64,000 bases of DNA from Ligilactobacillus cholophilus (GTDB taxonomy: Bacteria > Bacillota > Bacilli > Lactobacillales > Lactobacillaceae), in NCBI RefSeq assembly GCF_030389495.1, contig NZ_CP127832.1:744001-808000 (forward strand), given 5' to 3'. The translations under genes were made by a program, and so were the position numbers. Shown piece after piece: positions 1 to 64,000 of this stretch; positions within the stretch are counted from its first letter, which is position 1, and each line of letters opens with the position of its first letter. Below the pieces are notes generated by a model, which was given only the letters and a program-made list of their open reading frames with translations, had not been told where the DNA came from and made no database searches.

Positions 1-166
1 TAAATATTTGGCGAGGAACCTTTCCTTTACGGAAACCTGGAACATTCAATGATTTTTTCACTTTGTTAAAAGCAATGTCCAAGCCTTCCTTAATTTTATC
101 TGGTTGGATTTTGAAGGTTAATTTACCGTTATTTTTGCCTTCTTCTTTTTCCCACTTAACAGACAT
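1..166 (-). CDS. tig: Trigger factor, N-terminal part (gene runs off the left edge)
   Basis: Ribosome-associated chaperone with peptidyl-prolyl isomerase activity that binds nascent chains at the exit tunnel. Only the first 55 residues lie in the window. They begin [10 protein letters not shown] and carry the ribosome-binding signature GFRKGKVPR at about residues 44-52, which is diagnostic of the N-terminal domain. The ATG is preceded by a strong GGAGGGAA ribosome site. It lies downstream of tuf on the same strand, behind the tuf terminator, so it should have its own promoter in the 115 bases between; I saw no convincing -35/-10 pair there. The identification is secure, and the gene is partial only because of the window edge. 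Confidence 0.95.
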
Positions 167-283
167 TTTATTCCCTCCGAACTATTAATTTTATACAATA
201 AATAGCATCTGTATATTAATTAAGTTTACCTTACAAATCGTTAAAAGTAAATGAATTCTAATAAATTTTGATAATTTAATAAA

Positions 284-313
284 AAAAGAGCTTAAGTTAA
301 ACTTAAGCTCTTT
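284..313 (-). terminator. Rho-independent terminator of tuf
   Basis: A 13-bp perfect stem (AAAGAGCTTAAGT and its complement) with a TAA loop lies just beyond the tuf stop. On the minus strand it is followed by a run of T. It separates tuf from tig. Confidence 0.9.
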
Positions 314-331
314 AATATACAATTATTTGAA

Positions 332-1519
332 TTAGTCAAGGATGTCTGAAACAACACCGGCACCAACTGTACGTCCACCTTCACGAACTGTGAATTTAAG
401 ACCTTTTTCAATAGCAACTGGTGCAATTAATTCTACTGTAAATGTAACGTTATCACCAGGCATAACCATTTCTACACCTTCTGGTAATTCGATAACACCT
501 GTAACGTCAGTTGTGTGGAAGTAGAATTGAGGACGGTAGTTTGAGAAGAATGGTGTGTGACGTCCACCTTCTTCTTTAGTTAAGACATAAACTTCACCCT
601 TGAACTTCTTGTGAGTTTGGATTGAACCTGGCTTAGCTAAAACTTGTCCACGTTCTACTTGATCACGGTTTACACCACGAAGTAAAGCACCGATGTTATC
701 TCCAGCTTCACCTTGGTCAAGTGTCTTACGGAACATTTCTACACCTGTAATTGTTGTCTTAAGAACTTCATCCTTCAAACCAACAATTTCAACTTCGTCA
801 CCAACTGAAACTGTACCACGGTCAACACGACCTGAAGCAACAGTACCACGACCTGTGATTGTAAATACATCTTCAACAGGCATTAAGAATGGCTTATCTG
901 TTGGACGTTCTGGTGTTGGAATGTATTCGTCGATTGTATCCATTAATTTCATGATTTGAGCTTCTGCATCTTTATCGCCTTCCAATGCCTTCAAAGCTGA
1001 ACCACGAATTACAGGAATATCGTCACCAGGGAAGTCGTATTCACTTAATAAGTCACGAACTTCCATTTCAACTAAGTCTAATAATTCATCATCATCAACT
1101 AAGTCAGTCTTGTTTAAGAATACAACAATGTACTTAACACCAACTTGACGAGCAAGTAAGATGTGTTCACGTGTTTGTGGCATAGGACCATCTGTTGCAG
1201 CTACAACTAAGATAGCACCATCCATTTGAGCAGCACCTGTGATCATGTTCTTAACATAGTCAGCGTGTCCTGGAGCGTCGATGTGAGCGTAGTGACGCTT
1301 TTCTGTTTCATATTCAACGTGAGCTGTGTTAATTGTAATACCACGTTCACGTTCTTCTGGAGCAGCATCGATTGAAGCATAGTCTTCAGCTTGTGCTAAA
1401 CCTTTTTCAGCTAAAACTTTTGTAATAGCTGCTGTTAAAGTTGTTTTCCCGTGGTCAACGTGGCCGATTGTACCAATGTTAACGTGGGGCTTTGTTCTTT
1501 CGTAATGTTCTTTTGCCAT
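332..1519 (-). CDS. tuf: Elongation factor Tu
   Basis: GTPase that delivers aminoacyl-tRNA to the ribosomal A site. The 395-residue protein starts [10 protein letters not shown]. It has the P-loop GHVDHGKT at residues 19-26, the DAPGHADY switch II motif and an NKTD guanine-specificity motif near residue 137, followed by the two beta-barrel domains. The frame is open 33 codons further upstream, but the ATG at 1519 follows a perfect AGGAGG site and gives the standard family length. The upstream extension would begin inside the promoter region. The codons are those of a highly expressed gene and look different from the AT-rich neighbours. It has two apparent promoters and its own terminator, so it is probably monocistronic. 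Confidence 0.98.
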
Positions 1520-1589
1520 TAATACGAACCTCCTGAATTTTTCCAAAGATATCCACAAAAAAATGTTTGTTGATATTCTTTTGAGTTTT

Positions 1590-1618
1590 ATTATACTACT
1601 TCTTTTAATTAAAACCAA
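1590..1618 (-). promoter_or_regulatory. Proximal tuf promoter (P1)
   Basis: Minus-strand -35 TTGGTT at 1613-1618, a 17-bp spacer and a perfect -10 TATAAT at 1590-1595. The predicted transcript starts near 1583, leaving a leader of roughly 65 bases before tuf. Confidence 0.7.
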
Positions 1619-1662
1619 GTAATTAAACTAGTTTTTTATCTTAAAAGAAGAATCCTTGATTC

Positions 1663-1691
1663 ATTATATAAGTGTATTAATCATTTGTAAA
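1663..1691 (-). promoter_or_regulatory. Distal tuf promoter (P2)
   Basis: Minus-strand -35 TTTACA at 1686-1691, a 17-bp spacer and -10 TATAAT at 1663-1668, lying between the end of the upstream TPR gene and P1. Two sigma-A-like promoters in tandem fit the very high expression expected of tuf. Confidence 0.65.
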
Positions 1692-1712
1692 TATAAAACT
1701 TGTAAATTTTTA

Positions 1713-2609
1713 TTAGAAATATCTTTTTTCAAATATTTTTTCAATTTTTTCAGCTAACTCTCTTTGTTTTCCATTTAAAAATTCATTTGGTGTAAAAATG
1801 ATTTTTATATATTCAGAAAAATCAAAATTACAACTTGTTAATAAAATTATGACTTTTAAAAATACTTCTGTAATTAGTTGATTTCTATTTTCATCAGTTA
1901 TATCTGGATATAATTCATCTATTTTCAATAGAATTTTACTTTTTAATTCTGTGGATTTTTTTATTTTTTTTAATTGATTTAAATCAAAATTCCTAATTTC
2001 ACCATTAATTCCTAAGCATTCAACTTCTGAATTATTTACTTTACTTAATGCATCTAATATTGAAATTCGAAAAACTTCATTTGTATTTGGATCAATTAAA
2101 GCATTCTTAACATTTACTTGCAATTCAGTAGGATTAAGAATTTTTATATCATTTAATATGTCCAATTGTTCTTTATCATTAAAAAAACCAGCATATTTAA
2201 TTTTTTTAATAACTTCATCTTTCTTAATTTGTTGTTCTTTTGAAAGATATTTATTATAATTTGTCAACTTTTCCTCAATGATTTTCTGTTCATCATGGTT
2301 GGCAAAATCTTTAATTTCATAGAATAAAATAAAAGCATCAAAAATATCTCCTGAATACAAATAAGCATCAAACAATTCATATAACGCAAGATCATTTTGA
2401 ATATATTTTTTTAAATATTCAAATGCAATTTCCAATCCCTTGGAATATTCCTGATTTTTCATCAATGCATGGAAAAGAGAATAATTATTTTTAAAACTAT
2501 TTTCTTTTAAATAAATTTCATTATATATCTCTACTGCTTCACAGTAATTTTGATTTTCCATTAACTTATATGCTTTTTGTTTCAATAATTCTAGTTTTTT
2601 TTCATCCAT
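1713..2609 (-). CDS. TPR-like hypothetical protein
   Basis: A 298-residue cytoplasmic protein with no signal peptide or membrane span. The N-terminal half is helical and reads like tetratricopeptide repeats: pairs such as KAYKLMENQNYCEAVEIYNE (about residues 12-31), and the later EYSKGLEIAFEYLKKY and LYSGDIFDAFILFYE, show the A/G/Y spacing of the fold. The C-terminal half (about 150-298) is lysine- and isoleucine-rich and I do not recognise it. It probably acts as a protein-interaction scaffold, but no partner or function can be read from the sequence. It lies between the rnjB terminator and the tuf promoters, so it is likely transcribed alone. I see no terminator of its own before tuf. Confidence 0.75.
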   Translation of the reverse strand: MDEKKLELLKQKAYKLMENQNYCEAVEIYNEIYLKENSFKNNYSLFHALMKNQEYSKGLEIAFEYLKKYIQNDLALYELFDAYLYSGDIFDAFILFYEIKDFANHDEQKIIEEKLTNYNKYLSKEQQIKKDEVIKKIKYAGFFNDKEQLDILNDIKILNPTELQVNVKNALIDPNTNEVFRISILDALSKVNNSEVECLGINGEIRNFDLNQLKKIKKSTELKSKILLKIDELYPDITDENRNQLITEVFLKVIILLTSCNFDFSEYIKIIFTPNEFLNGKQRELAEKIEKIFEKRYF

Positions 2610-2665
2610 CCTTAATCTCCTAAATATCTAAAATTAATTAAAGCTACTTAGTCTCTATAAAATAT

Positions 2666-2698
2666 AAAAAGGTTATGCCAAGCGGTCACAACCTTTTT
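2666..2698 (-). terminator. Terminator of rnjB
   Basis: Arms AAAAAGGTT and AACCTTTTT enclose a loop with a small inner CC/GG pairing. On the minus strand the structure directly follows the rnjB stop and ends in T residues. Confidence 0.75.
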
Positions 2699-2701
2699 AT
2701 A

Positions 2702-4447
2702 TTATTTATTTTTCGATTTTGAATTATTTTTTTGTTGCTTAACGTTCTCTTTTTTTACTTTTTTATGGCCCTTTTTCATATGAGATTGATTTATTTCCAT
2801 AATAACAGGCATAATTACAGGATGTCTCTTAGTTTGTTCATACAAGTAGTGATTTAATTGGTCACGAATATCTTGTTTTAAATGAGTCCAATCAAATTCT
2901 TTATTATCTAAATTATTTTGAACTACTTTAGTAACAATTTCACGACTTTCTGCAATTAAATCTCGACTTGTTTTCACATATACAAATCCGCGAGAAGTAA
3001 TTTTAGGAGTATCAACTATTTTATGCTTTCTACGGTCTATTGTAACGACTGCAATAAAAATACCATCTTCAGCTAATAATTTACGATCTCGTAATACGAT
3101 ATTACCAATATCTCCAATTCCAATACCATCAATTAACGTATTACTTGCATCTACTGACTGGATTAATTGAAACTTATCACGAGTGTATTCTAAAATATCA
3201 CCCTTATTTACTAAAATTACATTTTCATCAGGTATGCCAACCTCAAGTGCACATTCCTTAGTTGCAAATAATTGCCTATATTCGCCTTGAACAGGAATAA
3301 CAAATTTTGGTTTTAAAAGATTGAACATTAATTGCAAATCATTTCGACTCGCATGTCCTGATAAATTCATATTATCAGATATTGTTTTAACATTTGCTCC
3401 AGCTCTAAATATCATATCACGAGTTTTAGCAACATTTGTTTCCATAGATGGTGAAGGTGTTGTTGTAATTAAAACGAGATCACCATGTTTTAATTTTACT
3501 GATTTATGACGACCAAGTGCCATTTTTTGTAATGATTTTAAAGGTTCCCCAGAACGACCTGTTTGTAAAATAACTAATTCATCATCATCATATTTTCCAA
3601 TATCATGAATATCAATTAATAAATCATCATCAGGAATATGTAATTTATTAAGTCTTAAAGCAGTTTTAACAATTTTTTCTACATCATATCCAATTAATGC
3701 TATTTTACGATTATTTTGATATGCTGCTTCAAAAACTTGTTGAATCCGAATTATATTAGAAGAATGCGCAGAAACAACAATTCTACCAGAATGATATTCA
3801 AAAGTTTCTGAAATAAAATCTAAAACATCCTTTTCATTTTCAATTTCAATAGGATTTTCAGCATTTGTAGAATCGCTTAATAAAGCTAAAACTCCCTGAT
3901 TACCAATTTCCGCAATTCGAGAGTAGTCAGTTTGATAATCACTTGTTGCAGTCTGATCAATTTTAAAATCTCCAGTATAAACAATATTGCCTTCTGGTGT
4001 TTGTAAAACTATTCCTAATGAATCAGGTACCGAATGAGTTGTTTTAAAGAATGAAACAGTTACATCATCAAAATCAATCTCAGTTTGTTCATCAATAATA
4101 TGAAAATCGTTAAATTTTTTTGCTTTTGATACATTTTCACATGCAATTTTAGCTAATGCAATTGTTAATTCAGAACCAAAAATTGGAACAGGATGATTTT
4201 CGATAAAATATGGTAATGCGCCAATTGCATCAGCATGACCATGTGTTAAAAATATTCCTTGAATTTTTCTAGCATTTTCTTCTAAATAATCAAAATTAGG
4301 AATAACAATATCAATCCCTAATAATTCATTTTCTGGGTACATAAGGCCACAATCTAAAATAAAAATTTTATCATCGACTTCTACTGCATACATATTTTTC
4401 CCATTTTCACGTACGCCACTTAACACGTCGAGTTTAATTTCGCTCAT
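2702..4447 (-). CDS. rnjB: Ribonuclease J2
   Basis: Metallo-beta-lactamase/beta-CASP nuclease; in Firmicutes it partners RNase J1 in mRNA decay and rRNA processing. The 581-residue form starts MSEIKLDVLS at 4447, where AGGAGTG gives a ribosome site; the frame is open 13 codons more but without a site. The metal motif reads HGHADAIG at about residues 69-76, the degenerate form known for RNase J2, whereas the J1 copy at 18.4 kb has intact HGHEDHIG. The beta-CASP region (SDSTNAEN, GYDVEKI, SGHASRNDL) and the C-terminal domain are present, followed by a lysine- and asparagine-rich tail. Assignment as J2 rather than J1 rests on this motif and on rpoY linkage of the other copy. Confidence 0.93.
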   Translation of the reverse strand: MSEIKLDVLSGVRENGKNMYAVEVDDKIFILDCGLMYPENELLGIDIVIPNFDYLEENARKIQGIFLTHGHADAIGALPYFIENHPVPIFGSELTIALAKIACENVSKAKKFNDFHIIDEQTEIDFDDVTVSFFKTTHSVPDSLGIVLQTPEGNIVYTGDFKIDQTATSDYQTDYSRIAEIGNQGVLALLSDSTNAENPIEIENEKDVLDFISETFEYHSGRIVVSAHSSNIIRIQQVFEAAYQNNRKIALIGYDVEKIVKTALRLNKLHIPDDDLLIDIHDIGKYDDDELVILQTGRSGEPLKSLQKMALGRHKSVKLKHGDLVLITTTPSPSMETNVAKTRDMIFRAGANVKTISDNMNLSGHASRNDLQLMFNLLKPKFVIPVQGEYRQLFATKECALEVGIPDENVILVNKGDILEYTRDKFQLIQSVDASNTLIDGIGIGDIGNIVLRDRKLLAEDGIFIAVVTIDRRKHKIVDTPKITSRGFVYVKTSRDLIAESREIVTKVVQNNLDNKEFDWTHLKQDIRDQLNHYLYEQTKRHPVIMPVIMEINQSHMKKGHKKVKKENVKQQKNNSKSKNK

Positions 4448-4500
4448 AATTTCACTCCTAATATTAAAATAATTAAAACCGTTCACAGTACTTAATTATT

Positions 4501-4509
4501 AGTATACCA
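4501..4509 (-). promoter_or_regulatory. Extended -10 promoter of rnjB
   Basis: Minus-strand TGGTATACT, an extended -10, with no good -35. It would give a leader of about 45 bases. An element reading TTTTTCATAATATTG lies just upstream, similar to sequences ahead of typA and ftsW. Confidence 0.45.
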
Positions 4510-4556
4510 CATTTATATTTAAAGACGTGAAACAATATTATGAAAAATATAAGTAT

Positions 4557-4587
4557 AAAAAAAGAAGCTATGTAGTAACATAGCTTC
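4557..4587 (-). terminator. Terminator of rpsO
   Basis: A perfect 10-bp stem (GAAGCTATGT with its complement) and a 4-base loop, followed by a T run on the minus strand. It lies directly after the rpsO stop. Confidence 0.9.
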
Positions 4588-4594
4588 ATAAATA

Positions 4595-4864
4595 TTAACG
4601 ACGTAAACCTAAACTCTTGATTAATTCACGGTAACGTTGAACATCTGTGTTACGTAAATATGCAAGTAAGTTACGACGGTGACCAATTTTCTTCATTAAA
4701 CCACGTTGTGCAGCAAAATCTTTTTTGTGTTCCTTAACGTGTGCGTTAAGTTCATTAATATCTTCTGTTAAAACAGCGATTTGAACTTCTGCTGAACCTG
4801 TGTCGCCTTCATGACGAGCGTATTTTTTCATTAATTCGTTTTTCTTTTCTTGTGAAATAGCCAT
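4595..4864 (-). CDS. rpsO: 30S ribosomal protein S15
   Basis: The 89-residue S15 binds the central domain of 16S rRNA during 30S assembly. The family signature is seen in [20 protein letters not shown] and in [16 protein letters not shown]. The ATG is preceded by AAAGGGTGGG. It has its own promoter (TTGCAT, 17 bp, TAAAAT) and terminator, so it forms a single-gene unit divergent from rpsT. The roughly 80-base leader can fold into small hairpins and may be an S15 autoregulatory site, listed separately. The identification is certain. Confidence 0.98.
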
Positions 4865-4945
4865 TCTATTCCCACCCTTTCAAAAAATATATGCCTATTA
4901 CCGAGTAAACCGTCGGTGAATCGAGATAAACTCAGTAGTGGTACA
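4865..4945 (-). promoter_or_regulatory. Candidate rpsO leader, possible S15 autoregulatory RNA
   Basis: Between the predicted start of transcription and the rpsO ribosome site, the leader can form GAG-TTTAT-CTC and ACCGA-(8)-TCGGT hairpins. TACC and GGTA flank them and could close a three-way junction. It also contains a near-repeat of GTTTA(T)CTCG. S15 represses its own mRNA in several bacteria through differing leader structures. That this leader does so is inference from position and foldability only. Confidence 0.4.
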
Positions 4946-4951
4946 AAGTAG

Positions 4952-4980
4952 ATTTTACATAATAGTTAAATAAAATGCAA
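4952..4980 (-). promoter_or_regulatory. rpsO promoter
   Basis: Minus-strand -35 TTGCAT at 4975-4980, a 17-bp spacer and -10 TAAAAT at 4952-4957. Confidence 0.7.
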
Positions 4981-5054
4981 GTACTATTTAATCAAATACC
5001 TTATCTCAATATCCATTATTTTTATCACATAATTTTATGCAATTTAATTTCTTA

Positions 5055-5083
5055 TTGCAATGTTTAATTTGCTCTTGTATAAT
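5055..5083 (+). promoter_or_regulatory. rpsT promoter
   Basis: -35 TTGCAA at 5055-5060, a 17-bp spacer and a perfect -10 TATAAT at 5078-5083. The rpsT ATG lies about 47 bases downstream. Confidence 0.8.
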
Positions 5084-5130
5084 TACTTATGTTAAAGTTT
5101 AATGTGATCGCATTATGTGGAGGTGAAAAC

Positions 5131-5385
5131 ATGCCTATTATTAAATCTGCAATCAAACGTGTTAAAGTAAATGAAAAAGCAAATGATCGCAACTCTGCAC
5201 AATTAAGCAAGATGCGTACAGCTGTTAAGAAATTTGAAAAAGCTAAGACTGCTGGTGCTGATAATGTTGAAGAACTTTATCAAGCAGCTGTTTCTGCTGT
5301 TGATAAGGCAGCTTCAAAAGGCTTAATTAAAGCTAATAAAGCTGCTCGTGATAAATCACGTATGGCTAATCGTTTAGCTAAATAA
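5131..5385 (+). CDS. rpsT: 30S ribosomal protein S20
   Basis: The 84-residue S20 is a basic helical protein that binds 16S rRNA helices 9 and 44. It begins [20 protein letters not shown] and shows the typical alanine- and lysine-rich helices, ending [12 protein letters not shown]. The start at 5131 follows GTGGAGGTG. An open frame 14 codons further upstream overlaps the promoter's transcribed start and has no ribosome site, so it was rejected. The gene is convergent with holA and shares a bidirectional terminator with it. Confidence 0.97.
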
Positions 5386-5415
5386 AAAAATCTGGGTTAT
5401 CCCAGATTTTTTTTT
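5386..5415. terminator. Bidirectional terminator shared by rpsT and holA
   Basis: AAAAAATCTGGG and CCCAGATTTTTT enclose TTAT. There is a T run on both strands. The holA stop codon falls in the loop, so the last holA codons are encoded by one arm. Confidence 0.9.
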
Positions 5416-6428
5416 GTATTCATTTGTAAAAGAAACATTTGAAATAATAATTCTGGACTTTCCTGAGTTGATTTCATTTTCAATTCGTTTTCAACTAATC
5501 CTAAAAATCCTCTTTTTAATTCCTTAATACTGAATCTATTAATTTTTCTTAAAGCAATTTTAACACGATAAGGATGAACTTTTATTGTGCTTGCAATATT
5601 TCCCTGTGCATATCCATGTTTTTTTAAAATTTTTACTTGAAGTAGTAACCTAAATTGGCTTAACAAAATTGCATTAATTTTTAACGGTTCTTCCTTTTGT
5701 GCTAATAAATCACGATACATTGCGAGTGCTTGAGCAACATTATGTTCCATTACTAAATCCACTAAATCAAAAACATTTTGTTCAAGTGATTTTGTAACTA
5801 ATTCATCAACATCCACTAAAGTAATTCTATGTTTATCTGTTGCAAATAAACATAACTTATCAACTTCATTCATAACTAAATCCATTTTTGCCATGGTTCT
5901 TTCTAAAAGTAAATCTAGTGCACTTGAATCAATAGTAATATCTTCTTTTTTCAATCGATTAATCACTTTTTGACGAACCTGCTGCTCGTCTAACAATTGA
6001 TTATTAATGACAGTAGCTGTCTTTTTTAATAACTTTACAACCTTTTTTCTTTCATCCAATTTTTTATAAGGTGCAAAAATTACTAAAATTGTTGTATCAA
6101 GTGGATTCTTAAGATAATCACTAAATTCATTAATATTATGTTCAACTTTTGATTTTATTTTTTCGCCAGTCAAAAAATACGGATTATTTATTAAAACTAA
6201 TCGTTTATCACCAAAAAAAGGAACTGACATTGCATCATTTAATGCAACACCCAACGAAGTCGTTTCCATATCATATTCTGCTGAATTAAATTCTTGCTCA
6301 TCATGCGGAATAACATTTTTAAATGCCTTTTTTAATAATTTTTCTTCATATTTTTCTTCGCCAATTACTAAATAAACATCTGAAAAATTCTTATCCTTTA
6401 TTTGTTTAAGTGCTTCATCTATATTCAT
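5397..6428 (-). CDS. holA: DNA polymerase III delta subunit
   Basis: The delta subunit of the clamp loader, which opens the beta clamp at primer termini. The 343 residues match the family length. The recognisable order is the N-terminal YLVIGEEKYEEKLLKKAF (pseudo-AAA domain), SVPFFGDKRLVLINNPYF, the central KKTATVINNQLLDE region and the C-terminal collar domain with LLSQFRLLLQVKILKK and HPYRVKIALRK. I chose the ATG at 6428, six bases after GAGAGG, rather than the adjacent TTG. It begins 11 bases after comEC, so the two are probably co-transcribed. The 3' end overlaps the shared terminator. Confidence 0.95.
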   Translation of the reverse strand: MNIDEALKQIKDKNFSDVYLVIGEEKYEEKLLKKAFKNVIPHDEQEFNSAEYDMETTSLGVALNDAMSVPFFGDKRLVLINNPYFLTGEKIKSKVEHNINEFSDYLKNPLDTTILVIFAPYKKLDERKKVVKLLKKTATVINNQLLDEQQVRQKVINRLKKEDITIDSSALDLLLERTMAKMDLVMNEVDKLCLFATDKHRITLVDVDELVTKSLEQNVFDLVDLVMEHNVAQALAMYRDLLAQKEEPLKINAILLSQFRLLLQVKILKKHGYAQGNIASTIKVHPYRVKIALRKINRFSIKELKRGFLGLVENELKMKSTQESPELLFQMFLLQMNTKKNLG

Positions 6429-6438
6429 CAATTACCTC

Positions 6439-8529
6439 TCACTTTAGAGCTTTTTTTATTTTAATATGATTATTTTTAATTTCAACCTTAATCATACCAT
6501 TTTTAGCTGTTATTAAATATGGTATATTATGTCGATTTAATACATCTAATGTTTCCTGGTTGGGATGACCATATCGATTATGCCTTCCAGCAGAAATTAC
6601 CGCTAATTTAGGTTGAATCTTCTGAACAAAATCATCATTCGTTGATGTTTTGCTTCCATGATGTCCAGTTTTTAAAATATCAACTTTTAAATTTGGGTAT
6701 GAATTTATAACTTTCAATTCTCCATTTTGATCTAAATCTCCTGTAAAAATAAATCGAAACGATTCAATTTTTTTATATAACACTAACGAATCTTGATTTC
6801 TTCCCTTACCAGAATTAAACGGATGTAATATTTTAATATTATTTTCATTTGAACTCAAAAAAGTTGTTGGAATAACTTTTACCTTCTGTTCTTTAATTTT
6901 TGCTAAACGTGACCTAAAACTTTTCAGCCTTTCCATCCCCGCTGGCACAAAAATTTTACTAAAATAAATCTTTTTCCCAATACTTGGAAAATATCCTACA
7001 TGATCAGTATCTTGATGCGTTAAATATAAACCATCAATTCGATTAATTCCCTTACTTAATAAGTAATTTGCAATAACTGATTCTCCAATTGTATTTTGTT
7101 TTTCCTTATTATCATTAAAAGTTACTTTTCCACCTGTATCAATCAATATTATATTCCTATTAAATTTTTCTCGAATTAATGTACTATCCCCTTGTCCAAT
7201 GTCAAAATAAACTATCTCATTTGTCAAAGGAAAATGGATAAAACAGAATGTTATAAAATACACCATTACAATTAAAAAATATTTAATCATCAAATTTTTT
7301 CGATTTTCACATCTAAATTGAATAAATAAAATAAATATCACAATAACTATTGGCATTTTTCCAAATGTAATTAAAAATGGTAAACTTGCTAAGCATTTAA
7401 ACCAATGATCAAATATATTTAAAACAAATGATACACCGCTTTTAAAAATAGGCATTGAAATTCCAATAATTGTAAGTGGAAAAATAATTTTCTCGAATAA
7501 ATAACCAACTACAATTGAAAGAATAGAAGTTAAAATATTCCACTGGAATGTGCTATTTAAAATTAAAGGCATACTATAATTATTAAGTTTAAAATTTAGA
7601 AAAATCGAAGACTCTTCCTCACTTGATAATAAAATGAACGTCATTAAATAACTTAGTTGTGCTCCTAGTGAATATAGTAATGCTGGGAAAAAAGCTAAAT
7701 GAATAATTAATGCAATACTCCAGCATTCAATTCCAGATAATGGCACTTTTAATACAAATGAGGAAATTATTCCTAGACAAATCATTAAAACCGCACGTAC
7801 TAAACTTAAATTTTCTCCACCAATTATGCAATAACATGGAAAAACTAACAATAATATTAAATCTATAACTTCTTTGGAAATTCGGAACAACTGTAAAATA
7901 TCAGTTATGTAACGTCTAATAAAAAAAACATGCATTCCAGAAAGACAAAATAAATATAAAAGCCCTAAAGTTCTTATATTATTACTTGTTTCATAAAAAT
8001 CATCTGTTAATATACCTAATATTAAAGCACTTGCATAACTACCTAAAATTTTAGGAAATGTATTAAAATAATTGATTAGCTTTTCACGAATTATATGAAT
8101 ATTAATTATTATTTTTTCTATTAAAGAATTGGCAGTTTTACTTTTACAATTTATTTTATTTACAAATGCGATATAATAAATATTTTTACTCAATAAAAAA
8201 TTTCTATAATTAAATTGGTTTTCATTTGTAGGCAAGTCTGGAGTTCTGATTTTGCCATTAATTTGAAGTAATAATTTTCCATGAAACTTTTTCAAATAAT
8301 CTAAATCGTTAATTTTTGATGGCATATAAACTATTTGAATTTGCTCATTATTATGAAGATCTTTTGCAACAAATTTAGCTGAATCTTCTGTATATTTAAT
8401 CTCATCAGAATAAACTTGAACAACAGCATTTTGATATACTCTATCTTCAATGTGATTATAAAACTTTTCTCTAAATTCTAATTGAAAAAAACTCCAAAGT
8501 ATTCCACCAATAAATAAAGTAATAATCAT
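6439..8529 (-). CDS. comEC: DNA internalization channel protein ComEC/Rec2
   Basis: Membrane channel for uptake of transforming single-stranded DNA. From the ATG at 8529 there are 696 residues: an OB-like extracytoplasmic region, many membrane helices in the competence domain (for example AGSYASALILGILTDDFYE-like and LGLLYLFCLSGMHVF segments), then a C-terminal metallo-beta-lactamase domain with DIGQGDSTLI, HQDTDHVGYF and TGHHGSKTS. This ATG has no ribosome site. The frame stays open 46 or more codons upstream and encodes two further hydrophobic helices (RKYYLLFFAFECIILNF and NIIILLILFLRIYF), as expected of a full ComEC. No ATG, GTG or TTG occurs there, so translation may begin at ATA/ATT near 8665-8670. 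The domains are otherwise intact. Confidence 0.93.
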   Translation of the reverse strand: MIITLFIGGILWSFFQLEFREKFYNHIEDRVYQNAVVQVYSDEIKYTEDSAKFVAKDLHNNEQIQIVYMPSKINDLDYLKKFHGKLLLQINGKIRTPDLPTNENQFNYRNFLLSKNIYYIAFVNKINCKSKTANSLIEKIIINIHIIREKLINYFNTFPKILGSYASALILGILTDDFYETSNNIRTLGLLYLFCLSGMHVFFIRRYITDILQLFRISKEVIDLILLLVFPCYCIIGGENLSLVRAVLMICLGIISSFVLKVPLSGIECWSIALIIHLAFFPALLYSLGAQLSYLMTFILLSSEEESSIFLNFKLNNYSMPLILNSTFQWNILTSILSIVVGYLFEKIIFPLTIIGISMPIFKSGVSFVLNIFDHWFKCLASLPFLITFGKMPIVIVIFILFIQFRCENRKNLMIKYFLIVMVYFITFCFIHFPLTNEIVYFDIGQGDSTLIREKFNRNIILIDTGGKVTFNDNKEKQNTIGESVIANYLLSKGINRIDGLYLTHQDTDHVGYFPSIGKKIYFSKIFVPAGMERLKSFRSRLAKIKEQKVKVIPTTFLSSNENNIKILHPFNSGKGRNQDSLVLYKKIESFRFIFTGDLDQNGELKVINSYPNLKVDILKTGHHGSKTSTNDDFVQKIQPKLAVISAGRHNRYGHPNQETLDVLNRHNIPYLITAKNGMIKVEIKNNHIKIKKALK

Positions 8530-8666
8530 TGGTTTGTAATTTGTAAAATAAATTCGTAAAAATAAGATTAGTAAAATTATAATATTTAATCTCGTAGCAT
8601 TTAATAAACAAAAATTTAAAATAATACACTCAAATGCAAAGAATAATAAATAGTATTTTCGCGTAA

Positions 8667-9152
8667 TTATTCCCGATTTTCTTCTGCAACTTTGACAACC
8701 GATTGCAAATATTCTGGATTAATTTTTACTTGTTCAACATCAACATTTTTCTTCTTTAGTAAAGAAAGTGCATAAGGATCATTATGGTAATTTCTTAAAT
8801 AATAAATTTTTTTAATTCCAGCTTGTAAAAGCATTTTAGTACATTGTAAACATGGAAAATCAGTTACATAAATTTCTGCATCTGATGTAGCTATTCCAAA
8901 CTTTGCACATTGTAAAATTGCATTCATTTCAGCATGAATTGTACGTAAACAATGTCCATTTACTATATAACATCCTTCATCAATACAGTGAACGTCTCCA
9001 GATACAGATCCATTATACCCACCTGCTATGATTCGATCGTCACGTACTAAAATAGCACCAACTGATAATCTTTTACATGTTCCTCTCATCGATAACAATA
9101 TTGCTTGTGACATAAAGTATTGATTCCAAGGAATTCTATTTTTATTACACAT
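8667..9152 (-). CDS. comEB: ComE operon protein 2, dCMP deaminase family
   Basis: Zinc-dependent cytidine/deoxycytidylate deaminase family protein of 161 residues. The zinc motif is HAE (in TIHAEMNAIL) and PCLQC (in DFPCLQCTKML). The protein likely converts dCMP to dUMP; in Bacillus the homologue is not needed for transformation despite its place in the comE operon. I chose the ATG giving MCNKNRIPW at 9152, because the GGAGG at 9161-9165 sits just upstream; the earlier ATG overlaps that site. Its stop overlaps the region where comEC must begin. Order comEA-comEB-comEC as in Bacillus. Confidence 0.93.
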   Translation of the reverse strand: MCNKNRIPWNQYFMSQAILLSMRGTCKRLSVGAILVRDDRIIAGGYNGSVSGDVHCIDEGCYIVNGHCLRTIHAEMNAILQCAKFGIATSDAEIYVTDFPCLQCTKMLLQAGIKKIYYLRNYHNDPYALSLLKKKNVDVEQVKINPEYLQSVVKVAEENRE

Positions 9153-9190
9153 AATAAACACCTCCATAAAAAATAGTATAACAGAATTCT

Positions 9191-9847
9191 TTAAACGCAG
9201 ACTTGAGATGCTAAATTTTGAAAACTTTTTTCACCAATCCCATCTACATTTTTTAAATCATCGATTGCTTTAAATCCACCATGTTGTTGTCTATAATCCA
9301 AAATTTTTTGTGCTTTTTTCTCTCCAACGCCATTTAATTGTTTTAATTGTTCAAGAGTTGCTGTATTTAAATTAATTTTATTAGTTTCATTTGATGCATT
9401 TGAATTATTACTTTGATCTTGAATACTACTATTCAATGAAACATCATTTGATATTGGAATTGTCTCTCCCTTTATAGGAACATAAATTACCATTTGGTCT
9501 GTTAATTTTTGTGCTAAATTCACTCGATTACAATCAGAATTTTTACTTAATCCACCTGCTTTCTGAATAACATCTCCAACCCTTTGATTTGGATCCATTT
9601 TATATGCTCCTGGATGATTTACCGCTCCTTTTATATCTACATATAAATCTGAGTTACTTACTGATTGTTCTGTAACAGTTGAAGATGTTGTATTACTTTC
9701 AATAGTTGATGAAAAATTAAATTTAGACTCATCCAAATCAGATTGTTTGTATGATGGCATAAACAAACAACATACTATTCCAACTATTAATAATCCAATA
9801 ATGATTTTATTTTTATGCTCTTCCCAAATAAATTTTATATTTTCCAC
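9191..9847 (-). CDS. comEA: Competence DNA receptor ComEA
   Basis: Membrane-anchored DNA-binding protein that captures transforming DNA and hands it to ComEC. It has 218 residues: a single N-terminal membrane anchor (IIIGLLIVGIVCCLFM), a SLBB domain (YVDIKGAVNHPGAYKM onwards), a serine/asparagine-rich linker, and a C-terminal helix-hairpin-helix pair (INLNTATLEQLKQLNGVGEKK and VDGIGEKSFQNL). I chose the GTG at 9847, after GGAGG; the in-frame ATG five codons earlier overlaps that site. A box shared with radC lies 30 bases upstream, directly after the terminator of the protease gene, so this is probably the first gene of a comEA-EB-EC-holA transcript. Confidence 0.94.
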   Translation of the reverse strand: MENIKFIWEEHKNKIIIGLLIVGIVCCLFMPSYKQSDLDESKFNFSSTIESNTTSSTVTEQSVSNSDLYVDIKGAVNHPGAYKMDPNQRVGDVIQKAGGLSKNSDCNRVNLAQKLTDQMVIYVPIKGETIPISNDVSLNSSIQDQSNNSNASNETNKINLNTATLEQLKQLNGVGEKKAQKILDYRQQHGGFKAIDDLKNVDGIGEKSFQNLASQVCV

Positions 9848-9876
9848 AATTAATACCTCCATAAAAAAATTGCCAT

Positions 9877-9891
9877 CATTATCTATATACG
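9877..9891 (-). promoter_or_regulatory. Candidate competence promoter box of comEA
   Basis: Minus-strand CGTATATAGATAATG, 29 bases before the comEA start and immediately after the T run of the preceding terminator. It matches the box upstream of radC at 14 of 15 positions. It also resembles the CGAATA core of ComX/SigX boxes of Lactobacillales, with one difference. The role is inferred. Confidence 0.5.
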
Positions 9892-9927
9892 AAAAAAAAG
9901 AAATTATTTTAAAATAATTTCTTTTTT
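9892..9927 (-). terminator. Terminator of the PDZ/Lon protease gene
   Basis: A long perfect A/T stem (AAAGAAATTATTTT and its complement) with a T run on the minus strand, abutting the stop codon. Confidence 0.85.
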
Positions 9928-10985
9928 TATTTATTATTTAATTTATTTAGATAATTTACTGCGTCATCAAAAGTCCTTACTGGAACTATTTTCATTTTTG
10001 TATGGATTTTTTTAGCAGCTGCTTTTGCTTCTTCATAATTAGTTTGCAAATCTGGATACTCTTTTTTTATTTCTTTAGGAATTGGATTATTTGGTACAAA
10101 GAAAATTGATGCTTTAGCTTTCGCTGCTGCAACAACTTTCTTATCAACTCCGCCGATATCTCCAACTTGACCATCAGAGTTAATTGTCCCAGTCCCAGCA
10201 ATTTTTTTACCATTTAAAAGATTACCATCGATCAAATCATTATAAATCTGTAATGACATCATTAACCCAGCAGATGGTCCCTCAATTCCATTCATGTTAG
10301 CTTTAACTTTATTAGAAGTTTCTACTTTTGTTCTATCAGCTAATGTAATTCCTATTCCATATTGGCTTGTACCTTGAAGTTTCTGTGTCGTTCCTGTTAA
10401 TTTTTTTAATTTATCTCCACTTTGAACACCGATAGTAATTTTAGAATTTCTAGGTAATGATTTTATATAGTTTATATAGCCTTGAGAATCATCAAAATGT
10501 TTTCCGTTTACTGACTTAACAGTATCACCAACATGTAATTTACCCTTAAAACTTGAATTTGACATAACAGACATTACATAAAGTCCTAAGTACTTACGTG
10601 TTACCTTTTTATTTGCTGCTTTAAAAGCAACATATTTAGCTTCATTAATAGCGTCATCCATATAATATTGTTGAATCTTTTGATAATCTTTTTCTGAATT
10701 TCCTTGATATATATCCTGCGAACTATCACGATCAGCAAAAGGATTCAAATAACTCATTACATATGTTAAAGGAGTCGCACGCATTTCTCGAATATAAACA
10801 AGCATAACCTCTCCTTTTTTATTTTTTATCTGTTTTCCATTAGAGTTATCTACTTTGATATATTGTGATATATTTTCAGCAGATCCTGGTAATTCAATAT
10901 AGTAAGGTAATGGTAGAAAAACTGCTAATAATATCAAAATTGATACTATTGTAGCTATTAAAATTTTTTTAGTCTTTTTTTTCAT
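9927..10985 (-). CDS. SepM/YlbL-family PDZ and Lon-type serine protease
   Basis: Membrane-anchored serine protease of 352 residues. An N-terminal membrane segment (ILIATIVSILILLAVFLPL) is followed by an extracytoplasmic PDZ domain (about 145-215, with GKLHVGDTVKSVNGKHF) and a Lon-like S16 domain. The catalytic Ser is in GIEGPSAGLMM and the Lys in IGGVDKKVVAA. Streptococcal SepM trims the competence peptide and the Bacillus homologue is YlbL. Here it sits directly upstream of comEA but is separated by a terminator. It overlaps the end of coaD by 17 bases, so it belongs to the ylbG-rsmD-coaD-protease operon. A pheromone-processing role is inference from family and place. Confidence 0.88.
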   Translation of the reverse strand: MKKKTKKILIATIVSILILLAVFLPLPYYIELPGSAENISQYIKVDNSNGKQIKNKKGEVMLVYIREMRATPLTYVMSYLNPFADRDSSQDIYQGNSEKDYQKIQQYYMDDAINEAKYVAFKAANKKVTRKYLGLYVMSVMSNSSFKGKLHVGDTVKSVNGKHFDDSQGYINYIKSLPRNSKITIGVQSGDKLKKLTGTTQKLQGTSQYGIGITLADRTKVETSNKVKANMNGIEGPSAGLMMSLQIYNDLIDGNLLNGKKIAGTGTINSDGQVGDIGGVDKKVVAAAKAKASIFFVPNNPIPKEIKKEYPDLQTNYEEAKAAAKKIHTKMKIVPVRTFDDAVNYLNKLNNK

Positions 10986-11457
10986 TTATTTTTTCCTCAA
11001 TAGCTCTTTTAACATTTTTAGATACAAATGATTCTAAATTGCCACCAAACATCGCAATTTCTTTGATCATTGATGATGAAATTGATTCTACATCAGGATT
11101 TGTGGGTAATAAAAATGTTTCAATGTTTTGATCTAACTGATGATTAAGAGTTGCAATCTGTTTTTCAAACTCAAAATCCTTGCAATCTCTAACTCCGCGA
11201 ATAATTACATTTGTATTTAGTTTCTGAGCTAATTTAATAGTTAATGTATTTTCACTTTTAATGACGGAAACATTTTTTAAATTAGCAATTTCTTTTTGAA
11301 TTAAAGTTAGTCTTTCTTGGGCAGTAAAAAGTGATTTCTTTTGTGAATTTGATAAAACTGCAATTACTAATTCATCAAAAATCTTGCTTGATCGTTTAAT
11401 AATATCAATATGTCCCCTCGTAATTGGATCAAAACTTCCCGGAAATAACGCCCTCAT
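10969..11457 (-). CDS. coaD: Phosphopantetheine adenylyltransferase
   Basis: Transfers AMP from ATP to 4'-phosphopantetheine, the penultimate step of coenzyme A synthesis. The 162-residue length is standard. The nucleotidyltransferase motif is PGSFDPITRGHIDII at residues 6-20, with the partner motif ISSSMIKEIA near residue 130 and RGVRDCKDFEFE in the middle. It starts one base after the rsmD stop and overlaps the downstream protease gene, all on the minus strand, which implies one transcript. This ylbG-rsmD-coaD-protease order is conserved in Firmicutes. Confidence 0.96.
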   Translation of the reverse strand: MRALFPGSFDPITRGHIDIIKRSSKIFDELVIAVLSNSQKKSLFTAQERLTLIQKEIANLKNVSVIKSENTLTIKLAQKLNTNVIIRGVRDCKDFEFEKQIATLNHQLDQNIETFLLPTNPDVESISSSMIKEIAMFGGNLESFVSKNVKRAIEEKINEKKD

Positions 11458-12015
11458 TTAATCCACCTCAAATTGATAAAATGTTAATACTGTAATTCCA
11501 TATGTTACCTGCTTAATACATTTAAAATTATTTAGCTTTGTTGGTAACTTTGCATTTTGATCTGTTTCACAGACAATTAATGCACTATCATTTAATAAAT
11601 CTAATTTAACCATTTCTTCTAAATCCAAAATAATTTTTTGTTGTGCATATGGAGGATCTAAAAAAACATAATCAAATTTCAATTTTTCTTGTGAAAATTT
11701 TTTTAGAATTTTATGTGCATCCGCTTTAAATATATGAAACTTATTTTCTTCTTTAGTTATAGCAATATTCTCTTTAATCGTTTTAATTGCCTGAAATTGT
11801 CTATCAATTAAATAAGCTTCTTCCGCTCCTCTAGAAACAGCTTCAATACTTAATCCACCACTCCCAGAAAATAAATCTAGGACCTTGCCGCCATCAAAAT
11901 AAGGACCAATAATATTAAACATTGACTCCTTAACCTTATCTGTGGTTGGTCGAGTTTTCATCCCAGGTACTGCTTTTAATCTTCGACCACCATAATTTCC
12001 CGTAATTACTCTCAT
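11458..12015 (-). CDS. rsmD: 16S rRNA (guanine966-N2)-methyltransferase
   Basis: SAM-dependent methyltransferase for G966 of 16S rRNA. It has 185 residues, starting [18 protein letters not shown]. The SAM-binding loop [15 protein letters not shown] is near residue 45 and the catalytic tetrapeptide is DPPY ([12 protein letters not shown]) near residue 120. The first base of its start codon overlaps the ylbG stop region, and coaD follows directly. Confidence 0.95.
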
Positions 12016-12323
12016 TAAATTTCACTCTTTATCTTCTTGAATTTCTCTTTGTCTTCATCAGTTAATTTGTATTCTTCTTCAGAAGTTGCATAGTCCGTTT
12101 TTAAAAATGGACGATATGAAAGCTCTACTTTTTTTACAAATCTAAGTTTTTTTAATTTTACAATATTTTGTTCGATTTGATTACGATCCATATATAATAC
12201 AACATACTTCATTCTTTTAGAAATATATTGTATTTGACCGAATTTTCTCAATTGCCGACTTTGGCGTAATCGATACAGATAAACAATTACACCTTGGCGC
12301 ATATTTTCTTCAAATTCTGTCAT
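12015..12323 (-). CDS. YlbG family protein (UPF0298/DUF2129)
   Basis: A small 102-residue cytoplasmic protein of unknown function. The family core is visible in [24 protein letters not shown]-like sequence near the N-terminus, and in [20 protein letters not shown] and [17 protein letters not shown] in the middle. It is the first gene of the set with rsmD and coaD, as in Bacillus, and follows ftsW after only 11 bases, so it probably shares the ftsW transcript. Family membership is clear. The function is not known to me. Confidence 0.85.
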
Positions 12324-12334
12324 ATTTTCCTCAC

Positions 12335-13549
12335 TTATTCTATTGGGTCTTTTTCTAAATGACGTTTTTGATTTGCTGAGATTCCCATTACTAATCCTAA
12401 GGCCATCGAAAGGACAAACATACTTGAACCACCATATGAAATAAATGGCAATGTAACACCTGTAATAGGTAAAAGTCCTACTACAGCGCCTACATTAAAT
12501 ATGATTTGGACAAACATAAACATTCCAACACCATAACAGATTAATCGATCATATAAATTATTAGCACGAATCCCAATCAAAAAGATTCGTAAAATAATAA
12601 ACATAAGTACTAAAAGAATTACAGCTGTCCCAATAAATCCTAATTCTTCAGCAATAACAGATAAAATAAAATCAGTATATGGTTCAGGTAGGTAGCCACG
12701 TTTTTCAATACTGTTTCCTAAACCTAAACCAAAAAAACCACCATTACTAATGGCATAATATGAGTTAACTAATTGACGTCCTGCACCTTGAATATATTTA
12801 AATGGATTATAAAATGCAATAAAACGATCAATCCCATAATACCATTTTTTTAATCCTTGAATAAATGACAATCTTGGCAATTGAAGAGCAATTATACACA
12901 TTACAACCGATGCTAAAATAATAAATAAATTTGATATTTTTAATCCCAATTTTCTGTAACAGAAACTTTGTTCAGAATTGCGGCATGTTATAAACATAAT
13001 TAGTACAATAGCTAAATTAATCATAAGTCCACCTGTATCAGGTTCTATAATAATTAAAAAAAGCAAAAGTGCAATAAAAATATAAGGTTTCTTTTTATTT
13101 ACTTGAATTCCTTGCTGCTCTTTTTTACTCCAATTAGCAAAACAATATGCGCAAAATAATACTAGATATACCTTACAAAATTCAGCAGGTTGAATACTAA
13201 ATGCTCCTAGTGAAATCCAGCCATGAGCACCATTTACGGCAGGCATTAAAAACCGTGCGACAAATAGTAATACAGCTAAAATTCCCCACCAGACCATTAA
13301 GCCAATTCTATTTGTAAATTTTTTTAATGATATATGTGAAAATAAAAATAATAAAACAAGACCAATAAATACATACAGCACTTGTTTAATCATATACTGT
13401 GATGAATTTGTACTTACATACGATAAATTAATTGAACTTGCTGAATAAACCATAATAATTCCAGTTGCACATAAGAAAATATATGGAATAAATAACATCC
13501 AATCGAAATATTTAATTTTTTCACTTATTTTTTTAATAATTAATTTCAT
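12335..13549 (-). CDS. ftsW: Peptidoglycan glycosyltransferase FtsW
   Basis: SEDS-family polytopic membrane enzyme that polymerises lipid II at the septum. About ten membrane segments are visible. Motifs include IMVYSAS, NGAHGWISLGAFSIQPAEFCK in the middle, and the C-terminal GVTLPFISYGGSSM. The open frame reaches a TTG at 13645, but a TATAAT box ends only two bases before it, so that codon would sit at the start of transcription. The ATG at 13549 gives 404 residues starting MKLIIKKISEKIKYFDWML, typical of the family, but its GGAG is only two bases away, so the exact start is uncertain. Other SEDS paralogues (RodA) are possible, but the downstream ylbG order fits FtsW. Confidence 0.87.
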   Translation of the reverse strand: MKLIIKKISEKIKYFDWMLFIPYIFLCATGIIMVYSASSINLSYVSTNSSQYMIKQVLYVFIGLVLLFLFSHISLKKFTNRIGLMVWWGILAVLLFVARFLMPAVNGAHGWISLGAFSIQPAEFCKVYLVLFCAYCFANWSKKEQQGIQVNKKKPYIFIALLLFLIIIEPDTGGLMINLAIVLIMFITCRNSEQSFCYRKLGLKISNLFIILASVVMCIIALQLPRLSFIQGLKKWYYGIDRFIAFYNPFKYIQGAGRQLVNSYYAISNGGFFGLGLGNSIEKRGYLPEPYTDFILSVIAEELGFIGTAVILLVLMFIILRIFLIGIRANNLYDRLICYGVGMFMFVQIIFNVGAVVGLLPITGVTLPFISYGGSSMFVLSMALGLVMGISANQKRHLEKDPIE

Positions 13550-13646
13550 AACTCCAGAAATTCCATTCTTTGTCATTTTTATATTAGGTTTAAAGTGATT
13601 AATCCTAACGTAACCACCCTTCTCTTTAGAATAAACACTCTTCAAA

Positions 13647-13652
13647 ATTATA
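13647..13652 (-). promoter_or_regulatory. -10 box upstream of ftsW
   Basis: A perfect TATAAT on the minus strand lies just after the typA terminator, with a poor -35. Two direct copies of TTTTTCATA lie around the -35 position. Confidence 0.5.
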
Positions 13653-13682
13653 ACACAAACAATTTATGAAAAACTATGAAAA

Positions 13683-13717
13683 ACAAAAAGTACTCACAAT
13701 TTCTTGTGAGTACTTTA
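13683..13717 (-). terminator. Terminator of typA
   Basis: A 12-bp perfect stem AAGTACTCACAA with its complement and a 4-base loop. On the minus strand it is followed by TTTTTGTTTTT. Confidence 0.92.
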
Positions 13718-13732
13718 CTTAAAGTTTTAATA

Positions 13733-15574
13733 TTATTGTTTTGCTCTCTTATCACGTTTTGCAGCTTTTTCACGTTCATTTGTATTTAAAATACGCTTAC
13801 GTAAACGAAGATGATTTGGTGTAACTTCAAGTAATTCATCTTCATTCAAGAATTCCATACTTTCTTCCAAAGTTAAATGTTCTGGAGTCTTAATTGTAGC
13901 TGTTTGATCTTTAGCTGCTGCACGAACGTTTGTTAAGTTTTTACCCTTTGTAACGTTTACTGAAATATCACGTTCACGAGAAGACTTACCTACAATCATA
14001 CCTTCATATACTTCTGTACCTGGATCAACGTAAATTGTACCACGGCCTTCAACACCCATGATTGCATATGTTGTAGCTTTACCTTGATTAATTGAAACTA
14101 AAGCACCGTTTCGACGACCAGGTTCCCAATTACGAATTACAGGTTTATATTCAGAGAATGTATGATTTAAGATACCATAACCACGTGTCATTGATAAGAA
14201 TTGTGAATCATAACCAATTAAACCACGTGTTGGAACAGAAAATTCTAAACGTGTTTGACCATTACCGTTTGGTTCCATATTCTTCATTTCACCTTTACGT
14301 TGTGCTAATGAATCAATAATTGAACCAGTATATTCATCTGGAGTATCAATAATTACACTTTCAAATGGTTCACTAAGTTTTCCATCAATTTCACGATAAA
14401 TAACTTTTGGACGTGAAACTGATAATTCATATCCTTCACGACGTAATTCTTCAATTAAAATTGATAAATGTAATTCTCCACGTCCTGAAACTGTCCATGC
14501 ATCTGGAGAATCTGTATCTTCAACTTTAAGAGAAACGTCAGTGTGTAGTTGTTTCTTCAAACGATCTTCTAATTTACGCGCAGTAACATTGTCACCATCT
14601 TGTCCAACAAATGGAGAGTCACTTTGCATAAATGTCATTTGCAATGTAGGAGGATCAATACGCAAAACAGGGAGTGCTTCAGGATGATCAACTGGACATA
14701 CAGTTTCACCTACATTAATTTCTTCCATTCCAGAAACAGCAATTAAATCTCCTGCTTTAGCTTCTTGAATTTCAACTTGATTTAATCCCATAAATCCAAA
14801 TAACTTAGTAACTCTAAAGTTTTGTTGTGATCCATCAAGTTTCATAACTGTAACTTGATCCCCAACTTTAATAGCTCCACGGAATACACGACCGATTCCA
14901 ATTCTTCCTACGAAATCATTGTAATCAAGCATTGCCACTTGGAATTGTAATGGTTCATCTGAATTATCAATTGGTGCAGGAATTGTATCTAAAATTGTAT
15001 TGAAAATTGGATCCATTGTGTGTTCTTGAGTAGATGGATCTGGATCCATTGAAGTTGTTCCGTTCATAGCAGAAGCATAGATAACTGGGAATTCTAGTTG
15101 ATCTTCATCTGCTCCTAATTCGATAAATAAATCAAGAACTTCATCAACAACTTCTTCAGGACGAGCACCTTCACGGTCAATTTTATTAATAACAACAATT
15201 GGTGTTAAATGTTGTTCTAAAGCCTTTTTTAAAACAAAACGTGTTTGTGGCATTGTTCCTTCAAAAGCGTCAACAACTAATAATACACCATCAACCATTT
15301 TCATAATACGTTCAACTTCTCCACCGAAGTCAGCGTGTCCTGGTGTATCTAAAATATTAATTTGTTTATCACCATATTTAACGGCTGTGTTCTTTGAAAG
15401 GATAGTGATTCCACGTTCCTTTTCAATATCATTTGAGTCCATTGCACGATCACTAATTTCAGTATGATCATCCAATGTATTTGACTGCTTTAATAATTCA
15501 TTAACTAAAGTTGTTTTACCGTGGTCAACGTGTGCGATAATTGCAACGTTACGGATATCTTCACGTCTTTTCAA
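13733..15574 (-). CDS. typA: Ribosome-associated GTPase TypA/BipA
   Basis: Translational GTPase related to EF-G and LepA, active in ribosome assembly and stress or cold adaptation. The 613 residues match the family. The order is the G domain with [10 protein letters not shown] (G1), ERGITI (G2), DTPGHADFGGE (G3) and NKID (G4), then domain II, the EF-G-like domains, and the BipA-specific C-terminal region. The start is a TTG at 15574 (read as MKRREDIRNV), seven bases after AAAGGAAG; the frame's earlier residues have no ribosome site. It is monocistronic, with its own terminator. An 8-bp-arm palindrome overlaps its probable -35. Confidence 0.95.
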   Translation of the reverse strand: MKRREDIRNVAIIAHVDHGKTTLVNELLKQSNTLDDHTEISDRAMDSNDIEKERGITILSKNTAVKYGDKQINILDTPGHADFGGEVERIMKMVDGVLLVVDAFEGTMPQTRFVLKKALEQHLTPIVVINKIDREGARPEEVVDEVLDLFIELGADEDQLEFPVIYASAMNGTTSMDPDPSTQEHTMDPIFNTILDTIPAPIDNSDEPLQFQVAMLDYNDFVGRIGIGRVFRGAIKVGDQVTVMKLDGSQQNFRVTKLFGFMGLNQVEIQEAKAGDLIAVSGMEEINVGETVCPVDHPEALPVLRIDPPTLQMTFMQSDSPFVGQDGDNVTARKLEDRLKKQLHTDVSLKVEDTDSPDAWTVSGRGELHLSILIEELRREGYELSVSRPKVIYREIDGKLSEPFESVIIDTPDEYTGSIIDSLAQRKGEMKNMEPNGNGQTRLEFSVPTRGLIGYDSQFLSMTRGYGILNHTFSEYKPVIRNWEPGRRNGALVSINQGKATTYAIMGVEGRGTIYVDPGTEVYEGMIVGKSSRERDISVNVTKGKNLTNVRAAAKDQTATIKTPEHLTLEESMEFLNEDELLEVTPNHLRLRKRILNTNEREKAAKRDKRAKQ

Positions 15575-15614
15575 TTTATAGCTTCCTTTCGTTTCTATTC
15601 GATTATCAAAAAAC

Positions 15615-15645
15615 ACTATACAATTAATTTCATAAAATTATGAAA
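15615..15645 (-). promoter_or_regulatory. typA promoter region with palindrome
   Basis: A -10 TATAGT (minus strand) lies at 15615-15620. Upstream at 15628-15645 is a perfect inverted repeat, TTTCATAA-AA-TTATGAAA, covering the spacer and -35. It is a possible operator. A/T-only palindromes also arise by chance. Confidence 0.4.
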
Positions 15646-15676
15646 ATTTAATTATTTTTTTCACTAATATTCAGAA

Positions 15677-15702
15677 AAAAACTGTGACATTGGCCACAGT
15701 TA
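15677..15702 (-). terminator. Terminator of the inositol-phosphatase-family gene
   Basis: AACTGTG and CACAGTT arms with an 8-base loop, followed by TTTTT on the minus strand, just after the stop. Confidence 0.85.
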
Positions 15703-15704
15703 AA

Positions 15705-16484
15705 TCAGGCATGAATAAGCTGATTAATTTGCGCTTGAGCGCTTTTCGTCGCTACTAGTACAATTTTTGATGATAGCACATTTATATCGCTTCCGTCAAT
15801 TGCATCAACAGTTAAATTTAAAGTTTCTGCCAAAATTTTTCCAGCTGCATAATCCCATGCATGTAATTTTGAAACATACCCAATTGTTTCCCCTTTTAAA
15901 ACGTGAATAAACTCGATTCCTGCACTTCCGTACATTCTAATACCCGAAGTTTGTTTTGCTATTTCTTTCATATTAAACTCATCGTTTAATATCATTGGCA
16001 AGCCCATACCGAGTAAACCATCTTCTAATTTTGAATTGCGTGGTGCTTCAAGTTTTTTATAATTTTCAAATACTCCTATATTAGGTCCGCCCCAATATAA
16101 CTTTCCATTACACATGTCCATAATATATCCTAAAATAGGTTTCTGATGATCATACACAGCAATCATACTTGCAAAATGATTCTTTTCTTTTACAAAATTC
16201 ATTGTCCCATCAATTGGATCAATGACAAAGAAAAGATCTTTTGAATTTTTTAATTGATCTTTCTCACTTTCTTCTCCCATAATTTTAGCATTAGGAAAAT
16301 TTTCTTTTATATTATCAATATAAAATTTTTCAATTGTTTTATCCATATTTGTAACTAAATCATTCCGATTGGACTTAGTTTTAATATTTAATTTAGTGTC
16401 AAAACTTTCCAGTGCCATTTTTCGTGCTTCAAACATCAATAACTTAATTTTTTCATCAATTTTTTCCCAATGCACTTTTTTCAC
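15705..16484 (-). CDS. Inositol monophosphatase family protein
   Basis: Mg-dependent sugar or nucleotide phosphatase of the inositol-monophosphatase fold, 259 residues. The metal-binding motifs are all present: GEESE near residue 75, DPIDGTMNFV near 95-104 and WDYAAGKIL near 212. The substrate is not defined by the sequence; family members hydrolyse inositol phosphate, fructose bisphosphate or PAP. It overlaps the upstream UPF0223 gene by 4 bases (ATGA), so the two are translated from one message. It ends at a strong terminator before typA. Confidence 0.88.
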   Translation of the reverse strand: MKKVHWEKIDEKIKLLMFEARKMALESFDTKLNIKTKSNRNDLVTNMDKTIEKFYIDNIKENFPNAKIMGEESEKDQLKNSKDLFFVIDPIDGTMNFVKEKNHFASMIAVYDHQKPILGYIMDMCNGKLYWGGPNIGVFENYKKLEAPRNSKLEDGLLGMGLPMILNDEFNMKEIAKQTSGIRMYGSAGIEFIHVLKGETIGYVSKLHAWDYAAGKILAETLNLTVDAIDGSDINVLSSKIVLVATKSAQAQINQLIHA

Positions 16485-16756
16485 CTCATTTTAAATTTTT
16501 TTTGATTAGATTCTTGTGCAGATTTTATTGTTTTATAAATACTAAAACCTGAAACTTCTTTATAACGATGATCTATTTGTTTTTGTGCAGCAATTGAAGG
16601 TTCTATTTTTTTAAATTCTTCTACCATTTTTAAAAAGCATTCTCGATTTACTCCAATAGTATTTGCTTTTTCTACCATTGCATAAAACTCTACCATTTTA
16701 ATAATTTCATCTTTTGACCATTCATCCATTAATGGATATGAATAATTTTCTTGCAT
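16481..16756 (-). CDS. UPF0223 family protein
   Basis: A small 91-residue protein, YktA/UPF0223-like, of unknown function. The recognisable core is SYPLMDEWSKDEIIKMVEFY followed by VEKANTIGVNRECFLKM and the ending EVSGFSIYKTIKS. It appears all-helical and soluble. Its stop overlaps the start of the inositol-phosphatase-family gene, an arrangement I recall as common in Firmicutes. It starts with an ATG after GGAAG, and runs divergently from def. Confidence 0.82.
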   Translation of the reverse strand: MQENYSYPLMDEWSKDEIIKMVEFYAMVEKANTIGVNRECFLKMVEEFKKIEPSIAAQKQIDHRYKEVSGFSIYKTIKSAQESNQKKFKMR

Positions 16757-16862
16757 CTAACTTTACTTCCTTATATTTAACTTTCAAAAACTTTACACTT
16801 AATTTTATTATACTTTGTGATATTATAAGTGGTAAAGAATTAATTACTAGGAGAGTTTTAAA

Positions 16863-17414
16863 ATGATCACAATGGATGATATTATTCGTGAAGGTCATCC
16901 AACCTTACGAAAACGTGCAAAGGAATTAACATTTCCTTTATCAGACGATGATAAAAAATTAGCTGCACAATTGATGGAATTTTTGGAAAATAGTCAAGAT
17001 GAAGAAATCGCAGCTAAATACAAATTACGTGCTGGTGTTGGTCTGGCAGCTCCTCAAGTTGACAAGAGCATTCGTATGACAGCGGTTTTAGTTCCAGATT
17101 CAGATGGTAATCCGGTATTTAAACACGTATTAGTAAATCCTAAAATTATTAGTGAATCTGTACAAAAAGCTGCTTTAGCCGAAGGTGAAGGTTGCTTATC
17201 TGTTGATCGTGAAATTCCAGGTTATGTTCCACGTTCAAATCGCATTAAATTGCGCTGGTTTGATTTAGATGGTAATGAACATGTAGAACGTCTAAAAGGA
17301 TACACATCAATTGTTGTTCAACACGAAATTGATCACTTAAACGGTATTTTATTCTTTGACCATATAGGTGATAATCCTTTTGATGTTCCAGAAGGCACAT
17401 TAATTATTGAATAA
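16863..17414 (+). CDS. def: Peptide deformylase
   Basis: Removes the N-formyl group from nascent proteins using Fe or Zn. It has 183 residues, the longer Gram-positive type II form. The three catalytic motifs are GVGLAAPQ at about 58-65, EGCLS near 110 and HEIDH near 153. An AGGAGAG site precedes the ATG; a second in-frame ATG three codons later is less well placed. It is a single gene between divergent UPF0223 and a convergent broken gene, and ends at a bidirectional terminator. Confidence 0.97.
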
Positions 17415-17420
17415 TTAATA

Positions 17421-17450
17421 AAAGAGGAATTGTTTAAACAATTCCTCTTT
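17421..17450. terminator. Bidirectional terminator between def and the broken membrane gene
   Basis: A perfect 15-bp inverted repeat (AAAGAGGAATTGTTT and its complement, no loop bases beyond the turn) with T residues on both sides. Confidence 0.9.
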
Positions 17451-17932
17451 TATTTTGTATGATCAGACTTTTCAACGTCATGAACATATGACCAAGTTTC
17501 TTTATTTGTAATATGTGAAATATCTATATGTAATACATTTGCAAATAACCAAATATCTGATATCACAAAAACTGGATGTGTTTGATATGCAGGTAAATTT
17601 TTCTCCTTTGCATATCTTTCTAATGAACTTTGTAATTGCCTTTGAATATTTTTCAGATCATTGATTTTAATTCCAGATACTTCAATGGAATATTCAAATG
17701 CTGTCACTTTACTTTCCCATACATTAGACACAAATTCTGAAGTAATTTTTTGATCTTTATTTAATCAAATCTCTTTCACGCTCTTTATTGCTTCTTTAAA
17801 TGCATCATTCGTTATTTTTTGACTATTTCTCTGAAGTAATAATAAAGCCTTACGTTCACGTTGTTTTTTTATCAGTATTAAAATTCCTAATACCATTAAA
17901 ATAACTAAAATAATTAGTATATATTTAACCAT
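17450..17932 (-). pseudogene. Membrane-anchored hypothetical protein interrupted by an in-frame TGA
   Basis: Reading from the ATG at 17932 (after AGGTGATT) gives an N-terminal membrane helix (YILIILVILMVLGILILI), a basic stretch KKQRERK and a helical region ending SVKEI. A TGA stop at 17765-17767 follows. The same frame then continues without further stops for 104 residues (LNKDQKITSEF, SNVWESKVTAFEYSIEV and so on) to the TAA at 17450. The two halves together form a coherent 160-residue protein. A GTG at 17731 could restart the second half, but no ribosome site is evident. The simplest reading is a nonsense mutation or a sequencing error. I do not recognise the family. Confidence 0.75.
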
Positions 17933-18149
17933 TTTAATCACCTACTCTATTAATTATAAAGCATACGGAAAAAAATATCGAAAATTTGCTTGTTCTTTAA
18001 TCTATTTTATCTTGTTTTCTATACTTAACACTTTCATTATGCTAAAATGGAATTAATTATTGTGCAAGCAATTCTAGTTCGGAAGTTTTAATTTAATTTT
18101 ATTCTTTCGCAATTTGTGAAAAATAAATATCAAAGGAGATTTTAAATTA

Positions 18150-18362
18150 ATGATTTTTAAAGTATATTATCAACCAACAAAAACAATTAATCCTCGTAGA
18201 GAAAATACTGAAGCTTTATATTTAGATGCAAAATCAGAAGTCGAAGCTCGTTTACTTGTAGAAGAAAATACAGATTATAATGTTGAATTTATCGAAGGTT
18301 TAAATTCAAAGGCTTTAGACTATGAAAAGCAAAGTGAGAATTTTAAATTAACGGAGTTTTAG
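18150..18362 (+). CDS. rpoY: RNA polymerase epsilon subunit
   Basis: A 70-residue small accessory subunit of Firmicutes RNA polymerase (YkzG/DUF1447). It begins [20 protein letters not shown] and has [19 protein letters not shown]-like sequence in the middle, typical of the family. It is preceded by AAAGGAGA. It is followed after three bases by rnjA, the conserved rpoY-rnjA pair of Bacillus, which also identifies the neighbouring RNase J as J1. The 217 bases upstream hold the promoters of this gene and the divergent broken gene; I could not place them precisely. Confidence 0.95.
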
Positions 18363-18365
18363 CAT

Positions 18366-20045
18366 ATGAAACAACTCAAAGTTAAAAATAATGAAACTGC
18401 CGTTTTTGCAATCGGTGGTTTAGGCGAAATTGGGAAAAACATGTACGGTGTTCAATTTCAAGATGAAATTATTGTAATAGACGCTGGAATTAAATTCCCT
18501 GAAGATGATTTATTAGGTATTGACTACGTTATTCCTAATTTTCAATATTTAGTAGCTAATAAACAAAAAATTAAAGCTTTAGTAATTACCCATGGTCACG
18601 AAGATCATATTGGTGGTATTCCTTATTTACTAAAACAGATTAATGTGCCTATTTATGCTGGTCCTTTACCATTAGCATTAATTAAAAGTAAATTAGAAGA
18701 ACATGGATTACTTAGAAGCGCAGAATTACATGAAATAAATGAGGATACTATATTAAAATTTAGAAAAACTAGTGTTTCATTTTTCAGAACTACTCACTCT
18801 ATTCCAGATACATTAGGTGTTGCTGTAAAAACACCTTCAGGTACAATTGTTGAAACTGGCGATTATAAGTTCGACTTAACACCAATTACTAATCAGCCAC
18901 CTAACCTTCAAAAAATGGCTAAATTAGGTTCTGACGGTGTTCTATGTTTACTCTCTGATAGTACAAATGCTGAAATTCCTAACTTCACAAAATCAGAAAA
19001 ATGGGTAGGCCACTCTATTCGCCACATATTTGAAAAAGTTGATGGTCGCATTATATTTGCAACCTTTGCATCAAACATTTCAAGAATTCAACAAGCTGCC
19101 GATGCAGCCATTAAACGTGGTCGTAAAATTGCCGTTTTTGGTAGAAGTATGGAAGCTGCCATTGTTAATGGACGTGAGCTTGGATATTTAAATATTCCCG
19201 AAGATGCAATTATTGATGCACGTGAAATTAATAATTTACCTGCAAATAAGGTTATGATTTTATGTACTGGTTCTCAAGGTGAACCAATGGCTGCATTAAG
19301 TAGAATTGCTAATGGTACACATAGACAAGTAAGTATTCAACCTGGAGACACAGTTGTATTTTCAAGCTCCCCTATTCCCGGTAACACAACGAGTGTAAAT
19401 CGAGTTATTAATGAATTAGAGGAAGCTGGAGCAAATGTTATTCACGGAAAAGTAAATAATATTCATGCATCAGGACATGGTGGTCAAGAAGAACAAAAAT
19501 TAATGCTTCGTTTAATCAAACCTAAATATTTCATGCCAATTCACGGTGAATATCGTATGTTAAAAATTCATACTGAATTAGCTGAGCAATGTGGTGTTCC
19601 TCAAAACCGTTCATTTATACTTGAAAATGGAGATGTTTTAGCTTTAACAGCAAACTCTGCACGTGTTGCAGGCCACTTTAATGCAAGTGACGTTTATGTT
19701 GATGGCTCCGGAATTGGAGATATTGGAAACATAGTTTTACGCGATCGACGGACTTTATCTGAAGAAGGTTTAGTAGTTGTTGTTGCAACAATTGACATGA
19801 AGAAACACAAAATAATTGCAGGTCCTGACTTTTTGTCACGTGGATTTATCTATATGCGTGAATCTGGTGAATTAATTAATAAGGGTAAAAAACGAATTGC
19901 TCGTACAATCAATCGTATTTTAAAAAATAACAAAAAGATTTCTGAAGCAATGATAAAGGATGCAATTGTTTCAGATTTGCAATTGTTCTTATTTGAACAA
20001 ACTGAACGCCATCCAATGATCTTACCTATGTTAGTTACAATTTAA
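18366..20045 (+). CDS. rnjA: Ribonuclease J1
   Basis: 5'-to-3' exonuclease and endonuclease central to mRNA turnover and rRNA maturation. The 559 residues carry an intact metal site HGHEDHIGG at about residues 76-84, plus [16 protein letters not shown], the beta-CASP segment with [18 protein letters not shown], and HGEYRML near the C-terminal third. Unlike the copy at 2.7 kb, all catalytic His/Asp residues are present, so this should be the active partner of a J1/J2 complex. It is cotranscribed with rpoY and ends at a strong terminator. Confidence 0.96.
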
Positions 20046-20050
20046 TTAAA

Positions 20051-20081
20051 AAAGATTATGCAATTGCATAATCTTTTTTTT
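20051..20081 (+). terminator. Terminator of rpoY-rnjA
   Basis: A perfect inverted repeat with arms AAAGATTATGCA and its complement, followed by TTTTTTTT. Confidence 0.93.
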
Positions 20082-20177
20082 CGCCATTATATCTTAGTTT
20101 TTTCTTAGAAATATTGTAATTTTTTTTTTACATGTCATAATTAATTATATAAGTATTTGGTGAGAGGAGTTGAGAGA

Positions 20178-21137
20178 ATGATTAAGTCATTTTACATCAT
20201 TGTTAATTCACATGCGAATTTTGGCAATGCAAAAAAACAATGGCAACAAATCAAACAATATTTAGATGAACATAAAATTAATTATCGTTCTCAAGAAACT
20301 GCTACCAAGGGAGATGCAAAACAATTTGCAATGTCCTTTCTAAAATCATTAAAATATAATGATTTTGATAAATATGTAATTCTTGTTATTGGTGGTACTG
20401 GCACTTTAAATGAAGTACTAACTGGAATTAAAGATGCAAATAAAACTAATATTCCAATTAGTTTTATTAGTGTCGGACAACATCACCAATTTGCAAATCA
20501 AATTGGTATTGCACATAATCCAATTACTGCATTGAAACAAACTTTAAATGCAACTGAGGCAGAAAATTATTCTTTAGTTCAATATTACGAATCTAATCAT
20601 GAAGAAACAGGATATTTTTTAGATAGTTATTTAATTGGTTTAGAAGCAACATTATCTTCCATTCGTAATAAAAATCACCATTCATGGATGAATTCACATT
20701 TTAAATGGCTTTCAAATTTTAATAGTATTTGTAAAGCATATTATAATAGCCTAGATTCATTTGATGTTACTCTGAGAATTGGCCATCAGTATAAATTTTA
20801 TAAAAAAGCTTTTCTTTTAAATTTATATAATCATACTCATGAAACGGATTTTTCAAAGAATGATAACTCCCTTGAAATAGTGATAATTGACAAAATTAAT
20901 ATTTTTACCTTTTTGTTACTTTTATTATCATCGCATTTTTATAATTCATATAAATTACCTTTTATTCATTCTTATCATACAGATAATGTACATATTACTG
21001 TTAACTCACTCGAGCAAACACAAATAGATAGCCGTGACATCGGTGGAAAATATAATGATTTATATTTAAAAATCGTTGAATATCCATTTTGGCTTAATAT
21101 CGATAGTGTTTCTTTAGATGAGCGTCGAAAAAAATAA
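20178..21137 (+). CDS. Diacylglycerol-kinase-family protein with degenerate active site
   Basis: A 319-residue protein with the overall plan of the bacterial lipid kinase family. Its nucleotide motif reads GGTGTLNE at residues 72-79, where the family has GGDGTxNE, so the conserved Asp is Thr74. The N-terminal NPxxG loop reads NSHANFGNA. The later catalytic acidic motif, usually a DGE near the C-terminus, reads IDSRDI, and the usual DGxLD reads NSLEI. A hydrophobic stretch INIFTFLLLLLSS occurs near 235. The fold appears kept but catalysis is doubtful. The ATG at 20178 is chosen, after GAGAGGAG, over the upstream TTG. Single gene, convergent with recD2. Confidence 0.8.
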   Translation: MIKSFYIIVNSHANFGNAKKQWQQIKQYLDEHKINYRSQETATKGDAKQFAMSFLKSLKYNDFDKYVILVIGGTGTLNEVLTGIKDANKTNIPISFISVGQHHQFANQIGIAHNPITALKQTLNATEAENYSLVQYYESNHEETGYFLDSYLIGLEATLSSIRNKNHHSWMNSHFKWLSNFNSICKAYYNSLDSFDVTLRIGHQYKFYKKAFLLNLYNHTHETDFSKNDNSLEIVIIDKINIFTFLLLLLSSHFYNSYKLPFIHSYHTDNVHITVNSLEQTQIDSRDIGGKYNDLYLKIVEYPFWLNIDSVSLDERRKK

Positions 21138-21180
21138 AAACAGAACGATAGAGATTTTATTCTCAATCGTTCTGTTTTTA
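21133..21180. terminator. Bidirectional terminator between the kinase-like gene and recD2
   Basis: AAAACAGAACGAT pairs with ATCGTTCTGTTTT, with an inner GAGA/TCTC stem and T runs on both sides. It overlaps the recD2 stop. Confidence 0.9.
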
Positions 21181-23613
21181 TTTATCCATAAAATCCATAG
21201 GTTTAATATCATGCATCCCAATCAAAGGATCAATCTTACTCTCATTAATTAAAGAATTTGTTAGTATCATTTCTTTTTTATCTTTAATTCCATCATTCTC
21301 ATTATTTGAATCTGATTCTTCATCTTTTTGCTGAACTTTGTGATCCAAATCAAAAATACTTAACAACATTTCTTTTAAACCAGTTTGCCTATTTGAAGAT
21401 ACTATTGACGCACTTTCAGCAAAAGCATCTTCCTCACCCAACATAACTAATTTTTTCTTTGCTCTACTAATTGCTGTATATAACAGATTTCTAGCAAACA
21501 TTCTAGAAAATTGTCGTACCATTGGTAATATTACAAATGTAAATTCCCCACCTTGTGATTTGTGAATAGACATACAATATGCTAATGTTAGTTGATTCCA
21601 ATTTTTTCGTTCATATGAAACTTCATTTCCATCAAAGCTAACAATAATTCTATCCGCTTTAATTTTTTTCTTTGGATTTTTTAAATCAATCCCAATGACT
21701 TTTCCAATATCTCCATTAAAAATATTTTTTTCAGGATCATTTACTAATTGTAATACTCGATCACCAATTCGAAATATTTGTTGATTTATTTGAATCTCTT
21801 TTCGCCCAGTTTTAGGTGGATTAATTATCTCCTGAAGTTGCATATTTAATTGATCAATTCCAGCTTCTCCTTTATACATCGGAGCTAACACTTGAAGATC
21901 ATCAGCAGAGTATCCTTTCTTTATCCAAGCATTTACTATTTGTTTTAAAACTGATTTAACTTGGAATGAATGACATGGAATAAAAGAACGATCTGGAAAT
22001 TGCTTTGTGAAATTCGATGGTAACTTTCCCTCTTGAATGCTATGAGATAATTCAACAATTGATGAATCTTCTGATTGTCTATAAATTTTTGTAAGTTCTA
22101 CTTTTGCAATTTGATTACTTTCTAATAAGTCTGCAAAAACTTGCCCTGGCCCAACAGAAGGAAGTTGGTCTTTATCACCTACAAAAATCAACTGCATATT
22201 ATATGGAACTGTTCCTAAAAGAATATTCATCAATTCTGTATCAACCATTGAAGTTTCATCAATAATTAGTAATTTTCCAGATAACTCATCTACTCTTGAT
22301 TCAGATAATTCTTCATCATGCCCATTTATTCCTAACATACGATGAATAGTTCTAGCTGATAATCCTGTAGCTTCTGTCATTCTTTTAGCAGCCCTTCCTG
22401 TTGGCGCTGCTAATAAAATGGGCATATCATTGTTATCCTTTTGCTGTTTTAATTTAACTAAATCTATATCATTTAATTCAGCAAATAGGCCTACAATCCC
22501 ATTAATAATAGTGGTTTTACCAGTTCCAGGTCCTCCTGTTAATAGAAAAATTCTTGAATTAATAGCTTTAAAAATTGCATTTTTTTGTATATTGTCAAAT
22601 TCTATTCCTAGCGAATTTTCAACTTTCTGTAATAATTTTTCAAGCCGACTTTGTTTATAGTCTTTTTCATTTTGATTTTCTTCAATCGCATATATTTTAT
22701 TAGCAATTGAATGTTCTTGATTATATATTCTACGTAAATATACATGACGATTATCAATAATAATTTTATATTGCTTTTCTAATTCTATAATTTGATCTGC
22801 AACTTTTTCTGGATCAATTTCAGTTTTTCTTCCCTTTTCAAGCAATTTAATTGTATGTTCAATTACTTGTCGAAAAGTAGCATATGTATTTCCAGATTCA
22901 TAGCAAATATCATTTAATACTTGGAAAATCGCTCCATTAATACGAATACTTGAATCATCTGCTATTCCAATTTCTTGTGCAATTTGATCTGCCTTTACAA
23001 AACCTATTCCATCAATATCAATAGATAATTTATATGGATTCTCATTAATAACAGAAAGTGCTTTTTCATGATATTTAGCATATATTTTTGCACTTAAATT
23101 ACTTGAAAAGCCATAATTATTTAACGTAATTATAATTGTATCTGCTTGATTATTTTCTTTAATCCCTTTTGTTAGTACTTTGCATTGACGTTTACTTAAT
23201 CCTAAATGCTCAGCTCTTTCAGGATCTTGTATCAATAATTGAAGTGCATTATCACCTAAAATTTTTATAATTTGTTTAGCTGATTTTTTCCCAATTCCTG
23301 GAAATTTTTCACCAGAAAAATAATTTATTAATCCTTCTGTTGTATTTGGTAATTGAATTTCATAATTTTGAGCACTTAATTGCATACCATAACGAGGATG
23401 TTCCACTAAATGTCCAATAAATTTATATTGATTGTCTTCATCAATATTTGCAAAATTACCAACAACAGTAATTGTATGTTCTTTCCAATTAAAATTATCT
23501 TCATCAATACTTACAAGTAATACTTTATAAAAATTATCTGGATTTTGAAAGAAGATACTTTTTACTCTTCCAATTACATATTGTTCTTTATTTTGACTTT
23601 GATCATCATTCAT
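21178..23613 (-). CDS. recD2: RecD-like DNA helicase RecD2 (YrrC)
   Basis: Superfamily 1B 5'-to-3' helicase acting in repair and fork maintenance without RecBC. It has 811 residues: an N-terminal OB-like domain, helix-hairpin-helix repeats (FPGIGKKSAKQI, IDGIGFVKADQIA), Walker A GGPGTGKTT, LIIDETSMVD (motif II), FVGDKDQLPSVGPG (motif III) and the C-terminal motif VI region TAISRAKKKLVML. It also has a long acidic tail after about residue 750. The start codon overlaps the TPR gene stop, so the two are co-translated. The same TPR-recD2 pairing is common in Firmicutes (yrrB-yrrC). Confidence 0.94.
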   Translation of the reverse strand: MNDDQSQNKEQYVIGRVKSIFFQNPDNFYKVLLVSIDEDNFNWKEHTITVVGNFANIDEDNQYKFIGHLVEHPRYGMQLSAQNYEIQLPNTTEGLINYFSGEKFPGIGKKSAKQIIKILGDNALQLLIQDPERAEHLGLSKRQCKVLTKGIKENNQADTIIITLNNYGFSSNLSAKIYAKYHEKALSVINENPYKLSIDIDGIGFVKADQIAQEIGIADDSSIRINGAIFQVLNDICYESGNTYATFRQVIEHTIKLLEKGRKTEIDPEKVADQIIELEKQYKIIIDNRHVYLRRIYNQEHSIANKIYAIEENQNEKDYKQSRLEKLLQKVENSLGIEFDNIQKNAIFKAINSRIFLLTGGPGTGKTTIINGIVGLFAELNDIDLVKLKQQKDNNDMPILLAAPTGRAAKRMTEATGLSARTIHRMLGINGHDEELSESRVDELSGKLLIIDETSMVDTELMNILLGTVPYNMQLIFVGDKDQLPSVGPGQVFADLLESNQIAKVELTKIYRQSEDSSIVELSHSIQEGKLPSNFTKQFPDRSFIPCHSFQVKSVLKQIVNAWIKKGYSADDLQVLAPMYKGEAGIDQLNMQLQEIINPPKTGRKEIQINQQIFRIGDRVLQLVNDPEKNIFNGDIGKVIGIDLKNPKKKIKADRIIVSFDGNEVSYERKNWNQLTLAYCMSIHKSQGGEFTFVILPMVRQFSRMFARNLLYTAISRAKKKLVMLGEEDAFAESASIVSSNRQTGLKEMLLSIFDLDHKVQQKDEESDSNNENDGIKDKKEMILTNSLINESKIDPLIGMHDIKPMDFMDK

Positions 23614-24295
23614 TTTTACTATTTATATCCTTTGACTCAATTGCTTTTTCAATATCATTCAATCTTGAATACATTTTTTTATAATAATTGGGATCTAGTT
23701 GTTTGACTTTTTTGAAATACAGATTCCCTACTTCCTGACTTTCCTTTACAAAACCAATAATACCAAGTTGAAAATTTGTATGTACATCATTTTCATTCAT
23801 TGATAATGCTTTTAAATAATATTCTTTTGCTTGATTAAGATCTCCTAATGCAAAAAAACAATCTCCCAATAACTTAACTGGCTCTATATCATTTTTTAAT
23901 TGTTCACTAGCTGTTAATGCAAATGCCATTGCTTGTTGATATTGATTTTGTGCATAAAATGCCTGACCTATCATTAAGTATGCATTTCCACTTAATTCTT
24001 TATCGGTAACTTTTTGAAATGCATCAATTGCTTCAGGATATAAACCTGCGCAATAGTAAACATTTCCTAAACCGTAATTAATTTTACTTTGTTGATCTTT
24101 TTCATGAAAAATTGTTAATGCTTTTTTAAAAAGTTCTTCTGCTTGAGGAAAACTCTGCATTTCAGTTAAAATTGTCCCCAACTCATAATAATTAGATAAT
24201 TCATATGGATTTTCATCAATTTCTTTAACTAACTTATGTGTTAATTTTTCGGCTTTTTTTTGCCGTTCTTTTCTAATATTCTTACTTTTATGCAT
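23606..24295 (-). CDS. TPR repeat protein (YrrB-like)
   Basis: A 229-residue soluble protein made mostly of tetratricopeptide repeats from about residue 30. Examples are YYELGTILTEMQSFPQAEEL, the next repeat INYGLGNVYYCAGLYPEAI, AYLMIGQAFYAQNQYQQAM and KLLGDCFFALGDLNQAKEYY. Each shows the W/L-G-Y-A-P TPR spacing. The N-terminus is basic and charged. It sits between a histidine phosphatase gene and recD2 with overlapping or 11-base junctions, indicating one transcript. The binding partner is unknown. Confidence 0.88.
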   Translation of the reverse strand: MHKSKNIRKERQKKAEKLTHKLVKEIDENPYELSNYYELGTILTEMQSFPQAEELFKKALTIFHEKDQQSKINYGLGNVYYCAGLYPEAIDAFQKVTDKELSGNAYLMIGQAFYAQNQYQQAMAFALTASEQLKNDIEPVKLLGDCFFALGDLNQAKEYYLKALSMNENDVHTNFQLGIIGFVKESQEVGNLYFKKVKQLDPNYYKKMYSRLNDIEKAIESKDINSKNE

Positions 24296-24306
24296 ATGTC
24301 AAATCC

Positions 24307-24963
24307 TTATATAATGTCTGTAACATCTAGTTTTCTTTTTAAATAATCTGTCTTATTCCATTCAAGGCAATCAAATTTTTTACCATCGTTTGTTTTTAAA
24401 ATTGTTGTACTTGTGTTAGCTAATCCGCCCTTATCACGAATATGTGCTAATGGAATTCCCATTAAATGGCGAATTTCAGCTCCAAGGGCAGCTCCATGAC
24501 TCACCACCAAAATATTACTTTCAGGATATCTCTCATAAATTTTTTGGATTTTAGGTGTCATTCGTGCAAAAAGTTCCGGATATGATTCGCCTTCTATTTT
24601 TGAAGGATCATATAAATCAGGATGGTGTCTAAAATTGTATACTTCTTCTGGATATTTTGCTTCAGCATCAGTAAATTTCATTTTTTCCATCTTACCTAAA
24701 TTAAATTCCATGAAGGCTGGATCAACTTCTATTTTCAAAGTTGGTTGATTTAAATACTTCTTAATTTCTTGTGCTGTTGTCATTGTTCGCTTCAATGGGC
24801 TACAATATATTTTTTCAAATTGAATATTTTTTAAATAATCTGCTAATTCTTTGATTTCTTTATAACTTTCAGGTAATAGAGGTGAGTCCCCTCTAGATCC
24901 TTGGTATCTACCTTCTAAATTCCATTCAGTTTTTCCATGTCTAATAAAATAAAATTTTGTCAT
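24307..24963 (-). CDS. Histidine phosphatase family protein (phosphoglycerate-mutase-like)
   Basis: A 218-residue phosphatase or mutase of the histidine phosphatase superfamily. The phosphohistidine motif RHGKTEWN lies at residues 8-15 and the second catalytic His in VVSHGAAL near 155. EFNLGKME contributes the acidic residue region. These features do not separate a cofactor-dependent mutase from a broad phosphatase; the length and GKTEWN form favour a phosphatase. It heads the operon with the TPR gene and recD2, after the mnmA terminator. Confidence 0.88.
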   Translation of the reverse strand: MTKFYFIRHGKTEWNLEGRYQGSRGDSPLLPESYKEIKELADYLKNIQFEKIYCSPLKRTMTTAQEIKKYLNQPTLKIEVDPAFMEFNLGKMEKMKFTDAEAKYPEEVYNFRHHPDLYDPSKIEGESYPELFARMTPKIQKIYERYPESNILVVSHGAALGAEIRHLMGIPLAHIRDKGGLANTSTTILKTNDGKKFDCLEWNKTDYLKRKLDVTDII

Positions 24964-25025
24964 TTTGAGGTTCCTTTAACTAATTGTTATGTTTATTATA
25001 TCATTAAAAATTTTATGATTAATTA

Positions 25026-25054
25026 AAAAGGTCATGACAATTTGCCATGACCTT
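25026..25054 (-). terminator. Terminator of mnmA
   Basis: AAGGTCATG and CATGACCTT arms, followed by TTTTT on the minus strand. Confidence 0.88.
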
Positions 25055-25061
25055 TAATAAA

Positions 25062-26204
<1,143 letters not shown>

Positions 26205-26274
26205 TCATTTAGATTCTGAATCATTAACGATTTGAAGGTCGTTTTTATTCAGTAACTATCATTATATACACGAA

Positions 26275-26298
26275 AAGTCCCCTATTGCAAGAGGACTT
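26275..26298 (-). terminator. Weak terminator after the DUF1831 gene
   Basis: AAGTCC and GGACTT arms with a 12-base loop, and only a short T run on the minus strand. Readthrough into mnmA is plausible. Confidence 0.45.
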
Positions 26299-26327
26299 CA
26301 TAGATTTCCTTACAAAAAATAAGGGAT

Positions 26328-26669
26328 TTAAATTTTAGCAATAATTTTACGTTCAATTAAGTTATTTAAAATGTAATTTAATTGTTCGATATGTGTTTCC
26401 TTATCTTTTCCTGTAAAAATATTCACTTCACGAATACCATTTGCAGTTGTTGTAACCATTTTAAATTTTTTTAAATCAGCTTCAACAACCATCTTAAATT
26501 TAAATCCTTGATTATATGGAGATGAAGGATCTAAAGATTGCTCAAATTGAAATTTTCCATTTTTAGATTCAACAAATCCCACATCACGTAATGAATATTT
26601 TTTTATTTCTGATGATAATGAATACTTTTGTTTATCACCCATAAGTTGAGCTGTATCTGAATATGCCAT
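26328..26669 (-). CDS. DUF1831 family protein
   Basis: A 113-residue soluble protein of a small Lactobacillales family. The core is KYSLSSEIKKYSLRDVGFVE followed by SKNGKFQFEQSLDPSSPYNQ-type sequence and the C-terminal HIEQLNYILNNLIERKI. It lies directly after the cysteine desulfurase gene on the same transcript, 22 bases apart. I recall that this neighbourhood is conserved in lactobacilli, which hints at a role in sulfur relay or tRNA thiolation. That role is inference; no catalytic motif is visible. Confidence 0.75.
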   Translation of the reverse strand: MAYSDTAQLMGDKQKYSLSSEIKKYSLRDVGFVESKNGKFQFEQSLDPSSPYNQGFKFKMVVEADLKKFKMVTTTANGIREVNIFTGKDKETHIEQLNYILNNLIERKIIAKI

Positions 26670-26691
26670 GTAGTAACTTCTCCTTTTAAAA

Positions 26692-27843
26692 TTAATGTTT
26701 AAGACGATTAATGATTTTTACCAATATATCAATTGTTCTGTCAATTTCATCTGCAGTATTTTCCACACCAAAACTAAATCTAATTGATTCTTTAGTACGT
26801 TCAGAATTTTCTCCATACATTGCTTTTAAAACATGTGATGGTTCAAGTGATCCTGCCGTACATGCAGATCCTGCCGCAACTGAAATTCCGCTTAAATCCA
26901 AATTGGTAATCAAGACATCATTAGGAACTCCCTTAAACCAAATATTTAATACATGAGGTAACTCACCATCATTCATTTTACCATTTATTTCAAAATCAAT
27001 ATTATTTGCTTTTAATCCTGCAACAATTTGCTCTTTAAATTTATAATAACGATTTGTTCTTTTAATTTTTTCCTCTTTATTATCTATTTCTACCGCTTTA
27101 GCAAAACCTGCAATTCCAGGAATATTTTCTGTTCCTGCACGTCTCATTAACTCTTGGTCTCCACCTCTTATATATGATGGCAATTTTAAACCATCTCGTT
27201 CATATAAAAATCCCAAAAACTTAGGGCCATTTAACTTATGAGCTGAAGTAGAAAGCAAATCAATGTGATCTCTTTGAACATCAATATCTAATAATCCATA
27301 TGCTTGAACTGCATCAGTATGGAACCAAGCATTTGATTCTGAAACAATTTCACCGATTTCATGAATTGGCATTTTACTTCCAACTTCATTATTCCCTGTC
27401 ATTATAGAAACAAGAATTGTATCGTCACGTAATTCTCGTTTTAAATCATCTAAGTTAATTAATCCATTTTCATCTACAGGTAAATATGTTACTTCAAAAC
27501 CCTGACTTTCCAAATACTGCATTGGTTTTAGTACTGCTTCATGTTCTATTGAAGTTGTTATCAAATGACGACCGATATTTTTGCGTTTATTTGCAGTCTG
27601 TATAATCGCAGTATTATCACTTTCAGTACCACCACTTGTAAAAATAATCTCACTATCTAATTTTGCATTTATAGATTCAGCGATTGTATGCCGACTCATA
27701 TCTAATACTGCACGAGCTTCTCTCCCATATGAATTAACTGCAGAAGCATTTCCAAATGTATTGCTCATTGCGTCAGAAATAGTATCTACTACATCTTTTA
27801 ACATAGGAGTCGTTGCCGCATTATCTAAATATATTCTATCCAT
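26692..27843 (-). CDS. Cysteine desulfurase (IscS/NifS family)
   Basis: PLP enzyme that releases sulfur from cysteine as an enzyme persulfide. It has 383 residues. YLDNAATTPM begins at residue 4. GNEVGSKMPI and HTDAVQAYG hold cofactor-contact residues, the PLP lysine is in STSAHKLNGPKFLG, and the active Cys is in GSACTAGS near residue 325. Because mnmA and DUF1831 follow, it probably feeds tRNA thiolation (an IscS- or YrvO-type role) rather than Fe-S assembly. It starts six bases after the nucleosidase gene. Confidence 0.93.
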   Translation of the reverse strand: MDRIYLDNAATTPMLKDVVDTISDAMSNTFGNASAVNSYGREARAVLDMSRHTIAESINAKLDSEIIFTSGGTESDNTAIIQTANKRKNIGRHLITTSIEHEAVLKPMQYLESQGFEVTYLPVDENGLINLDDLKRELRDDTILVSIMTGNNEVGSKMPIHEIGEIVSESNAWFHTDAVQAYGLLDIDVQRDHIDLLSTSAHKLNGPKFLGFLYERDGLKLPSYIRGGDQELMRRAGTENIPGIAGFAKAVEIDNKEEKIKRTNRYYKFKEQIVAGLKANNIDFEINGKMNDGELPHVLNIWFKGVPNDVLITNLDLSGISVAAGSACTAGSLEPSHVLKAMYGENSERTKESIRFSFGVENTADEIDRTIDILVKIINRLKH

Positions 27844-27848
27844 TATAA

Positions 27849-28541
27849 TTACGCCTCTTTTGATAATAATGTTAATATCATTTTTGCAGAACGTTTCCCT
27901 GCTTCAATAATAAATTCATCAAATGATTGGCTAGCTTCTTCATCACCAACATCTGACATCGCCCTAATAACTAAATATGGTACAGAAAAATCATGCGCTA
28001 CTTGTCCTACAGCTGCACCTTCCATTTCACAGCATAATGCATCAGGATAAATTTCCTTAATTTTTTTAATTTTAGCTTTTGAATCAATAAATTGATCACC
28101 AGTTACTATTAAACCTTCTTTTACACTCAAATCGCTCTTAATTGCAGCTTCACGTACTCTAGCTAATAAGTCTTTATCCGCAGGAAAGATTTGAGGTTGG
28201 CCAGGCAATTGACCTTTTTTATAACCAAATGCAGTTGCTTCAGCATCATGGTATGCTGTTCCTGTGGATAATACTACATCACCAACATGCAAGCCATCAC
28301 CGATACCACCAGCTGATCCTGAATTAATTACAAAATCAACATCAAAATTATTTATCAAAAATGCTGCATTAATACCAGCTTGAACTTTACCAATTCCTGA
28401 CTGTACTAATACTACCTCATTACCTGAAATATTGCCTTCATAATATTTCATATCACCAATTGATTGTTCTTTTTCATTATTTAAGTGATTTAGTAATTCT
28501 TTGATTTCTTCTTCCATTGCGCATATGATTCCATATTTCAA
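27849..28541 (-). CDS. mtnN: 5'-methylthioadenosine/S-adenosylhomocysteine nucleosidase
   Basis: Hydrolyses MTA and SAH to adenine and the thioribose or homocysteine sugar, part of the activated-methyl cycle and AI-2 formation. The 230 residues include GIICAMEEEI, VVLVQSGIGKVQAGINAAFL-like sequence, INSGSAGGIG and the active-site CCEMEGAAVGQVA and RAMSDVGDEE. The start is a TTG at 28541, nine bases after AGGAGG; the longer frame begins inside that site. It overlaps nothing but sits close behind the tail-anchored protein gene. Confidence 0.94.
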   Translation of the reverse strand: MKYGIICAMEEEIKELLNHLNNEKEQSIGDMKYYEGNISGNEVVLVQSGIGKVQAGINAAFLINNFDVDFVINSGSAGGIGDGLHVGDVVLSTGTAYHDAEATAFGYKKGQLPGQPQIFPADKDLLARVREAAIKSDLSVKEGLIVTGDQFIDSKAKIKKIKEIYPDALCCEMEGAAVGQVAHDFSVPYLVIRAMSDVGDEEASQSFDEFIIEAGKRSAKMILTLLSKEA

Positions 28542-28554
28542 GTTAATATACCTC

Positions 28555-28944
28555 CTAAAAATTAACAAACCTCATTATCAAATACGTCAAAATAATTAAA
28601 CCAATTAGTATAAATATTACAGCATTTAATTTTCTACTTAATGCTTTTGTTTTACGTTCTGTGTCTTTAATTTTTTGTCGTTTTATTTGATCTACACGAG
28701 ATAAATTTTCTTCGTTTTCTTCATTATTATTTTCATCTAAATCATTTTCAGATTCAAAATCATCTTTAGATTTTTTTCCAATTTTTTTCCACAAGTTAGA
28801 AATATCATCATCTTGTGCCTGTGATCGTCTTAACGGTTTTTCTTCGTCATCTGCAAATTTGGGAGTTTTACTCCGTCGTAATGGTTGATCTGAATTAAAA
28901 TCATCTTGATCATAAAAATGACGATTTTCGTTTTCTTCTTTCAT
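28555..28944 (-). CDS. Tail-anchored hypothetical protein
   Basis: A 129-residue protein with a long, very charged N-terminal region and one C-terminal membrane helix (LNAVIFILIGLIILTYLIM), so the body should face the cytoplasm. Two copies of PLRRS (in PLRRSKTPKF and PLRRSQAQDD) sit in the disordered N-terminus, followed by acidic runs and a basic segment KRQKIKDTERKTKALSRK before the membrane. It lies between the NUDIX and nucleosidase genes with 3- and 13-base gaps, so it is one of the operon's genes. The function is unknown; I recall similarly placed small membrane proteins in lactobacilli. Confidence 0.75.
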   Translation of the reverse strand: MKEENENRHFYDQDDFNSDQPLRRSKTPKFADDEEKPLRRSQAQDDDISNLWKKIGKKSKDDFESENDLDENNNEENEENLSRVDQIKRQKIKDTERKTKALSRKLNAVIFILIGLIILTYLIMRFVNF

Positions 28945-28947
28945 ATA

Positions 28948-29490
28948 TTACTCCATCATTTGCCAAAACATAATAGCCATTAATGTTTTAGCATCACAAA
29001 TTTCACCATTATTAATTGCTTCTTGTACTTCTGCTGCTGATAATTCTACTAACTCTAAAAATTCATCATCATCTTGTGGTAATTCTTTTTTTACTTCTTT
29101 AAGCCCAACTGCATGATACAAATACATCATCTCATCAGCAAAACCTGGAGATGTATAAAATTTAGTAAGTAATTCAAATTGATCTGCTTCAAATCGAGTT
29201 TCTTCATTTAATTCACGTTTTGCAGTTAGTAATGGATCGTCTTGTTCATCCTGTTCGATTTTACCGGCAGGAATTTCCAAAGTAACTTGACCTAATGGTG
29301 CTCGCCATTGTCTAATTAAAACCAATTTATTGTCTGGTGTAATCGCAATTATACCAACTGCTCCCTGATGATGAATAATCTCTCTACTTGCTTTTTTGCC
29401 ATTAGGCAATTTAACCTCTTCTTCTGTCAAATGCACAACTTTTCCATCAAAAATTGTTCTAGTTGATAAAACTTCTTCTTTAAATTTCAT
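28948..29490 (-). CDS. NUDIX hydrolase, ADP-ribose pyrophosphatase type
   Basis: Hydrolyses ADP-ribose or related nucleoside diphosphate derivatives. In its 180 residues the NUDIX box is seen as GKIEQDEQDDPLLTAKREL followed by NEETRFEA, matching GX5EX7REUXEEXGU apart from a Phe/Arg change in its last positions. The preceding LEIPAG and the following TKFYTSPGFADEMMYLY are typical of the ADP-ribose subfamily. First gene of the operon that runs through the nucleosidase and desulfurase to DUF1831. Confidence 0.9.
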   Translation of the reverse strand: MKFKEEVLSTRTIFDGKVVHLTEEEVKLPNGKKASREIIHHQGAVGIIAITPDNKLVLIRQWRAPLGQVTLEIPAGKIEQDEQDDPLLTAKRELNEETRFEADQFELLTKFYTSPGFADEMMYLYHAVGLKEVKKELPQDDDEFLELVELSAAEVQEAINNGEICDAKTLMAIMFWQMME

Positions 29491-29576
29491 ATTATCATCC
29501 TCGATATTGTTGCTTTAATGATAATGATAGCAGACAATTAAAAAAAAATATAGACTAATTAAACCTCAAATAATTA

Positions 29577-29616
29577 AAAATAAAGGACTATAACATGGTT
29601 ATAGTCCTTTATTTTA
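29577..29616 (-). terminator. Terminator of ileS
   Basis: AAATAAAGGACTATAAC and its complement around a 3-base loop, with T residues on the minus strand. Confidence 0.9.
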
Positions 29617-29619
29617 ACT

Positions 29620-32415
29620 TTATTCTTCTAATCCTTCTTCAATTGCTTCAGGATAATCATGTCTAATAATTTCTGCACAGTGTGCACATAACATTGGGAA
29701 ATCATTATCTTCGCCAATATCTGTCTTAATCATCCGACAACGAGGACATACTTCACCTTCTGCTTTTTCGATTTTAACTTTAACTTCGTCATAATCATCA
29801 GCAGATTCATCAGCTTCTGAAATAGGTAAAATATCTAATTTTGAAACAATCATTGCTTGTCTTATATCAGCATTCAAATTACTTAATTCTGCATGAACAC
29901 CATCAGTAACATATAGCTTAACGTGTGCTTCAAATGATTTTCCAATTAATTTATTATCACGTGCAATTTCTAATGATTTGTATACATTTGAACGTACTTT
30001 CATGAAGCGTTCCCAGTTTTCTAAAATTGCATTTTGACCATCATAATAATTTACAGCTGGCATTTCAGATAATTGAGCAAATTCCTCATCTTCATGTAGA
30101 TATTCCCATACTTCTTCTGTTGTATGAGGAATTACTGGTGTGAGTAACTTAGCTAAACGAACAACAATATCATATAAAACAGTTTGCATTGAACGACGTT
30201 TATGACCATCTGCTTCTTCAATATAAATTACATCCTTAGCAATATCTAAGTAAAATGCTGAAAGATCAGTTGTAATAAACTTAATAACTTTCTTATAAAT
30301 ATCATTAAAGTTATATTTAGCATAATCATCCAAGATTTCTTTTGTGAATTGATTTGCCTTAATTTCCATATATTGATCAATCGATTCTAATTCATCAAAT
30401 GGTACTGTATTTTGTTTTGGATCAAAGTCAGTTACATTTGATAATAAGAATCTTAATGTATTACGGATCTTCCGATAACTTTCTGACATTTGTTGGAAAC
30501 TACCCATTGAAACACGTACATCAGCTGAGGTATCAGCACTAAGTACCCATAGACGAATAATTTCTGCACCCATTTGTTTAATTACATCATTTGGTACAAT
30601 TACATTTCCAAGTGATTTACTCATTTTATGACCCTTGCCATCAAGAGTAAAACCTTGAGAAATAACATGTTTATATGGAGCTTGATTATCAACTGCAACA
30701 CTAGTAATCAAACTAGAGTTAAACCATCCACGATATTGATCTGATCCTTCAAGAACCAAATCAGATGGATAAGTTAAATAATCACGTGTTGCTAATACTC
30801 CTTGATGTGATGATCCAGAATCAAACCAAACATCCATGATATCTGTTTCTTTTCTGAATTTACCATTTGGTGAATGTTCACTAGTAAAGCCTTCTGGAAG
30901 TAAATCTTTAGCATCTTTTTCAAACCAAATGTTTGAACCATGTTTTTCAATTAATTTAGCAACATGTTCAATTGTTTCAGGAGTCATAATTGCTTCATCA
31001 TCTTCACCATAGAAAATTGGTAGTGGCACACCCCAAACACGCTGTCTTGAAATTACCCAGTCTCCACGATCTCGAATCATATTGTGAAGACGTTTTTGTC
31101 CCCATTCAGGCATAAATTCAACATCATCAATAGCATTTAAAATATCAGTTCTAATTTTATCAACTGAAGCAAACCATTGTGGTGTTGCACGGAAAATGAT
31201 TGGTTTCTTTGTACGCCAATCAAATGGATAGCTGTGTTCATAATCCATTTGCTTAATTAATGCATTTGAAGCTTTTAATTTATCTAAAGAAATTTGATTT
31301 GCATCTTCATAGAATACACCTTCAAAATCTTCACCAGCTTCTTTAGTTAAATAACCCTTAGCATCAACTGGAGCAAATACATCTAGCCCATATTTTAATC
31401 CAACTTTATAGTCATCTTCCCCGAAACCAGGTGCTGTATGAACTAATCCAGTACCAGCATCTAAAGTAACAAAGTCACCAAGCATAACTACTAATTCACG
31501 ATTTTCATCAAATGGATGTTGAGCTTTAATATTTTCTAATTCAGATCCTTTAACAGTCTTTAAAGTTTTTACATCTGACCAACCAAATAATTCAGCATCT
31601 TGATTTAATAATTCAGAAGCAATAACAAATTTACGTGGATCATCATCATGCTGTACAACAGAATATTCAAAATTAGCAGAAATTGTAATTCCTTCTGATC
31701 CTGGAATTGTCCATGGTGTAGTAGTCCAAACTACCATGTATGTATCATTATCAAGAACACCATTTCCATCAATAACCTTTTCGCCATAAAAAGCAGATGG
31801 AGAAGTCACATCATGATATTCAACTTCTGCTTCAGCTAAAGCAGATTCACTTGACCATGACCAATAAACTGGTTTACGACCTTTATAAATTAATCCCTTT
31901 TCAACCATTTTACCAAAGACACGAATTTCTTGTGCTTCAAATTCTGGATTCAATGTTAAGTAAGGATTATCCCATTCAGCAGAAATTCCTAAACGCTTGA
32001 AATCTTCACGTTGCTTATTAACTTGCTTTAATGCATATTCACGGCATTTTTCACGAAATTCAGCAACTGATAAAGTTTTACGATCAACGCCTTCTTTTTT
32101 CAATTGTTGTTCAATTGGCAACCCATGAGTATCCCATCCAGGTACAAATGGAGCACGAAATCCCATCATAGATTTAGAACGAACAATAAAATCTTTTGAA
32201 ATTTTATTCATCGCATGTCCCATATGAATATTTCCATTTGCATATGGAGGTCCATCATGAAGTACAAATGATGGCTTACCTTCATTTAATTTTTGACGTT
32301 TTTCATAAACTTTATTTTCTTCCCATACTTTTTGACGTTCTACTTCTTTTACAGGAAGATTACCGCGCATTGGGAATTTAGTTCTTCCCATATTTAATGT
32401 TTTCTTAATTCGCAT
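29620..32415 (-). CDS. ileS: Isoleucyl-tRNA synthetase
   Basis: Charges tRNA-Ile and edits valine. It has 931 residues, the standard length. Class I motifs are present: [16 protein letters not shown] (HIGH) near residue 55, the editing domain with [21 protein letters not shown] (KMSKS) near 600, and a C-terminal zinc site with CPRCRMI and CAHCAE. The start is the ATG at 32415 eight bases after AAAGGA; the longer open frame to 32523 runs through the T-box leader and is not real. It is controlled by the T-box upstream and ends at a strong terminator. Confidence 0.97.
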
Positions 32416-32439
32416 AATCTTATCCTTTCTACTTTCTAA

Positions 32440-32658
32440 TAATAAAAAAATCTCGTCTCCGCAAGGGACGAGATTTTCGTGGTACCACCCAAATTTAAGA
32501 TATAAAATATCTACTTTAGCCATTGATAACGGTAATGAACCGACAATTCCTACTTTAAATATTCAAAATCGTTTAATTAAGATGATAATTTAGTTACAGG
32601 GAACTATCAGTCTTACACCAATCACTGACTCGCTTAAGTTATGTAAAAAAATCGCGTT
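32440..32658 (-). promoter_or_regulatory. T-box riboswitch controlling ileS
   Basis: The leader contains the hallmark T-box sequence GGGTGGTACCACG (minus strand, 32478-32490), whose partner is a strong terminator hairpin at 32447-32477 (arms AAAATCTCGTC and its complement, followed by a T run). A stem I-like part with AGTCAGTGATTGG lies upstream. ATC triplets at 32581-32586 could be the isoleucine specifier, though I could not fold stem I with certainty. Uncharged tRNA-Ile should pair with the TGG of the T-box and favour readthrough. Confidence 0.92.
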
Positions 32659-32662
32659 CTTA

Positions 32663-32691
32663 ATATTAGTCTAATTGATCATCATTTGCAA
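32663..32691 (-). promoter_or_regulatory. Candidate ileS/T-box promoter inside the end of divIVA
   Basis: Minus-strand -35 TTGCAA at 32686-32691, a 17-bp spacer and -10 TAATAT at 32663-32668. The -10 overlaps the divIVA stop codon, giving the T-box leader its own promoter. Confidence 0.55.
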
Positions 32692-33421
32692 AATGTTGAC
32701 CATTTACTTTTTTATCATCATTGTTTGAATTGTCATTATCTGGGAAAACGACAACTGTTTCAGCTTGATCATCAGATGCTGGAGAAACTTCTGCTTCTGG
32801 TTGAACAGGTTGGAAATTAAATTCTTCTTCATTTTCAATAGGATTAATTTCACGAGCGTTTTCTTTATCTAGAGTTTCATCTTGACGAATAGCATCTTGA
32901 ATTTCTTCATAACTACTTGTTTTACCTTGTTTTAAGATAGAATCCCATTCACTACCCTTAACAACTTCAAGTTGAGATTCCATCATAACTTGAAGTTTTT
33001 GACGGAAGATGCGTGCTTGTTTTCTTAAATCATCAGTTTCAATAGCTAATTTTTTAGCTTTTTTAGATGCTTCATCAATGATATTACGTGATTTAGCATT
33101 AGCTTGATCAATAATGTCTTGACCTTGTTTTTGTGCTTCACGATTAATAATTTCAGCTTCGCGTTGAGAATTTGCCTTTACTTTATCAGCAGCTTCTTGA
33201 GCAACAATAATTGATTGGTTCAATGAATCTTTTAAATCATTGAAATATTTCAATTTTTCTTTATTTTGTTCTAAGCTATCACGTAAAGAATCGTTTTCTT
33301 TTAATAAGCTTTCATAGTCTTTGATAATTTGATCTAAAAATTCATTAACTTCATCTTGGTCATAACCATGAAATTTAACGTGAAATTCTTTGTTATTAAT
33401 ATCTAAGGGGGTCAAAGCCAT
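32666..33421 (-). CDS. divIVA: Cell-division protein DivIVA
   Basis: Coiled-coil protein that marks negatively curved membrane at poles and septa. It has 251 residues. The membrane-binding N-terminal domain is MALTPLDINNKEFHVKFHGY and VNEFLDQIIKDYESLL, followed by a long coiled coil (about 45-160) and an acidic, asparagine-rich C-terminal tail. The ATG at 33421 is seven bases after GGAGGT; upstream ATGs overlap that site. It is the last gene of the ftsZ-sepF-ylmG-ylmH-divIVA series. No terminator separates it from the ileS leader, whose promoter appears to lie within its last codons. Confidence 0.95.
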   Translation of the reverse strand: MALTPLDINNKEFHVKFHGYDQDEVNEFLDQIIKDYESLLKENDSLRDSLEQNKEKLKYFNDLKDSLNQSIIVAQEAADKVKANSQREAEIINREAQKQGQDIIDQANAKSRNIIDEASKKAKKLAIETDDLRKQARIFRQKLQVMMESQLEVVKGSEWDSILKQGKTSSYEEIQDAIRQDETLDKENAREINPIENEEEFNFQPVQPEAEVSPASDDQAETVVVFPDNDNSNNDDKKVNGQHFANDDQLD

Positions 33422-33494
33422 CCCCATCACCTCCACTAATAATACATTTTAACATTTAATAAAAGTTTGGACTCAAAAAATATTAAATTTACAC

Positions 33495-34277
33495 TTATTT
33501 TTTAATTATTGAAACACAAACTTTTAATTTTTGTTTTCTCGTTTCACCCAAAACATTGTTTAAACGAATTCTACCAAAACCTCGCACAGAAATTATATCA
33601 TATTTATTTACTAAGTAATCAGGGTGATCTATACTTCCCCAATTTACTTGGACTTTATTATTATTAATCAATTCTTTTGCACGCATTCGAGAAATTCTAT
33701 AACAATTAGCAATTAAATTATCTATTCTTAATGATGAAACTAAGATATTCTGTTCCTCCCAAGAACAAAGAGGAGTTAACATTGCATTTAAATTAATTGG
33801 TTCTAAATGAACATTTATTTTTCCAATTTGATTTACTTGTTCCTGTAAAAAACTACAAATTTTATGCTCTACTATAATTTGCCAATTACTACCATCAGTA
33901 ATGATGTCTCCAACTACATTTCGTTTAATTCCAGAACCCATAATAGATCCTAAAATTTGTCCATGATGTAGTGTCGCAAACTTTTTTGGATACTTAATCT
34001 CTAGTAAAGCAAGTTCGAAATCTTCTTTCTCACATTTAAAGTAGTCTGGATAAAATAAAACTCTTTTTAGATCGGCATCTTGGTAACCACCAAAAGAAGA
34101 CATTTTTACTGGTTCATCTTTTCCCAACAAACTTTGAGCTATATATATTTCTCTAGGATTCAAAAAATCAGTTAATACTGGTTGATAATCAATTTGTGCT
34201 TTTGTAATTTGACTTTCAAGTTTATCAATCACATCATGTTCATCGCTTTTGAAATGCTGATAAACATTTTCATTCAT
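33495..34277 (-). CDS. YlmH family S4-domain RNA-binding protein
   Basis: A 260-residue member of the YlmH family, adjacent to ftsZ and sepF in most Firmicutes. The Bacillus protein acts in ribosome quality control or rRNA binding near division genes. An N-terminal domain (FLNPREIYIAQSLL, DLKRVLFYPDYF) is followed by a C-terminal S4 domain (RISRMRAKELINNNKVQVNW and ISVRGFGRIRL). I chose the ATG at 34277; a TTG five codons upstream is the alternative. It overlaps or abuts the YggT gene end. Confidence 0.9.
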   Translation of the reverse strand: MNENVYQHFKSDEHDVIDKLESQITKAQIDYQPVLTDFLNPREIYIAQSLLGKDEPVKMSSFGGYQDADLKRVLFYPDYFKCEKEDFELALLEIKYPKKFATLHHGQILGSIMGSGIKRNVVGDIITDGSNWQIIVEHKICSFLQEQVNQIGKINVHLEPINLNAMLTPLCSWEEQNILVSSLRIDNLIANCYRISRMRAKELINNNKVQVNWGSIDHPDYLVNKYDIISVRGFGRIRLNNVLGETRKQKLKVCVSIIKK

Positions 34278-34281
34278 ATTA

Positions 34282-34542
34282 TCATATCCCAAATAATAAT
34301 CTAATTAAAAATAATAATCCCTGTTCAACAAATTGTAATGCAAATAATGCAATAATTGGTGAAAAATCAATATTAAAAATTGGTGGGATAAAATGAAAAA
34401 TGTCTAAAAACGGATTTACTATTCGTGCTAAAAAATAACCAAATTTAGTTTGAAGAGCTCCCGGAAACCAAGACATTAAACAATATACAACAATTGCTAA
34501 TGTATACAGGTTAAATAACCCAATAATTATATTACTAATCAA
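34282..34542 (-). CDS. YggT/YlmG family membrane protein
   Basis: An 86-residue inner-membrane protein with two hydrophobic segments (residues about 5-25 and 60-85) and the conserved WFPGALQTKFGYFLARIVNP between, matching the YggT motif. The start is a TTG, six bases after AGGAGT; the nearby ATG is out of frame and hits a stop at once. It lies 13 bases after sepF. The role is not settled; homologues affect chromosome or thylakoid organisation and osmotic balance. The family call is good. Confidence 0.88.
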   Translation of the reverse strand: MISNIIIGLFNLYTLAIVVYCLMSWFPGALQTKFGYFLARIVNPFLDIFHFIPPIFNIDFSPIIALFALQFVEQGLLFLIRLLFGI

Positions 34543-34555
34543 TCATTAACTCCTA

Positions 34556-34993
34556 TTATAAATCTTGAAAATTTGTTTCAGTCAACATTCCTTCAACAGA
34601 ATAATCAGCAGGTGTACATAAGAAAATTTCTTCTCCAAGACGTTTAATATCACCATCTGTTGCAAAAACAACACCCGACAAGAAATCCACTACTCGATGG
34701 ATTTGTTCATTATCCATACGTTGAAAATTAACAATTGCAGCCTGACCGTCGAGTAATCTAGTTGAAATTTGTTTTACATCAGAAAATACTCGAGGCTCAA
34801 AAAGCATGATTTTCTTTTCAGAATGTTCATTTCTACTTACAATTGACATAACTTTATTGCCCCTTGAATTATCTCTTGCAAATTCATCTTTCGCTTTAAT
34901 TGATGTAGTTTTTGATGTTTGTTGATCATTAACTTTTTCTTCATCAGCATCATATCCTTCAAAAAAGCGATTAATTCTTTCGCCTAGTGACAT
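34556..34993 (-). CDS. sepF: Cell-division protein SepF
   Basis: Membrane-bound FtsZ organiser that bundles filaments. It has 145 residues. The N-terminal MSLGERINRFF amphipathic helix would bind membrane, then a charged linker (about 15-60), then the SepF fold with LFEPRVFSDVKQISTRL, QAAIVNFQRMD and VVDFLSGVVFATDGDIKRLG. AGGAGG precedes the ATG. It follows ftsZ by 19 bases. Confidence 0.96.
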   Translation of the reverse strand: MSLGERINRFFEGYDADEEKVNDQQTSKTTSIKAKDEFARDNSRGNKVMSIVSRNEHSEKKIMLFEPRVFSDVKQISTRLLDGQAAIVNFQRMDNEQIHRVVDFLSGVVFATDGDIKRLGEEIFLCTPADYSVEGMLTETNFQDL

Positions 34994-35012
34994 TTGTCAA
35001 GCCTCCTTTAAT

Positions 35013-36257
35013 TTACTTACGACGATGACGTAAAAATGGTGGCGTATTATCATCATCATCTTGGTCAAAATTATTATTTGAAGATGATGAACCGAAAACA
35101 TCAAAATCCTTCTTTTCAACATTTTCGAAATTATCACGCTGAGCATTATTACGATTTGTATTATTCATTTCAGTTGTAATATCCCAATTAGCTAATGGAT
35201 CGTTGTTACGAGTATTTGATGTAGCTTGAGAATTATTTTGTAAACCATTATTTGAACTCATTGAATTGTTGTTCATTGAAGGTTTTGTTGTTTTACGTGA
35301 ATTGCGTTTTTTATCAATTCCAGTAGCAATTACTGTAACTACAACTTCATCTTCTAAGTTTTCATTGATTGATGTACCAAAAATAATATTTACATCACTT
35401 GATGCAGCGTTTGTAACAATTTCTGATGCAGTTTGAGCTTCAAATAAACTCAAGTCTGGGCCACCAGTAATGTTTAATAGGACTTGTTCTGCTCCATCAA
35501 TTGAAACTTCTAACAATGGTGAAGAAATAGCTTTCTTTGTAGCTTCTTCGATACGATTTTCACCATTTGCTGAACCAATACCCATTAATGCCGATCCTTT
35601 ATCTTTCATAACAGTTGTAACATCAGCAAAGTCCAAGTTAACATAACCAGGTGAAGTAATTAAGTCTGTAATACCTTGAACACCTTGACGTAAAACATTA
35701 TCTGCTTCTTGGAATGCTTGTAGCATTGGTGTCTTTTTATCAACAATTTCCAAAAGACGATTATTTGCAATGATAATTAATGTATCAACATGTTCTTTCA
35801 TCTTTTGAACACCTTCAGCAGCAAAACGAGCACGCTTTGGTCCTTCAAAAGAGAATGGTCTAGTTACAACACCAACTGTTAATGCACCCATTTCTTTTGC
35901 TACTTTTGCAATTACTGGAGCAGCACCTGTACCAGTACCACCACCCATTCCGGCAGTAACAAAAATCATGTTTGCACCCTTTAAAGCTTCTGAAATTTGT
36001 TCTTCACTTTCTTCTGCAGCTTTTTCACCAACATCAGGATTTGCACCTGCACCTAATCCTTTTGTCAATTTAGGTCCTAATTGAATTTTTGTTTCAGCGT
36101 TAGAATTTTTTAATGCTTGAACATCAGTGTTAGCAGCAATAAACTCTACACCTTTAACATCTTCTGCAATCATACGATTTACAGCATTTCCACCAGCACC
36201 ACCAACACCGATAACTTTGATATTGGCTTTGTTGTTTTCGTCTACTTCATAGTCCAT
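35013..36257 (-). CDS. ftsZ: Cell-division GTPase FtsZ
   Basis: Tubulin-like GTPase that forms the Z ring. It has 414 residues. [13 protein letters not shown] lies near 18, the signature [15 protein letters not shown] near 105-119, and the synergy loop [11 protein letters not shown] near 208. A variable Asn-rich linker (about 320-400) leads to the C-terminal peptide [10 protein letters not shown], the contact for FtsA, SepF and other partners. GGAGGAG precedes the ATG. It lies between ftsA and sepF in the conserved order. Confidence 0.98.
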
Positions 36258-36302
36258 TTGGTTCTCCTCCGTTGTTTTTGCTTAAAATTTCCATTCTAAT
36301 TT

Positions 36303-37646
36303 TTAATCAAAGAAACTGCTGAAAAAGTTCTTAATCTTATTTTCTTTTTGTTTCTTTTGTTTTTTAGGTTGTTTTGCTTTTTTATTAGTACTTTGAGTTG
36401 GTGTTTTTTGATTTTTAGATACATTCTTCATAGGTTGCTTTTGAACAGGTTGTTGTACTTTTTGTGCAATAAAGTCAATATTATCTAATGTACTTTTTAC
36501 AACCATGTTAATTTCGCTTTGATGAGTTGTATCTTCAATCAAACCAAGTACTTGAGAGAATTGTGGTGAACGTAAATTCATTTCTTGTGGATAGAAGATT
36601 TTAACTGGCACACCAAAAATTTCTTGAGCTAACTCAGTAATTCCTTGCATTGCGGCCATTCCGCCTGTCAACACAATTCCACCTGGTAATTGAAATGCGT
36701 TAATCGTTTCTAAAGATTGTTTAATCTTTTCAAATATTTGACGCATTCTTGCTTCAATTATTTCTGATAAATACTCTTCTGTAACCATTTCATCTTCCTG
36801 TTGGCCTACGACCTGTACAGGAACAGAATCATCTGTAGATGCTAATGACGCTAATGCATAACCATAGTTTCTTTTTAAGTTTTCTGCATTTTCTAATGAA
36901 GTATTTAATACAATTGAAATATCACGAGTTACATAGTTCCCGCCTTCTTGGTCAACATATGTATACTTAACTTTGCTATCATGAACAACAGCAGCAGTTG
37001 TTTGACCAGCACCTAAATCAATCAAAACAGCACCAAAGTCCTGTTCAGCATCACTTAAAGCGTATTTAGAAAGTGCAATCGGTGCAACTACGATATCATG
37101 AATTTTAAGACCTGCTTTTTCTACACATTTACGAATGTTATGTAAAATTGTTTTAGGTCCTGTATACATAACACCTTGCATTTCTAATCTAACACCCATC
37201 ATTCCACGTGGATCTTTAATGTTGTCGATGTCATCTACATAAAATTCATCAGGAACAACATCAATAACATCACGTTCGGGTGGAAGATTTTGTACTAAAG
37301 CAGCACGTGTTACTTCATGAACGTCTTCATCTGTAATTTCGGCTGAATTACCATCTTGTGAAACAGCAATCATTCCCTTACAACGTTGAATTTGGAGCAT
37401 ATTTGCTGGTACACCAACAGTTACACTATCAATTTCAATATTTGCTTTTTGTTCTGCTTGTTTAATTGCTTCTTTAATTGTATCAACGGCTTGATCAATA
37501 TCTACAATTACACCCCTAGACAAACCTTTAGAATGAGAACTTCCATAACCAATTATATTTAGTTGGTTTTTTAGGTATTCTGCAATCACGACTTTGATCG
37601 AGGCTGTTCCGATGTCCAATCCTACATAAATTCCAGAATTTTCCAC
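36303..37646 (-). CDS. ftsA: Cell-division protein FtsA
   Basis: Actin-like protein that tethers FtsZ to the membrane. It has 447 residues. Motifs are VGLDIGTASIKVVIAE (phosphate 1), VLIDLGAGQTT (phosphate 2) and IVLTGGMAAMQGI (adenosine). The lysine-rich tail (KKAKQPKKQKKQKENKIKNFF) followed by FSSFFD should be the membrane-targeting helix. The start is GTG at 37646 after GGAGGATT. A 129-base gap separates it from divIB, so a separate ftsAZ promoter may exist there, but no clear one was seen. Confidence 0.96.
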   Translation of the reverse strand: MENSGIYVGLDIGTASIKVVIAEYLKNQLNIIGYGSSHSKGLSRGVIVDIDQAVDTIKEAIKQAEQKANIEIDSVTVGVPANMLQIQRCKGMIAVSQDGNSAEITDEDVHEVTRAALVQNLPPERDVIDVVPDEFYVDDIDNIKDPRGMMGVRLEMQGVMYTGPKTILHNIRKCVEKAGLKIHDIVVAPIALSKYALSDAEQDFGAVLIDLGAGQTTAAVVHDSKVKYTYVDQEGGNYVTRDISIVLNTSLENAENLKRNYGYALASLASTDDSVPVQVVGQQEDEMVTEEYLSEIIEARMRQIFEKIKQSLETINAFQLPGGIVLTGGMAAMQGITELAQEIFGVPVKIFYPQEMNLRSPQFSQVLGLIEDTTHQSEINMVVKSTLDNIDFIAQKVQQPVQKQPMKNVSKNQKTPTQSTNKKAKQPKKQKKQKENKIKNFFSSFFD

Positions 37647-37775
37647 CTTTTAATCCTCCAATCCAGTTTCTATAATTATCTTTCAAGAAAAATATCTTAA
37701 TATTTAAATTTTAACACACAAACACTAATTTTTACTACCGCGAATCAAGCATTTAGAGCCCTTTTTTCCTAAATA

Positions 37776-38621
37776 TTAATTTTTTCCATAAGGATATGAA
37801 AATGCTCCAACTTCAAGATCAACTACTCCGGTATAATTCATCTTAGAAACAATGCTAGGATAGTACTGCATTTTTTCAGCAAAAGTATCTGTCTTAGCAA
37901 TTACTTGATTTCCATCATTCATATATAATTTAATCCTACCCGGATCTGCTTTTGTAGGATCTAAATGAATTTCAGAAATTCCTCTTTTTAAATTGCTGTC
38001 CAATTTATCATATTGTTTTGTCATTTCTTTTAATTCATCATTATTTTTAAAATTATAAAAGACGGGATAGTTTCCGTGTGGAGATTCAGTCCCATATTCA
38101 TCCACCATCCCCGAAGAAGTCAATTTATAATACTTATTGTTTTTCATTAAATATCCAATTGTTGGATATTCTTGAATATCAATAATAACTTGACTTCCTT
38201 CATACTTAATTGTTGCTTTCTTTACTGAAGGAACTTTTTTATGAATTTGTTCTTCAATTTGGCTTGTATGTGGCCAAACACCAATTAATGACTCATAATA
38301 ATGTAGATCACTAGCTTTAACAATTGCAATTCGTGTTTCTTTATCTGCAGCATTTACTTTAACCGATAAAATACGACTAAAAGGTAAAATAAAAAATAAA
38401 GAAGACAGGAATATAATTCCAAAAATAGCAATCAAAGCAACTGTACCTCTTGCTAATCGTTGTTTTCTAAGCTTATATGTTTGAGGTAATTTTTTTACAA
38501 AAGACCTTGAATCATTTGAATGATTTTTTCGCTTTTTTTGTTGCTTACGTTTTTTTGGGGCTTTTTCCCATGGTGTAAGCTCTTCTTTTGATTTTTTGAT
38601 TTTTTTAAACGAATTGTGCAT
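37776..38621 (-). CDS. divIB: Cell-division protein DivIB/FtsQ
   Basis: Bitopic divisome protein. It has 281 residues. A long basic cytoplasmic N-terminus (many KK and KR pairs) is followed by one membrane segment (GTVALIAIFGIIFLSSLFFIL), the POTRA domain (FSRILSVKVNAADKETRIAI onwards) and the FtsQ-type beta domain (DLEVGAFSYPYGKN at the end). The ATG at 38621 follows AGGGGCG; a GTG just before is the alternative. It follows murG by 30 bases. The family and place are clear. Confidence 0.93.
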   Translation of the reverse strand: MHNSFKKIKKSKEELTPWEKAPKKRKQQKKRKNHSNDSRSFVKKLPQTYKLRKQRLARGTVALIAIFGIIFLSSLFFILPFSRILSVKVNAADKETRIAIVKASDLHYYESLIGVWPHTSQIEEQIHKKVPSVKKATIKYEGSQVIIDIQEYPTIGYLMKNNKYYKLTSSGMVDEYGTESPHGNYPVFYNFKNNDELKEMTKQYDKLDSNLKRGISEIHLDPTKADPGRIKLYMNDGNQVIAKTDTFAEKMQYYPSIVSKMNYTGVVDLEVGAFSYPYGKN

Positions 38622-38651
38622 CACTTCGCCCCTTTATATTGCATTTTGTTT

Positions 38652-39740
38652 TTAAATTAAATCTTGCAAAACACTATACAATTGATCAGCTGCATCTCGC
38701 ACACCCATCTGGTATGCATTTTTTGCCATTTCGTCTCGTTCATTTTCATTTGTCATCAATGAATCAATTGTTTTTGAAAGCAATTCGCCATTTAAATCCT
38801 GTTCTTTAATGATTTTAGCAGCATTTCTTTCAACTAAACTCATGGCATTTTTAGTTTGATGATCTGCAGTAACATAAGGACTTGGAATAAGAATAGATGG
38901 AATCCCAAGTGCTGTAATTTCTGCCAAACTTGTAGCACCTGCACGTCCTACAATCAAATCTATTTCTGGTAAAATTTCAGGCATATTTGGAATATATGGT
39001 TTAATTACCATATTAGATGGAATATCCATTTTTTCAGCTTTCTTCATTATCTCATCAAAATGAACTCTTCCTGTAACAAATAATACTTGATAATTTTTAG
39101 CTGTAAAGTTTTTTGCTGCTTCAAGTGCTGACTGATTAATTTTTTCAGCACCTCGTGAACCACCAAAAATCAAAACCGTTGGTTGTTCATCATTTAGTCC
39201 ATATTGCGCTAAGCGGTTTTTCTTTTGCATATGTGCCACTTGTTGCGCTCTAGGATTTCCAGTAAAAACAATCTTTTCATCTGGAAAATCCTTTCTAACA
39301 TCATCAAATGCAATTGCAACTTTATTAGTAAAGTGACTTAAAAATTTATTAGTTACACCAGCTACACTATTTTGTTCATGAATAACTGTAGGAATATGTA
39401 ATCGAGATGCAGCATAAACAACAGAACCACATACATAGCCTCCTGTTCCGATTACAATATCTGGTTTAAATTCTTTAATAATTTTTTTAGAATCACTAAT
39501 ACTTTTCAAAAATAAATAAACTGTTTTAAAGTTTTCTAGTGATAAAGAACGTTTAAATCCTTGAATTTCAATTGTCTTAAAATCAATTCCAGCATCTGGG
39601 ACTATTTGACTTTCTAGCCCCTTTTTAGTGCCAACATATAATACTTCTGTTGTTGGATCTTTTTTCTTTGCTTCTTCAATTAGTGCTAAGGCTGGATAAA
39701 TATGTCCGCCAGTTCCGCCTCCAGAAACTAGTAGTCTCAT
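38652..39740 (-). CDS. murG: UDP-GlcNAc:undecaprenyl-pyrophosphoryl-MurNAc-pentapeptide GlcNAc transferase
   Basis: Adds GlcNAc to lipid I to form lipid II on the inner membrane face. It has 362 residues, GT-B fold. [13 protein letters not shown] lies near 8-20, [13 protein letters not shown] near 125, [13 protein letters not shown] in the middle and [16 protein letters not shown] near 265. The ATG overlaps the murD stop by four bases, giving translational coupling. Confidence 0.97.
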
Positions 39741-41116
39741 TTTTTCTCCTCCAATTGTTGTTCTAATTTTTCAACTGCTTCAATAAATTTATCTCCACGT
39801 ACTTCAAAATTTGGCCATTGATCCCAACTTGCGCATGCTGGTGATAACAATACGATGTCTTGTTTTTCACTTAAATCGTATGCAATTGGAACTGCTGACA
39901 CAACATCTTTTGTTTTAATAATTTTTTTAATACCCGATTTTTCTCCGGCTTTTTCTAATAATTGTGCTGTTTCGCCAAAAACGATCAATGCTTTTACATG
40001 ATCTTGTAACGCAGGAACTAAATCATTAAATTCATATCCTCGGTCTAAACCACCAGCAAGTAAAATTACATTATCTTTAAATCCTGATAATGCCTTTTCT
40101 GTAGCTTCCATATTCGTTGCTTTAGAGTCATTATAAAACTTTCGTCCTTCAACTGAAGTTACATACTGTGTACGATGTTTTACACCAGTAAAGTTCTTCA
40201 AGACGGTTATAATTTCATTATTATCTTGTCCCATAATTTTAGCAACTGTAATTGCCGCTAAAGCATTTTCGATATTGTGTGTACCAGGGACACGAATATC
40301 ATGAACATTAATAATCTTTTCATCTTTATAGTACAAATATTCACCATCTTGATATGCACCATCTGTACTTAATTTTTTACGTGAAAATGGAACAACTTTT
40401 GCTTTACTTTGTTTACTAATTTCGCGCCATTCCTCATTATCCCAATTAATTACTAAATAATCATCAGCAGTCTGATTTAACATAATTCGTTCTTTTGCTT
40501 TAACATAATTTTTTCGTGATCCATGCCAATCAGTATGTGCTTCATAAATATTAGTAATCACCGCAATATGTGGATGTAATTTAGTAATTCCCATTAATTG
40601 GAAGCTTGATAATTCTGTTACCATAACATCATCTTTAGTTGCTTTTTGCGCAATCTCTGTGCTTGGTATTCCAATATTGCCAGCTGCGTATGCTTTTCCT
40701 TTAACTCTACCATGATTCAACATTTCAGTAATCATAGTGGTTGTTGTTGTTTTACCATTGGTTCCTGTTACACCAATCATTTGTGCATCTAAAATTTCAA
40801 ATGCTAATTCTGGTTCAGTAATTACTGTAATATGATTTTCCAACGCCTTTTGCACTATAGGATTATTATAAGGAACAACTGGATTTTTAACTACTATATC
40901 TGTGTTATCCAATAAAGATAATGGATGAGATCCAGTAACAACTTTAACTCCTAATTTTTCCAATTCTTCTACTTGTTTCAAATCAGGTTTATCGTTTTTA
41001 TCATTGACAGTAACATTACTTCCTAATCTTACAAGTAATTTTGCTGAGTTAACTCCACTTTTCCCTAATCCAATAACTAAAACATTTTTATTACGATAAG
41101 TGTCAATATTTTTCAT
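39737..41116 (-). CDS. murD: UDP-N-acetylmuramoylalanine-D-glutamate ligase
   Basis: Adds D-glutamate to UDP-MurNAc-L-alanine. It has 459 residues. The N-terminal Rossmann domain has [15 protein letters not shown], the P-loop [15 protein letters not shown] is near 115, and [12 protein letters not shown] and [16 protein letters not shown] lie in the C-terminal half. It lies between mraY and murG with short gaps in the mraZ-to-divIB run. Confidence 0.97.
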
Positions 41117-41135
41117 ACCAGAAAACTTCCTTAAA

Positions 41136-42098
41136 TTATAATATACACATTACTGAGATTGCAGCTGCAATTAATCCAATCGTCCAAAATACAATATCAA
41201 TTTTCCATTCATTCCATCCACACATTTCAAAATGATGATGAATTGGACTCATTTTAAAAATTCTCTTACCAGTTAACTTAAATGAAGTTACTTGTAAAAT
41301 TACACTTAATGTTTCAATTACAAAAATAATTCCAATAATAAGTAATGATAAAGCATGATGAACTAAAATTGATACGGCAGCTAATGCACCACCTAATGCA
41401 AGAGAACCCATGTCTCCCATAAAAATTTTAGCTGGTTTGTGATTGAACAATAAAAATGCGATCAAAGCACCAATTACACTTAAACAAAAAACTAATACGT
41501 CATATTGATGTTGAGCAAATGCAATCACTGCATATGCACCAAATGCTATAATTGATTGGCCTGCAACTAATCCATCAATCCCATCAGTTAAATTTACAGC
41601 ATTTGAAAAACCAACAAGCCAGAAAATAACAAATAGGACAAAAATGAACCCTAAATTAACTTCATAGCCAAAAAGATTAATGGAAAATGGTAAACCTTCA
41701 AAGTGATAAACCAATAAGAAAACTATTCCACCTACAATTTGACCGGCTAATTTTTGCCATGGTTTCAAGCCTTCATTTTGTTTCTTCCATAATTTAATAG
41801 AATCATCCCAGAATCCAAGGAATCCATAAAGAATCAAAATAAAGTTTAAAATTAAAATCTGTGGATTTAAGCAATGGTACATTAATGAAACCATAATACC
41901 TGTGAATAAAATCACAAAGTTAAAAACGAAACCACCCATAGTTGGAGTTCCAGATTTTTTTTCATGCCACTTAGGTCCTTCTTCACGAATCATTTGTCCT
42001 TGCTTTTTTTTATGTGCATAATTAATAAATACTGGTAAACAGACTGCTGTTAATACCATACTCATTAATAATGGAATTAGCATTTTTGTTATAGTCAT
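41136..42098 (-). CDS. mraY: Phospho-N-acetylmuramoyl-pentapeptide transferase
   Basis: Makes lipid I from undecaprenyl phosphate and UDP-MurNAc-pentapeptide. It is an integral membrane enzyme of 320 residues with about ten helices. Cytoplasmic motifs are [27 protein letters not shown] (Asp-rich active site), [14 protein letters not shown] and [17 protein letters not shown] near the C-terminus. It starts 15 bases after the penicillin-binding protein gene. Confidence 0.97.
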
Positions 42099-42113
42099 TT
42101 TAATTCTCCTTAT

Positions 42114-44264
42114 CTATTGCAATGCAATATTTAATTGTTGATCTTTCTTAACTACTGTATTTGCAGAAATGCTTTGTGATTTTACAAAACCAGATCCATC
42201 AAAATGAACCTTGATTCCTAACATATCTGCCAATGTTTTCACATCATTTCGAGACCATCCTGTTAAATCAGGTATTGTCTTTGTCCCATTTGTAACCAAA
42301 ATAATCTTTGATCCACTTAAAACAGTTTGGCCTTCAGCAACTGATTGTTTATCTATCTTCACACCATTTCCACAGACAATCACATCGGCGTTTGTCTTCT
42401 GCAATTCTTTTTGTGCAGTTTCAACACTTAATCCTTCAACATTTGGCACTTTATTTGTAGATGAGTCATTCTCACCAGTAGTGTCATCTTGCAATGTTTG
42501 TTTCATCATTGGATTAAAAATAGTTGCTAACATTTTAGTTGCTGACCCTTCGCTTCCAAAGGTCTCAGGTTGTTGCATTGTTATATATAAAACATATTTA
42601 GGATCATTTAATGGAGCAATCCCAGCAACTGAGAAGATATAATTCTTCTCTCCTGTCAAATATCCGCTTCCAGTAGAATTGGCTATTTGGGCTGTACCTG
42701 TCTTAACCCCAATATCATATCCATCTATCTTATATGCTTGTCCAGTACCATCTTTATCAGTAATTACATCTTGCATCATACTTCTAACTTGTTTTGCAGT
42801 TGATGCTGTAATTGGATGGCCTACAACCTTTTTCTTAGATTTATAAACTGTTTTTCCACTATTTGGATCTACAATTTTTTTAATAAATCTAGGTTGAACC
42901 ATTGTACCATTATTTGCAATCGCAGTAAGACCTTGCATCATTTGCATAACTGTAACATCGATACTTTGACCATATGCTGTATTTGCTTGATCAATTGGAT
43001 ATTCATATCCAATATAACCTTTTGCTTCATTTCCTAAACCAGGTGAATTAACAGCTTTTAAAAATCCAAATGATTTCAAATAACGAAGCCATCTTTTCGC
43101 ACCCATTTGTTGTTCTAAATGTGCCATTCCGACATTTGAAGAACGGATAAACGCTTGACGATATGTAAGAGTTCCCCATCCTGAACGTTTCCAATCATAA
43201 ACATATGCACCATCAATATTATATTTTCCAGACTCAAATGTAGCATTTGGATTATAAATTCCACTATTTATTGCTGCTGCCATTAAGAAAATTTTCATAC
43301 ATGAACCAGGTTCATATGTAGATTCTGTTAAATTGTTTGTCCAAGCAGAATTAATTCCAACTTTAGTTTGTGCATTAAACGTTGGTCGCTGACTTGCTGC
43401 AATAATTTCCCCAGTTTTTGCATTCATTAATACTGCATTAATACTTTTTGGTTTATATGTTTCTTGAGCTTTTGTAAGTAAATTTTCAAGATAGTTTTGC
43501 AAATGACTATCCAAAGTTGTATAAATGTTGTCACCGTTTTTCACTTTTTTAGCAACTGAACTTGTCCATGGAAGTTTTGTTCCTTGCCCATCTGTTTGTT
43601 CACTCTTAACCCCATTTTTTCCAGATAGATCCTTATTATATTGTTTTTCAAGTCCCATAATCCCGACAAGTTTATTATTTTCACTTTCAGCAATTCCAAT
43701 AAGATGTGAAGCAAATGTTCCATTAGGATATAAACGGGCTTGAGAAGGTGTGAACTCAATTCCTGAAATATTTGCTGCTTCGATTCGTTTCTTGGTTTCA
43801 AGTGAAATATTTTTACCTTCAGAACCTAACTCAACTTGATAAATATTAGGGTCCTTTGGTGAAAGAGTTTTTCTAATCTGTGAATATGATGCTCCAAGAT
43901 TTTCACTTAAAACTTTTGCTGCTTTATCTTTATCAGAATCTTTTAAATATGCAGGTTTACCATCATATGTACGTGCTTGTTTAGATAAAACAACATAAAC
44001 CGAATATGTTGTAGTATCTTCGGCAATTACTTGTTTATTGGCGTCATAGATAGTACCTCTTTTAGCCTTTACTTCAGTTCTTTTAGCATAAAGTTGCTCC
44101 ACTTTTTGTCTTAAATTTACGCCATTTGCATGGTGAAAATTACTAACATAAAAAAAGCGGAGGATAACTAATACAAAAAAGCCAATAACTATAAAGAAAA
44201 ATAATTTTCCTACATTTTTACTATCTTTTGTATTTTCTTCTATCTCGCGCTTGTTATTATTCAT
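42114..44264 (-). CDS. Division penicillin-binding protein (PBP2X/FtsI class) with PASTA domains
   Basis: Septal transpeptidase of 716 residues. An N-terminal membrane anchor (LFFFIVIGFFVLVILRFFYV) leads to a PBP dimerisation domain, then the transpeptidase domain: SxxK in EPGSCMKIF, SxN in RSSNVGMAH and KTG in VKTGTAQIA. Two C-terminal PASTA modules follow (VPNVEGLSVETAQKEL and IPDLTGWSRNDVKTLAD). This is the PbpB/PBP2X arrangement that sits between ftsL and mraY in lactobacilli. Its ATG overlaps the ftsL stop by one base. Confidence 0.95.
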   Translation of the reverse strand: MNNNKREIEENTKDSKNVGKLFFFIVIGFFVLVILRFFYVSNFHHANGVNLRQKVEQLYAKRTEVKAKRGTIYDANKQVIAEDTTTYSVYVVLSKQARTYDGKPAYLKDSDKDKAAKVLSENLGASYSQIRKTLSPKDPNIYQVELGSEGKNISLETKKRIEAANISGIEFTPSQARLYPNGTFASHLIGIAESENNKLVGIMGLEKQYNKDLSGKNGVKSEQTDGQGTKLPWTSSVAKKVKNGDNIYTTLDSHLQNYLENLLTKAQETYKPKSINAVLMNAKTGEIIAASQRPTFNAQTKVGINSAWTNNLTESTYEPGSCMKIFLMAAAINSGIYNPNATFESGKYNIDGAYVYDWKRSGWGTLTYRQAFIRSSNVGMAHLEQQMGAKRWLRYLKSFGFLKAVNSPGLGNEAKGYIGYEYPIDQANTAYGQSIDVTVMQMMQGLTAIANNGTMVQPRFIKKIVDPNSGKTVYKSKKKVVGHPITASTAKQVRSMMQDVITDKDGTGQAYKIDGYDIGVKTGTAQIANSTGSGYLTGEKNYIFSVAGIAPLNDPKYVLYITMQQPETFGSEGSATKMLATIFNPMMKQTLQDDTTGENDSSTNKVPNVEGLSVETAQKELQKTNADVIVCGNGVKIDKQSVAEGQTVLSGSKIILVTNGTKTIPDLTGWSRNDVKTLADMLGIKVHFDGSGFVKSQSISANTVVKKDQQLNIALQ

Positions 44265-44629
44265 TATTTAGTTACATTCCTTGTGTTTTGTTCATCTAAT
44301 GATAATCCATCTTTTTTAGCAATTCCAGTTAAACGAGAACGACTTGATAATTCACTAACTTCTTGTTTGATGTTTGAATTTTTACTAGACATGTTTGAAA
44401 TTTCAGTAGTGATATCTTGTAGCTTATTTTGAGCTGTATTGACATTTGTTGAAGATGCGATTGTCAAACAACCAAGAACAGCAATCCATGCAAATGATCC
44501 ACAGATTGTTAAACGTTCTCTTCTTTTAAATTTCTTTTTTTGAATTTCTAATGCAGTTGCTGTATTTTGTGATTGATTTACTGTTTCTACTTGAGTTTGT
44601 TTTACGTATTTACGTGCTACTTGAGCCAT
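44264..44629 (-). CDS. ftsL: Cell-division protein FtsL
   Basis: A small bitopic divisome protein of 121 residues. A basic cytoplasmic N-terminus is followed by one membrane helix (LTICGSFAWIAVLGCLTIA) and an extracytoplasmic coiled coil (NTAQNKLQDITTEISNMSSK onward). The sequence is poorly conserved, as is usual. The identity rests on size, plan and position between rsmH and the penicillin-binding protein. Confidence 0.9.
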   Translation of the reverse strand: MAQVARKYVKQTQVETVNQSQNTATALEIQKKKFKRRERLTICGSFAWIAVLGCLTIASSTNVNTAQNKLQDITTEISNMSSKNSNIKQEVSELSSRSRLTGIAKKDGLSLDEQNTRNVTK

Positions 44630-44653
44630 TTATAATTCACAACCTTATCTATC

Positions 44654-45601
44654 CTATTTTACTCGTTCAATAACTCGCAACTTCGCAGAGTGTGCCCGAT
44701 GATTTTCCTTAATTTCTACTTCTGAAGGTAAAATTGGTTTTCGATTTACTAAACGAAAATCAACTTGAATATTTTGCGGAATAATTGGTAATCCTTGAGG
44801 TAAGTCAGGCAATGTACTTTTTTCTTTGAACATCGTTTTAACTAATCGATCTTCTAAAGATTGAAAAGTTATTACACTAATCCTTCCTCCCACTTTCAAT
44901 AATGATAAAGCATTTTCCAACGATTCCTCTAATGCAGATAATTCATCATTAACTGCAATCCGCAATGCTTGAAATATTCTTTTAGCAGGATGCCCACCCT
45001 TTCTTCTCGCTCGAGCAGGAATTGCTGATTTTATAATTTCAACTAATTGTGTTGTCGTTTCAATTGGCGCTTGTGCACGCTGTTGTTCAATTTTTCTTGC
45101 AATAGATTTAGCAAACTTCTCTTCTCCATATCGGGAGAAAATTCGCATTAAATCATTAAATGACCACTTATTGACTATTTCTTTTGCAGTCAAAGATTGA
45201 GTTTGATCCATTCTCATATCAATAGGTGCATCTAGTTTATAACTAAATCCTCTACTTGCAACATCAAATTGCGGAGAAGAAACCCCTAAATCATACACAA
45301 TTCCATCAACTTTTGATATGCCTAATTTCTCTAGTTGAACCTTAATATCACGAAAATTCGATTTAATTAAAGTCAACTTACCGGCTTCAATTTCAGTTGA
45401 TAGTTGTTTCTGATTATAGTCAATCGCAGTTTGATCTTGATCAAATGAATAAAGATGACCATCATCATTAAGCATTGAAAGTATTTTTTTAGTATGTCCC
45501 CCACCGCCTAATGTACAATCAACATAAATGCCATGAGGATTAATATGTAAATTTTCAACAGCTTCATTTAACAAAACTGTTACATGCTTAAACTCTGCCA
45601 T
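44654..45601 (-). CDS. rsmH: 16S rRNA (cytosine1402-N4)-methyltransferase
   Basis: Methylates N4 of C1402 in the ribosomal decoding site; formerly MraW. It has 315 residues. [13 protein letters not shown] is at the N-terminus, [14 protein letters not shown] is the SAM loop, [18 protein letters not shown] and [18 protein letters not shown] are typical. AAGGAG precedes the ATG. It lies 9 bases after mraZ. Confidence 0.97.
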
Positions 45602-45610
45602 AATTACTCC

Positions 45611-46042
45611 TTAAAATTCAAAATCAATCATATTTTCTGCAATTTCATCAAAATTCTCTTCTGCTTCATCTGTAAATGATTCCCAGCGTTCTTCAGACCA
45701 AATTTCAATCCGGTTAGAAACACCAACAACCACACATTTTTTATCTAACTTTGCATGCTCTCTTAATGTTTTAGGCAAGTTTATTCTTCCTTGCTTATCA
45801 AAACCACTTTCTGTAGCTGCAGAATAGAAAAAACGTACAAATGAACGTGCATCACGCTTATTTAAAGGCAATTTTTTTAGTTTTTCTTCTAAGGTGTGCC
45901 ACTCATCCATTGGGTATACAAATAAACATCCATCAAGTCCTCGTGTGATTACAAAATTTGCGCCTAATTGTTCACGAAATTTTGCTGGAATAATTAGTCG
46001 TCCTTTTGTATCGATTGAATGTTTAAATTCGCCCATGAACAC
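45611..46042 (-). CDS. mraZ: Transcriptional regulator MraZ
   Basis: AbrB-fold DNA-binding protein that represses its own division and cell-wall operon. It has 143 residues from a GTG at 46042 that follows GGTGGTG by seven bases; the N-terminus [15 protein letters not shown] matches the family, so the next ATG is too late. Both half-repeats are seen: [15 protein letters not shown] and [17 protein letters not shown]. Three GTGG repeats at exact 10-bp spacing sit in the promoter, fitting autoregulation. Confidence 0.96.
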
Positions 46043-46074
46043 GTGTCTTCACCACCCTTAGATTACCTCTATGA

Positions 46075-46107
46075 AACATATTACCACAATCCCCCACTTT
46101 CAACCAC
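46075..46107 (-). promoter_or_regulatory. mraZ promoter with MraZ operator repeats
   Basis: Minus-strand -35 TTGAAA at 46098-46103, a 17-bp spacer and -10 TATGTT at 46075-46080. GTGG occurs at 46104-46107, 46094-46097 and 46084-46087, that is every 10 bp on one face of the helix and overlapping the promoter. MraZ is known to bind direct TGGGN/GTGG repeats at helical spacing. Confidence 0.75.
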
Positions 46108-46191
46108 CTAGTTATTAACAAAAACCACTTATGTTTTTTTAAATTTATATTACAAAATGCTTTTACATAAGATTTACTTAAATAAATTAAA

Positions 46192-46219
46192 AAAACTATG
46201 ACTTTTACGTCATAGTTTT
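46192..46219 (-). terminator. Terminator of the DUF3397 gene
   Basis: AAAACTATGAC and GTCATAGTTTT around a six-base loop, with a T run on the minus strand. It insulates the mraZ operon from the gene upstream. Confidence 0.9.
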
Positions 46220-46236
46220 CTTAAAATCAATCTATT

Positions 46237-46599
46237 CTAATTAAAAAAAGAAGCAATCTTAAATATTAATAAAACACAATATAGTGCTAAAATTACAAGA
46301 TCTGCTACACGCCAAAATTTAATTAAAAACTTCTTATAAATAATTTGTCCTTCGAATATAGCATATAAAATCGTCATCGCTAATCCATACAATGACAATC
46401 CACAAACGATGAACGGAATTATAGAAATTCCAATTAAATTTTGGGAAAGAAAATGAATTGCAACAAGTAAAAATAAACTAAAAATGTCTAATCTCTTAAA
46501 TTTAGGATATCTTTTTTTCAAAAATTTGTTTTTTAAAAATGTCAAAAATATCCAAACTAAAACTAATATTATTAGTTGAATATACCATTGTTTTATCAT
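46237..46599 (-). CDS. DUF3397 family membrane protein
   Basis: A 120-residue integral membrane protein with four predicted helices (about 7-25, 42-58, 63-83 and 95-118) and a basic cytoplasmic loop KNKFLKKRYPKFKR between the first two. Its place just upstream of mraZ is where the DUF3397 family is found in lactobacilli. The function is unknown. GAGGAAT precedes the ATG, and it has a strong promoter and its own terminator, so it is a single-gene unit. Confidence 0.8.
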   Translation of the reverse strand: MIKQWYIQLIILVLVWIFLTFLKNKFLKKRYPKFKRLDIFSLFLLVAIHFLSQNLIGISIIPFIVCGLSLYGLAMTILYAIFEGQIIYKKFLIKFWRVADLVILALYCVLLIFKIASFFN

Positions 46600-46632
46600 G
46601 CTATTCCTCGTCTATAAAAATATTCTCTACTT

Positions 46633-46661
46633 ATTATAAAGATAATTATTTTAATTTTCAA
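46633..46661 (-). promoter_or_regulatory. Promoter of the DUF3397 gene
   Basis: Minus-strand -35 TTGAAA at 46656-46661, a 17-bp spacer and a perfect -10 TATAAT at 46633-46638. Confidence 0.78.
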
Positions 46662-46680
46662 TTTATCTAAAAAAACTAAA

Positions 46681-46710
46681 TTGACATTTAATGAACATTA
46701 AATGTATAGT
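46681..46710 (+). promoter_or_regulatory. DUF4044 promoter with an embedded perfect palindrome
   Basis: Consensus -35 TTGACA (46681-46686), an 18-bp spacer and -10 TATAGT (46705-46710). A perfect inverted repeat fills the spacer: arm ACATTTAATG, centre AA, arm CATTAAATGT (46684-46705). A repressor bound here would block polymerase. The regulator is not identified. Confidence 0.72.
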
Positions 46711-46743
46711 ATCTTTGTAATTAATATTAAAGGATGATTCATT

Positions 46744-46863
46744 TTGGCAAAGAAAAAAGAAAAGAAATCTACATTCCAAAAAATTACAATGGTAGTTGTT
46801 TGGTTAATGTTAATCTTTACCATCGGTGCTGTTGTTTTAGGATCTGTTGGTTCTTTCATGTAA
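46744..46863 (+). CDS. DUF4044 family small membrane protein
   Basis: A 39-residue protein starting at a TTG, about seven bases after AAAGGATG. It has a lysine-rich N-terminus (MAKKKEKKSTFQKI) and one membrane helix (MVVVWLMLIFTIGAVVLGSV), ending in SFM. The plan and size match the DUF4044 family of lactobacilli. The gene has a consensus promoter with a palindrome and a strong terminator, so it is a real transcribed unit. A 63-codon open frame in another register covers the same DNA and is not the gene. The function is unknown. Confidence 0.83.
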   Translation: MAKKKEKKSTFQKITMVVVWLMLIFTIGAVVLGSVGSFM

Positions 46864-46864
46864 T

Positions 46865-46897
46865 AAAAAAAAGCAGACTTAAAAGTCTGCTTTTTTT
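46865..46897. terminator. Bidirectional terminator between DUF4044 and racD
   Basis: AGCAGACTT and its complement, with an A run on one side and a T run on the other. Confidence 0.9.
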
Positions 46898-47603
46898 ATT
46901 TTTGCATTTTTATAGCCTTTTCTAAAGTTTTTTCAACAAGTACTATTTGACCATCAATAATTGGTAAATTATCAATTGGTTCACGCTCTTGAGCAAGTGA
47001 TAATTCTGTACATCCAAGAATAACCACATCACAATTCAATTCATTAACCATTGTATTAACTAACCCATGAAATAATTGACGATCAACATAATCCTTTTCT
47101 TTAATATCAGTGTAAATTAATTGGTTTACCTTATCTTGAATTACATCTGTTGGCTTAACAAATTCATACCCAGCTTTTTTTATTTCATCCTCATAAACAT
47201 GATCAACGATCGTTCCATGAGTTGCAAGTAATCCTATTCTTTTTGCTGTAGGAAATTTTACTCCAATTGATTTTACTGCTTCACGTGGCATATGCAAAAT
47301 TGGAATATTCGTTAAACTCTGCAAGTCATCATAAAAATAATGAGCAGTATTACATGGAAGCGTAAAAAAATCTGGCTTTAATTTTGCTTGTTGCTTGATA
47401 TCTTCAGCTAAGTCTGGAAATGGACTTGGCTTTGAATCATCAAGAATGTAGGCTGTTCGATCAGGAACAGTCGCATGGTTGACCAAAATATAATTTAAAT
47501 AATCTTGATCTTGATGAGCCTTAATTCGTTTATTCAATTGATGAATATAACTTTCGGTTGCCATGGTTCCCATGCCACCAATTATTGTAAAAAAGTTTTT
47601 CAT
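46896..47603 (-). CDS. racD: Aspartate racemase
   Basis: Interconverts L- and D-aspartate. It has 235 residues of the PLP-independent Asp/Glu racemase fold. The two catalytic cysteines are in TLPCNTAHYF near 82 and VILGCTELSLA near 195. GGMGTMATESYI at the N-terminus is also typical. It lies three bases after the D-aspartate ligase gene, so the pair should make and use D-Asp for the peptidoglycan side bridge. Confidence 0.93.
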   Translation of the reverse strand: MKNFFTIIGGMGTMATESYIHQLNKRIKAHQDQDYLNYILVNHATVPDRTAYILDDSKPSPFPDLAEDIKQQAKLKPDFFTLPCNTAHYFYDDLQSLTNIPILHMPREAVKSIGVKFPTAKRIGLLATHGTIVDHVYEDEIKKAGYEFVKPTDVIQDKVNQLIYTDIKEKDYVDRQLFHGLVNTMVNELNCDVVILGCTELSLAQEREPIDNLPIIDGQIVLVEKTLEKAIKMQK

Positions 47604-47606
47604 AAT

Positions 47607-48863
47607 TTATCCCTTGTTTTCCTTAAAGTAACGTTTAAAGTTCTTAGCATAATTATGTTCCATCCATTTAATTAATGCCCAACGTTTGAAGTTCATATCT
47701 TTATCATAACGATATGTCATTCCGTATCGCTTATGATCAATTAAATCAAGAGCGCGCTCTTTATCACCATTTTGGCGAGCATATTTCTTAAATGTTTTAA
47801 CAGCGACACCTAACCAAAGTTGATGCTTATTTGCATCTTTATTTCCGTAAACCGTTTCTGCATCTGTCAATTCATTTGTTACATAATCCTTAACGACCCA
47901 TGATGCTAGGTTATAGCCATTTAAAGTTACAAAGAAACTACTACGTCCTTGACGCAAGTTGATTTCAAATAATTTATATGTGTTATCACGTGCATCATAC
48001 TTCATATCAAAGTTTGCATAACCCGTAAATTTAATATCTTCTAAGAATTTTTGGAAACGCATATAAATATCTTTATTGTATTCTGGCAAAATTGCAACAT
48101 AGTTTCCAATTGCAGCTGGAGATGGATCTTCTAATAAAGGATGTCCAAGACACATCATTTTAACTTTATGATTTTGATCAACATACGCATTTAATACACG
48201 CATATTACTATCATCACCAGGAATAAAATCTTGTAAAATGAAATCTGATTCATAACCATTTGTATATGCCTTTTGTAAAATTTCATCTAATTCAGGACGT
48301 GATTTTACACGGTAGGCTTTTTTTCTGCCTTCGAAACTAATATCAACCCATTCAACACTGTTTGAAGGTTTTAATGCAACTGGATAATCAAAAAGTTGTT
48401 CAACAGGTTCTTTACTTTCCCACATTTCCTTTGTAATAACTTTTGTTTTAGGATATGGTAAATCATATTCGTCACAGATTTTATAAAATGATTCTTTTTT
48501 ATTTAATTTCTTCAACAAATCATAATCAATATATGGACAAACAAAAACATCTGATAATTCATCTTTATGTTTAGAAATTAATTCTGCATATCCATCACCA
48601 CAACCAATTAAAATAACTGGTTCTTCATGATCTTTGTATTGTTCTTTAATTTTTAACATTGAATTAATCCATGTTGGATCTTCTGAAAATCCATCTATTA
48701 ATTCTAAATCAACAATTTCAGTAAAACGAGTTGGAGCTAATTGACGTTCAGCAATAGCTTTAACTGGTTTATTTGTTAATTCATAGAATGAACGTGCCAT
48801 TCCATAAACATTAAAGTCACTTCCTAATAAAATTGGTGTAAAATCTGCTGTTTTATTCTTCAT
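47607..48863 (-). CDS. D-aspartate ligase, ATP-grasp (Asl type)
   Basis: Activates D-aspartate with ATP and joins it to the epsilon amine of L-Lys in UDP-MurNAc-pentapeptide, as the Enterococcus faecium enzyme does. It has 418 residues. An N-terminal region with PILLGSDFNVYGMARSFY is followed by the ATP-grasp domain: PVALKPSNSVEW, FILQDFIPGDDSNMRVLNAY, and GYANFDMKYD with FEINLRQGRSSFF, the metal and nucleotide residues. The start overlaps the end of murE by 11 bases and racD follows by three, forming a murE-ligase-racD operon. Specificity for D-Asp is inferred from that neighbourhood. Confidence 0.85.
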   Translation of the reverse strand: MKNKTADFTPILLGSDFNVYGMARSFYELTNKPVKAIAERQLAPTRFTEIVDLELIDGFSEDPTWINSMLKIKEQYKDHEEPVILIGCGDGYAELISKHKDELSDVFVCPYIDYDLLKKLNKKESFYKICDEYDLPYPKTKVITKEMWESKEPVEQLFDYPVALKPSNSVEWVDISFEGRKKAYRVKSRPELDEILQKAYTNGYESDFILQDFIPGDDSNMRVLNAYVDQNHKVKMMCLGHPLLEDPSPAAIGNYVAILPEYNKDIYMRFQKFLEDIKFTGYANFDMKYDARDNTYKLFEINLRQGRSSFFVTLNGYNLASWVVKDYVTNELTDAETVYGNKDANKHQLWLGVAVKTFKKYARQNGDKERALDLIDHKRYGMTYRYDKDMNFKRWALIKWMEHNYAKNFKRYFKENKG

Positions 48864-50397
48864 CTTCTAATCCTTCCACAATTTTTTTTGCAACATTTAA
48901 ATCATTTGGATATGGAGTATTTACTCCATTAATTTTTTGATATTTATCCTCGCCTTTACCAGCAAGCACTACAACATCTGAGGTCGTAGCCATTTTAATT
49001 GCTTTTTCAATTGCTTTCTCGCGATCTAATTCAAATTCAACTTGGACTTTATTATGGTCAATATGCTGATCAATTTCTTTTGCAATTTTCATTGGATCCT
49101 CAAATCCTGGATCATCACTTGTTAAAATTGCAATATCAGCTCCTTGACTTAAAGCTTTACCAAAACCTTCACGTCTGGAAACTCCTTTATTTCCAGTTGA
49201 TCCAACTACAACAATTAAACGTTCAACTTTGCGTTGAGCACGTAAAAATTCAAGTAATGCATGTAAACTAGCATAATTATGAGCATAATCAATATATACA
49301 AGTCCATGATTTTTAGTTTGTACCATTTCCATTCTGCCTGCAACTTTTACCTTTGCTAGACCTTTAATTGCATCGTCTGCAGTTGCACTTGCTAATAAAC
49401 TTGCAATAATTACACTAGTAGCATTCCCTTCATTATAGTCTCCAGGAATAGTAATTGTATATTCATTTTCTAATGAAAGTTTTTGAGCCTTTGGTGTTAA
49501 TGCTTTTAATTTAAAACGACTATCAACCAATGTTTCTTCCACATTTTCAATTTTGATATCAATCAAATTACCATCTGGTAAAACTTCTTGGGCTTGATGT
49601 GTAAATGTAAAAAGTTGTTGATCTTCTACATCTGATTTAGCTGCATAATAAATCTCATTAAAATGATCTGAATCAGCATTTAAAATACAGTAATCTGAGT
49701 TTGCTAATATTTGTTCTTTACAAAATAGATAATCCTCAAATGTCGAATGTTCATTTTCACCTACATGATCTGGTGAAATATTTAAAAAGATACCAATATT
49801 ATAATGTAATCCGTAAACTCTATTCTTTTTATATGCTTGAGATGAAACTTCCATCACTAAATGTGTCATTCCATTATCAACAGCGGCACGCATATCATGA
49901 AATAAGTCTAATGATTCAGGAGTAGTTAAATTTGATTTAAAGGTGTCTTCTGGCTTAGGGCCAATTGTCCGATCTACAGTTGAGAATAACGCTGTTTTCC
50001 CATTATTAGCCTTATCTAAAATTCCCTTTGCTAAATATGCACTAGTTGTTTTTCCCTTTGTTCCAGTTATCCCAATTATAAATAAATCATTTTGAGGATA
50101 ACCATAAAACGCTGCTCCTAATAAAGCCATCGCTTTTTGAACATCTGAAACAATTAAATATGATACATCTTTTGATGTTTCATATTTATGTTCAGCAACA
50201 TACCCACTTGCTCCTTTTTCAATTGCACTAGTCAAATATTCTTCTTTAAAGTTTCCCTTACAAAAAAATAAAGTATTTTTTTCAACTTTACGTGAATCAT
50301 ATGTAACATTATCAAAATTGCATTCATTTTGGTGATATTCTACCAATAAATGATGCTCATTTAATAAATTCTGTGCATCTGTTAGGCTTAAAGTCAT
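48853..50397 (-). CDS. murE: UDP-MurNAc-tripeptide ligase MurE, probably L-lysine type
   Basis: Adds the third stem residue. It has 514 residues. GITGTKGKTTSAYL is the P-loop near 110, NLTTPESLDLFHDM binds substrate, and GKGEDKYQ is near the C-terminus. The specificity motif reads DDPGFEDP where DAP enzymes have DNPR, which points to a non-DAP amino acid, most likely L-lysine; ornithine is not excluded. I chose the ATG at 50397, six bases after AAGGTG; the ATG five codons upstream overlaps that site. Confidence 0.93.
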   Translation of the reverse strand: MTLSLTDAQNLLNEHHLLVEYHQNECNFDNVTYDSRKVEKNTLFFCKGNFKEEYLTSAIEKGASGYVAEHKYETSKDVSYLIVSDVQKAMALLGAAFYGYPQNDLFIIGITGTKGKTTSAYLAKGILDKANNGKTALFSTVDRTIGPKPEDTFKSNLTTPESLDLFHDMRAAVDNGMTHLVMEVSSQAYKKNRVYGLHYNIGIFLNISPDHVGENEHSTFEDYLFCKEQILANSDYCILNADSDHFNEIYYAAKSDVEDQQLFTFTHQAQEVLPDGNLIDIKIENVEETLVDSRFKLKALTPKAQKLSLENEYTITIPGDYNEGNATSVIIASLLASATADDAIKGLAKVKVAGRMEMVQTKNHGLVYIDYAHNYASLHALLEFLRAQRKVERLIVVVGSTGNKGVSRREGFGKALSQGADIAILTSDDPGFEDPMKIAKEIDQHIDHNKVQVEFELDREKAIEKAIKMATTSDVVVLAGKGEDKYQKINGVNTPYPNDLNVAKKIVEGLEDEE

Positions 50398-50457
50398 TAA
50401 TTTCACCTTCATTTAAATAGACTTCAACACCCATTATTCCATATTTTCATATAAAAA

Positions 50458-50503
50458 TAAACCGGATGGACTTAATTTAAATAAAAAATAAATCCATTCG
50501 GTT
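50458..50503 (-). terminator. Terminator of the asparagine-synthase-like gene
   Basis: AAACCGAATGGA pairs with TCCATCCGGTTT, with a 22-base loop and one G/T pair. T residues follow on the minus strand. Confidence 0.72.
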
Positions 50504-50511
50504 TAATGCTT

Positions 50512-52398
50512 TTAATTTAAAGCTTGAGTATATTTAACTTTATCAATTGTATCAGCATTTGTATCTTCTGGGAAGTATACTTCATACCATAAAATAAATG
50601 TATAAATAGTAAAAATCTTTTGCATACATGATTTACCATTTATATGTTCATGAAGCACATCCAATAATGCGTCTGTATCAAAGAATTTTTGAGCAACATC
50701 TGAAGTAAACGCTTCTTCAATTCGTTTTCTAAATTTATCTTCTTTGATCCATGAAGCAATTGGAGATGGGAATCCCATTTTTTCTTTCATTGCAACACGA
50801 TCTGGTAACTCAGATTCTGCTGCTTCACGGAATGATACTTTAGTTTCATTACCCTTGATTCGGGTACTAATAGGCATTGATGATGCAAATTCTGCAACTT
50901 TCTTATCAACTAATGGTGTACGAACTTCAAGTGAATTTGCCATACTCATACGATCAGCTTTATGTAAAATATCATATGGTAACCAAGTATTAATATCAAA
51001 ATATTGTTCTTGTGTCATTTCATCTTTATTAGAAACTTCATCAAAAATATGTTTTGTATAGTCACCAGTATCTAAATTCAAATCTTTGTTTTTAAGAATT
51101 TTATTACGTTCATCATAATTATAAACATAATTTACACGATAATAACGTTCATATAAAGGTTCTGACCCACGTTCTAAGAAACGTTGACCATGGAATCTTG
51201 GAAGTCCAGAAACAGCTTGCGCTAATGCATTACGCAAAAATTTTGGAACTATTTTTTGATAACGTTCAAACGGACGAGCTTCTAGATATGTATTATAACC
51301 TCCAAAGAATTCATCAGCGCCTTCACCTGATAATGCTACTTTAACATGCTTACTTGTTTCTTTGGACAAGTAGTATAGTTGCATTGCTGATGGATTTGAT
51401 AATGGTTCATCCATATAGTACATAATTGTTGGTAAAATATCGAAATAATCATTTCCATCCATCGTAATACGAGTATTCTTTTGATGAATTTCTTTTGCAA
51501 AACGAGAAGACCAATCTAATTCACTATATTTAGAATTATTAAAACCAAGTGAAAATGATTGAACTGGCTTTAATTTTGCAGCTTCATTTAATACGAAACT
51601 TGAATCTACACCACTTGATAAGAAACTACCAACTTCAACATCTGCAACCATATGAGCTTTAACTGATTCATCAACAATACTTTTTATTTTCTTAGCATCT
51701 TGTTCCACTGTTTCAGAGTTATCAATATGATCATAATTAAATTTATAGTATTGATAAATTTCAGTATTTCCATTTCGATGAATAAAATATTGACCTGGCA
51801 ATAATTTATAAACATGTTTGAACATTGTATCTTTTGATGGAATAAATTCAAAACTCAAATGTACTGGTAGTAATTTTTCATTAAATTCCTTTACAAATTT
51901 TGGATGATCTAAAAATGCTTTAATTTCTGAAGCCCATAAAAATGATTTTCCATCGTCATAGTAGTACATTGGTTTGATTCCAAAATGATCACGTGCTCCG
52001 AAAACTTCATTTTTAGCTTGATCGTAAATAACAAATGCATACATTCCACGAAGTTTATCTAATAATTTTGGACCCCATGCTTCATATCCATGAAGTAAAA
52101 CTTCTGAATCAACATCTGTCTTAAATTCATATCCTAATTCTGTTAATTCTTGACGAATTTCTTTATAGTTATAAATTTCACCGTTAAATGTCAAAACGGC
52201 AGTTTGTTTAGCATTAATCATCGGCTGGCGTCCATGATCGAGATCAATGATTGATAGCCGTCTAAATCCCATTGCTACATTTTCATCTGTAAAATATCCT
52301 TCATCATCTGGTCCCCGATGTTTGATACGGTTTGCCATGTGAATAATTGTATCATCTGGAATATCAGTTTGATTTATATATCCAACAAATCCACACAT
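50512..52398 (-). CDS. Asparagine-synthase family glutamine amidotransferase
   Basis: A 628-residue class II glutamine amidotransferase with an asparagine synthetase domain. The nucleophile is Cys2 (MCGFVGYINQ), GEIYNYKEIR is in the glutaminase half, and SGVDSSF is the ATP-pyrophosphatase loop, followed by LSGEGADEFFGGY. It could be ordinary asparagine synthetase. The gene lies next to murE, the D-aspartate ligase and racD, and Lactococcus AsnH amidates the D-Asp bridge, so this protein may do that instead. The sequence alone does not decide. TGATACAAT near 52443 is a likely extended -10. Confidence 0.85.
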   Translation of the reverse strand: MCGFVGYINQTDIPDDTIIHMANRIKHRGPDDEGYFTDENVAMGFRRLSIIDLDHGRQPMINAKQTAVLTFNGEIYNYKEIRQELTELGYEFKTDVDSEVLLHGYEAWGPKLLDKLRGMYAFVIYDQAKNEVFGARDHFGIKPMYYYDDGKSFLWASEIKAFLDHPKFVKEFNEKLLPVHLSFEFIPSKDTMFKHVYKLLPGQYFIHRNGNTEIYQYYKFNYDHIDNSETVEQDAKKIKSIVDESVKAHMVADVEVGSFLSSGVDSSFVLNEAAKLKPVQSFSLGFNNSKYSELDWSSRFAKEIHQKNTRITMDGNDYFDILPTIMYYMDEPLSNPSAMQLYYLSKETSKHVKVALSGEGADEFFGGYNTYLEARPFERYQKIVPKFLRNALAQAVSGLPRFHGQRFLERGSEPLYERYYRVNYVYNYDERNKILKNKDLNLDTGDYTKHIFDEVSNKDEMTQEQYFDINTWLPYDILHKADRMSMANSLEVRTPLVDKKVAEFASSMPISTRIKGNETKVSFREAAESELPDRVAMKEKMGFPSPIASWIKEDKFRKRIEEAFTSDVAQKFFDTDALLDVLHEHINGKSCMQKIFTIYTFILWYEVYFPEDTNADTIDKVKYTQALN

Positions 52399-52442
52399 AT
52401 ATAAACACCCTTTTCATAAAAATAGATTCATAAGCAACTATA

Positions 52443-52451
52443 ATTGTATCA
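52443..52451 (-). promoter_or_regulatory. Extended -10 of the asparagine-synthase-like gene
   Basis: Minus-strand TGATACAAT about 45 bases before the ATG. The -35 is weak. Confidence 0.45.
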
Positions 52452-52475
52452 TAGTTTAAATATTATAATAAAATA

Positions 52476-53408
52476 TCATTTTAGATATTCTGCGAAAAAT
52501 GTTCCTACCTTTTCTTTATATTCATTATAATGATTCTTCAAAGATTTAGCATGTTCTGTATTCGATGTAATCCAAATCTTTTTTGGTGCATTTGTTGCAT
52601 TATAGTTTTGATAAACCATTTTTGTTTGTACAAAAGAATCAGAATCACCATGAATAAAGAAAATTGGTAATTTATTTTTCTTCAATTGTTTTAATGTACT
52701 TGCATCCTTAAAATCATATCCAATTAATGGTTTTGCAATTAATGAGCCAACTTGGAGAATTGGTGTTGCAGGTAAATGATAATCATGAGTTAAAACATTA
52801 TAAAACTCTTGATAAACACTACTAAAACCACAATCTTCAACGACACACTTTACTTGAGATGGTAACTTTTCACCACTAACATTCATAACAGTAGCTCCAC
52901 CCATACTTACACCAAAGAGGCCAATTTGGACATCCTTGCCTTCTTTTTTGATAAGTTGATGAATCCATTTGACATAATCTTTACGATCTAACCATCCAAA
53001 TGCTAAGTAATTTCCATCACTATGGCCACTTCCACGATCATCTGGAGCTAAAACATTGTATCCTAATTGATGAAACATTTTGATATATCGAGCCATAAGT
53101 GTAGAATTTTCATGCCACCCATGAGCTACAATAATTGTTTTATTTGTCTTTTCAGCAGCAGGAACATAGGTTGCTACTAATTTTATTTTGTCATTTCCGA
53201 CTGCTGTTTCATGCCAAGTCTGTTTATTTGTTTTATCTAACCATTCAATTGCCTGTCTGGTTTGATGATCAGGTTTCTTGGTATTTCTTGCAAAACCATA
53301 ATTAATAAAATAAATACAAATACCTAAGAATATTACTACTAATGTAATTAAAATACCAATCAAAACTCTTGGCCATTTTTTATGTTTCTTTTCAGTTGTT
53401 TTTTTCAT
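52476..53408 (-). CDS. Membrane-anchored alpha/beta hydrolase
   Basis: A 310-residue serine hydrolase. A basic N-terminus and one membrane anchor (VLIGILITLVVIFLGICIYF) are followed by an alpha/beta-hydrolase fold facing outward: HGWHENS (oxyanion loop), PDDRGSGHSDG, the nucleophile in GLFGVSMGGATVM near 185 and HGDSDSFVQ carrying the acid, with a late His in TEHAKS. The substrate is unknown. I chose the ATG at 53408 after GGGAGAAG. Upstream codons in the frame run through the minD terminator hairpin and are not coding. Confidence 0.87.
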   Translation of the reverse strand: MKKTTEKKHKKWPRVLIGILITLVVIFLGICIYFINYGFARNTKKPDHQTRQAIEWLDKTNKQTWHETAVGNDKIKLVATYVPAAEKTNKTIIVAHGWHENSTLMARYIKMFHQLGYNVLAPDDRGSGHSDGNYLAFGWLDRKDYVKWIHQLIKKEGKDVQIGLFGVSMGGATVMNVSGEKLPSQVKCVVEDCGFSSVYQEFYNVLTHDYHLPATPILQVGSLIAKPLIGYDFKDASTLKQLKKNKLPIFFIHGDSDSFVQTKMVYQNYNATNAPKKIWITSNTEHAKSLKNHYNEYKEKVGTFFAEYLK

Positions 53409-53421
53409 TTCTCTTCTCCCT

Positions 53422-53452
53422 AAAAAGAGACTGTGAAATGAATCATAGTCTC
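53422..53452 (-). terminator. Hairpin terminator between minD and the hydrolase
   Basis: GAGACT and AGTCTC with a continuing TGA/TCA pairing and a six-base loop, then TTTTT on the minus strand. A TATAAT box at 53465-53470 lies just upstream, so the hairpin may also be within the hydrolase leader. Confidence 0.8.
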
Positions 53453-53512
53453 CTTGCAAAATGTATTATAAAAATAAGATTGCTTCATAATCACTGGTTA
53501 AATATGAATAAT

Positions 53513-54319
53513 CTATTTTTTCTTAAACCAATCAGTAATTTTAGTAAAGAAACCTTTCTTACTTTGTTCTTTCAATGACATCAAAGGAACTGTTTCGCCT
53601 TCCAATCTGCGAGCGATATTACGATAACCTTGTCCTGCCATACTTTTATCATTTAATACCACTGGTTCACCCTTATTAGATGAACTAATTACGTCTTCAT
53701 CGTCAAACACAATTCCTAACAATTTGATTGATAAATGATGAGTAATTTCATCAACATCCATCATATCTCCATCATTGACCATGTGTTTTCTAATTCGATT
53801 AATGATTAACATTGGTGGTTCTTTTAAATCTTGTTGTTCTAATAAACCAACCACACGATCTGCATCTCGCACAGATGAAATTTCAGGTGTTGAAACTACA
53901 ATAGCTTGATCAGCACCAGCAACAGCATTCATAAAACCTTGCTCAATTCCAGCAGGACAATCAAGTAAAATATAATCAAAATCTGGACGTAATTCCTCAA
54001 CAATTTCTTTTACTTCATCTGGTTCTAATGCGCTCTTATCTGTATTTTGAGCTGCAGGAAGTAAAAATAACTTATCATTAAATCGTTTATCCTTAATTAG
54101 TGCTTGATGTAATTTAGCTCTTCCTTGTGCAACATCAACAATATCATATATGATTCGATTATCTAAGCCTAAAATAACATCAAGGTTTCTTAATCCAATA
54201 TCTAAATCAATCAAGCAAACTTTTTTGTCCATTAATGCTAACGCTGTTCCAAGATTAGCAGATGTAGTTGTTTTCCCTACTCCACCTTTTCCTGAAGTAA
54301 TTACAATTGATTTTCCCAT
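53513..54319 (-). CDS. minD: Septum-site ATPase MinD
   Basis: Membrane-associated ATPase that positions MinC to block polar division. It has 268 residues. The deviant Walker A is GKGGVGKTTTSANLG at residues 9-23, with DLDIGLRNLDVILG, LLDCPAGIEQGFMNAV and NRIRKHMVNDGDMM (the MinD-type region). The C-terminal KKGFFTKITDWFKKK is an amphipathic membrane-binding helix. It follows minC by three bases at the end of the mreBCD-minCD operon. Confidence 0.96.
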   Translation of the reverse strand: MGKSIVITSGKGGVGKTTTSANLGTALALMDKKVCLIDLDIGLRNLDVILGLDNRIIYDIVDVAQGRAKLHQALIKDKRFNDKLFLLPAAQNTDKSALEPDEVKEIVEELRPDFDYILLDCPAGIEQGFMNAVAGADQAIVVSTPEISSVRDADRVVGLLEQQDLKEPPMLIINRIRKHMVNDGDMMDVDEITHHLSIKLLGIVFDDEDVISSSNKGEPVVLNDKSMAGQGYRNIARRLEGETVPLMSLKEQSKKGFFTKITDWFKKK

Positions 54320-54322
54320 TAT

Positions 54323-55000
54323 TTAAAATCCTCCAATTTTAGCATAAATCTTAGGTCTTAGATTTTTAAGTTCTTCTAACCGTAAATATGATAATTTATG
54401 CAAATCATTTACGTAAACTACTGGCTCAAATGAATCTGCTCGATTTTCATCGTCAAAAATTGTTACAAGATCTGCAATTCTAACTTGTTGAGCAGCACTT
54501 ACATTTCCAACAATTACAGCATTTTCGTTATTTGGATAACCTGCTGATACAATTCCCTCAACATTTCCTAATAAATAAATATTACCTGTAGCCTGTAAAA
54601 TTCCACCTTCATGGATTATCCCAGTAAATAAAACATCACCTTCAATTGTTTTTACTTGCCCATTACGGATAATATCTGCATTTGGATGAATTGTATTCTT
54701 ATCGATCATTTCTAAAGCATCATTTTTCAATAAAACATCTGATTTAATTCGATGTATTGTGAACAATGGATAATCAGAAAATAAATCTTCAACTTGTTTC
54801 TTTTGTGAAGCATCTAGTAATCTTCTACCAGTTTTAATGTCAAATTCGATTTTGTTTGCTTCAAATTTTGCATTATCTTTGTATAACTTAGAAAGTAAAT
54901 CTTTTAAATCTGTAATGATTTGAGTAAAACTTGCTTCACTATGAAATATTATTTCATAACCATCCTTATGACCCTTTAATGAAATTGCTTCACTTGGCAT
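54323..55000 (-). CDS. minC: Septum-site inhibitor MinC
   Basis: FtsZ inhibitor recruited by MinD. It has 225 residues. The variable N-terminal domain (ISLKGHKDGYEIIFHSEASF) leads to a C-terminal beta-helix with IRNGQVKTIEGDVLFTGIIH-type repeats and GGILQATGNIYLLG, GNVEGIVSAG, which bind MinD. The sequence is divergent, as usual for MinC, but the repeat domain and the next gene minD fix the identity. It follows mreD by 15 bases. Confidence 0.93.
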   Translation of the reverse strand: MPSEAISLKGHKDGYEIIFHSEASFTQIITDLKDLLSKLYKDNAKFEANKIEFDIKTGRRLLDASQKKQVEDLFSDYPLFTIHRIKSDVLLKNDALEMIDKNTIHPNADIIRNGQVKTIEGDVLFTGIIHEGGILQATGNIYLLGNVEGIVSAGYPNNENAVIVGNVSAAQQVRIADLVTIFDDENRADSFEPVVYVNDLHKLSYLRLEELKNLRPKIYAKIGGF

Positions 55001-55015
55001 ACTTCTTCACCTTTC

Positions 55016-55528
55016 CTATGAATACTTCAAAAATAACTTTTTCAATGGATAATACAAAGCTACGAAGAATGCCAAATTATATGCTAAACTTGGTCCTAAA
55101 GTTCTTCCAATAAAATTAACTACTGAAACATCCGTTAAATTAATTAATAAATTTAAAGCATATCCCATTGAAAGTAATATTGTTATATCAATTAAATAAA
55201 TAAGTAATAATAAAATAAAAGATGGTTCAAAAAATTGGACGATCCATTGTGTTATATATACCATTAGTGGGAACAATAGGATAAAGATTCCAATAATCCC
55301 GGTATAGTACATATCATAAATAAATCCAGCAAGAATTGACCAGAAAATAATATGATCAACTTCACCAAAACAAACAGCCATAAAAAGCCAGAGTAAAACC
55401 AAACGACTTTCTACAAAAGTTGTTGGTGTAACCATCCAACCTGACCAAACATGCGTCAATGTTCCATCCAAAAACACAGCTAGAAACAAGCCTATCGGAA
55501 AGATATACCTCATTTTTTGAATTCGCAT
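55016..55528 (-). CDS. mreD: Rod-shape-determining protein MreD
   Basis: A 170-residue integral membrane protein with about five helices, part of the MreBCD elongasome. The family is poorly conserved. Visible features are the N-terminal YIFPIGLFLAVFLDGTLTH and the WSILAGFIYDMYYTGIIGIF segment with the conserved GxxxD pattern. Identity rests on this and on position between mreC and minC. Confidence 0.92.
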   Translation of the reverse strand: MRIQKMRYIFPIGLFLAVFLDGTLTHVWSGWMVTPTTFVESRLVLLWLFMAVCFGEVDHIIFWSILAGFIYDMYYTGIIGIFILLFPLMVYITQWIVQFFEPSFILLLLIYLIDITILLSMGYALNLLINLTDVSVVNFIGRTLGPSLAYNLAFFVALYYPLKKLFLKYS

Positions 55529-55537
55529 AGCGCACCT

Positions 55538-56389
55538 CTAATCTTGTCTTTCAGTAACAGTTACTACATTTAAGTTTGTCATATCTGCAGCAGGTTTTAT
55601 ATAAATCTTTGTTGGTAAACCATTATCTTGATTTACAACCTTTGTTACAGTTCCGACAAATAGTCCTTTAGGTGTAGTTCCACCTAAACCAGAAGTAATA
55701 ACTTTAGTTCCCTTTTTAACTTTTTCTTTTGATGTAATTTGTCCCATTATCAAACGATTTGTATCAGTATTATATCCTGTAATTAATCCATTTACCGTTT
55801 GATTACTATCATCAATTAATTGTACAGCAAAACGATCATCAGAATCATCTTGTGTAGTAATTAATTCAACCTTACTATTTGTTTTATTAACTTCTGAAAC
55901 TCGTCCAATAATCCCTTTATCGGACATTACTGCTGATCCCTTTGTAACTCCAGCACTCGAACCTTTACTAATTACAACTGTATTTTGCCAAGTTGATGGT
56001 GCTCTTGAGATAACATATGCTGAAATACTATCATAAGAGGTCAAACTTTTATTTAATGATAATTGCTGTTTTAATTGTTTGTTCTCTTCTTTTAATGTGT
56101 CGTTTTCAACTTCTAAAGCATTCATTGAATCAATTTTTTGTTTTAACTGCGCATTTTCTTGATAGGTATCAATTAAGTTTGATACTGAACCAGTTACTTT
56201 AGATATCCCTTCAACTGGTGCATTAACAACAGTATCAACTACGCCGGCAGCACTGTTTCCAAAGCTTTGAATAAAAGATGGAGTTGAGCGATCATTACGA
56301 ACAACAATTGAAAATGCAATCAATAAGAATGCAGTAATCAATGAAACTAGAGTGATAACTAACTTCTTATTGAAAAACGGTTTTTGCAT
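55538..56389 (-). CDS. mreC: Rod-shape-determining protein MreC
   Basis: A bitopic protein of 283 residues linking MreB to the outer synthases. A membrane anchor (LVITLVSLITAFLLIAFSIV) is followed by a coiled coil (LIDTYQENAQLKQKIDSMNA, continuing through about residue 110) and two beta domains (VISRAPSTWQNTVVISKGSS, GLGGTTPKGLFVGTVTKV). GAGGAGG precedes the ATG. A hairpin terminator lies between mreB and this gene. Confidence 0.95.
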   Translation of the reverse strand: MQKPFFNKKLVITLVSLITAFLLIAFSIVVRNDRSTPSFIQSFGNSAAGVVDTVVNAPVEGISKVTGSVSNLIDTYQENAQLKQKIDSMNALEVENDTLKEENKQLKQQLSLNKSLTSYDSISAYVISRAPSTWQNTVVISKGSSAGVTKGSAVMSDKGIIGRVSEVNKTNSKVELITTQDDSDDRFAVQLIDDSNQTVNGLITGYNTDTNRLIMGQITSKEKVKKGTKVITSGLGGTTPKGLFVGTVTKVVNQDNGLPTKIYIKPAADMTNLNVVTVTERQD

Positions 56390-56408
56390 TTATAATCCTC
56401 CTCAAAAC

Positions 56409-56469
56409 AAAAATCGTATCAAATTTTAACCAGGAAACACATTCCTAACCACTTAAATGATACGATTTT
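56409..56469 (-). terminator. Hairpin between mreB and mreC
   Basis: Outer arms AAAATCGTATCA and TGATACGATTTT enclose an inner AGGAA/TTCCT stem, followed on the minus strand by a T run that runs toward the mreC ribosome site. It may be a partial terminator that lowers mreC relative to mreB. Confidence 0.8.
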
Positions 56470-56480
56470 CATCGCCAGTG

Positions 56481-57479
56481 TTATTTCATAACGTCAATAT
56501 TTTTAAGTGACTCACCAGTTCCAATTGCAACACAATCAAGTGGTTCTGATGCAACAAAAACAGGAACTTTAGTTGCTTCTGAAATAACTTCAGGTAAATG
56601 TCTTAATTGTGCGCCTCCACCAGTTAAAACAATTCCATGATCAATAACATCAGCTGCAATTTCAGGAGAGGTTTCTTCTAATGTCTCCTTAATAGCAGCA
56701 ATAATTGCTTGTACAACTTCTTGAACTGAAGTTGCAACATCTTCTGGTTTAATTTCAACAGTTTGTGGAAGACCTGTAACTAAATCACGTCCACGAACAC
56801 TTTGAGTTTCAAGTTCTTTTGCAGCTTCAATTGATGCTGAAGCTACGTCAATTTTGAGTTGTTCTGCAGTACGTTCGCCAATTAACAAGTTATAATGTGA
56901 ACGTACATAAGCAATAATTGCTTCGTCTAGCTTATCACCAGCCATACGAATTGAACGACTTGAAACAATCCCACCTAATGAAATTGTAGCTACATCAGTA
57001 GTACCACCACCAATATCAACTACCATACTTCCTGTAGGATCCATAACTGGTAATCCAGCACCAATCGCTGCAGCAAATGGTTCTTCAATTACGTATGCAT
57101 CCTTAGCACCAGCTACTTTTGTTGCATCTATTACAGCGCGTTTTTCAACTTCTGTAACACCACTTGGAACGCAGACCATTACATCAGGCTTACCAGCATG
57201 ATTTTCTAATGATTTTTCAATATAATATTTCATCATTGAAACAGTAGTATCATAGTCCGCAATAACACCATCTTTCATAGGACGTATTGCAACAATACTT
57301 GCAGGTGTTCTCCCTATCATCGCACGTGCTTCTGAACCTACTGAAACAATTTCATCTGTCTTTGTGTTTTTAGCAACAACAGATGGTTCTCTTAAAACAA
57401 TTCCCTTTCCTTCTGAATAGACAATTGTGTTAGCTGTTCCGAGGTCAATTCCGATATTTTTTGCACCAAATCCGAACAC
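56481..57479 (-). CDS. mreB: Rod-shape-determining actin MreB
   Basis: Bacterial actin that guides lateral wall synthesis. It has 332 residues from a GTG at 57479, read [20 protein letters not shown], with AAGGG nine bases away. Two upstream in-frame ATGs have no better site and add unusual residues. Motifs are the phosphate 1 [10 protein letters not shown], phosphate 2 [13 protein letters not shown] and adenosine [14 protein letters not shown]. It is the first gene of the operon and lies behind a TGG-TATAAT promoter. Confidence 0.95.
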
Positions 57480-57553
57480 TCTTCTCATCCCTTCATCCGT
57501 CATCTAATTATAATAATTATTTATAATAATCGGTAATTTTAACATTTAATAAA

Positions 57554-57562
57554 ATTATACCA
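57554..57562 (-). promoter_or_regulatory. Extended -10 promoter of mreB
   Basis: Minus-strand TGGTATAAT, an extended -10 with perfect TATAAT. The -35 is weak. Confidence 0.55.
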
Positions 57563-57600
57563 CAATAAAACTTTTGCTGAATATAAAAACTCAACCAATT

Positions 57601-57807
57601 TTAATCAATCAGGCTAACTTGACTTGCTTGCATTCCTCGTTTTCCTTCGACTTCAACAAAGGAAACGCGTTGTCCTGCAGTTAAAGTTTTAAAACCCGGA
57701 GTAGTAATTGCTGAAAAATGTACAAAAATATCATCTTTCTCGTTATCTGGAGTAATAAAACCAAATCCTTTTTGTTTATCAAATTGATGAACTGTTCCTT
57801 GTAACAT
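57601..57807 (-). CDS. csp: Cold-shock domain RNA chaperone
   Basis: A 68-residue single cold-shock domain protein that melts RNA structure. RNP1 is KGFGFIT and RNP2 is DIFVHFSAI, both intact, and the protein begins MLQGTVHQFDKQ. The ATG follows GAAGG. Upstream codons in frame overlap its promoter and are not coding. The predicted leader is only about 20 bases, so it lacks the long cold-responsive leader of the classical cspA gene. Confidence 0.93.
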   Translation of the reverse strand: MLQGTVHQFDKQKGFGFITPDNEKDDIFVHFSAITTPGFKTLTAGQRVSFVEVEGKRGMQASQVSLID

Positions 57808-57833
57808 TGTTAACCTTCTTTCTATACGCAAAA

Positions 57834-57862
57834 ATTTTATCATAGTCATTTTTTGAATACAA
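57834..57862 (-). promoter_or_regulatory. Promoter of the cold-shock gene
   Basis: Minus-strand -35 TTGTAT at 57857-57862, a 17-bp spacer and -10 TAAAAT at 57834-57839, with an extended TGA before it. Confidence 0.65.
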
Positions 57863-57992
57863 GGTTCGAATATCGTAAGAATCTAATAATCATTTGATAA
57901 AAATTTAAACTAAAACTAACATATTTAGTTATTCAAACTATATATTGTGATATAATGCAAACGCAAATATTTTTGTTTTGAAAGGAAAAACT

Positions 57993-58718
57993 ATGAGTAT
58001 TGTTTTTATTGCATGTATCGCATTTTGCGCTGCACTTATTCAAACAACTGGTGGTTTTGGCTTTGGATCATTATTTGTACCACTAGTTTCATTATTATTA
58101 CCATATAAATATGCCACAATGATTTCTGTATTAACCTGCATGTTTTTACAGATTACCATCATTATTCGTTACTTTAATAAAATAAAGTGGAACATAATTA
58201 TTTTCCCTGCATTAGCTTCGTTTATTACAAGTAGCATTGGTGTTCACTTAATGGTAGGTTTTTCATCAAAATTTATGGCTATTTTACTTGGTATTTTTCT
58301 TTGGATTTTAGCAATCTATCTAATTTTCATTGCTCCAAAGATTCACTTAAAAAAGAACTTTCTAACTGAGGTTGGCGTAGGTTGTTTAAGTGGCCTCAGT
58401 GGTGGATTATTTGCTGTTGGTGGACCACCAATGGTTGCATATTACGATTCCGTCATTGATGAACCAATTGTATATCAAGCTACAATTCAAACATTCTTTT
58501 TCTTAACATCAATTGTATTGCTTATCAATGATTTCTTATGTACTAAATTCACTGCAGATTTAGTTCCGATTTCAGCATTCTCTATAATCGGATGCTTAGT
58601 TGGAACATTTATTGGAAATAAAATTTTGCAACGAATCTCAATGAATACAGTACGTAAAATAGCATATACAGTAATGTTACTAGCCGGAACATATAACTTG
58701 ATTAAAGGTTTAATTTAA
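57993..58718 (+). CDS. TauE/SafE family permease
   Basis: A 241-residue inner-membrane protein with about eight helices and the internal duplication of the family. TGGFGFGSLFVPLVSLLLPY is in the first half and the matching GGLFAVGGPPMVAYY in the second. Family members export sulfite or organosulfonates, or import other anions; the substrate here is unknown. I chose the ATG at 57993 after GAAAGG. It ends in TTAA, a four-base overlap with the radC stop from the other strand. Confidence 0.88.
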   Translation: MSIVFIACIAFCAALIQTTGGFGFGSLFVPLVSLLLPYKYATMISVLTCMFLQITIIIRYFNKIKWNIIIFPALASFITSSIGVHLMVGFSSKFMAILLGIFLWILAIYLIFIAPKIHLKKNFLTEVGVGCLSGLSGGLFAVGGPPMVAYYDSVIDEPIVYQATIQTFFFLTSIVLLINDFLCTKFTADLVPISAFSIIGCLVGTFIGNKILQRISMNTVRKIAYTVMLLAGTYNLIKGLI

Positions 58719-59389
58719 ATAAATTGTTGTTCACGAAAACTAAAATAATCGTCTTGTCCAATTACTAAATGATCAAGTAATTCAATTCCTAGAATTTCAC
58801 CACTTTTGACTAATCTTTTAGTCATATTATGATCATTTTGTGATGGCTCTGTATGACCACTTGGATGATTATGAGCAATAATTACTCTTGCAGCACTATA
58901 TTGAATAGCAATCTTAAATATTTCTCTAGGATGAACTGTTGCTTGATTTAAAGTTCCTTTGAAAATTTCTTTTTCATATATGATTTGATTTTGAGTATCC
59001 AAAAAGACACCATATAATACTTCTTGATGGTAGGATGACATCTTCATTTGAAGATATTCTCCTACCATTTTGCTTGAGCAAATTTTGCCTAAAATTAATT
59101 GTGGTGACTGATTTGTTCGTTTAATCAATTCACATATAGCTTCCATTTTTAAGGATTTTGCTTCACTCTTAAAATATAATTGCCAGTCACTTCGTGTTAA
59201 TTTATTCATTTGTGACAAATTATAGTTTTCAGCAAAGTAAATTTCTGAAATTTCTTGTGCAAGTTTATCTGAACAGAATGTTTGCAACACTACATACATT
59301 AGTTCTTGATCATTCAGTGTTTCTGCACCAAAACGTTGAATTTGTCTTTCTAAATATTTTAGCTGATATTGTTTATTAATAAATGTCAT
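58715..59389 (-). CDS. radC: RadC family JAB-domain protein
   Basis: A 224-residue protein of the RadC/YsxA family. An N-terminal helix-hairpin-helix-like region (KYLERQIQRFGAETLNDQEL) is followed by a JAB/MPN metalloprotease-like domain with the metal motif HNHPSGHTEPSQND near 173. The family role is unsettled. In streptococci radC is part of the competence regulon although transformation does not need it. A box nearly identical to the one before comEA lies just upstream. Its ribosome site GGAGGG lies in the arm of the upstream gene's terminator hairpin. Confidence 0.93.
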   Translation of the reverse strand: MTFINKQYQLKYLERQIQRFGAETLNDQELMYVVLQTFCSDKLAQEISEIYFAENYNLSQMNKLTRSDWQLYFKSEAKSLKMEAICELIKRTNQSPQLILGKICSSKMVGEYLQMKMSSYHQEVLYGVFLDTQNQIIYEKEIFKGTLNQATVHPREIFKIAIQYSAARVIIAHNHPSGHTEPSQNDHNMTKRLVKSGEILGIELLDHLVIGQDDYFSFREQQFI

Positions 59390-59394
59390 AAAAA

Positions 59395-59431
59395 AATCCC
59401 TCCATTATTTATATACGCAAATGAAGGGGTT
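59395..59431. terminator. Terminator of the HAD gene that also holds the radC ribosome site
   Basis: AACCCCTTCATT pairs with AATGGAGGGATT with one mismatch, followed by TTTTTTT. The 3' arm contains GGAGGG, the radC Shine-Dalgarno sequence. The loop contains the CGTATATA box. Confidence 0.8.
59403..59417 (-). promoter_or_regulatory. Candidate competence promoter box of radC
   Basis: Minus-strand CGTATATAAATAATG, 13 bases before the radC start. It is identical at 14 of 15 positions to the box upstream of comEA. Confidence 0.5.
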
Positions 59432-59438
59432 TTTTTAA

Positions 59439-60092
59439 TTATTTTTGAATAAAATCTAATACATCATTTAAATTATTTTGAATTGTTAACGTGTGTTCTT
59501 TTTCAAATTGAGTTGGTTTAATATAATCAGGAACCATTATTACAGGAATTTCTGCCCGATTTGCAGCTTTAATTCCATTTGTGGAATCTTCAATTATGAT
59601 TGTTTTTTGTTTATTTGGTTTTCCAGCTTTTTCCCATGCTTTAAGAAAAATATCTGGATATGGTTTAGCCTTTTCCACATCACTAGCTGAAACAATAAAA
59701 TCAAAATGATTTTCAAAATTAGTTTCTTTTAAATAATATTCAATATCGTTACGATAATTGCTTGAAGCTAACCCGTAAGTTATATTGTTTTCTTCTAAGT
59801 AATGAGCCAAGTTTAAAAATCCTGGTTTAAACTTTAATAGACCTTCTTTAACAGTTGGGAGAATTTCATCACGACTAATTCTTAAAAAGTCTTTAATCAT
59901 TTGTGCATCACCATAATCTTCAACCATCTTGTTATACATTTTTTCATATCCTGCACCAATGAATTGCTTATAATAATCAAAAGTAAATTCAAATCCTAAT
60001 TTTTTAGCTGCTTTTTGATCAGCCGCAAAATACATTTTTTCGGAGTCATATACAACTCCATCCATATCAAAAATAACTGCCTCTAATTCCAT
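59439..60092 (-). CDS. HAD-superfamily phosphatase (beta-phosphoglucomutase-like)
   Basis: A 217-residue haloacid dehalogenase-like hydrolase. Motif I is FDMDGVVYDSE near residue 8, the second motif is GLASSN near 106, then the KPYPDIFLKAWEKAG region with the lysine, and IIEDSTNGIKAA gives the acidic motif. The cap type and DGVVYDSE form are like beta-phosphoglucomutase and PgmB relatives, but the substrate is undefined. It follows folC by 17 bases and ends at the hairpin that overlaps the radC start. Confidence 0.88.
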   Translation of the reverse strand: MELEAVIFDMDGVVYDSEKMYFAADQKAAKKLGFEFTFDYYKQFIGAGYEKMYNKMVEDYGDAQMIKDFLRISRDEILPTVKEGLLKFKPGFLNLAHYLEENNITYGLASSNYRNDIEYYLKETNFENHFDFIVSASDVEKAKPYPDIFLKAWEKAGKPNKQKTIIIEDSTNGIKAANRAEIPVIMVPDYIKPTQFEKEHTLTIQNNLNDVLDFIQK

Positions 60093-60109
60093 TATTTCTC
60101 CTCCATTGT

Positions 60110-61411
60110 TTATTTAAAATAACTACGCACTTCAGAAACAAAATAAAGTGAACCTGCAAATAATATTAAATCGCTCGCATCCATTTCCTGAATTTGTTGA
60201 ACTAAAGCTTTATGCCAATCTTCTTGAATTTTAATTTGTGGAAAATCTTTGACGATTTCTTGATAGTCAGCAATTGGCCGAGGACTGTTAAATTTAGTCA
60301 AAGTAATATGAACATTTGGAATTTTTTCTAATTCTTTTATCATTTCGAAAGCTTGCTTGTCTTTTAAAATAGCTAAAATTATATGAATTTGTTGATCACT
60401 AAATTTTTGTTTTAGAAGTTTAGTTAATTCTTGGACTGCTTGTAGATTATGTGCGCCATCTAAAATAATAAGTGGCTCATCGTTAACTCTTTCAAATCTT
60501 CCTGGCCAAGTCGTCTTCTTGAGTGCCTGAACAACTTCTTCTCGACTGAGTACCCATTTTTCATGTTGAGCAACTATTGAAACTGCTGTAACAGCTAAAG
60601 CTGCATTATAAATCTGATAATCTCCCATCAATGATGTTGTTAAATTCTTAAACTTAACATCCTGAAATTCGAAGTCGAATTTTTCTCCCCATGATTCAAA
60701 TGGTTTGGCGCTAACATTAATATCTTTATTTAAGATATGCATTGGTGCATGTTTTTCTAAAGCAGTTTTTTCAATTACTTCAAGTGGTGTTCCATGAATA
60801 TCTCCAATAATTATTGGAGTATTTTCCTTAATAATTCCCGCTTTATTGCGTGCAACATCACTCAAAGTTGGCCCAAGGAATTTCAAATGATCATTGGCAA
60901 CATTTGTAATTACGCTTACAAGTGGTGAAACTACATTAGTTGAATCATAGGTCCCACCCAGGCCAACTTCTAACACCGCATAATCGACTTTTTCTTCAAC
61001 AAAATATTTAAACATAATTGCAGTATCAATCTCAAATTCAGTTGGGCCTCCACCTTTATCTGCCCAATCTTGATCCATTTGTGCAACAATTGGTTTAATT
61101 TTATCTACAATCTCGACTAATCTGTCATCAGAAATCATTTTACCATTAATACAAAAGCGATCATTAAATTTAATAATAAATGGGGATGTGAAACTCCCTA
61201 CTTTAAATCCCTTTTCCATTAATATTTGACGTACAAATGCAGTTGTAGAACCCTTTCCATTTGTTCCTGTAATATGAATTACTTTAAGTTTTCGTTCTGG
61301 ATGTCCTAATCTTTGACAAAAATCTCTCATCCGATCTAGAGTCAAAATCTTTTTAAATTTAGTCCGTCCATGAACAAAATTTACTGCCTGTTGATATTTT
61401 GTTTCTTCCAT
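60110..61411 (-). CDS. folC: Folylpolyglutamate/dihydrofolate synthase
   Basis: Adds glutamate to folates and, in dual-function forms, to dihydropteroate. It has 433 residues. The P-loop is ITGTNGKGSTTAFV near 55, with GGGPTEFEIDTAIMFKYF-type sequence, EVGLGGTYDSTNVV and LDGAHNLQAVQEL in the C-terminal half. I chose the ATG at 61411, because the earlier ATG at 61453 lies only five bases after a TATAAT box (61459-61464) and so would be leaderless. The ribosome site before 61411 (AAAGGGG) is rather far. It follows valS with a terminator between. Confidence 0.92.
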   Translation of the reverse strand: MEETKYQQAVNFVHGRTKFKKILTLDRMRDFCQRLGHPERKLKVIHITGTNGKGSTTAFVRQILMEKGFKVGSFTSPFIIKFNDRFCINGKMISDDRLVEIVDKIKPIVAQMDQDWADKGGGPTEFEIDTAIMFKYFVEEKVDYAVLEVGLGGTYDSTNVVSPLVSVITNVANDHLKFLGPTLSDVARNKAGIIKENTPIIIGDIHGTPLEVIEKTALEKHAPMHILNKDINVSAKPFESWGEKFDFEFQDVKFKNLTTSLMGDYQIYNAALAVTAVSIVAQHEKWVLSREEVVQALKKTTWPGRFERVNDEPLIILDGAHNLQAVQELTKLLKQKFSDQQIHIILAILKDKQAFEMIKELEKIPNVHITLTKFNSPRPIADYQEIVKDFPQIKIQEDWHKALVQQIQEMDASDLILFAGSLYFVSEVRSYFK

Positions 61412-61504
61412 AACTAAAATGTCCCCTTTTCCAAGAACAATTATTCTTCTCATTTACTATTATATAAATTTAGCGTTAATTAAGAAAGACTGTAATTTAA
61501 TAAA

Positions 61505-61535
61505 AAAAGATCATGACGTTTGTCATGACCTTTTT
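61505..61535 (-). terminator. Terminator of valS
   Basis: AAAAGGTCATGAC and GTCATGATCTTTT around a four-base loop, with T residues on the minus strand. Confidence 0.9.
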
Positions 61536-61545
61536 GTTAGTATGT

Positions 61546-64000
61546 TTAATCATCTAAAGCTTCTTGCAATTCGTCGATTCGCTTATTTGTTGCATCAAGT
61601 TTTGCTTGATAATCGGCTAATTTTTCACGTTCTTTATTAACGACTTGTTCTGGTGCATTAGCAACAAATCTTTCATTGCCAAGTTTCTTCTCAGCACGCA
61701 TAACTTCACTTTCAAGTTTTTGTGCTTCTGCTTGAAGACGTTTAATTTCATCATTCAAATTAATCAAGTCTGCAAGTGGTAAGTAAACTTCTGCGCCTGT
61801 AATTACTGACGTCATTGCTAATGTTGGTGCTTCAACATTTGCATCGATTTCAAGATGTTTTGGATGACAGAAACGTTCAATATAATCTTGGTTTTCTTCA
61901 AAGATTTGTTTTGTTTCATCATCTTTAGTACGAATTAAAATATCAATTGCTGATGACATTGGTGCATTTACTTCAGCACGACTATTACGTACAGACTTAA
62001 TTAATTCAATTAAGTTTTCCATTTGTCGTTCAGCATCTTGATTTTCAAAATCATCATGTACAACAGGATATTCTGCAACTACTAATGACTTACCTTCGTG
62101 TGGCATTGTTAACCAAATTTTTTCAGTTACAAATGGGATAACTGGATGTAACAAACGTAATGTTTGATCTAATACGTAGCAAAGAATTGCTTGCGTATTC
62201 TTCTTCAATTTTTCATCTGTTCCATTCAAGTTTTCTTTGGCCATTTCAATGTACCAATCACAGAAATCGTTCCAAATGAAGTTGTAAAGTGAACGTCCAG
62301 CTTCACCAAATTCAAAAATATCAAAGAAGTGAGTTACATCTTTTACAGTATCATTCAAACGACTGATGATCCACTTATCTGCTAATTGCCATTCAGACTT
62401 GTCAGGCAATTCAGCTTTTGTATCTTCATCTAAGTTCATAATTACGAAACGACTTGCATTCCAAATCTTATTGATAAAGTTCCATGCACCATCCATCTTT
62501 TGATATGAGAAACGAATATCTTGACCAGGTGTTGAACCTGTTGTTAAGAACCAACGAAGTGCATCTGTACCATAATTATCAATAACATCCATTGGATCAA
62601 TTCCGTTTCCGAGTGACTTACTCATCTTGCGACCTTGTTCGTCACGAATTAATCCGTGTAATACAACATTCTTGAATGGTGCTTCACCGGTAAATTCTAA
62701 ACTTTGGAAAATCATTCTCGATACCCAGAAGAAAATGATGTCATAACCTGTAACTAATGTACTTGTTGGGAAATAACGCTTGAAATCTTCTGCATCTGTA
62801 TCAGGCCAACCCATTGTTGAAAATGGCCATAATGCACTACTAAACCATGTATCTAATACATCAGAATCTTGTTCCCAGTTTTCTTCATCTGCAGGAGCTT
62901 CCATTCCAACATATGTTTCGCCTGTTTCTTTGTTATACCAAGCTGGAATACGGTGTCCCCACCATAATTGCCGAGAAATAACCCAATCATGAACATTTTC
63001 CATCCATTGGTTCCAAGTGTGTTCAAAACGTTTTGGAACAAAGTTAACTGGATCGCCATCTTTTTGGTTCTTAAGTGCCATTTCAGCTAATGGTTTCATT
63101 TTAACGAACCATTGTGTTGATAAGCGTGCTTCAACTTGAACTCCTGTACGTTCTGAATGACCAACACTGTGAACAATTGGTTCGATATTAATCATAAAGC
63201 CTTCTTCTTCTAGGTCATTTACGATTGCCTTACGTGCTTCAAAACGATCCATGCCTTCATATTTACCAGCATTTTCGTTCATTGTTGCGTCTTCGTTCAT
63301 TGTGTTGATTCGTTTTAAGTCATGGCGATTACCAACTTTAAAGTCGTTAGGGTCATGAGCAGGTGTGATTTTTACCATACCTGTACCAAATTCAGGATCA
63401 ACGTATTGATCGGCAATAATTGGAATATGACGACCTTGTAATGGAAGAATTACTTCTTTACCAACAAGTTCTTTGTAACGTTCATCACTTGGGTTAACTG
63501 CAACAGCAACATCACCAAACATTGTTTCTGGACGAGTTGTTGCAATTTCAATGTAGTGTTTTCCATTAAATGTATAATCTGGATCTACAAATGGATATTT
63601 AACATGGTAGAATGCTCCTTCATCGTCTTGGTGAATAACTTCAATATCAGAAAGTGCAGTTCTTGCTTGTGGATCCCAATTAATAATGTATTCGCCACGA
63701 TAAATCAAACCTTTATTGTATAAATCAACAAAGACTTTGCGTACGGCTTTTGATAATCCTTCATCTAAAGTAAAACGTTCACGATCATAATCAACCGAGA
63801 TTCCTAATTTTGCCCATTGTTTGTGGATAATATCACTATATTCATTTACCCAATCCCAAACTTTATCAACAAATTTTTCACGGCCTAAATCGTAACGAGT
63901 AACGCCTTCTTCACGTAATTGTGCTTCTACTTTTGCTTGTGTAGCAATTCCAGCGTGGTCAGTTCCTGGTACCCATAAAGTATCGTATCCTTGCATTCGT
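61546..64000 (-). CDS. valS: Valyl-tRNA synthetase, C-terminal part (gene runs off the right edge)
   Basis: Charges tRNA-Val. The visible part of more than 816 residues lacks the N-terminal HIGH motif, which lies beyond the window. [17 protein letters not shown] appears at the edge, then the editing domain ([16 protein letters not shown]), the KMSKS loop in [13 protein letters not shown], the anticodon-binding helices and the typical C-terminal coiled coil ([19 protein letters not shown]). The Met codon at 63996 is internal and not the start. It is followed by its terminator and then folC, as in most Firmicutes. Confidence 0.96.

Follow-up and report, generated by a model that had tools for sequence, protein, structure and literature searches.

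Boxes ahead of comEA and radC and their copies in the genome

The window, a stretch of 64,000 nucleotides that corresponds to bases 744001-808000 of the single 1.588 Mb contig making up the genome, carries two near-identical 15-bp boxes on the minus strand. One, CGTATATAGATAATG (9877..9891, with the C at 9891 and the G at 9890), precedes comEA (9191..9847, minus strand), and the other, CGTATATAAATAATG (59403..59417), precedes radC (58715..59389, minus strand); the two are identical at 14 of the 15 bases. The coordinates and the degree of identity given in the original prediction were verified, and the window indeed holds no third full copy. The predicted distances are correct as well, the comEA box lying 29 bases ahead of its gene if translation starts at the GTG at 9847, and the radC box 13 bases ahead of the ATG at 59389. 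An alternative comEA start in the list of open reading frames, the ATG at 9862, is located within the ribosome-binding site.

ComEA was recognized by TIGR00426 (above the cut-off; TIGR01259 scored below it), and RadC by NF000642 and PF04002. Downstream of comEA, on the same strand, are a comEB-like deaminase gene (8667-9167; PF00383) and comEC (6439-8529; TIGR00361), which, judging from the gene order, presumably form one operon with comEA. Elsewhere in the window (46896-50412), aspartate-racemase-like, ATP-grasp-like and MurE-like genes, named by eye from their translations, stand in a row.

Two exact matches to the box are present in the window, a number reached in none of 100 dinucleotide shuffles. 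When up to two mismatches are allowed, there are still two matches against 1.08 expected, and 32 of the 100 shuffles reach two, so that only the exact match is informative. At neither box was a minus-strand TTGACA/TATAAT promoter called.

The pattern CGTATATANATAATG, built from the comEA and radC boxes alone, has four exact matches in the genome: the two boxes themselves, one ahead of comGA, and one that is antisense and lies within a gene for a family-8 glycosyltransferase. Allowing one mismatch brings in coiA as well as a match within an rsmF-type rRNA-methyltransferase gene, for a total of six matches compared to one for the reversed control. Thus, two of the four new places, comGA and coiA, are directly ahead of late-competence operons, and the other two are intragenic. 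The dprA gene, located separately via its Pfam family, has CGTATTTAATTAAT at the same position. The widened pattern TTKCGTATWTANWWAAT, which includes dprA and is partly fitted to five of the genome's own sites, matches perfectly at comGA, dprA, comEA, radC and coiA, and with one mismatch at comFA, at tag and at three places within genes. The genome count obtained with this pattern was rejected as evidence because the reversed control gives 7 matches against 10; the positions, not the count, carry the signal, with the box C located 26-44 bases ahead of a late-competence gene or tag in 7 of the 10 matches. A search with the bare CGTATA returned 272 matches and was uninformative. This is the genome scan proposed with the original prediction, and its outcome largely supports the promoter reading.

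The late-competence genes covered by this analysis are comGA, comEA, comFA, dprA, coiA and radC (ssb, comC and recA were not located), and a common box heads all of these, as is characteristic of late-competence promoters. The core of the box reads CGTATA in five cases, CGTATT at dprA and CGTAGT at comFA. The DNA ahead of the boxes contains T-runs at comEA, comFA, tag and dprA, and pyrimidine or A-run arms at radC and coiA, and is A-rich at comGA. Gene names were assigned through Pfam and NCBIfam (ComEA, RadC, ComGA with NF041000, CoiA_nuc, DprA and methyladenine glycosylase). For ComFA, the only matches are to helicase families, and the name derives from the phosphoribosyltransferase gene behind it, which is of the ComFC type (TIGR00201, 75 bits, below the cut-off).

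The tag gene, encoding DNA-3-methyladenine glycosylase I (L030 1307-1849, minus strand), has a terminator-like hairpin followed by a box with one mismatch, and likely belongs to the same regulon. A second gene of the DprA family (L008 1306-2295, minus strand), whose product shares 24% identity with DprA over the matched part, has no box; its neighbours are ddl and a gene of the rodA/ftsW type that was named by eye, and it was matched in 8 of the 26 genomes of the genus. CoiA is 99% identical to the protein in an uncultured Ligilactobacillus record and 39-41% identical to those of L. aviarius, 'L. excrementigallinarum' and L. araffinosus.

The candidate sigma factor and the motif in related genomes

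Only two proteins encoded in the genome match sigma-70 region 2 at E <=0.001, RpoD and a 197-aa SigH/ComX-like protein, the latter being the only alternative sigma factor found. The 197-aa protein matches sigma-70 superfamily models, and NCBIfam SigH models weakly, far below the cut-off, in line with the fast evolution of such sigma factors. Its gene (L023 5523-6116, plus strand) has a divergent lysine riboswitch (5213-5392) on one side and points at a tRNA and rRNA operon on the opposite strand, with which it is convergent. No box was found by eye in the 160 bases upstream of this gene.

The SigH of Latilactobacillus sakei is likewise only 24% identical to that of Bacillus subtilis, and the location of the SigH gene is displaced in L. 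salivarius (PMC3364868). Overproduction of SigH in L. sakei raised the expression of comEA 261-, comFA 286-, comGC 421-, comC 608- and dprA 2163-fold in qPCR, with 2.7-fold for recA and just 1.2-fold for ssb; the DNA-uptake genes were turned on, yet no transformation was detectable (PMC3364868). According to a 2025 review (PMC12470161), the majority of lactic acid bacteria either cannot be transformed or require genetic changes for it. The present genome resembles the L. sakei regulon in combining a lactobacillar SigH-like factor with comG, comE, comFA and dprA as putative targets, and differs from it in radC, coiA and tag, which are absent from Table 2 of that study (PMC3364868). The main text of PMC3364868 contains none of the terms 'consensus', 'motif', 'box' and 'binding site' and thus presents no promoter element.

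The genome scan, the SigH/ComX-like factor and the L. sakei regulon jointly support the original reading of the boxes as competence-sigma promoters. Recognition by the SigH/ComX-like factor, hereafter sigma-X, is highly likely, and the two boxes in the window very probably serve to switch on DNA-uptake genes through a dedicated sigma factor.

The streptococcal ComX/SigX box, known as the cin-box or combox, is TACGAATA, with the extended pneumococcal form TTTTTNHNNNYTHTTMCGAATADWNWRRD ahead of the start site (PMC6001120, PMC6560143); in vitro work on streptococcal ComX/SigX has also been reported (PMC7218084). The boxes described here share with it a core of the form CG-x-A, in several cases a T-rich stretch in front, and a position about 20-30 bases ahead of the start codons of coiA, dprA, comGA, comFA, comEA and radC. 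In contrast to the streptococcal box, the core is CGTATA, CGTATT or CGTAGT, never the exact CGAATA, and the T-rich flank gives way, at radC and coiA, to a stem's 5' arm, with an A-run pairing with the T-run. We therefore file the box as a variant that works like the streptococcal one but lacks its exact core. No lactobacillar ComX/SigH box, and no promoter-in-terminator layout, is described in the titles and abstract openings of the literature searched, and in the main text of a Lactococcus paper (PMC13413889), CGAATA, CGTATA and 'terminator' are absent.

To compare promoters between species, upstream regions were collected for coiA (78 of the 80 loci returned), radC (24) and dprA (26), the latter two from the 26 genomes of the genus. 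Further dprA upstreams came from 69 of the 154 additional genomes in which DprA was matched at the level of the order, comprising 29 that were supplied together with loci and 40 hand-picked for family spread; families of this sample are denoted f1, f2 and so on. We dropped two coiA loci (L116, no start found; L164, short upstream), four loci with misplaced starts (L094, L163, L190 and L150), the radC of the same-species genome G009, RadC fragments except L085, and duplicates, which reduced 197 upstreams to 185. In G009, dprA (L169, L194) is represented by two overlapping matches, the first with one internal TAA, which indicates either a broken gene or an assembly error.

Expectation-maximisation without a seed, run on the 168 upstreams outside f4 and f8, recovered the motif YYYYTTTTgCGTAttT with a log-likelihood of 737; five shuffled sets reached 41-50. 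The 14 upstreams of f4, all from one genus, presumably Streptococcus, yielded TTTTTT-x-CGAATA. A box reaching the score cut of 8 is absent from 49 of the 185 upstreams, including all three of f8. This family is presumably Listeria, where competence is run by ComK. In family f2, 10 of the 13 dprA upstreams contain GCGGA-type words about 45-70 bases ahead of the start (L200-L204, L206, L208, L211, L212, L216), perhaps another form of the box.

The original prediction had noted that the CGTATA core is one base off the streptococcal one and suggested that the box may define the target sites of this organism's alternative sigma factor. The difference is real, but it is not specific to the organism: CGTA is the common core in the sampled upstreams outside f4 and f8, whereas f4 has CGAATA, and therefore the single base separates a streptococcus-like family from the others sampled. 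Even this separation is not absolute, as in one Ligilactobacillus genome (G005) the coiA box reads CGTAAC and the radC box CGAATT, and some Ligilactobacillus radC boxes read CGAAT. With a promoter motif valid across the family, the regulon becomes readable from sequence, and the SigH question becomes directly testable.

Terminator-like hairpins and boxes enclosed in stems

Six of the seven operons lie behind a gene on the same strand, the upstream genes being those for a protease, a HAD-family protein, mecA, rnhB, a pfkB-family protein and ddl. All six have a terminator-like hairpin at the predicted sigma-X promoter; comFA, which is divergent from its neighbour, has no such hairpin. Two layouts can be distinguished. 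In the tandem form, the predicted hairpin precedes the box, with 15 pairs and T9 at comGA, 11 pairs and T7 at tag, and 16 pairs and T8 at comEA. In the nested form, the stem encloses the box, at radC, coiA and dprA.

The comEA hairpin (9892..9928, minus strand) has one G-C pair, the remaining 15 being A-U, and overlaps the preceding gene, which encodes a PDZ/Lon-type protease, at its stop codon. The T8 at 9892-9899 is directly followed by the box. At radC, the 5' arm AAAAAAACCCCTTCATT (59420..59436, minus strand, with one C unpaired) lies two bases past the stop codon with which the preceding HAD-family gene ends. The box extends from the loop into the beginning of the 3' arm, in which its last four bases are paired. 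The 3' arm, TAATGGAGGGA, is the ribosome-binding site and, together with a T7 that ends at the radC start codon, covers 59390..59407 (minus strand). The minus strand reads AAAAAAACCCCTTCATTTG-CGTATATAAATAATGGAGGGATTTTTTT-ATG, and the same plan is found at coiA and dprA, where the 3' arm is again the ribosome-binding site and the T-run is again at the start codon.

The original prediction placed each box right at a terminator. As to position, this stands, the comEA box lying behind the T8 of a hairpin and the radC box in the loop of a stem, but a standard terminator scan (>=3 G-C pairs, loop of 3-8) made no call at either site. The stem and T-run of an intrinsic terminator are present at radC, coiA and dprA and ahead of comGA, tag and comEA; the combination of a short loop with at least 3 G-C pairs is missing at the two sites in the window. 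The resemblance to intrinsic terminators thus consists in a stem and T-run at the end of a same-strand upstream gene, whereas the differences are the long loop, which holds a promoter, the identity of the 3' arm with the ribosome-binding site, and the contact of the T-run with the next start codon. Terminator scans restricted to short loops would miss such nested elements.

In the 193 kb of the genome's own DNA that was scanned, 77 matches to the core occur, six of them with a stem of -12 or better. The strongest three of these six stems are those of coiA, radC and dprA; the other three are elsewhere. Predicted unpaired probabilities of the ribosome-binding site rise from the read-through RNA to an RNA started at the sigma-X promoter, from 0.00 to 0.65 at radC, from 0.00 to 0.50 at coiA and from 0.05 to 0.56 at dprA, and drop slightly, from 0.68 to 0.58, at comEA. 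These folds assume a start at C+12, and C+13 was used for the wider sets of upstreams.

We propose that the box serves as the -10-type element in promoters for sigma-X, and that such promoters head the late-competence operons comG, comE, comFA, dprA, coiA and radC, as well as tag. At the nested promoters, RNA reading through from the upstream gene would carry both arms, so that the ribosome-binding site would be paired; with a T-run coming directly behind the stem and reaching the start codon or its vicinity, the read-through message would be neither completed nor translated. Polymerase with sigma-X would start some 13 bases after the box C, either in the loop or just inside the 3' arm, and the resulting transcript, devoid of the 5' arm, would form no stem and leave the ribosome-binding site exposed. 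This start site is borrowed by analogy from the pneumococcal consensus, in which transcription starts 13 bases after the box C (PMC6001120, PMC6560143). We assign a probability of roughly 0.8 to the explanation as a whole, that is, sigma-X boxes heading late-competence operons, terminator-like hairpins at these operons, and a nested switch operated by the choice of start site. For the nested stem on its own, a real role, be it termination, masking or both, is somewhat less secure but still probable.

In attenuators and in leaders that mask ribosome-binding sites, one stem could end transcription and mask the site. The nested element would differ from these in needing neither a ligand nor an antiterminator: with the promoter between the arms, the position of the transcription start would decide. 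If the proposed layout is real, it is a compact way of silencing a gene to all transcription except its own, and it explains the location of dprA, coiA and radC directly behind same-strand genes. Nesting of a promoter, a terminator and a ribosome-binding site in one element, with complementarity maintained across families despite changing letters, looks new.

Conservation of the nested stem and alternative explanations

With nesting defined as a stem of at least 6 pairs and -9 kcal/mol around the box, nested promoters are found in Ligilactobacillus at dprA (22/24), radC (19/21) and coiA (10/16). Among dprA promoters with a box in other families, 20 of 25 are nested: 8/12 in f1, 4/4 in f3, 3/3 in f5, 1/1 in f7 and 4/5 in f9. 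The clearest case is dprA of G011 and G019, which reads AAAAACGCCGCCTTTTGC-box-GCAAAGGCGGCGTTTTT-ATG. Nested promoters also include that of coiA in L. salivarius DSM 20555 (L099) and those of radC and dprA in genome G024. A box score cut of 4 was applied for these counts, for the arm swaps and for unmasking in the wider sets, and one of >=8, reached by 136 of the 185 upstreams, for arm shuffling.

The best-surviving alternative is that the stem affects only translation or the stability of the RNA, by masking the ribosome-binding site of read-through RNA, and is not a terminator. The unmasking predicted at radC, coiA and dprA of this genome fits this account, and so do the loops, which exceed the limit of the standard scan, and the T-runs at radC, where only 7 of the 19 nested stems are followed by T4 or more. 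The latter number implies that termination is not the whole story at radC, and the long loops of nested stems make the efficiency of termination uncertain. In contrast, a T4+ run follows the 3' arm in 19 of 22 nested dprA stems and in 9 of 10 nested Ligilactobacillus coiA stems, which is hard to explain without termination. A stem combined with a T5+ run at most 3 bases from the start codon is present at dprA in 18/24, at radC in 10/24 and at coiA in 5/17; among 53 other genes of the window, none has such a T-run, and 14 also reach a -9 stem at the ribosome-binding site. Masking alone is accordingly a less likely account, although one with appreciable weight. The rise in the unpaired probability of the ribosome-binding site is general in the wider sets and extends to f4, from 0.05 to 0.71 without matched arms; unmasking was therefore rejected as proof of nesting and supports masking, not nesting as such.

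The second alternative accepts the boxes as sigma-X promoters and attributes the complementarity around them to generic pairing of a pyrimidine flank (CCTTTT) with the purine-rich ribosome-binding site. The motif columns ahead of the box are indeed pyrimidine-rich, ribosome-site masking is seen in f4 as well, and 6 of the 14 f4 promoters pass the energy cut. However, none of 13 f4 promoters beats shuffles of its arm, and the energy cut was accordingly rejected as the sole criterion of nesting. In this control, each 5' arm was shuffled 60 times, and a promoter passed if the native arm was among the best 5%. In Ligilactobacillus, dprA passes in 21/23, radC in 15/20 and coiA in 8/15; dprA also passes in 11/12 of f3, f5, f7 and f9 and in 6/9 of other Lactobacillaceae. 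In f2, nesting is not seen, with 2 of 6 passing, and outside Ligilactobacillus, coiA passes in 10 of 38, indicative of weak nesting.

Generic pairing further predicts that arms from the same species fit no better than arms from different species. In sets thinned to <80% identity, the native combination of arms is better than the median swap between species in 18/20 dprA (Wilcoxon p 0.00011), 15/16 radC (p 0.00033) and 13/14 coiA (p 0.0016) promoters of Ligilactobacillus, and in dprA of other Lactobacillaceae (12/12, p 0.00024) and of f3, f5, f7 and f9 (11/11, p 0.00049). For coiA of other genera, native arms are better in 29/45 (p 0.00024, a small effect), and in f2 and f4 in just 5/9 and 4/11. 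Moving the 5' segment upstream by another 24 bases abolishes the effect in the five sets named first (9/20, 7/16, 7/14, 6/12 and 4/11). The arm swaps together with the shifted control argue against shared base composition and against generic pyrimidine/purine pairing, as does the absence of T-runs next to the start codons of the other window genes, which makes this alternative unlikely. The alignment-free arm swap replaced RNAalifold, which, applied to MAFFT alignments of 23 dprA and 21 radC upstreams, returned 0 pairs, as we attribute to the sliding of the arms relative to the box.

Thus, the arms of nested promoters are complementary in a species-specific manner. In f1, f3, f5 and f9, at least four families of Lactobacillales outside the streptococci, the odds are about even that the sigma-X promoter lies between the arms of the preceding terminator, with the 3' arm being the ribosome-binding site, as an on-switch of about 50 bases that is selected by the start site and requires no ligand or regulator. 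In the dprA promoters of f4, the box is behind T-rich DNA, often with a hairpin and a T-run recognizable by eye, and is not nested.

The inverted repeat could also be an operator bound by a repressor or activator around the promoter, inverted repeats around the -10 element being a common operator layout. The arms, however, vary between species and between genes of one genome and yet stay complementary, which speaks against an operator because a protein site would conserve its sequence, and we regard this reading as very unlikely. The last alternative, that the two boxes arose by chance as A/T-rich words or belong to ordinary sigma-A promoters, is highly unlikely despite the A/T-richness of the genome and the unremarkable number of window matches at two mismatches, given the failure of all shuffles to produce two exact matches, the lack of a called sigma-A promoter at either box, and the unseeded recovery of the motif ahead of orthologues.
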